A stretch of DNA of 33,132 bases from Phycisphaerales bacterium (lineage in GTDB: Bacteria; Planctomycetota; Phycisphaerae; WQYP01). Of the stretch, positions 1-33,132 are shown piece after piece; positions within the stretch are counted from its first letter, which is position 1; the number at the start of each line of letters is the position of its first letter. Position numbers and translations under genes: made by a program. The notes beneath the pieces are model-generated. The model had not been told where the DNA came from, ran no database searches, and saw only the letters and a program-made list of their open reading frames with translations. Where the stretch lies: positions 1 through 33,132 of the forward strand of contig DAHVEJ010000022.1 of NCBI GenBank assembly GCA_027313145.1. Direction: 5' to 3'.

Positions 1-66
1 GACGTGGGTGATGATGTGCGAAATCCGCAATCCCAAGGGCGGTAAGGAAAGCATTTATGCCCGTTT

Positions 67-1758
67 TTATACATTCCGTCTGACCACACCGCATAAATGG
101 CCGCCAGGGGCATTGAGAACCGGAAGTTCACCCGTTGGTTCACAATCCAATTGGCGCTGCACCTGGTCCTGCATCATTTCCGGAAGCAGGCAACGCACGG
201 GTGTTACAACATCCGCCGCCGCACCGATATCCAGAACGCGGGCCAATGGGCGGCAGGCAACCACGTCTGGCATTAGAATGCGACCGACGAAAGCGCCTTT
301 CTCGTCCACTACGTATAGAATTTTCGGAGCATGATTGGAATCCAGAAACCGCTCAACAATCGTCCGGTAATTGGTAGATATTGAAATGACTTCGATATTC
401 GACCTGATGCTCGCTTGAAAAGAAATCTCCAGGTTGTCGGGCAGCCTTTTGATCGCGGGACGAATGTTGTCAACCGGACCGCTATAGAGCGAACGTCGAT
501 CCAACAACCGTGCCGTTATCGCAGCGCCGGCAACTGCTAACAATATTGGCACGAAAATACCCAGCGTGTGATGCGTAAGCTCAAGCAGTAGAACAATTGA
601 GGAAACAGGAGCTTGCGTGGTTGCGGCCAATACCGCGCCGGCCCCAATGACGGCATAACTCCCCGGAGTTGCGCCTGGCCAGACAAGCGACCAGAGATGG
701 CCAAAAAATCCGCCGAAGACAGCTCCGATTGTGATGCTGGGTGTAAAAAGACCGCCTGGCGCGCCGCTGCCCAGGCAACCGGAGGTGGCCAACGGTTTGA
801 GGAAAATCAGCGCCAGCAGCAGTGGCAGGCCCAGTTTATTGGTAAATGTTAGTTCCGTGACATCCTTACCGTTACCCAATAACTGCGGAAATGCAATGGC
901 AACACACCCCAATAGTGTGAACATCAAAAGCGGTGCCATCATAGTCCAGCCGCGCTGCGGCTTATGCCCATCCGCCCAAATAACCAAACGTATAAATAAC
1001 ACTGATACAATTCCGGCCAGCGGGCCGAAGGCCAGTGCCCAGACCAGTTGCCCGGCCATAAAAGTATAATGGGGTACCAGGTAGGTGGCATGGTTGGGCA
1101 GCGTCAGCCAGGAAACCGCCGTGGCCACGAAGGACGCAGTTATGGCAGGAATAATCAGCGGCAAGGCCATAGTACCAAGCAATACTTCAAGCGCAAACAG
1201 GGCACCCCCGAGCGGCACATTATAGACAGCTCCCATACCCGCACCGGCTCCGCACGCGACCAAAAAACGTCTTTCCGCCGGTTCTAACTTAGTCCACCGG
1301 GAAAGTACGCTGGCAACGGCGGCACCCACTTGCTTGGGTGCCCCTTCCCGCCCCAGCGATGCGCCCATGCCAACAATGGTCATCGATAGTGCCGCTTGGA
1401 TCCCGGTACGAATGAACGGCAAGTAACCGGATCGAAACCAGATGGCGTTGGATATGTCGCTATCCTTCCCCGGCCAATAGTGCTTCAGCAGCCAGATCAC
1501 CACGGTTGCCAACATACCTGCGGCCGCCATAATCCAAATGTGCCGCCACGGTGAAACAAGTTCAGCGGCACGCTGAAAATCACCGGAACTGTAGGAATAT
1601 GACCAATGTTGCACCACCGCCAGCAGTGCCATCAGCAAAGACGCCCCCAGCCCGGCACCGATACCGGTAATCACAACCAGCAACCAGAATCGTGGTGAAA
1701 AATTCAATGCCACGTAACCCGATGAATCATTGGGTTGTATGAATGGCATTGTTTTCAT
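67..1758 (-). CDS. ClC-family chloride channel / H+-Cl- antiporter with C-terminal CBS-like region
   Basis: This 563-residue membrane protein has the ClC fold: about ten hydrophobic segments from residue 20 to 425, then a soluble tail of roughly 130 residues resembling a CBS pair. The filter motif GREGAP is at 136-141 with the gating glutamate E138, and GLFTP is at 336-340. The first anion-binding loop, usually GSGIP, is replaced by GKDSD around 97-101, so the anion site is not standard. ClC proteins move Cl- or other anions across the inner membrane, often with proton exchange, and help in acid resistance. The gene lies 10 bases after the truncated P-type ATPase on the same strand, so co-transcription is likely. 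Family is clear; ion, and channel versus antiporter, cannot be read from sequence. No clear ribosome site precedes the ATG; a second ATG is three codons in. Confidence 0.9.
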   Translation of the reverse strand: MKTMPFIQPNDSSGYVALNFSPRFWLLVVITGIGAGLGASLLMALLAVVQHWSYSYSSGDFQRAAELVSPWRHIWIMAAAGMLATVVIWLLKHYWPGKDSDISNAIWFRSGYLPFIRTGIQAALSMTIVGMGASLGREGAPKQVGAAVASVLSRWTKLEPAERRFLVACGAGAGMGAVYNVPLGGALFALEVLLGTMALPLIIPAITASFVATAVSWLTLPNHATYLVPHYTFMAGQLVWALAFGPLAGIVSVLFIRLVIWADGHKPQRGWTMMAPLLMFTLLGCVAIAFPQLLGNGKDVTELTFTNKLGLPLLLALIFLKPLATSGCLGSGAPGGLFTPSITIGAVFGGFFGHLWSLVWPGATPGSYAVIGAGAVLAATTQAPVSSIVLLLELTHHTLGIFVPILLAVAGAAITARLLDRRSLYSGPVDNIRPAIKRLPDNLEISFQASIRSNIEVISISTNYRTIVERFLDSNHAPKILYVVDEKGAFVGRILMPDVVACRPLARVLDIGAAADVVTPVRCLLPEMMQDQVQRQLDCEPTGELPVLNAPGGHLCGVVRRNV

Positions 1759-1768
1759 TATTGTTTTC

Positions 1769-2755
1769 TCATGTACTCACGAGGCGACGCATTAACGGCT
1801 TTTTAACAACGTCCAGAATGAACATCATAACAATAGTGGCGGCCAGCAATCCCAGCACCATCATAATGGGCACCGGAGCCATTAAAATTCCAAACACCGC
1901 CATTGCCGATACCACGACCACATCTCCGGCGGTGGCACAGAGTAAAAATGTTCCGGGCCGCGATTTCCAGAAAGCGCGACTTTCACGCACCAGATACACT
2001 GTGGCCAAGCCGCTGAATACCAACGCCAGAAAGACCAGCGTTTGTGTTGCCGGCAACTTCATGAAATGTCGGCCCATATAAAATACCGCGAAGCAGTATA
2101 AGAGCCAGGAGATGGCAATCACAGCAGACGACCACATCAATACACGAATATTCCAACGATCCGGATGGGGTGACGGCGTAACACGATCACTGGCCAGTGA
2201 CATCGTGACAAAATCATTGGCGAATAACAGCAGTAAAATCAGCCGGGGCGTGATTACCAGTGAACCGGTTAAAGCCGACTGATCAACTTCTATATTGCCC
2301 TGAATCAGATGGGCATCTGCGGGAACCATGTCTCCCATACGCAGATAAATACAATCACCGGGCACCAGATCACGGGCGGGCACTGGTAGCCATTTGCCAT
2401 CGCGCATGACGCGGGCGTTTATCTCCAGCCGGTGGCGGAGAATTTCCAAGGCCGCCTGTGCGCGGCCCTCTTCAACAAATCCCAACACCGCATTGCCGAC
2501 CAGCAGCAAGGCAATAATAATCGCTTCAACCGGTTTACGCAGAGCCATTTCCAGGATGAAGGTGATCTCCAGCATCCATGGAACCGGTGCCCAGAACTTC
2601 ATAAGAAAAGCACGAATGGGATGCGACTTTGGCTCGAGGACGGCGTTGGGGCCAAATTTTTTCAGCCGCTCCGCCGCCTCCTGCGTTGAAAGCCCTTTAA
2701 CGGCACCAATCGTTGGAATGGTGGCGAGATTGGGGGCGGTAACGGACGGAGCCAT
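1769..2755 (-). CDS. P-type (PMA-like) H+-ATPase remnant lacking the phosphorylation and nucleotide-binding domains
   Basis: Residues 1-164 match the N-terminus, first membrane pair and actuator domain of plasma-membrane-type (P3A) H+-ATPases, including VPGD (131-134), GDMVPAD (141-147) and the start of the actuator loop VDQSALTG (157-164). The sequence then jumps directly into the M5-M6 region (LLLLFANDFVTMSLASD, about 174-190) and continues to the C-terminus. The DKTGT phosphorylation site and the whole P and N domains, several hundred residues in a family of about 800-900, are absent, and the TGES catalytic motif is cut to TGS. The join keeps the frame and the rest of the ORF is intact. 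An AAGGA ribosome site lies about 10 bases before the ATG. As shown it cannot be an ATP-driven pump; it may be a deletion relic, a repurposed membrane protein, or an assembly collapse. Confidence 0.85.
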   Translation of the reverse strand: MAPSVTAPNLATIPTIGAVKGLSTQEAAERLKKFGPNAVLEPKSHPIRAFLMKFWAPVPWMLEITFILEMALRKPVEAIIIALLLVGNAVLGFVEEGRAQAALEILRHRLEINARVMRDGKWLPVPARDLVPGDCIYLRMGDMVPADAHLIQGNIEVDQSALTGSLVITPRLILLLLFANDFVTMSLASDRVTPSPHPDRWNIRVLMWSSAVIAISWLLYCFAVFYMGRHFMKLPATQTLVFLALVFSGLATVYLVRESRAFWKSRPGTFLLCATAGDVVVVSAMAVFGILMAPVPIMMVLGLLAATIVMMFILDVVKKPLMRRLVST

Positions 2756-2879
2756 GGGATTATTTCCTTTTCACACCCAAGCTCCGCCACGATCACCAGC
2801 GCCAAAGACCGAAGATGCCTGGCGAGCCAACGGGCGATGCTCGCTGTTATTCTCGTAGAGGCACTCCATTCAGGCGTGA

Positions 2880-3428
2880 TCACGCCTTAAAGAAACCGGG
2901 TTCCGGCGTAACCGCATGGGATTCGGTTCGAGAAGCGGTACGCACCAGTATCTGGTGGGCCTTTTCAACTTCGCTATCTGTTCCGTGCAAAATCACCAGA
3001 AACTTGCTCATCTTGATATCGGTTTCATATTGCAGAACACTATTTTTGGGAATGCCCAGACTATAGAACACCGCTCCCAACGCTGAGAGGCCGCCCACAA
3101 CAACCGCCCCTTCGATCGCGCCAAATATCCATCCCGCCAGCGGGCCGAGCACAAACAACGGACCAATACCCGGCACCATAAACATGGCGGAGCCAAACAG
3201 CAGGCCCATAAGGCCGCCCCAGATGGCACCATATTTTCCCCAGAGCACCGCTCGTTCCGGTGCGTTGTAATAGCCCAGCACATGCTGCTCGTTTTCCATC
3301 CCCTTGCCAAGAATGGAAAGTTTTTTCATATCAAAGCCGGCCTTCTGAAGTTCCTTGACGGCATCCTCCGCCCCTTCATGACTCTCGTAGGTTGCCACCA
3401 CCAAATTTTCAACAGTATCAGCGGACAT
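2880..3428 (-). CDS. DUF1269 / general-stress-protein-17M-like membrane protein
   Basis: The 182-residue protein begins with a small alpha/beta domain (residues 8-45: NLVVATYESHEGAEDAVKEL, then SILGKG) of the type found in general stress protein 17M and DUF1269 proteins. A glycine-rich hydrophobic hairpin follows (about 64-125, with GLMGLLFGSAMFMVPGIG), then a second alpha/beta segment (FLVILHGTDSEVEKAHQIL). Proteins of this type are stress-associated and have no defined biochemical activity. AAGGAG sits 7 bases before the ATG, which fixes the start. It is first in a same-strand run with the ATPase remnant and the ClC gene, but 124 bases separate it from the ATPase start, so a separate promoter for the latter is possible. 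Confidence 0.8.
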   Translation of the reverse strand: MSADTVENLVVATYESHEGAEDAVKELQKAGFDMKKLSILGKGMENEQHVLGYYNAPERAVLWGKYGAIWGGLMGLLFGSAMFMVPGIGPLFVLGPLAGWIFGAIEGAVVVGGLSALGAVFYSLGIPKNSVLQYETDIKMSKFLVILHGTDSEVEKAHQILVRTASRTESHAVTPEPGFFKA

Positions 3429-3692
3429 CAGTTACTCCTTAAAAAAGCAACAACGATTGCCGTACAATTATTCTAGTTGCCACGCAAGCACTTTTCCTTC
3501 AATATTTCAACCTCCATCGTGGGCCTGTTTCCAATACGGAATAGAGAAATGGGCTCCAAGTTTGGTGATTGGATGTAAATGAGCGACTATAATTCACTGC
3601 ATGGCTGACGGTTACGTAAGGGGATCATACCCTTTAATCAGCGCAGGCCGGCGGCGGAAATACGCCGGGAAATTGTGGTTGGGATAAATATT

Positions 3693-5006
3693 ATGGCCGA
3701 GCCTTCGCGACCTGACGAATCTCTGTCGGCTCCGGGGGCCTCTTCCGCAACAAGTCTGGCGGAGCAGATTCGCCGCGGGCGGATGCTTTTTATTGCCATG
3801 GCCGTCGCCTATACGTTGGGTAATTTTAACGACAACTTCAATAAACAGGCGGTAAGCCTGCTGGCGCTTAGCCACCATCACACCGGACTGCCCGGCCTGA
3901 TCACCATTTTATTTACCATTCCATTTCTGCTGTTTTACGCGGCGGCGGGTTGGTTGGCGGATCGGTTTCCCCGGCGCAGCGTCATCATCGCCTCAAAAGC
4001 CATGGAACTGATCTTTTTGAGCCTGGGTGCCGTGGGCATTATGACGTTAAATTGGCCTCTGATCGTGATCGTTATTTTTTTGATGGCTGTTCAAGCCACT
4101 ATTTTCGGCCCGGCTTTAAGCGGTTGCATTCCCGATGTGTACCCGGAAAGCTATGTGGTTCATGCCAACGCCCGGCTTACATCGGTCACAACTGCCGGAA
4201 TTTTATTGGGAGTTGTCGCCGCGGGACTGGTGCTGAATCTTAAGGGAACAGTTCATGGCCTGCCGCTGGGGCGACTCATAGCGGCGTGCTCGCTGGTTGG
4301 AGTCTCCGTTATTGGGCTGCTGGTGAGTTTTGGGGTTCCCTATCGACCGGCGGGCAATCCCAAAGAGCCTTTTCCATGGCTCGGTCCCGTGAGTTCATTG
4401 CAGGACTTGTGGGGTTTGCGAACTGATGGCCTACTGACGGCTTCCATCATCACTTATGCCTATTTCTGGTTCATTGCCGGCTTGCAGATTCTTTTCATTA
4501 ACAAAATGGGCAAGGTACAATTTGGATTAAGCGACGCCACCACCAGTTATCTTGCTCTGGCGGAAATGCTGGGCGTGGCGCTTGGATCGTTGGCGGCCGG
4601 CAAAATAATAGCCAAAGACAACGGCTTGTGGATTACCCCGAGAGCCACGGGCACGCTGGCCGTATTTTTGGCACTTTCGGGCATGGCACCGGTTTTCCCC
4701 GGTCCCGGAAAAATCATATTTTTGCTTTCCATGTTAGCTTGTGCGGGTGTGGCCGGCGGACTGATGATGGTGCCGCTGGGAAGTTTTTTTCAAACGCGGC
4801 CCGCTCCCGATAAACGCGGTCGCGTGATTGCCGCATCCGGGTTCGCCGCCTCCACGGGTTTGCTGGTGGCGGGAATCCTATACATCCCTCTGCAAAAGTA
4901 CATGCAGTCTTCGACTATTTTCATACTCATGGGCCTGCTGACCCTACCGGTGGCCATCGCGATTAAACCATTCTTTAAGCGACGCAAAACTAAACTGATG
5001 GCCTAG
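3693..5006 (+). CDS. MFS transporter, LplT-like (lysophospholipid transporter type)
   Basis: A 437-residue polytopic protein with about 12 hydrophobic segments. The first segment carries FNDNFNK, typical of the LplT/Aas-type MFS group that flips lysophospholipids inward for re-acylation. The loop between segments 2 and 3 has the MFS motif A variant GWLADRFPRR. The ATG is preferred because GGGA lies 8 bases upstream; an in-frame GTG 18 bases earlier would add MVGINI. It stands alone on the plus strand between two minus-strand units, and no acyltransferase gene adjoins it, so the substrate is uncertain. The roughly 250 bases upstream hold the divergent control region shared with the stress-protein gene. 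Confidence 0.8.
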   Translation: MAEPSRPDESLSAPGASSATSLAEQIRRGRMLFIAMAVAYTLGNFNDNFNKQAVSLLALSHHHTGLPGLITILFTIPFLLFYAAAGWLADRFPRRSVIIASKAMELIFLSLGAVGIMTLNWPLIVIVIFLMAVQATIFGPALSGCIPDVYPESYVVHANARLTSVTTAGILLGVVAAGLVLNLKGTVHGLPLGRLIAACSLVGVSVIGLLVSFGVPYRPAGNPKEPFPWLGPVSSLQDLWGLRTDGLLTASIITYAYFWFIAGLQILFINKMGKVQFGLSDATTSYLALAEMLGVALGSLAAGKIIAKDNGLWITPRATGTLAVFLALSGMAPVFPGPGKIIFLLSMLACAGVAGGLMMVPLGSFFQTRPAPDKRGRVIAASGFAASTGLLVAGILYIPLQKYMQSSTIFILMGLLTLPVAIAIKPFFKRRKTKLMA

Positions 5007-5226
5007 AATCCTCAATCACATAACCGCGGGAATCGTATGAACCGGGGCCGTTATTTACAACCGCTTTCATCGTACTACCGCTCTTGACCGTTGGAGCACG
5101 GACGGCATGACGATCATTACCGCTGTCAATGGAAAAAAGTTAAAAAACAGGATGGCCGCTGTGATAAACATTAGTACGCAAAGCGTTTCGGAAATACGGT
5201 GTACCGCGCAGCTGTGATTAATTTAT
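5007..5226. other. Intergenic region between convergent MFS and ferritin-like genes
   Basis: No ORF with a ribosome site and no T-tailed hairpin was found in these 220 bases. A poly-A-rich stretch (about 5131-5145) is the only compositional feature. The two flanking genes converge here. Confidence 0.5.
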
Positions 5227-5721
5227 TTACGCGCGCTGATCCGGCTGGGTTACGTCGGGAATGTCCACGCCCAATGCTGTGGCCAAGGCGATTTGGTGGT
5301 CCTGCTCCTGCACCAGGATATTACGGAGATGTTCGGCCATCCCGTATTCACCAATTTCTTCGCATTGGCGGACGCGCCGGCGATAATTGCGGATCGTTTC
5401 ATTTTCATTATCCAGATCAAAACGCAGCATATCCTCCGCCTTATCGGAAGTTTTGACCGGCTTGGGAGTTACCGTCGGCATTCCGCCGAGATAGTCAATT
5501 TGATTGGCCAGGGTGATGGCATGTGAAAGCTCTTCGGCGGCATGAACTTCCAGTTCGGCGGCGATGTTCATGTAGGCCGCCCCTTTGATAACCTGGGAAT
5601 AGACCACGTACGCGATTATCGCCTGGTATTCACGGGCCAAGTCGTCGTTGAGCAAAGCGATAAGATCTTTACGCGCCACCTTGGGTTTGTTTTTTTCAGG
5701 TAAGGATGAATTCGCTGCCAT
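5227..5721 (-). CDS. Bacterioferritin-like ferritin-domain protein
   Basis: A four-helix ferritin-like protein of 164 residues. All six di-iron ligands fit the bacterioferritin spacing: E31, E64 with H67 (EELSH), E108, and E139 with H142 (EQDH). The pairs 31/64, 64/67 and 139/142 have exactly the Bfr intervals. It probably oxidises and stores iron or detoxifies peroxide in the cytoplasm; no haem-binding methionine was assigned. The start is set at MAANSS because AGGAGT lies 9 bases before that ATG; an in-frame upstream ATG (MHSRSNNS) overlaps this ribosome site and is unlikely. A terminator-like hairpin separates it from the glycine-zipper gene upstream, so it probably has its own promoter. 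Confidence 0.88.
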   Translation of the reverse strand: MAANSSLPEKNKPKVARKDLIALLNDDLAREYQAIIAYVVYSQVIKGAAYMNIAAELEVHAAEELSHAITLANQIDYLGGMPTVTPKPVKTSDKAEDMLRFDLDNENETIRNYRRRVRQCEEIGEYGMAEHLRNILVQEQDHQIALATALGVDIPDVTQPDQRA

Positions 5722-5749
5722 TGAATTGTTACTCCTGCTATGCATGCCT

Positions 5750-5798
5750 GTTAAAAGCGAAACGGGGACGTCCCGGCCTGTCGGCAGAAACGTCCCCG
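5750..5798 (-). terminator. Rho-independent terminator after the glycine-zipper gene
   Basis: On the minus strand a perfect 9-bp stem (CGGGGACGT with ACGTCCCCG) closes an 18-base loop and is followed by TTTCGCTTTT. It lies downstream of the glycine-zipper gene and just ahead of the ferritin-like gene, so it could end the first transcript or act as an attenuator for the second. Confidence 0.6.
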
Positions 5799-5799
5799 C

Positions 5800-5893
5800 T
5801 GCACACTAAGCCCCCTACTGCCACTGCCCCACACTACGCGTCCCACATTTACGCGCCCCACTGACCACTTTTCCCCACTAATCCACTATCCAC
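5800..5893 (-). repeat. AGTGG-rich, strand-asymmetric repeat tract
   Basis: Read on the minus strand, this stretch holds at least six AGTGG words plus variants (GTGTGGGG, ATGTGGG, AGTAGGGG) and has strong G-over-C bias. It lies directly after the stop codon of the glycine-zipper gene, before the terminator, so it would form its 3' untranslated region. Spacing is irregular, so it is not a strict tandem array. Confidence 0.5.
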
Positions 5894-5894
5894 T

Positions 5895-6437
5895 TTACTT
5901 TTTTTCGGTGCGTGGTTTTCTGTGATCGATACGCTGCCAGGAATCACGAACGGCGGGTTTGGCTTCGTCCCACGTCAAGCCTGTTTCGCCTTTCCGCTTA
6001 TCCCAATCACGCGCCAGTATCGGCTCACTTTCTTCATAGGTTCGATCATGGTAGTGCACACGTGATTCCCAGCCATACTGATACGCCGGCCCATATTTGT
6101 CATAAGTGGCACCCTTGGCGATGTAAGGCCGCGACGTATACGTGGCACGCCAGAAACCATGTTCAACAGTTGGATCAATATCTTCTGCCAGGGCTTTACC
6201 GGCCAGCCCCCCCGCCACGCCACCGATAACAGCACCCGCGGCCCCACCTACCAGCGTGCCCACAGGACCGGCTACCGTGCCAATGGCGGCACCGGCGGCC
6301 ACGCCGCCAATTACGCCACCCGTGACAGCCCCCACACCGGTTCCCACCGGGTGAGATCCGGCGGCACCGCTAAGCGGATCGCGATTCGCATCATGCTGCG
6401 ACTTTTTCATTTCCTCAGTTTTTTCTTCTGTTTTCAT
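5895..6437 (-). CDS. Glycine-zipper protein, function unknown
   Basis: The 180-residue product has a charged N-terminus (MKTEEKTEEMKKSQHDANRD), a central run of glycine-zipper repeats at about 32-82 (repeats such as GGVIGGVAAGAAIG and GGAAGAVIGG), and a hydrophilic tail rich in Tyr, Trp and charged residues (YGWESRVHYHDRTYEE). Glycine zippers let helices pack in or on membranes. No signal peptide is visible, so insertion from the cytoplasm or soluble assembly are both possible. AGGAG lies about 7 bases before the ATG. It resembles stress-linked hypothetical proteins seen with DUF1269 and DUF3309 genes; no specific function is proposed. Confidence 0.75.
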   Translation of the reverse strand: MKTEEKTEEMKKSQHDANRDPLSGAAGSHPVGTGVGAVTGGVIGGVAAGAAIGTVAGPVGTLVGGAAGAVIGGVAGGLAGKALAEDIDPTVEHGFWRATYTSRPYIAKGATYDKYGPAYQYGWESRVHYHDRTYEESEPILARDWDKRKGETGLTWDEAKPAVRDSWQRIDHRKPRTEKK

Positions 6438-6644
6438 ATACCAGCTCCTAGCAAAGCGATGAGATAAAAATTATGCTCACAGACCAAATCCATGAATGCC
6501 CATAATCAACAAACAGAAGAATATGCAATCTTCATGCCAATACCAGAATTATCCGCGTGCACCCTTCCATCGCTTATGTATGTGCGAAATGGTGATTATC
6601 CGGCGATGCCCCAGGTAAAAGAACATTACGGGCAGAAAGGCCTA

Positions 6645-6677
6645 ACCGGACAAAATGCCGCAGACAAATTGTCCGGT
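6645..6677. repeat. Inverted repeat ACCGGACAA ... TTGTCCGGT
   Basis: Perfect 9-bp arms (6645-6653 and 6669-6677) enclose 15 bases. The right arm is part of GACAAATTGTCCGGT, which recurs in inverse orientation at 9405-9419. It lies about 150 bases upstream of the diguanylate cyclase start, where an operator or an RNA hairpin would be plausible. Confidence 0.6.
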
Positions 6678-6759
6678 CGACGCGGCTTATTGGCTAAAAT
6701 ACGGTGCAAACCCACCTGATTTAGCCGATATTGTCGATGCGGCACAGAAATTGCATTGA
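6655..6759 (+). CDS. Possible 34-residue ORF, weakly supported
   Basis: This short frame encodes MPQTNCPVDAAYW, then a stretch reading NPPDLADIVDAAQKLH, and ends in TGA. Its composition looks protein-like, and its last part is partly repeated in the region near 9.8 kb. There is no ribosome site before the ATG and an in-frame stop lies just upstream. It is either a very small gene or, more likely, the tail of a decayed one. A 75-residue frame overlapping it (from 6492) looks less protein-like. Confidence 0.2.
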   Translation: MPQTNCPVDAAYWLKYGANPPDLADIVDAAQKLH

Positions 6760-6822
6760 ACGGTGGGGGAGAGATGTCTGAGATGGGCTTAATGTCAGGG
6801 AAAGAGATATTAAGGATCATCC

Positions 6823-7740
6823 ATGAGCGAGGCCTTGTCGCAATTAATAGATCGGCCTGATAGCCGCTTGTGTCAAACATTCCAAAAAAGCGGAAAGGTT
6901 AAAGAAGCCATGGTAGCCTGCGCTCGCGATCTATCCACCGCAAATCAAACTCTGAAAAAACAGCTCACCGCACACGACGCCTTAGATGGCGTGCGGGAAG
7001 CACTTTTGTCCTGCGAAAGCGTTGAAGCCACCGTGCGCCATTGCGCGGAAGAACTGGAGAGACTAAGCGCGACTGTCGCCGAGGAGATTTCCACCCGCGC
7101 AGACCTTGAAGAAAAATTAAAAATCACCGAGTTGCTGGGAGATAAGCACCGATTCCTGGCATTTCATGATGCACTTACCGGGTTGGCCAACCGCGCCTTA
7201 TTTACCGATCGCTTGGATCAGGCATTGGCCCAGGGGCAGCGCCACGGTCGCCCCTTCGTAGTGTTCTTCATAGATCTTGATAATTTTAAGCAGATTAATG
7301 ACACCTGCGGACATAATGCGGGAGACAAGGTTCTGCACCTGGTCGGGGAGCGTCTGCAGGCGTGCGTGCGCGATGAGGACACTGTCAGCCGCGCGGGAGG
7401 CGATGAATTCCTTTGCCTGTTGATGGAAGTCATGCAAGAAGCCGTTGTCGCCGATATTGCGCAATGCATGATCGACCTTGTGGCAAAAGCCGATGATTCC
7501 ACCGGCGTTAAAGCCACTGTAAAACTCAGCATCGGCATAGCCATGTGTCCCCGTGACGGCGTCTCCGCTGAAATGCTATTGAAAAATGCTGATACGGCAA
7601 TGTACAAAGCGAAAGCGGACAGCTCGGGCTATTGTTTCGCCAGCAGCCTGGGTTCGGCGAAAATCCACGCGTGGGAAAAGCCGGGTAAAATTAATAGCGA
7701 TGAGAGAATCAGCTCAGCGCTGCGGATGCGGTTGCCCTGA
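6823..7740 (+). CDS. GGDEF-domain diguanylate cyclase
   Basis: A 305-residue protein predicted to make cyclic di-GMP from two GTP. Residues 1-108 are mostly helical, including a probable coiled coil (75-105), with no membrane segment or known sensor domain. The catalytic domain starts at HDALTGLANR (115-124) and has FFIDLDNFKQIND (148-160) and an intact GGDEF at 192-196. The product-inhibition site RxxD is present (RDED, 183-186) five residues before GGDEF, so feedback control is expected. AAGGA lies about 7 bases before the ATG. The N-terminus is probably a cytoplasmic signal-input or dimerisation region. It stands alone, convergent with the DUF3494 gene. Confidence 0.92.
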   Translation: MSEALSQLIDRPDSRLCQTFQKSGKVKEAMVACARDLSTANQTLKKQLTAHDALDGVREALLSCESVEATVRHCAEELERLSATVAEEISTRADLEEKLKITELLGDKHRFLAFHDALTGLANRALFTDRLDQALAQGQRHGRPFVVFFIDLDNFKQINDTCGHNAGDKVLHLVGERLQACVRDEDTVSRAGGDEFLCLLMEVMQEAVVADIAQCMIDLVAKADDSTGVKATVKLSIGIAMCPRDGVSAEMLLKNADTAMYKAKADSSGYCFASSLGSAKIHAWEKPGKINSDERISSALRMRLP

Positions 7741-7772
7741 TGCCATTCACGCCGGCAGCTATGAACAACTCT

Positions 7773-8486
7773 TTATGGGGTCGGCAGATCTCCGGTGGTG
7801 ATCCGATTGGTATCCAGCGTCACATCGCCGAATTGCGACAGGGCACGGCCATCACGAATCGAAGCTTCGCTGTTCATGGTGATATCCGAACGGGCCAGAA
7901 TATTTCCCGCAAAAGCGCTGTCGGCACCCAGTGTTGCCGAATCGCCCACCTGCCAGAAAACCGCCCCTTTCACCCACGTGGCGGCACCGCCATTGATTGA
8001 AATAATCGAGGAGTTGTCGCCGGTGGTCAGCGTGGTGCCGATTTGAAAAATAAATTGCGCCTTGGGGTCATCCTGGTCTTTGAGCGTCAAAGTTCCATGA
8101 AGCGCGGCTCCGGCGCTAAAATGATAAACGCCCGGCAACAGCGTCAATCCGCCAAGATCCTGCCCACTAAGATCGTGCGTTAGCGGCAGCGCGGCCACCG
8201 CGTCATAGGCGGTGGTAAGATCCGTATGGGCCTGGAGGGCCGCATCGTCTGCGGCGAGCGTGGTGTGCGGCGGTTCCACGACTCCCGGCGGAAATCCGAC
8301 TATCTCCGGGCCGTGGCTGGTCCCCACATGTCCGCCGTGAACAGCGGTTTCACCGGTATTTTCCACAGTGGTGCCGGCAAGCACCGCAAAGTCGCCGGCG
8401 GAATCCAATGTGATGGAAATGGGAGCGGACTTGGTCGCGGGGCTGCCCGGCGGCACAACCAAAAGAACAAGTGTTTTATTCTTCAT
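7773..8486 (-). CDS. DUF3494 (ice-binding-protein-like) domain protein
   Basis: The 237-residue protein is almost entirely a DUF3494 domain. The N-terminal hallmark LDSAGDFAVLAGTTVENTG is followed by VGFPPGV, then LPLTHDLSGQDLGGLTLLPGVYHF, AQFIFQIG, VFWQVGDSATLG and the end motif LDTNRI. The family forms irregular beta-solenoids; some members bind ice, others are adhesive or unknown surface proteins. The start is set at MKNKTL because GGAG lies 8 bases upstream. The hydrophobic N-terminal run (LVLLVV) is short for a signal peptide, which is odd for a family normally exported. An extended -10 promoter lies about 185 bases upstream. Domain identity is firm; ice binding is not shown by sequence. 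Confidence 0.88.
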   Translation of the reverse strand: MKNKTLVLLVVPPGSPATKSAPISITLDSAGDFAVLAGTTVENTGETAVHGGHVGTSHGPEIVGFPPGVVEPPHTTLAADDAALQAHTDLTTAYDAVAALPLTHDLSGQDLGGLTLLPGVYHFSAGAALHGTLTLKDQDDPKAQFIFQIGTTLTTGDNSSIISINGGAATWVKGAVFWQVGDSATLGADSAFAGNILARSDITMNSEASIRDGRALSQFGDVTLDTNRITTGDLPTP

Positions 8487-8663
8487 GGTGGGTTCTCCAA
8501 AAAGCCGCCAACATAAGCAGCCTTTGTGAATATGGGCATCGCGGTTAAGAGAACAAGCTGGTTGTTGCTTGCACGGGAGGGGCATCGGAGCGATCCATTT
8601 TGCGGTGATCCAACAAGGTACCGCGACAATCGCACGACATGCGGTGCTATGCTCAAGCACTGC

Positions 8664-8680
8664 TGAAATCATTATAGCAT
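8664..8680 (-). promoter_or_regulatory. Extended -10 promoter for the DUF3494 gene
   Basis: On the minus strand the sequence TATGCTATAATG contains a perfect TATAAT (8676-8671) with the extended TG element. No good -35 box is present at the usual spacing. Initiation near 8664 would give a 5' leader of about 178 bases. Confidence 0.5.
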
Positions 8681-8795
8681 AAAATCTCGGCCCGGAGCGT
8701 TTGGCGAGCATGTTAATTACGCAGAGATTGTCATCCACCAATTTCGCCGATTCACATAAGCCGGCGTGCCGACATAACACGGGAATATAAAAACA

Positions 8796-8829
8796 ATTTG
8801 GAGGCCCATAACGGAATGGGCCTCCAAAT
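8796..8829 (-). terminator. Strong Rho-independent terminator after the 52-residue gene
   Basis: A perfect 14-bp stem (ATTTGGAGGCCCAT with its complement) closes a 6-base loop; on the minus strand it is followed by TGTTTTTAT. It ends transcription arriving from the small gene at 8910-9068 and insulates the DUF3494 promoter. The plus-strand side has no T run. Confidence 0.8.
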
Positions 8830-8909
8830 CGGAACGGGGGATGGGAAAACAAGCTGTTGTTATTCGCCTTGAAGTGACAAGATTTCCCCATTACCCGCTT
8901 AAACGCTGG

Positions 8910-9068
8910 TTAGACGCACGCCTCCTGCCGAGCCAACTCACTAATTGCATCCCGCGCGAAGACCGTGAATTTTTGACACCCTTGCTGCTCCTCCCGCCGA
9001 GTTTGCGCGCGATAAATGTCGCGGAGTTGATCCACAAACGGGTCTCGACAATCCTTGATTCTGCCCAT
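8910..9068 (-). CDS. Small 52-residue protein, unknown
   Basis: The frame encodes 52 residues starting MGRIKDCRDPFVDQLRDIY and ending ELARQEACV. AAAGGAGAT lies about 6 bases before the ATG, one of the best ribosome sites in the window, and a perfect 14-bp terminator follows about 80 bases after the stop. The product is charged, helical and has three cysteines, with no signal or membrane segment. The piece DPFVDQLRDIYRAQ weakly recalls the first helix of YciF/DUF892 ferritin-like proteins, but the rest does not continue that fold, so it may be a truncated relative or unrelated. Real translation is likely; function is unknown. Confidence 0.55.
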   Translation of the reverse strand: MGRIKDCRDPFVDQLRDIYRAQTRREEQQGCQKFTVFARDAISELARQEACV

Positions 9069-9950
9069 CGTAAATCTCCTTTATGCGGTAACCCGCCAAA
9101 TACGCCAAATGGTCGGCTAGTCCCGACAACGATGATCCACTGTTCAACAGGTACTGGTCCTGAAGATCAGGCAGACGACATCCAGCTTATCTCTCACAAC
9201 TTATTTGTTAAGCAAATGCGGTGCCAAGGGTTTACTAATTCCCAGATAACCCCTCCCTTGGTTAGCGACCCGGGTTCATTTACCATGAAATTGATGCGAT
9301 AATGCGCCCCAAACTGGTGCGGGTGTCCAGTATTTTTCCAGGCTGTTTTTACGTCGTGCTGCCGGCCTGCGTGGTCGGCGAAACGACACTATCTGACAAC
9401 AGGCACCGGACAATTTGTCCCAGTGATCTTATTTAGCGCCATGGAAGCCTGTTAAAAAAATATTTGTCTCCGTGCGTGAATCTAAGTGCGGGACGGTTTC
9501 CGGTTCGGGCGTGGCAGTTTCTCCGGGCGGGGTCAATATTGTTGTTTAATGGGTGGGATCGCGCCGATGATATCCGGAACTGTCGGCTGCGGCGGGCGCG
9601 CTATTCGCGACGCGGCGGCACATTAAATGTGCCGGCTAACATCACGAATGAGGTCGCCCGGAAAAATTGCCACGCCCGTTTCCGGTTCGACTACGCGCTG
9701 CATTGGCCGGGCCAACTTGGCGTTATCCGCCAGAATGTCGCCATTATGGGACGGCTGCCCGCGTATTTTGGTACGCCGGCACGGGAAAATGACGGAATTC
9801 CAAAAATGTCAGCGCGGCACGGAAATTGCATTGTTATTTACGCGGGGGCCACTTCAACTGCTTCTCTGGAATGTTGATATAAGTATATCAACATGTAATG
9901 TGCCAGGGGAGATGAAGTTCGCCGATGCTCGCTGAAAAGGAGTCTGTATC
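9069..9950. other. Long intergenic region with palindromes and no confident gene
   Basis: No frame here combines a ribosome site with protein-like composition; the open plus-strand frame of 137 codons from 9464 has no recognisable domain. Visible features are a 13-bp palindrome at 9408-9420, a 19-base odd-centred palindrome at 9616-9634 (CGGCACATT, A, complement), a 20-base copy of sequence from 6738-6757 near 9814-9833, and a 10-bp dyad at 9871-9894. It must contain the promoters for the minus-strand small gene and the plus-strand DUF3309 gene, but no convincing -35/-10 pair was found. Confidence 0.5.
9871..9894. promoter_or_regulatory. Perfect dyad upstream of the DUF3309 gene
   Basis: ATGTTGATAT, spacer AAGT, then ATATCAACAT: 10-bp perfect arms about 57 bases before the DUF3309 start. 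The AT-rich dyad with a short spacer looks like a binding site for a dimeric regulator. A weak hairpin is the alternative. Confidence 0.4.
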
Positions 9951-10115
9951 ATGGGATTGATTCTTCTGATTATTTTGGTTCTGTTGCTGCTGGGCGCTTT
10001 GCCGACGTGGGGATATAGCAACTCCTGGGGTTATGGCCCCAGTGGCGGCTTGGGATTTATCCTGCTGGTGGTCATCGTACTGCTGCTGATGGGCGTGATT
10101 CCCGGACGATTTTAA
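9951..10115 (+). CDS. DUF3309-type small hydrophobic protein
   Basis: A 54-residue peptide with two membrane-spanning stretches: residues 2-17 (GLILLIILVLLLLGAL) and about 34-50 (LGFILLVVIVLLLMGVI), joined by the signature loop PTWGYSNSWGYGPSGG. This is the DUF3309 pattern, widespread in proteobacteria and other soil and water bacteria and often near stress genes; its role is unknown. AAGGAG lies 9 bases before the ATG. It is followed on the same strand by the lipoprotein gene after 146 bases. Confidence 0.85.
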   Translation: MGLILLIILVLLLLGALPTWGYSNSWGYGPSGGLGFILLVVIVLLLMGVIPGRF

Positions 10116-10261
10116 GGGATGTTACCGACCCCAGCGGAACAAACCGCTTGGCTTGGAAAATAAAATGTCCTGACCTCCGGCACGGTGGCATACCATCGCC
10201 GTGAAGGTGGAAAGGGAACTACGTTTTTTTGTTTTTTACTTTGGTATTCAAGGAGAATTTT

Positions 10262-10645
10262 ATGAAATTCAATGTATCTGGTTTTCTTGCAGTTTCGGCG
10301 TTGACCGGCACGCTTGCTTTGGGTGTGGCAGGGTGTTCCCAAAATTATCATTCCAACGCCAATGCTCCGCAGGTCAGCCTGCAAGCGGACCATCATTCCG
10401 TGCAGGTGGGCGAGACGGTGTGGGTTCATGCGACTACCTTGAATCTTACCAACAGCAAGCTTAAGTGGAAGGTCTCTCCCAGCACCGGCATGATTAAGCC
10501 GGATAATGCACAGGGCGATCAAGAAGCCCAGTTTTCCGCTTCACAGCCCGGTGGATATATGATCAAGGCGTCCGCCAAAACCAGTGACGGCCAATGGGTC
10601 ACCGGCCGCACCAGTATTTCCGTGATCAGCCAGGGTAACCAATAG
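10262..10645 (+). CDS. Predicted lipoprotein with an Ig-like beta-sandwich region
   Basis: The 127-residue precursor has a basic N-terminus, a hydrophobic stretch and a lipobox VAGC with the lipidated cysteine at C25. The mature part (about 33-123) alternates beta strands (VSLQADHHSVQVGETVWVHA, LKWKVSPSTGMI, GGYMIKASAKTSDGQWV) like a bacterial Ig-like domain. AGGAG lies 6 bases before the chosen ATG; an in-frame start 33 bases earlier would hide the signal peptide and is rejected. A T-rich stretch (10225-10238) precedes the ribosome site. It probably sits on the periplasmic face of a membrane; partner unknown. Confidence 0.75.
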   Translation: MKFNVSGFLAVSALTGTLALGVAGCSQNYHSNANAPQVSLQADHHSVQVGETVWVHATTLNLTNSKLKWKVSPSTGMIKPDNAQGDQEAQFSASQPGGYMIKASAKTSDGQWVTGRTSISVISQGNQ

Positions 10646-11223
10646 GCACCAGGATCATGGAACGTGGAAAACCGTCAGACTTACTGCGTTGTTCAAGCCC
10701 GTTAAGTAAGAGTTCGACGGATATAAACTTGGCACCCGGGCCGGGCGGTCAGCCATGGCTGGCAAACTGGTCTTAAGAAATGGTGGACGCATGTTGTTGT
10801 TATTATTCGTCCCGTGCAGTGTGCCGCTGATTGCCGCCATTTTGATCACGATACGTGATCGCAGCTCCGGCGACTCCAAGCCCCTGCGGCCCTGCACGAC
10901 CAGGGCGGGAACGCAGAATGTGATTTCCCGGTCGAAATCGGGATATGACATTGTTTACAGCGGGGCTGCGTCCAGAGATCCAGGTTGAGAGAACGAACAA
11001 ACTCCGTCGGCTCAAGCACGTTTTGTGGTATCGCGGTGCACCACAATACGACAAAACATGAAGGCCGGTGGGAATATATCCGGTATTTTATCCGTGTGTT
11101 TAATTGGTTGTTGCCAGTTGCACGGATGAAAACCAGAAAAGCAATTACGTTACTGAATATTCTGCAACCGGCGTATTTACGTCCCGCGCAGCATTCCAGA
11201 ACGGATAAAAAAGGAAAGCTCAA
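10646..11223. other. Intergenic region upstream of the PEP-CTERM-like gene
   Basis: No gene is supported: open frames on both strands lack ribosome sites and domain-like sequence. A 6-bp inverted repeat (TGTGGT ... ACCACA, about 11024-11045) is the only notable structure. No sigma-54 -24/-12 pair with correct spacing was found despite the nearby sigma-54 activator; the closest match, near 11104-11121, has spacing two bases too long. Confidence 0.45.
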
Positions 11224-11895
11224 ATGAAGACAACTTATAAAAAACTTGGAATGGCTCTGGCGGCTGCGGTCGCTTGTGCCGGGTTTATTTCCGCTTCCGC
11301 TCCGACCGCGCAAGCGCAAATCGTACTCACTGCGGCCAGTCCTGTGGGCACCACCGGCTCGGCTGCCGGTACCTATGACTACACGTATTACGTGACGTTT
11401 GGTACTTCCGGAACCACCCTGCTGGGTGCCGGTTCCACCAATCAGGCTTTTGTCAGCCTGGACTTAGGAGGAACATCCGCCAATCTGGTATCTACTCCCA
11501 CCTTCACGATAAGCAACTCGGGAATAGCCGGATCGTTTGGCACCGCGGCGGATACCACCACCGATGGTGGAACCTATCAGTGGATGTATACCGGCGGAAC
11601 CTATGTTTCATCCGGCACCGAAGCTTTGGGGTATATCACCGTAGTATCCTCCGACGCCGGCACGGTGAACAGCCCAACGCTTAATTACATGTCCCAGGCC
11701 GCAGACAATGTGACCATTACCAATCCCAACGGCCAGACGGACCTCGTGCAGAAGCAGGTCAACGTGCCTTCCGACGCGATACCGGCCGGCGGCGGACCCG
11801 CCGCTCCGCTTCCCGCGGCATTTTGGCCCGCGCTACTCACCTTGGCCGGGATGGCTGTGGTGGGCGGCCTGAAGTTCCGTCGCAATACGCTCTAA
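11224..11895 (+). CDS. Exported protein with a PEP-CTERM-like (PLPA-type) sorting tail
   Basis: The 223-residue precursor has a Sec signal peptide (KK, then a hydrophobic run, cleavage probably after APTAQA near residue 31). The body is rich in Gly, Ser and Thr and probably all beta. The tail has the tripartite sorting signal: PLPAAFW near 194-200, a transmembrane stretch (PALLTLAGMAVVGGL), and the basic end KFRR. This is a variant of PEP-CTERM in which PLP replaces PEP, so an exosortase elsewhere in the genome is expected to process it. AAGGA lies about 8 bases before the ATG. It is followed by a strong terminator, so it is probably monocistronic. Its role, perhaps biofilm matrix or cell surface, is inferred from the family. 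Confidence 0.8.
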   Translation: MKTTYKKLGMALAAAVACAGFISASAPTAQAQIVLTAASPVGTTGSAAGTYDYTYYVTFGTSGTTLLGAGSTNQAFVSLDLGGTSANLVSTPTFTISNSGIAGSFGTAADTTTDGGTYQWMYTGGTYVSSGTEALGYITVVSSDAGTVNSPTLNYMSQAADNVTITNPNGQTDLVQKQVNVPSDAIPAGGGPAAPLPAAFWPALLTLAGMAVVGGLKFRRNTL

Positions 11896-11950
11896 GTGAG
11901 TTCAAGATAAATGCGTTCATGATGATGAATCCATGATCTGAATTGAATCA

Positions 11951-11990
11951 GCCGGGAATATCATTCCAAATGGTATTCCCGGCTTTTTTT
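11951..11990 (+). terminator. Rho-independent terminator after the PEP-CTERM-like gene
   Basis: A perfect 10-bp stem (GCCGGGAATA with TATTCCCGGC), a 13-base loop and seven T residues directly after the stem. This is a textbook terminator. Confidence 0.92.
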
Positions 11991-12017
11991 GCTTTGTCCG
12001 CGCCAGACGGGTATAAT
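11989..12017 (+). promoter_or_regulatory. Sigma-70-type promoter for the sigma-54 activator gene
   Basis: TTGCTT (11989-11994), a 17-base spacer and a perfect TATAAT (12012-12017). The -35 box overlaps the T run of the preceding terminator. The leader to the chosen start would be about 115 bases. Confidence 0.55.
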
Positions 12018-12138
12018 AGGGATTGGTTGGGGCACAACTTAACGGACTGGACGGGGTAGTCACCCGCTCGCTGTGCTGGAGATCCGCTCGCCAACTTATC
12101 CATTTGTTCCAGACCCGACACTTTGGGGTAAGAAAGAC

Positions 12139-13554
12139 ATGAAGACCGCCGATCAATATGAAATTCTGGTTATTGAAGATGATCCCACCCAACGGGCCGC
12201 GTTGGAGCAACTGCTGACCCACGCGGGGTACAACGTCAAATTGACGGACTCGGCCGAAAAAGCGTTGCATTTTGTCGACGAGGGAATCGATTGCGTGATC
12301 GCCGGCGTGATTTCCGGCGATATCTCACGCATTGATCTTATCACGCAATGGCGGAATTTTTTTCCTGAAACGCCGCTGCCTGTGATTCATGAAGCACAAT
12401 CCGTATCGTCGCTGGTGGAAGCGGTGAGCGCCGATGCGCATCATAGTCTGCACGGTCTGGGGGATGCCAAACTCATGCTCTCCAAACTTATGGGGCTGGT
12501 AAAGGCCTGCCAGCAAAAGGCAGCGACCTCGGTCGTGAAGGAACTGGATGGCACCAAGGATGGGCTGATAGGTCGCTCCCCGGCGATGTTGCACGTTTTT
12601 GATTTGATCGCCCGCTCCAGCCACGCCTTCAGCACGGTGTTGATTCTCGGAGAATCGGGAACCGGCAAAGATATTGCGGCACAGGCCATTCACCGAAATT
12701 CTCCCCGTGGCGCAGGTCCGTTCATCGCCATGAACTGCGCAGCCATGCCTGAGTCACTGGTGGAAAGCGAATTATTTGGCTATGACAAAGGGGCTTTTAC
12801 CGGGGCTATTGCTACTCGTATCGGGCGCTTTGAAGCCGCCGACGGCGGCACGTTATTTATCGATGAAATCGGCGATTGCGCCTTGCCGCTGCAGGCTAAA
12901 CTGCTGCGCATTTTGGAAAACCGGGTGGTCACTCCTCTGGGCGGGCATCGGGAAATTAAAGTCGATACGCGCGTGGTGGTCGCCACAAGCCGGGATCTGC
13001 CGGCGATGGTGGCCAATGGCCAATTCCGGGAAGATCTCTACTATCGCCTCAATATTATCACGATTCGCATGCCGCCCCTGCGCGAACGTGTGAGCGATAT
13101 TCCCCTGCTGGTGCGTGCTTTTATCGACCGCGTGAACGTGCAAAATCACTGCATGATCGACTCTATTGATCCAGGTGCCCTGGCAGCCCTGCAACATTAC
13201 CATTGGCCTGGAAATGTCCGGGAACTCCTGAACGTCATTGAGCGTGCCATGGTGCTTTCTGATAAATCCAAAACCACTCTCTCGCTTGGTGATCTTCCAC
13301 CGGGGATCGCCCAACCTTTGGCGGAATCAGCGGCGACCGATCCCGCGGATGTCGCAATCCCCTCCGGCAATGCCGGGCCGCCCCTGACGCTGGCCCAACT
13401 TGAACAACACGCCATTGACTCCGCGATGGCGCGTTTTTCCAACAACCGGACAAAAGCCGCCCATGCCATCGGAATCTCCGTGCGCACGTTACAACGCAAA
13501 CTCGCCCAGCGTGATACGCCCTCTGTCGTATTATTTCGCACAGAATCCGACTGA
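12139..13554 (+). CDS. NtrC-type sigma-54 activator with a degenerate receiver domain
   Basis: A 471-residue enhancer-binding protein. Residues 8-120 form a receiver-like domain. The AAA+ domain has Walker A GESGTGKD (171-178), the sigma-54 contact loop GAFTGA (218-223) and Walker B GGTLFIDEI (236-244). A Fis-type HTH (NRTKAAHAIGISVRTLQRKL) ends the protein. The receiver keeps the acidic pair D14-D15, but the phospho-acceptor position is G56 (DCVIAG where families have D-x4-D), and the conserved Thr/Ser and Lys are not found. It should therefore not work by Asp phosphorylation. The ATG follows a weak purine-rich site; a GTG 66 bases earlier is possible. Related activators (PrsR type) control PEP-CTERM genes, and one such gene lies immediately upstream, so that role is an inference. 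Confidence 0.9.
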   Translation: MKTADQYEILVIEDDPTQRAALEQLLTHAGYNVKLTDSAEKALHFVDEGIDCVIAGVISGDISRIDLITQWRNFFPETPLPVIHEAQSVSSLVEAVSADAHHSLHGLGDAKLMLSKLMGLVKACQQKAATSVVKELDGTKDGLIGRSPAMLHVFDLIARSSHAFSTVLILGESGTGKDIAAQAIHRNSPRGAGPFIAMNCAAMPESLVESELFGYDKGAFTGAIATRIGRFEAADGGTLFIDEIGDCALPLQAKLLRILENRVVTPLGGHREIKVDTRVVVATSRDLPAMVANGQFREDLYYRLNIITIRMPPLRERVSDIPLLVRAFIDRVNVQNHCMIDSIDPGALAALQHYHWPGNVRELLNVIERAMVLSDKSKTTLSLGDLPPGIAQPLAESAATDPADVAIPSGNAGPPLTLAQLEQHAIDSAMARFSNNRTKAAHAIGISVRTLQRKLAQRDTPSVVLFRTESD

Positions 13555-13706
13555 TTTCCTTCGACAAACCGCGTCGCCCAATACTGTTGGCGGGTATTGA
13601 CGGCACAATGGATAATGCGTTTTTACCGGCGCAAAGGGCCTATTTACGCCACCACTCGCGCTTAGCAATGTAGCACCAGAGGCCCAGAAGCGTATATCCG
13701 GTGCTC
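13555..13706. other. Intergenic region between convergent genes
   Basis: About 150 bases between the ends of the sigma-54 activator and the transglutaminase. No hairpin with a T run and no small gene was seen. Confidence 0.5.
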
Positions 13707-16286
13707 TTACGAGGAACCTTGGCGGCGAGTGCGGCGGGATTGGCGGATTTTTTGTTCGATAGCGGTCATATCCTGCTTCACGACGCCGGCGAGCTGGGGG
13801 GACATGCGGTTGGTGCCAAAACGGATGTCATAGAAAACAGCGACAACGCGCAACGCTTCCACGAGGTCCAAACCGGTTTTTTTGCCCACCGCTTGAACAT
13901 ATTCCTGCGGCGTCTGGTCCGCTTGTCGCACAACGCCGGTGCGGCCCAGAAGCGTCATGAGTCGATCAATAAACAGCAATTCGCGCATCATTCGTTTTTG
14001 AACTTTACGATCCATGGATTGCACGGCTTTGCCGGCCAGGCTGCCGCGGCGCTTCCAGCGCGAATAGATCATAAGGCCTATGGGAATAAGTCCGGCTGCC
14101 GCGATACCCACGAGGATTTTCATCCATATATTCATGGCCACACGTTTGAAAAATTGCCGCGCCCAACCGCCGATGGCCCGGGCATAATGCGCGATCGTCT
14201 GCATAACGGCTTTGGCAAAGGTCATAACTTTTGCGAGAATGGCCTTGCGCATGGCCTGATTGAACGTAATGATATTGTGCAGCCATTTGAGCCGCAGCCA
14301 CTGAAAAAAATCCGCCACTTCAGTAAACCAGGTCATTTTGTCCTGCACACCGGTAAGCGAGCTGACCGGAGATGGATCAAACATGACCCAGCCGCGATGC
14401 GGAATCCATGCCTGCACCCAGGCATGGGCGAATTTTTCTCGAATCACATAATACCCCCCCACCGGGTTGTAATCTCCGCCGTGAAAACCGGATACCATGC
14501 GTGCGGGAATTTTCACACTTCGACAGAACATAACCATGGCGGAGGCAAAATATTCGCAATAGGCACCGATCTTTTTCTTATTAAAAAGAAAATCCTCCGT
14601 AGGGTCGATATCGGGATTCACCGGAGTCATATCAAATGAATAAGGATAGTTATCACGCAGATAATTGCAGAATTTAGCCGCCAGGAGGGTATCTATTTTT
14701 TCCGCATTGGCGCTGGTTCGCTTGATTTTCAGCAATGGACCGGCGACTTTTCTGGCCAATGCCGCCACCCGTTTGGGGATGGCGGCCGATCTTAATTCCC
14801 GCGGGCTGTCATACAGGTCAAACATCGCATGCTGAAACATCACTGGGAACAACGTCGGCCTCCTGGGGCCGATGAGAGTTGAATTATATTTTAACGGACT
14901 TTGAACGGTGTAGGTCAGGCTGTGTCCGAAGGTATCCGCCAGGACTGTTCCATCGCGTAAAGCCACGACCGATCGCAAATCAGGTGAAGAAATGGTCACC
15001 GCCGGGCAGATGGCCAGAATCGGGCCGGAGCGAAAGGTATTGGTAAATGTATACGTCTGGGTAATTAGCCCGGCGTTGCTGAAATCGCTGGGCGGCACGA
15101 TGGGGGTACGCGCCCTGTGTTTAAGAATGATGGATTTAGGATAAGGCGAAAGCTTTGCAAATCTGCGCCGCCATTGCCTTCTCCAATACGCGCGACGGCT
15201 CGGATGGTTTGCCGGGTTGGCCGATTTCCGTTGCGCCTCTTGCGTGGTTGCGCCCCGGGGTTTTGGCGGTTGTGTTTGGGAAATCGGTCCCAGTAGTTGG
15301 CCGGGCATCAAGGGGCTGACACCGGGCGGGGGCGGCAGGCCTGGACCAAACCCGGGTGGAGCTGGAAAAGCTCCTGGCCCGCCGAGACTTTGCTTCCCAA
15401 GACCCGGTTCCCCGCCGTGCCACCATCTGGGATGACGGGCATGAGACCATTCATGGGTGGTTGCATTATAAAAATTTTGTGTTGTGCTCATGAAATAGGG
15501 TTGATTTCCGGCACTTCCGATATTTTGCCCGTCCTGGGTAAGGCGAACCTCCGCCACGATCGCGTTGCTTTGCTGAAGTTGGCCGAACCGGCCTAATTGA
15601 ATGTGATTGGTCAGTCCGGTGGCGGCGGTGCCGCCAATGCGCCAACTGGCCAGAATCCCCGGCATACCGGTACGAGGAAACAATACAAATATGCCGCAGG
15701 CGAACACAAAAAGAAATAATCCCGCCCCCACACTGATACGGCGCACATCCCTTGCCATCACCGTTTGCTGTCCGGGCATGATCATCATTCGATCACCGGC
15801 GGCATGGCGTTGCATGGCCCGCTGAGTTTCGCACTGCAGATGGAACACCAGGCTGGTATACAACCCCAGGCCCAGATAAACCAGAAGAATCAGGGCGTAA
15901 ATAGGAGAAACGGTGAGAATAGCGCCGGAGAGAATCAACAGCAGACTCAACAGCAGAATCTGCCCGTAATCGCGATTGGCTTTTTTTTCAAACAATTTAC
16001 ACAGGATCAGACCTACCATGAAATGGCCTAACGCCAGCAGTAAATTAGACTGCTGGTAGACCACCAATTCCCAGAACAGCCCCATGGCCACAACCAGCAC
16101 GCCCAGATTGATCAGCCACCGGGGCACGACCACCGAGTCGCCGGTTTCAATAAGCCACCAGCTAACCCCTACCGCGGTAAGCGATAAGACCAGCAGGCCA
16201 TAATTTTCCGCGGCATAATTGAAGGCCAGCAGGCTTAGAAACACCAGCGTATAGGCCAGCAGAGGGAATCTACGCAGAAAATTCAT
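13707..16286 (-). CDS. TgpA-like membrane transglutaminase (DUF3488 / transglutaminase / DUF4129)
   Basis: An 859-residue inner-membrane protein. The N-terminus has six or so transmembrane segments of the DUF3488 type (to about residue 210, ending before the loop LFPRTGMPGIL). A long extracytoplasmic region carries the transglutaminase-like domain with catalytic Cys near 577 (GAYCEYFASAMV), His in KFAHAWVQAWI and Asp in VMFDPSP. A further transmembrane segment (ILVGIAAAGLIPIGLMIY) leads to a cytoplasmic tail like DUF4129 (TPQEYVQAVGKKTGLDL). A Pro/Gly-rich linker (about 300-350) precedes the core and is unusual. The ATG is chosen with GAAGG 9 bases upstream; a TTG three codons earlier is possible. 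The family's substrate is poorly known; TgpA of Pseudomonas is essential. Confidence 0.9.
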   Translation of the reverse strand: MNFLRRFPLLAYTLVFLSLLAFNYAAENYGLLVLSLTAVGVSWWLIETGDSVVVPRWLINLGVLVVAMGLFWELVVYQQSNLLLALGHFMVGLILCKLFEKKANRDYGQILLLSLLLILSGAILTVSPIYALILLVYLGLGLYTSLVFHLQCETQRAMQRHAAGDRMMIMPGQQTVMARDVRRISVGAGLFLFVFACGIFVLFPRTGMPGILASWRIGGTAATGLTNHIQLGRFGQLQQSNAIVAEVRLTQDGQNIGSAGNQPYFMSTTQNFYNATTHEWSHARHPRWWHGGEPGLGKQSLGGPGAFPAPPGFGPGLPPPPGVSPLMPGQLLGPISQTQPPKPRGATTQEAQRKSANPANHPSRRAYWRRQWRRRFAKLSPYPKSIILKHRARTPIVPPSDFSNAGLITQTYTFTNTFRSGPILAICPAVTISSPDLRSVVALRDGTVLADTFGHSLTYTVQSPLKYNSTLIGPRRPTLFPVMFQHAMFDLYDSPRELRSAAIPKRVAALARKVAGPLLKIKRTSANAEKIDTLLAAKFCNYLRDNYPYSFDMTPVNPDIDPTEDFLFNKKKIGAYCEYFASAMVMFCRSVKIPARMVSGFHGGDYNPVGGYYVIREKFAHAWVQAWIPHRGWVMFDPSPVSSLTGVQDKMTWFTEVADFFQWLRLKWLHNIITFNQAMRKAILAKVMTFAKAVMQTIAHYARAIGGWARQFFKRVAMNIWMKILVGIAAAGLIPIGLMIYSRWKRRGSLAGKAVQSMDRKVQKRMMRELLFIDRLMTLLGRTGVVRQADQTPQEYVQAVGKKTGLDLVEALRVVAVFYDIRFGTNRMSPQLAGVVKQDMTAIEQKIRQSRRTRRQGSS

Positions 16287-16330
16287 GTCCGACAACCTTC
16301 AATGCTTCGCCTGCCAACTGTCATCGTGCC

Positions 16331-16388
16331 GCGGGAAAAGCCTATCAGGCTTCCCCCGCTGTTATTTTATCGGCACAAAGCCGATAAA
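16331..16388. repeat. Two adjacent hairpins between ispH and the transglutaminase gene
   Basis: The first hairpin (16331-16359) has a GCGGG/CCCGC outer stem and an AAGCCT/AGGCTT inner stem with a 3-base loop. The second (16366-16388) is a perfect 9-bp stem TTTATCGGC/GCCGATAAA with a 5-base loop. Neither has a clean T run on either strand, so processing or attenuation is as likely as termination. Confidence 0.5.
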
Positions 16389-16461
16389 CCTTCCACGAAT
16401 TTGAGTTTGCGGCGGCGACATATTCCGTTTTACGAGCCGGGCCGTTCTTTTGCTTGTCGCG

Positions 16462-17421
16462 TCAGTGCGCAACCGCGGCGGCGGTGTGTTGCTCTTCGAG
16501 CTTGCGTAATGACAGCGGTAATTCAAAGTGCATGTCCTCTTCCGTGACATGGCGGGATTCCACGGTGGCCCCGTACCGCACTTTGAGCACGTCGACAATT
16601 TCCTGGACCAGATCTTCCGGAGCCGAGGCCCCGGCTGTAATCAGGACAACATTAATTCCGTTAAACCAGGCATGATCCACATGCGAAGCATCATCGACAA
16701 GATACGATGGTGTGCCGCGGTTTTCGGCCATCTCGACCAGTCGCTTGGAATTCGAGCTGTTCTGGCTTCCCACCACCAGGACCAGCTCGCAATCCGGAGC
16801 AAGTTTTTGCACCGCGGCCTGACGGTTGGTTGTGGCGTAGCAGATATCATCCTTGGGGGGAGCCTGAATGCGGGGAAATTTTTTCTTCAGTTCGGCAATA
16901 ATTCGCGCGGCGTCATCCAGGCTAAGTGTGGTTTGGGTCAGATACGCCACGCGGTGATCATCCGGGATTTCCAGCCGATGAACATCTTCTGCGCTTTCCA
17001 CAATGCTGATCGCATCGGGTGCTTCGCCCAGCGTTCCGACAACTTCATCGTGATCCGCATGACCAATGAGAACAATGGTGAATTTCTGTTTGGCATAACG
17101 GATGGCCTCGTTATGCACCTTGGTAACCAGCGGACACGTGGCATCCACTTGAATTAAGCGGCGTTCGGCAGCGCGGCGGCGCACTTCCGGCGACACGCCA
17201 TGGGCACTGTACACAACGGTGGAACCTTCGGGCACTTCATCAATGGAATTAACAAACACCGCCCCCTGACGGGTGAAGCGTTCCACAACGTGCAGGTTAT
17301 GCACGATTTCATGGTAAACGTAAATTGGAGCACCTTTAAGCTTGAGCATTCGCTCGACACACTCAATGGCCATATTCACGCCCGCGCAAAAACCGCGTGG
17401 ATTAGCAAGGATAATTTTCAT
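16462..17421 (-). CDS. ispH: 4-hydroxy-3-methylbut-2-enyl diphosphate reductase
   Basis: IspH (LytB) is the last enzyme of the MEP pathway, reducing HMBPP to IPP and DMAPP with a [4Fe-4S] cluster. The 319-residue sequence has the three cluster cysteines C12 (NPRGFCAGV), C96 (VDATCPLV) and C194 (DDICYATTNRQ), the substrate histidines H41 (HEIVHN), H74 (SAHGVS) and H124 (GHADHDE), and the catalytic glutamate E126. Length is normal. GGAG lies 7 bases before the ATG. It diverges from hpnC across about 210 bases, so the precursor-making step sits beside the squalene-making genes. Confidence 0.97.
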   Translation of the reverse strand: MKIILANPRGFCAGVNMAIECVERMLKLKGAPIYVYHEIVHNLHVVERFTRQGAVFVNSIDEVPEGSTVVYSAHGVSPEVRRRAAERRLIQVDATCPLVTKVHNEAIRYAKQKFTIVLIGHADHDEVVGTLGEAPDAISIVESAEDVHRLEIPDDHRVAYLTQTTLSLDDAARIIAELKKKFPRIQAPPKDDICYATTNRQAAVQKLAPDCELVLVVGSQNSSNSKRLVEMAENRGTPSYLVDDASHVDHAWFNGINVVLITAGASAPEDLVQEIVDVLKVRYGATVESRHVTEEDMHFELPLSLRKLEEQHTAAAVAH

Positions 17422-17632
17422 GCAGATACTCCGAATTCCTGGTGCAATGTCAAAGGCCCGGCGCCTTTATATTCGCGCGGCGCATCCGCTGCGCCCCCCT
17501 TGCCCCCAAGGGTGATATTTCGCGTACGGGACAACAGGCCCGCCAAGCGGTTATATTACCATAAAGCATGGCTTGTTGGCGATGCTCCGAAAGGATCCGG
17601 CGGCCCCGGCGAGGCCGAGTTGACTTCCGCGT

Positions 17633-18637
17633 TTGTGGAATATGAAGGATGGAATTATTTCCGCGCACGCATTAGATTCAGCTTTACGAGATATGCGGGA
17701 TATGACCATTGACGCATCCAGCACGCCCCCGGCAACCGTCCATTGGGCCTTTGCTCCCATGACCGATGTGGCGCAGGCACGACGCTATACCTGGCGGCTG
17801 GCGCATGAACATTACGAGAACTTCACCGTGGTTTCCCACCTGGTGCCCAAGGCTCTGCGCCAGGATTTCTGCAATATTTACGCTTTTTGCCGCACCGCCG
17901 ACGATTTGGGTGATGAAGTTGGCAATCCTGAACTGGCGATACAATATCTGGCGGATTTTCGCCGCCAAACGGAGGCGTGCTACAACGGCAAAACCCAAAC
18001 GGCGGTTTTCACCGCGTTATCTGAAACCATCCAAAAGCATGATATCCCCCGGCAGCCCTTTCTGGATCTAATTAGCGCCTTTGAACAGGATCAACGAATA
18101 AACCGTTACGAAAGCTTTTCCCAGGTTGTGGATTACTGCACCCGCAGCGCTGATCCGGTGGGCCGACTGGTGTTGTATCTGGCTGGTTATCGGGACCAGC
18201 CCCGGCAAATATTATCAGATAAAACCTGCACCGCACTGCAATTGGCCAATTTCTGGCAGGATGTACGCAGAGATATCCTCGAGCGCGACCGCATTTATCT
18301 ACCCGCGGAATCCATGCGAAAATTTCATGTCGATGAACAACAGATCCGTGATGGACGCTGCGATGATAATTATCGCGCGTTGCTGAAATTTGAAGTGGAT
18401 CGCTGCCAGGCGTTGTTTGACGAAGGCCTGGCGCTGTTGCCGCTGATTCATCGGCAGTTGCGCTCACAGATTTCCCTATTCAGCCGGGGAGGCCAAGCTG
18501 TTCTCGCGGCCATTCGGCAGCAGAACTATGATACGCTCTCACGTCGCCCGGCGCTAAGTAAAACTCAAAAATTAAGCCTGATGGTACGCGCGGTTTCGGC
18601 CGGGGCGCTGGCGGCCTTTTCCGGAGGCGGCAAATGA
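17633..18637 (+). CDS. hpnC: Squalene/phytoene synthase family protein HpnC (hydroxysqualene synthase)
   Basis: Head-to-head prenyl synthase fold of up to 334 residues. The first aspartate motif is TADDLGDE (88-95) and the second is QDVRRD (208-213), followed by RDRIYLP. Family members start with the block HEHYENFTVVSHLVP seen at 59-72, typical of HpnC. In the three-gene route HpnC converts presqualene diphosphate to hydroxysqualene. It overlaps hpnD by ATGA, so the two are translationally coupled. The start is uncertain: no good ribosome site precedes this GTG or the in-frame ATGs at 17642, 17693 and 17702; the last would give a family-like N-terminus (MTIDASS). Confidence 0.9.
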   Translation: MWNMKDGIISAHALDSALRDMRDMTIDASSTPPATVHWAFAPMTDVAQARRYTWRLAHEHYENFTVVSHLVPKALRQDFCNIYAFCRTADDLGDEVGNPELAIQYLADFRRQTEACYNGKTQTAVFTALSETIQKHDIPRQPFLDLISAFEQDQRINRYESFSQVVDYCTRSADPVGRLVLYLAGYRDQPRQILSDKTCTALQLANFWQDVRRDILERDRIYLPAESMRKFHVDEQQIRDGRCDDNYRALLKFEVDRCQALFDEGLALLPLIHRQLRSQISLFSRGGQAVLAAIRQQNYDTLSRRPALSKTQKLSLMVRAVSAGALAAFSGGGK

Positions 18638-19545
18638 GCACCACCATGCCGGGCGTTGCGCAAACACCCGATTTCCAAGCCTCAAGCGACTATTGCCGCC
18701 AAGTGACGCGGCAGCAGGCAAGAAATTTTTATTATGGATTACGCTTGCTGCCGGAACCGGCAAAATCCAGCATGTTTGCGCTGTATGCGTGGATGCGCCG
18801 GGCGGATGATCTGGCCGATGATTCCGCCGATCTGCCGTTAGCGCAGCGCCGGGAATTATTGGAGCAATTCCGCACATTAACCCACACCGCGATTTCCGGA
18901 CACGCCCAACCGGCGCTGGAAAGCCCGGCTTGGCCCGGATGGGCCGCGTTTACGCACTGCGTGCATCGCCATGCTATTAGGCCCGCGCTTTTTGACGATA
19001 TGATCGACGGCCAACAGCAGGATCTGGAATTCCATCAGCCGGGAAATGAGGCCGACCTGCAACAATATTGCTATCGCGTGGCGGGTGTGGTGGGCGTGGC
19101 AAGTATTCAGATATGGGGTTTTACCGGCGGTGCCGCAACTGAGGCGTTGGCGGTGGACCGGGGCATGGCATTTCAATTAACCAATATTCTGCGGGATGTT
19201 AAGGAAGATGCCGGTAGAAACCGCATTTATTTTCCGAAAGAACAGATGCTAAGCTACGGCGTTACCGGTGATGATCTGATGGCGGGAAAAGCCACAGCGG
19301 GCTTTCAGGCGCTCATGCAGCATCATATTGCTTTGGCTGAGCGGTTATTTGCCAGATCGGCACCGTTGGACCAGCGCATAACGCCGGGAAATGTTGCGGC
19401 GTTAACTGCGATGACCGCCATTTACCATGGCATTTTGCGTAAAATCGCACGGCACCCCCAGCAGGTGCTGCGCGGCCGCGTACGACTGGGTGCCGTGGAA
19501 AAAGCATGGATCGCCCTGCGGTGCCGCAGAGCGGAAAAATCGTGA
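18634..19545 (+). CDS. hpnD: Presqualene diphosphate synthase HpnD
   Basis: HpnD condenses two farnesyl diphosphates to presqualene diphosphate. The 303-residue protein has both aspartate motifs of the squalene/phytoene synthase family: DDLADD (58-63) and RDVKED (187-192), the latter inside NILRDVKEDAGRNRIYFP. The pairing with hpnC and hpnE and the sequence type separate it from a single-gene squalene synthase or phytoene synthase. The start codon is shared with the hpnC stop (ATGA). The gap to the conserved part of hpnE is about 115 bases. Confidence 0.92.
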   Translation: MSTTMPGVAQTPDFQASSDYCRQVTRQQARNFYYGLRLLPEPAKSSMFALYAWMRRADDLADDSADLPLAQRRELLEQFRTLTHTAISGHAQPALESPAWPGWAAFTHCVHRHAIRPALFDDMIDGQQQDLEFHQPGNEADLQQYCYRVAGVVGVASIQIWGFTGGAATEALAVDRGMAFQLTNILRDVKEDAGRNRIYFPKEQMLSYGVTGDDLMAGKATAGFQALMQHHIALAERLFARSAPLDQRITPGNVAALTAMTAIYHGILRKIARHPQQVLRGRVRLGAVEKAWIALRCRRAEKS

Positions 19546-19686
19546 TTGAAAACTCAACGTGCCTGCGCGGCACCGGGGCGGCAGGCCGCTGTTTAACAAC
19601 CCTTACGGGATACCACTTGGTCGACAAATAATCCTCATCATGGAAATCAGAAGTCTGGACCGCGCGTCCTGGTTGTCGGCGGCGGA

Positions 19687-21045
19687 TTGGCGGGAATTGC
19701 GGCGGCGGCGGCGGCGGATTCCTGCGGTTATCGCGTGACATTGCTGGAAGCGCGACGGGAACTTGGGGGCCGGGCCAGTTCCTTTGAAGACCCGGAAAGT
19801 GATCAGCTCCTGGATAATTGCCAGCATGTGCTGCTGGGCTGCTGCACGAATTTACGGGATTTATATAAACGCCTGAATGTCGCCGACCGCATTGAGTATC
19901 ATCGGCGGGTGCATTTTCTTGATTCCCACGGCCGGCGGTTTGATCTGTGGGGCGTTTCCGGTCTTCCAGCACCGTTACATCTTGGGCCGGCGATGCTGGG
20001 ATTTAGCGCTTTGACACTTCCGGAGCGCAAGCAGGTCATAACCGCGATGCTGGCGATGCTGCGCATGGGAAAGACCGGCCGGGAAAAGCTTGAGGGGCAA
20101 GGCTTTGGCCAATGGCTGACCGAGCATCGCCAAAGCGACCGCGTGATTCAGCGGTTTTATGATCCGGTGTTAATCAGTGCGTTAAACGAAGAGACGCGGC
20201 GCGCCGGCAGCAAATATGCGATTCAAGTTTTTCAGGATGCCATGCTGATGAACCAGCATGGATATGTGGTGGGCCTGCCGGGGTGTGCCTTGGAGGAGTT
20301 GTATTCCCATCGGCCCTGCGCGGATGTGCGCCTGGGCACACGCGTTTCGGAAATTATGTTTGCCGGGGGGCAAGCAACCGGTGTCACGCTGCAAACCGGC
20401 GAAACCCTTAATGCCGACGCTATCATTCTGGCCACCAATTATCATGCGGTACAGAGATGGATTCCGGAAGCTCTGCGGACGACGGACGGGCGGTTTGCGC
20501 ATTTGGACAAGCTTGAATCTGTGCCGATATTAGGGGCGCATCTCTGGTTTGATAAACCGGTAATGCGGCTCTCCCATGCCGCGCTATTTGACGGGCCGCT
20601 GCAATGGCTGTTTCGGAAAGACGCGGAAGGAAAAATTCTCCACGGCGTAATCAGCGCGGCGCGAGAATGGGCGGAGAAACCACGGGAAAAGTGCGCGGAA
20701 TTATTTCAAAAGCAGATTCAGCAATTATTTCCGGATTCCTCCGCGCGATTGCTGCGACAAAAAATAGTCATCGAAAAACGCGCCACCTTTTCCCCCCTGC
20801 CCGGCTCGGATGCCTGGCGCCCGGCGCAGGCACCACCCCCCGGCGGCATCGAAAATTTATTTCTCGCAGGCGACTACACCAACACAAATTGGCCCGCCAC
20901 CATGGAAGGTGCCGTTCGCAGCGGCTACCTGGCCGCAGACGCCGTCACGCGTAAGTTCGCCGCCCCCGGCGGCCGAGAAAAAGACAAAACCTTCCTCATC
21001 CCCGACCTGCCAACCCAATGGCCGGCGCGGCTGCTGGAACAATAA
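19687..21045 (+). CDS. hpnE: Squalene-forming FAD oxidoreductase HpnE, start codon region disrupted
   Basis: HpnE removes the hydroxyl of hydroxysqualene to give squalene, using FAD. The chain contains LLEARRELGGRASSF early on and ends with the FAD motif LFLAGDYTNTNWPATMEGAVRSGY. The first usable start in frame (TTG) lies inside the dinucleotide-binding motif: the bases before it read RVLVVGGG in the same frame, which must be part of the protein. Upstream the frame is open only to a TAA at 19594 and contains no ATG, GTG or TTG. An ATG at 19640 is in another frame, off by one base. A frameshift, a sequencing error or a non-standard start (CTG at 19669) could explain this. The rest is intact and full length. 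Confidence 0.88.
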   Translation: MAGIAAAAAADSCGYRVTLLEARRELGGRASSFEDPESDQLLDNCQHVLLGCCTNLRDLYKRLNVADRIEYHRRVHFLDSHGRRFDLWGVSGLPAPLHLGPAMLGFSALTLPERKQVITAMLAMLRMGKTGREKLEGQGFGQWLTEHRQSDRVIQRFYDPVLISALNEETRRAGSKYAIQVFQDAMLMNQHGYVVGLPGCALEELYSHRPCADVRLGTRVSEIMFAGGQATGVTLQTGETLNADAIILATNYHAVQRWIPEALRTTDGRFAHLDKLESVPILGAHLWFDKPVMRLSHAALFDGPLQWLFRKDAEGKILHGVISAAREWAEKPREKCAELFQKQIQQLFPDSSARLLRQKIVIEKRATFSPLPGSDAWRPAQAPPPGGIENLFLAGDYTNTNWPATMEGAVRSGYLAADAVTRKFAAPGGREKDKTFLIPDLPTQWPARLLEQ

Positions 21046-21064
21046 ATAGCCGGCGTAAGCGAGT

Positions 21065-21103
21065 AAAAAAGGGGCCAGGCGCTGCACCAAAAGCGCCTGG
21101 CCC
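21065..21103 (-). terminator. Rho-independent terminator of the sigma factor gene
   Basis: A perfect 12-bp stem (GGGCCAGGCGCT with its complement) and an 8-base loop, followed on the minus strand by a C and six T residues. It lies about 70 bases after the sigma factor stop; there is no T run on the plus-strand side for hpnE. Confidence 0.85.
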
Positions 21104-21171
21104 GTACTAACTAACCGGCCACATGGCCGGAGCACTCGTAAGGAATGAGAATTTTTCCGGCGGAAAAGCTC

Positions 21172-22128
21172 CTACCGGGTGAGAATGCGATCATCCAGGG
21201 TTGAACGCAATTTCTCCAGAGCGCGGTTTTGTATCTGCCGCACACGTTCTTTGGTTACACCGATCACTTCGCCAACTTCGGCCAGCGTCATGGCCTGGGT
21301 GTCTTCCGGCCGATTGACCGCAAAACGGGCTTCAATAACGCGACGTTCGACATCCGTTAGCTCGGCGCTGTTGCGTTCAATGATTTCCTGAAGATCTTCC
21401 ACCGCGTCCTTGGCTACCGATTGCCGCCGAACGTCCATTTCATTGGAACGCTCCATGGCCGGGTCGAACTCGGTTGGAAACATGGATCGATACCGATTGG
21501 ATTTCACCGCACTGCGACTAAAGCCTTTCAGGATCGCCCGGCATGCATACGTACTGAACTTGAACCCGCGTGCGGGGTCAAATTTTTCAACCGCGCGTAA
21601 GAGAGCCATGTTGCCTTCGGAAATTAAATCTCCAAAATCCACGTCACTGACCCGCGTGCGTTTGGCCATGGCCAGCACCAGCGCTAAATTGGCACCGGCA
21701 ATGGTTTCTCGCGTTTCCTTGGCGCGGCGTTGCCAGAAGGCTATTTCACGCGCAATTTTGCGACCGGGCGTCGCCTCAAAGGCCAGCACCGCCTCTTTCA
21801 CGCGCATGCGGGCATAGTTGTAACGCAGAAACAAATGCTGCTCCTGCGCGGTGGTCAACAAGGACGAAGATGGCGCGGACAGAGTACTTAGATCATCGGC
21901 CATCGGATGGTACCAGCCGGTCTTAGGCGGTCCTATATCCAAGCCGTTTTCAAACAACTGGTCCGCCGCGTCGGCTTCCTTAAACAATGGGTTAGGCACG
22001 AAATACAAAGGTGAATTAAGTGCCTCTTCGACCATTTGGCGATCAAATTCACCGATGGCTTCCAAAATAGCCTCGTGACGCCGGGTCAGGGTGATTTCTG
22101 GTTTTATCGCAGCGACTTGAGTTGGCAT
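21172..22128 (-). CDS. RNA polymerase sigma-70 family factor, short divergent type
   Basis: A 318-residue sigma factor. Region 2 lies at about 145-207 (ANLALVLAMAKR, DLISEGNMALLRAVEKFDP, FKFSTYACRAILKGFSRS). Region 4 is at 255-310, with the helix-turn-helix MTLAEVGEVIGVTKERVRQIQ. Only about 45 residues separate the two, so region 3 is much reduced. About 85 residues precede region 1.2/2.1 (LTTAQEQHLFLRYNYAR) and are not recognisable. The start is set by AAGGAG 8 bases before the ATG; an earlier in-frame GTG lacks a site. It is not an ECF factor and looks like a secondary sigma of the RpoD/RpoS-like group. Its regulon is unknown. Confidence 0.88.
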   Translation of the reverse strand: MPTQVAAIKPEITLTRRHEAILEAIGEFDRQMVEEALNSPLYFVPNPLFKEADAADQLFENGLDIGPPKTGWYHPMADDLSTLSAPSSSLLTTAQEQHLFLRYNYARMRVKEAVLAFEATPGRKIAREIAFWQRRAKETRETIAGANLALVLAMAKRTRVSDVDFGDLISEGNMALLRAVEKFDPARGFKFSTYACRAILKGFSRSAVKSNRYRSMFPTEFDPAMERSNEMDVRRQSVAKDAVEDLQEIIERNSAELTDVERRVIEARFAVNRPEDTQAMTLAEVGEVIGVTKERVRQIQNRALEKLRSTLDDRILTR

Positions 22129-22374
22129 AATGCAGCTCCTTAAACAACTACCGGAAGGTCTGCATGGCCTTCCATCTATAGATACGGACAAAATCCCCCA
22201 TCGGACGATGAATTCTTTTTACGTTGCGGGATTTTTTCCATAACTGCTTGCCTAGAATACAGTTACGTAATATCAAGAGAACGGGACCACGACATATTGG
22301 CACTGGACACATCGGAAATTTTCCAGTTCGGGGCAGGGTGCAATCCTTGCCAAATCTCCGTGCCACGTTTGCGA

Positions 22375-22401
22375 TTGTTTAATTCGGCCGGGTGGTATAA
22401 T
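22375..22401 (+). promoter_or_regulatory. Promoter of tsaB with a near-leaderless start
   Basis: TTGTTT (22375-22380), a 15-base spacer and a perfect TATAAT (22396-22401). The -10 box ends 10 bases before the tsaB ATG, so the leader would be only about 3-4 bases; no ribosome site is present. Confidence 0.5.
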
Positions 22402-22411
22402 CTTGGCCCGC

Positions 22412-23149
22412 ATGGAAGCAAAGCAATTGAACGACGAATCGCCCCGTATTGTAGCCATTGAAACCAGCAGCCGGATCGGCTCCGTGGCGGTAGCGTGCGG
22501 CCAGAGCCTGCTAGGACAGCGGCAATTCAGCAAGGCCATGCGGCACGCGGTGGAACTCATGCCCGCCATACGCGATCTCACGCGCCAGCAGGGCTGGAAA
22601 CCCGGCGATATTCAACACGTGTATGTCTCGGCGGGACCGGGGTCTTTTACGGGGATTAGAATTGCTGTGACCATTGCGCGGGCGTTGCAACAGGCGCTGG
22701 GGTGCAAACTCATTTCCGTTCCCACCGTCGATGTAATGGCCGCCAATGCGCCGGCGCATGTTATGCATCTGGCGGTACTGTTGGATGCCAAGCGCGGGCA
22801 GGTTTACGCCGCGCGTTATCAACGCCACACCGACTCTGGACTGCTCCACCGCACGCAGGGACCGCTGCTGACAGATCCCGGCGAATTTCTCTCCCAGGCT
22901 CCGCATCCGCTGTATATACTGGGCGAAGGAATCGATTATCACCGCAACGCCATTGCGGGATCAGGGGGAGAAACCATGGAAGTTGATCGTCCTCTTTGGC
23001 AACCCCAGGCGGCGATGGTGCATAAACTGGGATGGGCCTTAGCTCAAAGCGGCGCGTTTACCGACCGTGACCAGTTGCTGCCCATTTATCTGCGCAAACC
23101 TGAAGCGGAGGAAGTATGGGAGAAAAAGCATCAGGGCGGCACCGTGTGA
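22412..23149 (+). CDS. tsaB: tRNA threonylcarbamoyladenosine biosynthesis protein TsaB
   Basis: TsaB partners TsaD and TsaE in forming t6A at position 37 of ANN-decoding tRNAs. The 245-residue protein begins with the ASKHA-type block IVAIETSSRIGSVAVA and carries the TsaB motif AGPGSFTGIRI, plus LLDAKRGQVYAARY. Length matches the family. The ATG is favoured over an in-frame TTG 9 bases earlier, which would lie even closer to the -10 box. It is followed after 27 bases by the thiamine-binding protein gene. Confidence 0.93.
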   Translation: MEAKQLNDESPRIVAIETSSRIGSVAVACGQSLLGQRQFSKAMRHAVELMPAIRDLTRQQGWKPGDIQHVYVSAGPGSFTGIRIAVTIARALQQALGCKLISVPTVDVMAANAPAHVMHLAVLLDAKRGQVYAARYQRHTDSGLLHRTQGPLLTDPGEFLSQAPHPLYILGEGIDYHRNAIAGSGGETMEVDRPLWQPQAAMVHKLGWALAQSGAFTDRDQLLPIYLRKPEAEEVWEKKHQGGTV

Positions 23150-23176
23150 ATATCATTTAAGATAAAGGAAATAACA

Positions 23177-23473
23177 ATGAATGTGATGGTGGATTTATGC
23201 GTGATTCCTATGGGGGTGGGCGTATCGGTTTCACGCCATGTTGCGGCGTGTCAGAAAATTTTGGGCCAAGCCGGACTCAAACATCAGATGCACGCATGGG
23301 GCACAAATATAGAAGGCGATTGGGATACAGTCTTTGCCGCCATTAAGCAATGCCATGAGGCGGTCCACGCCATGGGTGCCCCGCGCATTGTGACAACGCT
23401 TAAAATAGGAACACGCACGGACCGGGTACAGACACTGGAAGATAAAATCCAAAGCGTGCGGGAAAAGTTGTGA
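23177..23473 (+). CDS. MTH1187 family (UPF0045) thiamine-binding protein
   Basis: A 98-residue protein of the MTH1187/YkoF-like fold. It has the family's start (VMVDLCVIPMGVGVSVSRHV), central HAWGTNIEGDWDTVFAAIKQCHEAV and end RIVTTLKIGTRTD. Members bind thiamine or related compounds and form oligomers in the cytoplasm. AAGGA lies about 8 bases before the ATG. It probably shares the tsaB transcript and ends 10 bases from the convergent folE2 stop. Confidence 0.9.
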   Translation: MNVMVDLCVIPMGVGVSVSRHVAACQKILGQAGLKHQMHAWGTNIEGDWDTVFAAIKQCHEAVHAMGAPRIVTTLKIGTRTDRVQTLEDKIQSVREKL

Positions 23474-23483
23474 GCCCGTCGGC

Positions 23484-24290
23484 TTAGCGTTTATCGCGTT
23501 CGATCTGGGCGAAAGCGTTATGGTTATGGATGGATTCAAAGTTTTCACTTTGAATGCTGTACCAGGTAATCTGCTGATTTTCTTCCATCGCCAGGGCCAG
23601 ATCGCGGATGATATCTTCCACAAATTTGGGATTATCAAAGGCCTGCTCGGTGACAAATTTTTCATCCGGGCGTTTGAGCACCGCATACACGGGGGCGCTG
23701 GCGGCGGATTCCATAATCTTCACGAGGTCTTCAATCCATAGATCACCGGTAAACCGCACGCGAGCGCTGATTTCGCACCGCTGATTATGGGCACCGTAGG
23801 CGGAAATTTCCTTACTGCATGGGCACAGGGACGTGGCCGGAGCTTTGACTCCGAGAATAAAATCATCGGAGCCGTTACTGACGCCCTCAAACGAGCAGAC
23901 ATAATCCATCAGTCCGCGTGCCCCGGAAACCGGTGCCTCTTTTTCAATGAAGTAAGGGAAGGTCATTTCAATGTGCGCATCATCCGCGAGAAGCTTGGTC
24001 TTCATTTCATGCAGAATCGGAATGATCTGACCCGGCGTAATGCTGCGGTGATGCCTATTGAGAATTTCAAGAAACCGACTCATGTGGGTGCCCTTTTTAT
24101 GCTTGGGCAACGACACATATAAATTGATCATGGCAACGGTGTTTTGCTCTCCGCCGTCCGGAGTGCGCAAGGTAATCGGATAGCGTACCGCCTTGACTCC
24201 AACTTTATCAATGGCGATGTTGCGCTTATCCTGTGCGGACTGCACGTCGGCCAGTTTTGCTGGTGCTTTTTCGGTTAAATTTCCCATCAT
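23484..24290 (-). CDS. folE2: GTP cyclohydrolase FolE2 (type IB)
   Basis: FolE2 converts GTP to dihydroneopterin triphosphate, the first step of folate and queuosine precursor synthesis, and can work with metals other than zinc. The 268-residue sequence has RNIAIDKVGVKAVRYPI, GTHMSRFLEIL (67-77), the Cys motif SLCPCSKEIS (154-163; C156, C158) and YGAHNQRCEI. The start is set at the first of two adjacent ATGs, where family similarity begins; the frame stays open about 48 codons further up without conserved sequence. A 171-base leader with possible structure separates it from hisI. Confidence 0.92.
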   Translation of the reverse strand: MMGNLTEKAPAKLADVQSAQDKRNIAIDKVGVKAVRYPITLRTPDGGEQNTVAMINLYVSLPKHKKGTHMSRFLEILNRHHRSITPGQIIPILHEMKTKLLADDAHIEMTFPYFIEKEAPVSGARGLMDYVCSFEGVSNGSDDFILGVKAPATSLCPCSKEISAYGAHNQRCEISARVRFTGDLWIEDLVKIMESAASAPVYAVLKRPDEKFVTEQAFDNPKFVEDIIRDLALAMEENQQITWYSIQSENFESIHNHNAFAQIERDKR

Positions 24291-24461
24291 ATTGAATACC
24301 CGCGTACAAGGTTCATCTCCGGCACCCATGCGTCCACCGCATGACAGCTTTCTGGTCTGAATGATGACACCTTTGCGTCCAAACAGACTCTGTCCGAGAC
24401 AAACAATGCTAGGCGGCTTTTTCCACGAAAGCAACCCCGTTCGGCCGCCTTAAACATGTGG
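24291..24461 (-). promoter_or_regulatory. Structured leader region of folE2
   Basis: Between the hisI stop and the folE2 start lies a perfect 7-bp stem (AGGCGGC/GCCGCCT, arms 24444-24450 and 24411-24417) and a shorter hairpin CATGCG-GTGGA-CGCATG closer to the start. It also has the word GACGCAAAG at 24379-24371. No known riboswitch fits overall and no T run follows the first stem. Confidence 0.35.
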
Positions 24462-24884
24462 CTACTTTTTGTAGATGCCCGCGGGATCCACCTGTCGCTG
24501 GAGCACAAATTCCAACTTGCTGGAAGCGGCAGCATCACCGGGCACAATTTTGCGGTAAAAGCAGGAGCGATAGCCGTTGTGACAGGCGGCCCCTTTTTGC
24601 CGCACCTTCATGACCACCGCATCCTGATCACAATCCACAAGCAGTTCCTGTACTTCCTGAATATGCCCGCTTTCTTCACCTTTTACCCAGAATTTTCCCC
24701 GCGATCGGCTCCAGTATGTGGCTTTGCCGGTGGCGATGGTTTTTTCCAGCGCCGCCTGATTCATAAAGGCCACCATTAAAACCTCTTTGGTATCGGCATC
24801 CACGGCCACCGCGGTAAGCAGGCCGGCGGAATCCAATTTGATATCCAATGCGGTACCGAGTTCCCGTTCTTTGTTATCAGACAT
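24462..24884 (-). CDS. hisI: Phosphoribosyl-AMP cyclohydrolase
   Basis: HisI opens the adenine ring of phosphoribosyl-AMP, step three of histidine synthesis, with a zinc ion shared at the dimer interface. The 140-residue protein has VLMVAFMNQAALEKT, TYWSRSRGKFWVKGEESGH, the metal motif DCDQDAV and the Cys motif KGAACHNGYRSCFYR. It is the single-domain form, without a HisE fusion. The start MSDNKER follows GGAAGG closely; a longer in-frame start 54 bases earlier lacks a site. It lies about 70 bases after the ferredoxin gene and before the folE2 leader; no other his gene is nearby. Confidence 0.93.
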   Translation of the reverse strand: MSDNKERELGTALDIKLDSAGLLTAVAVDADTKEVLMVAFMNQAALEKTIATGKATYWSRSRGKFWVKGEESGHIQEVQELLVDCDQDAVVMKVRQKGAACHNGYRSCFYRKIVPGDAAASSKLEFVLQRQVDPAGIYKK

Positions 24885-24953
24885 AAAACCTTCCAAATTA
24901 AACATTCGTCCCGGCGACAAATCCGCCGCTGATTCCATCTTGCCTCACGATAT

Positions 24954-25766
24954 TTAATCTTCCGGCAGCTCTTCCATCCGTCTTAATGGCTGCACTGTAA
25001 TAGCCGTGGGGTGAGTGGGACAGGCCTGCTCGCACATGCCGCATCCCGTGCACCCGCCGGGTTTTACCAAAACCCGGCCGGAATGAGCGCTGACAACGAT
25101 AGCATTCTCACCAATGGGACAGGCCTCAAGGCACAGGCGGCAATCCTCTCCATGATGGCGCAGACATGTTTCATGCTTCACTTCCGCCAGACCCATACGG
25201 ATGGACAGTTTATCCACCAAAGTTAACGCTCCGGTCGGGCAGGCTTTCATACACGCCAATTCATCGCACAGCACACACGGTGCAATAGCGGGGGCAATAT
25301 ACGGATACCCATCGCCGACACAGGCGGAGGCATCAATTTGTATGCACTTGACCGGGCAGGCCTCCACGCAGGCTCCGCAGCGCGAACACATCGACTCAAA
25401 TTCCTCCGAGGGCTTGGCCCCGGGAGGCCGTAAAATTGTTTGCGGCTCCATGGACCGGTGCAGGCCGGGCATCATGGGGGAATCGTCATCATAACTTGGC
25501 GGGGAGAATTGCCCCTCAAATACGTCCGTGACCGGTTCCATGCGGCTTTCTATTAAGCTGGCCACCGGGGCAAGGATATCACTTAAACATTTAGCAAAAA
25601 ACCCGCGACGCCGGGGATCATGTTCCGCCGATGGCACCCGGGGCTGTTCCTTACGCGCCGACTCAACGGGAGCGGACGCGGATGCCTGGGCCTCCGATAT
25701 CGGAGAATCACTTTCACCGGTTGTTCCAGTGCCATGATCTGATGAATTATCCATGTCCTGCGTCAT
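24954..25766 (-). CDS. Four-cluster [4Fe-4S] ferredoxin of NapG/MauM type, without a normal Tat signal
   Basis: The 270-residue protein has four cysteine motifs: C127-C130-C133-C137, C164-C167-C172-C176, C201-C209-C212-C216 and C239-C242-C245-C249. The spacing of the second and third sets is that of NapG/MauM-type ferredoxins, which pass electrons to periplasmic systems. Those proteins begin with a Tat signal. Here an acidic, Ser-rich segment of about 50 residues precedes RRRGFFAKCL (52-61), which recalls a Tat motif but has no proper hydrophobic core after it. No nap or mau gene adjoins it; rodA lies upstream. It may serve a cytoplasmic or membrane-linked redox partner. Confidence 0.82.
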   Translation of the reverse strand: MTQDMDNSSDHGTGTTGESDSPISEAQASASAPVESARKEQPRVPSAEHDPRRRGFFAKCLSDILAPVASLIESRMEPVTDVFEGQFSPPSYDDDSPMMPGLHRSMEPQTILRPPGAKPSEEFESMCSRCGACVEACPVKCIQIDASACVGDGYPYIAPAIAPCVLCDELACMKACPTGALTLVDKLSIRMGLAEVKHETCLRHHGEDCRLCLEACPIGENAIVVSAHSGRVLVKPGGCTGCGMCEQACPTHPTAITVQPLRRMEELPED

Positions 25767-25800
25767 AAAAAGATTATAGCGATTGGCGGTGGGTATGTCG
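25767..25800 (-). promoter_or_regulatory. Promoter of the ferredoxin gene, apparently leaderless
   Basis: A perfect TATAAT (25778-25773) ends 6 bases before the ATG. Initiation 6-7 bases downstream would fall on the start codon itself. TTGACC lies upstream, but with a 23-base gap, so the -35 is not normal. No ribosome site precedes the ATG. Confidence 0.45.
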
Positions 25801-25819
25801 CGGTCAAAAGAGCTGAAGA

Positions 25820-27046
25820 TTATCCACGGGCGGCGGGACGTTCGCGGCTGCCGGGAATCATGCGTCGGCCGCGCATGGCGACATTGAGAATCAGCGACAT
25901 GGCCAGCATATCCGCCAGCATGGCGCTGCCGCCGTAAGACATAAACGGCAACGTGATGCCTACCACCGGAATAATCCCCGTGGTCATGGCGATGTTAATA
26001 ACCGCTTGGAGGATTAACATGCAGGATAACCCCACAACCAGGAGCCGCCCGAAGCTGTCCGCCGCTTCTCCCGCCGTTTCCATGCAGGAAGCGAAGAATA
26101 TGAGATATAGAACCACGATGCCAATGGCACCGGCAAAACCCCACTGACTGCCCACAACCGCGAAGATAAAATCATTGGATGCTTCGGGCAGTAATCCATG
26201 GCGAATCTCCACCGTGCCCGCCAGTCCCTGACCGGTCAAACCGCCGCTGCCTTCAGCAATTTCACTCTGGCGTTTCTGATACAGTTCTCCGGAGAGCTGG
26301 CGATGGGTGGGCTTACCATGCACAAACAAGGCCACGATGCGCTGTTTCTGATAGGGCTTAAGCAGCGGATAGCAACCCGGTGCCACCGCCATGGCAATCA
26401 GCGCAATGGCCAGCAGATGGCGGAATTTCGCGCCCGCCGCAATAAGCATGGCATACAGCACCACGGGAAAAAGCAGCGCCGTGCCAAGATCAGGCTCAAT
26501 AAGAATCAGACTCATGGGAATAATGGCGAAGATAAATGGGAGAATCAGCTTGTTGAGTTGCCGCATGTCTTTATGCATGCGCAGACACCACGCAACCGAC
26601 ATGACAAAAGATATTTTCGCCAATTCACTGGGTTGAAGGTCAATGCCGCCCGGAATGATAAACCAGCGGTGACTGCCCTTGATCGGCCGCGCGAAACGCA
26701 CGGCAATAAGCAGCAGCGTCGTAAAAATAAAAAAGCCGTACGCCAGATATCCCAGTTTGCGGTAGTTAACCGTCAGCAGCAGCAACAAAATCGCGGCCCC
26801 AACAAGAATATGAATTTCCTGACGGACCATTAATCCGCGGCCGCAAATTCGCACCGCCATGAGGCTGGCTGTGCACAGCAGCGCCACGGCCAGCAGCATC
26901 AGCCACGCCAACCGCGTTGCCACAAGTTCCGGCATGACCCGATGCCAGATGGTTTCCAACAACGTGGATACCCCGGATGAACGCGAATTCCCACCGGCAA
27001 AACGGGGCATAAGTAAAGATGAATTCTCATCACGCTGGTCGGTCAC
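25820..27046 (-). CDS. rodA: Rod-shape-determining peptidoglycan polymerase RodA
   Basis: A SEDS-family glycosyltransferase that polymerises lipid II during cell elongation, working with PBP2. The 408-residue protein has about ten transmembrane segments, the SEDS motifs GSHRWFIIPGGIDLQPSE and IEPDLGTAL, and the C-terminal block GITLPFMSYGGSAMLADM. Its N-terminus carries about 40 extra polar residues. The GTG start overlaps the mrdA stop (GTGA), showing translational coupling with its usual partner. Confidence 0.94.
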   Translation of the reverse strand: MTDQRDENSSLLMPRFAGGNSRSSGVSTLLETIWHRVMPELVATRLAWLMLLAVALLCTASLMAVRICGRGLMVRQEIHILVGAAILLLLLTVNYRKLGYLAYGFFIFTTLLLIAVRFARPIKGSHRWFIIPGGIDLQPSELAKISFVMSVAWCLRMHKDMRQLNKLILPFIFAIIPMSLILIEPDLGTALLFPVVLYAMLIAAGAKFRHLLAIALIAMAVAPGCYPLLKPYQKQRIVALFVHGKPTHRQLSGELYQKRQSEIAEGSGGLTGQGLAGTVEIRHGLLPEASNDFIFAVVGSQWGFAGAIGIVVLYLIFFASCMETAGEAADSFGRLLVVGLSCMLILQAVINIAMTTGIIPVVGITLPFMSYGGSAMLADMLAMSLILNVAMRGRRMIPGSRERPAARG

Positions 27047-29094
27047 GGATTGGCGGCCTCCGGCAAGTAGCCGCGCTGTTGCATCAGCTCAATACACTCT
27101 TTCACGATCGGCCCGGCGACCTGCCCGCCATAGCCGCCCATTTCCACCACCGCCGCGATGACATACTTGGGATGATCCGCCGGCACGCAGCCGATAAACC
27201 AGCCGTCATCACCTTTGACCACAGTGGTTTTGCCGTTGGTTCGCACCAGTTCGGCGGTCTGCGCGGTGCCGGTCTTCCCTTCCACCGGCAACGTAAAATC
27301 ATCCATATTCGCGGTCCCCAGGGGGCCGTGCACCACCAAATACATTCCCTTATATATATATTTAAGATAAGAGGTGTTGATAGGAATCTTCCGCGCCGGC
27401 GGGCGGTGGAATTGCTCAATTAACTGCGGCCGCATCCAGAGTCCGCCGCGCAGCATGGCCGTGTAACCATTGGCCATCTGCAACGGCGTCACCGCCATTG
27501 GCCCCTGCCCGATACCCATCATAATCGCATCATCCAGACGCTTTATTTTGCTGATGGCGTGATCCGTCGGCGGAAGATAACCGCTGGTCTCTTCCGCCAG
27601 CCCAATACCCGTGGGCGAACCCAGGCCGTAGCTGCGATAGGCGGCGACCAATCGGGTAAGCCCCAGTCGCATGCCGACGTTGTAGAAAAATACGTCGCAG
27701 GATTCCTCAATTCCGGTGACCACATCGGTCGGGCCGCGTCCGTATGGATACGAATCATCACGAAACACATTGGGATGATCAGGAAACAGTTCCGGGCCGC
27801 AGTTGATGATGGTATCGGGCGTAATAACGCCCAGGGTCATGGCAATAGACGCTTCCAGCGGTTTAACAATGCTGCCGGGGGGAAACGCGCTGGACATGGC
27901 CCGATCCATCAAGGGTAGCCGGGGATCTTTTAACAACAGTGAATAATTTTTGTGAATGGTATTAATGTTATAACCCGGCTCTGAAAGCATCAGCAGCACG
28001 CGATTGTGCCTCACGGACAGGACTACCACCGCCGCATTGTGCATCTGCCCGTTAAAATACAACAGGTGCGTCGTGGGATCCTCTAATTTTTCCCTTAGCG
28101 CCCGCTGCAGATTAATATCCAGCGTCAAGCGAATATTCTGCCCGGGAACCGGCTTGCGATAATCTTCCTTTACTTGATGACCTTCCAGATTCACCAGCCG
28201 CACACCACGCGCGCCGCGTAATAATTTTTCAGCCGCATGTTCCACGCCCGTGGCCCCCATGGTATCGCCCGGCAAATACCCCCGCAGATGCCCACGCGTA
28301 TCCCGCAGACTGCCCGCAATCAGCCGGGGAAGCACAAACGGGTGCTGTTCCACCACCGTTGCGGTGACTTGTCGCATATAACCGATCAGATGCGCCCCGA
28401 CATCGTTATACGGATATATCCGGTGCGTGCCGGCCTGCACCACCAGACCCGGATAGCGGCCCGCGTGCTTTTTGAAATACGCCGCGGCGGCAAAGCCGAT
28501 ATCGGGAATCACAGTATGAGCCTCATGGGCTTCTGCCAGATCAATGCTGTTGGCCAGGCCCATTTGCTCATCCAGATCATCCGGAGATGTTCCCGAATGC
28601 ACCGCATGGGAATACCGGACCGTCCAGACATCTTCCCGCAGCAACTGCATTCGACTGCGGATGTTATCAAAGCTGTGCAGCACCTGTCCCAGCGGCACGC
28701 CGCAATGATCCGCAATGGATTCCGGCATGCGGTCCAGCTCAGTATTGATTTTGCGCTTTTCCACCGGCAGGCGCACCAGCAATTGTGCGCGGGATAATTT
28801 AAGGCGTTCCAGACGGCGAATGGCCACCGTCGTGATCCACAACGCGTCATGGTTCATTGCCTGATAGTCAATGGCCAGGTTGTAACATGGCGTTTCCACC
28901 GCCAGCAGCCGACCGTCACGATCCATAATTTCGCCCCGCCGGGTGGGAATCATGTAGTGGCGATAGGTAAAACTGCGGGCTTCATCGCGCCAGTGCTGGT
29001 GCTGGAATATTTCCAGCGCCGCTAAGCGGGCACCAATGACGGCCATCGCCAGGGTTGCCACAACAACCAGCATGATTAATCGCCGCCTTAACAT
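27043..29094 (-). CDS. mrdA: Penicillin-binding protein 2 (elongasome transpeptidase)
   Basis: PBP2 cross-links peptidoglycan in the elongasome with RodA. The 683-residue protein has one N-terminal membrane anchor (LIMLVVVATLAMAVIGARL), the pedestal region with PTRRGEIMDRDGRLLA, and the transpeptidase domain with S408-x-x-K411 (GSIVKP), the SCD motif (EESCDVFFYN, the usual PBP2 form of SxN) and KTG at 607-609 (EGKTGTAQ). All three active-site motifs are intact. GAGGA lies about 11-12 bases before the ATG. It is 174 bases from mreD, with hairpins in that gap. Confidence 0.95.
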   Translation of the reverse strand: MLRRRLIMLVVVATLAMAVIGARLAALEIFQHQHWRDEARSFTYRHYMIPTRRGEIMDRDGRLLAVETPCYNLAIDYQAMNHDALWITTVAIRRLERLKLSRAQLLVRLPVEKRKINTELDRMPESIADHCGVPLGQVLHSFDNIRSRMQLLREDVWTVRYSHAVHSGTSPDDLDEQMGLANSIDLAEAHEAHTVIPDIGFAAAAYFKKHAGRYPGLVVQAGTHRIYPYNDVGAHLIGYMRQVTATVVEQHPFVLPRLIAGSLRDTRGHLRGYLPGDTMGATGVEHAAEKLLRGARGVRLVNLEGHQVKEDYRKPVPGQNIRLTLDINLQRALREKLEDPTTHLLYFNGQMHNAAVVVLSVRHNRVLLMLSEPGYNINTIHKNYSLLLKDPRLPLMDRAMSSAFPPGSIVKPLEASIAMTLGVITPDTIINCGPELFPDHPNVFRDDSYPYGRGPTDVVTGIEESCDVFFYNVGMRLGLTRLVAAYRSYGLGSPTGIGLAEETSGYLPPTDHAISKIKRLDDAIMMGIGQGPMAVTPLQMANGYTAMLRGGLWMRPQLIEQFHRPPARKIPINTSYLKYIYKGMYLVVHGPLGTANMDDFTLPVEGKTGTAQTAELVRTNGKTTVVKGDDGWFIGCVPADHPKYVIAAVVEMGGYGGQVAGPIVKECIELMQQRGYLPEAANP

Positions 29095-29166
29095 CTGAAT
29101 TGAATTCCTCTATGGTTGCCGCCGCATAACCGATTACCGTCTGCGCTATTGATCTTAGCGTAATGC

Positions 29167-29191
29167 CCCGGATGATTTCAACGCATCCGGG
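29167..29191. repeat. Hairpin between mreD and mrdA
   Basis: Perfect 8-bp stem CCCGGATG/CATCCGGG with a 9-base loop; a smaller CGCTA/TAGCG hairpin lies next to it (about 29144-29160). No T run follows on the minus strand. It may moderate expression between mreD and mrdA. Confidence 0.5.
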
Positions 29192-29268
29192 CGTTCAATA
29201 GTCCCTAAATGGCATGTACCAAGTGCCGCTATTTAATATCCGCACTCGGAGGACTGCGGCGGCCTGAT

Positions 29269-29805
29269 TCACCGGGCCATGCCCCGGCGATGCTGCATAT
29301 CAAAGCCGAGCATATCTCCCAGCAAAAATAAAGCTCGGAAAATCCATGGCGCAACCGCGGCGGTATACAGGCTGCTGGATAATATCACGCCCGCGTACGC
29401 CAGGCCGTTTATAATCGGCACCGGCCGACCGGCAAAATACAGGGCCAGATGGCCCAACAGCACGCGCCCCGCCAGGAACAGTAACACCGCCAGAAACGTT
29501 ATAACCATCTGCCCCAGCACGCTGGATCGAAAAATGTGCATTCGGATGCTGACAATGCCCAGGGCGATCATGCCCGCCAGAATCGCTTCTAATCCAACAA
29601 TAGACTGTCCGGTAAGGTCATACATCAGCCCGCACCAGAAGCAAGCCAGCAGCGCGGCATCTTTCTCGGCAAACAGCGCATAGAACACCGCCAGCATGAA
29701 AATATATTCAAGATGGAAATAGCCGAATTCACTCCATTGCCCGAGGTGCGCGGCCTGAAGGGCCGTGGCAAAATAGAGCAACAGAAAAAACGTCAGCCAC
29801 CGCAT
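29269..29805 (-). CDS. mreD: Rod-shape-determining protein MreD
   Basis: A 178-residue membrane protein with five to six hydrophobic segments and the typical MreD arrangement: LEYIFMLAVFYALFAEKDAALLACFWCGLMYDLTGQS. It belongs to the Mre elongation complex. Identity rests on this pattern and on the position just before mrdA and rodA. Unlike most mre operons, mreC is not next to it; a lipoprotein gene lies upstream instead. Confidence 0.8.
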   Translation of the reverse strand: MRWLTFFLLLYFATALQAAHLGQWSEFGYFHLEYIFMLAVFYALFAEKDAALLACFWCGLMYDLTGQSIVGLEAILAGMIALGIVSIRMHIFRSSVLGQMVITFLAVLLFLAGRVLLGHLALYFAGRPVPIINGLAYAGVILSSSLYTAAVAPWIFRALFLLGDMLGFDMQHRRGMAR

Positions 29806-29852
29806 AATAGAGAGTATGCCGCCAAACGCGCCTTAAGGGAAGCGACGGGCAT

Positions 29853-30311
29853 TTACGGATTGGGGCCGTAAGTGATTTTCTTCCATTGGTCCGGCTGTAC
29901 CGTCACCATCGCATCGCTGCGAATCTTATCATATTGCTGCCGGGTAATCACCGCCGTTACCGCACCGACCTGATTGGGATCATGATGGTAGCGAATGACC
30001 AACCGATCCGACATCACGTTGACATCATACATCGGTCCGTTGATGATGACTTCGTTAAGTGTGCCGGTTTCATCGCCCTTCATGGACCAGGGGCCGACCG
30101 AACTTATCAGGGCCTGAGTGTCCGGAAGGATATTGGACGACGCCGGGATCGGCACATCAATGGCTGACCGCCGCTGCGCGCCGTCAATGACGCTTAGCGT
30201 GTAGTGCGAAGGTGCCGTCAAATCAACCGGCGGCTGCTGGTAGGTGCAGCCGGCCAGCAGCAGACCGAAAATGCCGGCCAGAATCATACGCTTTGAAGAT
30301 TTTGCAATCAC
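29853..30311 (-). CDS. Predicted lipoprotein, unknown function
   Basis: The 152-residue precursor has a basic N-terminus, a hydrophobic run and the lipobox LAGC with C22. The mature part contains beta-type segments (HYTLSVIDGAQRRSAIDVPIP, GTLNEVIINGPMYDVNVMSD, RLVIRYHHDPNQVGAVTAVIT) but no family was recognised. AAGGGG lies about 9 bases before the GTG; an ATG eight codons further in would still leave a short signal. It is 47 bases ahead of mreD on the same strand, so co-expression with the elongasome genes is likely. Confidence 0.65.
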   Translation of the reverse strand: MIAKSSKRMILAGIFGLLLAGCTYQQPPVDLTAPSHYTLSVIDGAQRRSAIDVPIPASSNILPDTQALISSVGPWSMKGDETGTLNEVIINGPMYDVNVMSDRLVIRYHHDPNQVGAVTAVITRQQYDKIRSDAMVTVQPDQWKKITYGPNP

Positions 30312-30400
30312 GCCTGTTTCCCCTTGTGAATAAAAAAAGACATCCCTGTATTTTCCAGACGCATCAGCGCCTGATTTTATTGCATGGATAACTGCCGCCC

Positions 30401-30829
30401 TTACGCCGATTTTAGATCAAACACCGGCGTTCCAGTAATCAACGGTCGCCGGGGAGCGGTAAGGGCCTCATCAAGATCAAACACATCCCGAAAGTCTTCC
30501 ACGCTGTCTTCCGGCGTTTTGTGCATAATACCGCCTTCCACCATGGCGAAAACGATTTTACCAAAATCCATGGTAGTGTGAATATTCCAATGCGCCAATA
30601 CCGCACCGGCCATAATCCCATACTTGCGGATGGCCAGATCACGCAGCCCCCTGGCCAAATCCTGGCCCGATACGTGCCGTTGCCCCCCCGGCGGTTCTTC
30701 GCCGCTCTCCGCGGGATGCACGCGCTGAACGGTTTCTGCCAGACCTTCCCGCACAAAGTCAAACGCCTCCGGCGCGTAGTGCGACTGTTCCACCACATCC
30801 ATGCTCGATTTCTTTGTAAGTTTATTCAT
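30401..30829 (-). CDS. Minf_1886 family conserved protein
   Basis: The 142-residue protein matches the Minf_1886 pattern: YAPEAFDFVREGL near the start, HVSGQDLARGLRDLAIRKYG, AHWNIHTTMDFGKIVFAMVEGGIMHKTPEDSVEDF, then DLDEAL. The family is common in planctomycetes, verrucomicrobia and relatives, is cytoplasmic and has no known function. The start is uncertain: this ATG has only a weak GCGGAT before it, and another ATG lies nine codons in. It heads the minus-strand run that continues to the lipoprotein and mreD, with a good promoter upstream. Confidence 0.8.
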   Translation of the reverse strand: MNKLTKKSSMDVVEQSHYAPEAFDFVREGLAETVQRVHPAESGEEPPGGQRHVSGQDLARGLRDLAIRKYGIMAGAVLAHWNIHTTMDFGKIVFAMVEGGIMHKTPEDSVEDFRDVFDLDEALTAPRRPLITGTPVFDLKSA

Positions 30830-30892
30830 GATCCGCACAATTCCAATAAGGCGTATCAACGCTGTCCATGGCGATTGATCCGCCGGTTAATA

Positions 30893-30921
30893 ATTATATA
30901 CAATTTGCCGCCCATTGGCGA
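30893..30921 (-). promoter_or_regulatory. Promoter ahead of the Minf_1886-type gene
   Basis: On the minus strand TCGCCA, a 17-base spacer and a perfect TATAAT (30898-30893). The leader to the ATG would be about 57 bases. It may drive the whole run towards mreD, mrdA and rodA. Confidence 0.5.
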
Positions 30922-31028
30922 TCCCAATGTCACAATGCCCACCGCGCGTACGCAAGCGAATAGGTTGACTGCGGGCGCAATATGGCGGTCGAAGCCTACA
31001 ATAGAGATGTCCCCCGTTTCGCTCTCTG

Positions 31029-33020
31029 CTATACAAGCGTCGCGATGAAACGCCGCAGCCTCTCTTCTTCAGCGTGTTGGTTCGTGAACCAATCAGTCGA
31101 CCAGATACGGTAAAGTCGCCAGCCGCGGGCGACGATTATCTCCTCGCGCAGCCGGTCCCTGTCCCGCGCAGATTTTGAGGAGTGGTAGGTCGCGCCGTCA
31201 CACTCTATTCCGAAAAGGAACTCGTCAGTTGATCCGGGTTTCAGCACACCCATATCGATAAAAAATCCTGCAACGCCAACTTGGGCCACAACTTCGAGCC
31301 CAGTGGCGCGCACCACCCTGGCAACCGCGATTTCGAACATAGAATCTGCTCCGCGCTCCGTGCCGGTTCCCGGGTCGCGGATTCTCCCCGTTTCTGCGAA
31401 TTCCAAATATCCCCGCAAACTGCTGAGGCTTCGACGGTCGGAATCGGTGTCGCTTTCTAAGCTGGCGTGGATGTCGCCAGAGCGCATCGAGGAAAACACC
31501 TCGACTCTCCGCCTTGCCCGCGTAATTAGCACGTTCAACCGCCGCCAGCCTTGGGCACCGTTCATCGGCCCAAATCGATTAAATACCTTACCGGTCAAGG
31601 GGTCAGGGCCGTAGGTACAGGAAATAAATATGATGTCTCGCTCGTCACCTTGGAGATTCTCAAGGTTTTTGACGAATAACGGATCCGCGTGGTCGCGCAG
31701 CCGTTGGACTGCCGCTATCGCTTCAGCATCCTGGCTGCATATCGCGTCGAGCCGATCCTCAATAGCAGACTGCTGCTCGGCATTAAGCGTCCCCACTCCG
31801 ACCGATTCGTTCGTCCCGGATTTTGCTTGCTCCACAACCGCCCTTGCGACAATATCCGCTTCCGCTGGGTTGCAACCCCCAGTAAACCGGCCGCTATCGA
31901 CGAAATGGAAATGTACCCCCAGCGTGCCGGCATCTCGCGTTGGCGATGGGAAAACGACCAACTCTCCGTCATAGAACCGCTCGTTCGAAAATGTGATAAG
32001 TGATTCGTGCTGGCTGCGGTAGTGCCATTTTAGCCTTCTGGAAGGAAACGACTTGGCGGCCACATCAAGTATTGATTCGCTATTATCTAGAAAGGTTTCA
32101 ATTTCCTCCGGCGTTTGCTCGTCGCCGAGGCGATCAAAAAAACTCGTCGGCGGGAGCTGGTTGCGATCCCCAACGACGACCAACTGCTTCGCACGGGCCG
32201 CCGCTCCCAATGCGTCTTCCGGCTTCACCTGCGAGGCCTCGTCCATAATCACCAAGTCAAACTGGAAACCGCCTGCGGGCAGGAACTGCGCCACGGATAG
32301 CGGGCTCATCATGAAACAGGGCTTCAGCGCCTGTAGCGACAGCCCGGCTCTTCGGACCAGCTCCCGTATCCTGCAAAAGCGCGTCTGCTTTTGAATTTCG
32401 TGGCGGATCAGGCCCATTTCCGTCAGTTCGGCGACTCTCCCGGTGGAGATGCCCCGGACCACCGCACGCGTAGTACAAGAGGCAGCGACCCACAGCGGAG
32501 CCTGCTGCATTATCTCACGATCCAGCTTCTTGAATCGCTCACGGCAACCTTCGATACCCAACCGACTGAAATCGGCCAGGCAAGGATTTTTACGGATCAA
32601 GTTTTCCGCCAGCCGCTCGTGGACGGTGCGGTCAAACGTGTCGGCGGCTTGATCGGCCGGGATATCACCGACGATTATAGCATCAACCCATCGCTGCAAT
32701 CCGAGGTCGCCCGCTGCGCTGATCGCGCGGTTAAGAGCCACCAACTGCGGAAGACTGGCAAGTGTCGCACGGAGGTGCCCAATTTTCCCGGCGCAGGCCG
32801 GATCCTCGGTATCCTGGCCGAGGGAAAGCAGTGTTGGTGCGGTTGCACCAAAGCGGTCTACCTTGCACCGCAAATCTTTCCACCTGCCGATCGCAAATTT
32901 TACCTGGTGCAGGAACTCGTGCAGCTTCTTCAGGCGCTCCGCAACCTCCGACTGGAAGCACCAGCGTGTAACTGCATCCGGTAACCCCAGCTTTGCGAGT
33001 GACCCGGTATACTGGAGCAT
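31029..33020 (-). CDS. C-terminal part of a large SF1 (UPF1-like) helicase with a Vsr-like nuclease domain
   Basis: The 663-residue frame holds helicase motif II DEASQ (260-264), motif III GDRNQLPP (284-291), motif V QGDERD (457-462) and motif VI NVLITRARR (496-504). A C-terminal endonuclease-like domain of the MTES_1575/Vsr-like type follows, with D589, E606 (GIECDG), YHSSKSARDRDRLR and the ending RIWSTDWF. Full members of this DUF4011/DUF3320-related group are well over 1,000 residues and carry Walker A in an N-terminal half, which is missing here. The frame is open 24 codons above the ATG and is then stopped by TAA at 33092-33090. No ribosome site precedes the ATG. Such proteins are often defence-linked. 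It is either the rear part of a frameshifted gene or a fragment. Confidence 0.8.
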   Translation of the reverse strand: MLQYTGSLAKLGLPDAVTRWCFQSEVAERLKKLHEFLHQVKFAIGRWKDLRCKVDRFGATAPTLLSLGQDTEDPACAGKIGHLRATLASLPQLVALNRAISAAGDLGLQRWVDAIIVGDIPADQAADTFDRTVHERLAENLIRKNPCLADFSRLGIEGCRERFKKLDREIMQQAPLWVAASCTTRAVVRGISTGRVAELTEMGLIRHEIQKQTRFCRIRELVRRAGLSLQALKPCFMMSPLSVAQFLPAGGFQFDLVIMDEASQVKPEDALGAAARAKQLVVVGDRNQLPPTSFFDRLGDEQTPEEIETFLDNSESILDVAAKSFPSRRLKWHYRSQHESLITFSNERFYDGELVVFPSPTRDAGTLGVHFHFVDSGRFTGGCNPAEADIVARAVVEQAKSGTNESVGVGTLNAEQQSAIEDRLDAICSQDAEAIAAVQRLRDHADPLFVKNLENLQGDERDIIFISCTYGPDPLTGKVFNRFGPMNGAQGWRRLNVLITRARRRVEVFSSMRSGDIHASLESDTDSDRRSLSSLRGYLEFAETGRIRDPGTGTERGADSMFEIAVARVVRATGLEVVAQVGVAGFFIDMGVLKPGSTDEFLFGIECDGATYHSSKSARDRDRLREEIIVARGWRLYRIWSTDWFTNQHAEEERLRRFIATLV

Positions 33021-33055
33021 CGACCGAAGCGCGGCGGCCTGGATATCAGGGTCTT

Positions 33056-33130
33056 TTAGTTTTCCGGAATTCCGACCAATTTGAGCGCCTTATGAACCTT
33101 GACGGAGTGGTGTCGGAGTGCGGCGGCGAT
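33056..33130 (-). other. Possible end of the upstream helicase frame
   Basis: From the right edge another minus-strand frame reads ALRHHSVKVHKALKLVGIPEN and stops at TAA (33058-33056). It overlaps the open stretch above the helicase ATG by 35 bases. Its sequence looks protein-like, so it may be the N-terminal part of the same gene displaced by one frame, or the end of a separate gene. Confidence 0.3.
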
Positions 33131-33132
33131 AT

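Follow-up and report, generated by a model that had tools for sequence, protein, structure and literature searches.

A P3A-type H+-ATPase gene of a Phycisphaerales bacterium, probably inactivated recently by a deletion between 7-nt repeats in a decaying pump–ClC locus

The stretch of DNA analysed here (the window) comprises 33,132 nt from a Phycisphaerales bacterium (GCA_027313145.1, contig DAHVEJ010000022.1). One end of it carries, on the minus strand, the remains of an H+-ATPase (pump) gene, flanked by genes for a ClC-family protein and a stress-type protein; both neighbours had been correctly named in the first-pass annotation. Neither RNA families nor tRNAs were detected in the window. The features are as follows, G003 being a genome of the same genus with an intact pump.

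67–1758, minus strand: intact ClC-family protein, probably a Cl−/H+ exchanger (PF00654, E value 6.9e-82)
1769–2755, minus strand: internally deleted P3A-type (PMA) H+-ATPase ORF, probable recent pseudogene (two TIGR01647 stretches, no DKTGT)
2265–2755, minus strand: 5′ part of the pump, with the N-terminus, M1, M2 and the first half of the actuator domain to ...VDQSALTG (PF00690, PF00122; AHA2 residues 20–177)
1769–2271, minus strand: 3′ part of the pump, with a remnant of the M5–M6 outer loop, M6 to M10 and the C-terminus (AHA2 residues 663–721; G003 residues 620–786)
2265–2271, minus strand: deletion join, a 7-nt direct repeat (TAACCGG) that flanks a 1359-bp segment at both ends in intact G003
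2880–3428, minus strand: YflT-domain (heat/general-stress-type) protein upstream of the pump (PF11181, E value 7.7e-9)

The ORF at 1769–2755 encodes 328 aa, is free of stops throughout and has AAGGAAA ahead of its ATG, resembling a ribosome-binding site. NCBIfam ATPase-IIIA_H (TIGR01647) matches it in two stretches (E value 1.5e-63) with a score of 215 bits, below the curated family cut-off of 615.5, and Pfam returned the N-terminal domain (PF00690) and positions 5–57 of 181 of E1-E2_ATPase (PF00122), with no Hydrolase domain found. DKTGT does not occur in the ORF, whereas 10/10 aligned full-length relatives possess it, and the TGES of the actuator domain has been lost (LTGSLV, versus LTGES in relatives). 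TIGR01647, Pfam and the alignment together confirmed the initial description of an H+-ATPase ORF lacking the P and N domains but in frame over 328 codons. Its best solved relative is Arabidopsis AHA2 (5ksd), matched over residues 20–177 and then 663–721. With P3A pumps (TIGR01647; AHA2, yeast and Neurospora Pma1) the ORF has in common the N-terminal region, M1–M2, the first half of the actuator domain and M6–M10, its FAND motif aligning to ILND of AHA2; unlike these pumps, it has no TGES glutamate, no P or N domain and no DKTGT, and its ten-helix membrane domain (M1–M10) is incomplete, M3, M4 and M5 being gone.

Intact pump genes are present in genomes of the same family, namely in G003, in G014 and G021 from another genus, in G004/G017/G018 and in genomes more distant still; these genes are ORFs of 782–927 residues, every one with DKTGT. 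The full-length homologues from Planctomycetota MAGs (L056/G003, L057/G014, L058/G021 and L060–L062) have 453 codons more than the window ORF, which was shorter by exactly 1359 bp (453 codons) in 9/9 DNA comparisons with relatives. On shared residues, it is 90% identical overall to the G003 pump. As in the window, ClC and YflT genes lie near the pump in G003 and G017/G018, the YflT gene adjoining the intact pump in G003. The first-pass annotation had proposed looking for the 328-residue form in related genomes; it was found in 0/27 other genomes of the family. No relatives were found among viral contigs, and a limited literature search returned nothing relevant on a P-type ATPase free of its catalytic domains.

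Two observations concern the wider distribution of the pump. Full-length relatives (about 80% identical) occur in L012 and L013, from bins labelled Acidobacteria and Gammaproteobacteria, which implies either transfer of the gene between phyla or mixed bins. Separately, L060, L061 and L062 (G004, G017 and G018) share at least 6.5–13 kb carrying pump and ClC at 99.9% identity across three assigned genera of the family, reflecting either very recent transfer or a misbinned contig.

Comparison with the intact genes places the deletion join within the repeat. The 5′ end of the 1359-bp segment reads ...GCTTTAACCGG^CGAATC in G003 and G014 (LTGES of the actuator domain), and its 3′ end reads ...GCTGATAACCGG^TTC in G003 (ITGS between M5 and M6). 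A single TAACCGG (2265–2271) links both deletion ends in the window, one copy having been retained. Because only 6e-4 of random breakpoint pairs in the G003 gene share microhomology of 7 nt or more, the proposed repeat-mediated deletion across TAACCGG is well supported; replication slippage or RecA-independent misalignment between the two copies may have brought it about. Deletion between short repeats had been suggested before, and that mechanism stands, although the repeat is TAACCGG rather than ACCGGT/ACTGGT: the ACTGGT taken as the repeat partner is merely the adjacent 3′ flank, and the second copy was at the opposite end of the segment that was lost. The window resembles pseudogenes formed by deletion between short direct repeats in having a 7-nt repeat at both ends with one copy left, in being confined to a single genome and in the loss of the gene elsewhere in the genus; it differs in that the frame happens to stay open and a second inactivating mutation is not yet present.

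The two parts of the ORF have different nearest relatives, the 5′ part being closest to G003 (85.4%) and the 3′ part to G014 (91.2% nucleotide identity). Identity to G014 rises from 83.4% before the join to 91.2% after it (Fisher p = 4e-4), which counts against a simple deletion as the whole history. This shift, together with the fragmentation of the assembly (335 contigs), could also be read as an assembly or library artefact, in which the full-length gene is real and 7 nt were bridged by a chimeric read or by misjoining of two contig ends or strains. We consider this unlikely. Assemblers normally use k-mers far longer than 7 nt, so a join of that length falls far below the usual values; the deletion is exactly in register with the relatives and other damage is absent, and no stray piece of the missing segment lies elsewhere in the genome, where the best matches to it are P-type ATPases of 30–31% identity. 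The 3′ side with the ClC gene aligns with G002, of the same genus, at 85.8% identity across 1876 bp, and G003 is matched on either side of the join; a foreign contig end can thus be discounted. A comparable switch of nearest relative is, moreover, seen between intact genes (G003–G004: 82.1, 89.9 and 91.2%), so earlier homologous recombination would explain the shift across the join, pointing to a mosaic ancestry within the pump gene family rather than simple deletion alone. A foreign or misbinned contig end was also considered and rejected, because synteny with G002 holds for the ClC side and likewise for the remainder of the contig.

The pump and the ClC gene are probably in the same operon, judging by their arrangement: the ClC gene starts 10 nt past the pump stop codon (junction TACATGAGAAAACAATAATG), without a strong Shine–Dalgarno sequence. 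The locus has decayed further in a sister species. G002, whose synteny with the window extends to either side of the locus, retains only the last 56 pump codons, within an open 60-codon frame that ends at the same point as the window pump; the ClC gene beside this remnant is intact (87% identical to that of the window), while the YflT and MFS genes present in the window are missing. Their place in G002 is occupied by a tandemly repeated intergenic sequence (L055, 8236–8713) between a ferritin-like gene and the pump remnant. Elsewhere, G003 has an intact pump and a ClC gene broken by a frameshift and stops, G014 and G021 retain the pump with a ClC remnant of only about 22 codons, and the ClC of G025 is broken. 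Among the loci compared, both genes are intact only in the near-identical G004/G017/G018 locus. The decay is thus reciprocal: in the window and G002 the pump is broken and ClC survives, while G003, G014 and G021 (and G025, as far as seen) show the opposite. The loci concerned are as follows.

Window, 67–2755
L055, 9049–10914
L056, 1442–5501
L057, 8042–10790
L058, 3702–6981
L059

The state of the window fits one further step in the decay of a dispensable pump–ClC pair.

The loss extends further than the P and N domains. The M5 helix of the intact G003 control model ends at residue 621 and M6 begins at 628, whereas the window sequence resumes at G003 residues 620–622, i.e. the join lies past M5. 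M3, M4, the whole of M5 and the latter half of the actuator domain are therefore lost as well, in agreement with hydropathy, and the reported join into the M5–M6 helices needs amending accordingly. Since an odd number of helices (three) has been removed and the cytoplasmic actuator fragment runs directly into the former outer M5–M6 loop, the five remaining helices (M6–M10) would be forced into an inverted orientation, an argument against any working product made of membrane parts only. For the short form, the structural model is of low confidence (pLDDT 65.5, pTM 0.47; residues 139–174 below 50) relative to that of the G003 control (pLDDT 79.2, pTM 0.69). P-type pumps work through an aspartyl phosphate that is formed and then dephosphorylated; the 328-residue product would be able to do neither and is almost certainly incapable of pumping, and it would most likely be misfolded or degraded. 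There is only a very slim chance that the remnant (M1–M2, half the actuator domain and M6–M10) is expressed and selected for a passive or regulatory role in the membrane next to ClC.

The open frame is weak evidence for selection. The two TAACCGG copies are read in one frame, as (L/I)TG, which kept the ORF open, and codon structure keeps such repeats in register more generally: of the repeat pairs in the intact G003 gene that are 7 bp or longer and at least 300 bp apart, 161/241 (67%) are in frame, as are 58/81 at 8 bp. With two thirds of short repeats in register, an in-frame result is the expected outcome of such a deletion. We did consider whether, in addition to the gene being a pseudogene, the frame rather than the protein is selected, with translation through the remnant needed for a coupled ClC gene. 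The 10-nt spacing without a strong Shine–Dalgarno sequence and the G002 remnant, which is likewise open and ends at the same place, would suit this proposal; however, the coupling is deduced from spacing, in-frame joins are the default for these repeats, and G014 and G021 lost ClC yet kept the pump. We regard it as possible but doubtful. If the open frame matters at all, it is probably only in allowing translation to reach the ClC gene.

Substitutions polarised to the window branch comprise 7 nonsynonymous and 16 synonymous changes (pN/pS 0.062), a ratio as low as those of intact relatives (0.08–0.14), and the two parts of the gene behave alike (0.066 for the 5′ part, 0.057 for the 3′ part). 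Of the window changes, only T168I and V227M fall on positions that the other eight aligned sequences keep constant, a number not exceeding that seen for intact relatives. The comparison of the two halves, put forward earlier as a check, thus revealed no excess of nonsynonymous change in the remnant and no visible sign of relaxed selection; it fits either a recent deletion or a constrained product. Both are predicted to give the same ratio, which alone does not separate them, but recency is the simpler account. Under neutrality of the remnant, no more than about 2–8% of the window branch could postdate the deletion, bearing out the first-pass suggestion of a very recent event. That annotation had offered selection for a membrane-only product as the other possibility; the 328-residue protein might then be kept as a ClC partner with, for instance, a regulatory or structural role. 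In favour of this are the intact adjacent ClC gene and also the open frame, the ribosome-binding-like start and the low pN/pS in both halves; the last three are expected equally of a maintained short protein and so count against a pseudogene. This proposal nevertheless fares poorly, and we judge it highly improbable: the short form occurs in no other genome of the family, the removal of three transmembrane helices leaves an odd number missing along with half a beta domain and a poor model, an in-frame join is expected anyway, and a recent event fully explains the substitution pattern. The near-complete erasure of the pump beside an intact ClC gene in G002 further indicates that ClC is independent of the pump there.

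Taken together, we favour a P3A-type H+-ATPase gene that was recently inactivated by a single 1359-bp deletion between 7-nt TAACCGG repeats, leaving a pseudogene in a decaying pump–ClC operon, and assign this reading a probability of roughly 0.77. In one step, the deletion would have taken out M3, M4 and M5 along with the P and N domains (including DKTGT) and the second half of the actuator domain, in which the TGES glutamate lies. The intact homologues in relatives, the repeat at both ends of the missing segment, the uniqueness of the short form and the more advanced decay in G002 all speak for it. Ordinary, recent gene decay seems to describe the event better than the origin of a new membrane protein does. 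The case carries a caution, in that a frame left open by a large internal deletion resembles selection, yet remaining in frame is the default in a codon-structured gene. For the pump–ClC pair itself, separate lineages have lost one partner or the other.
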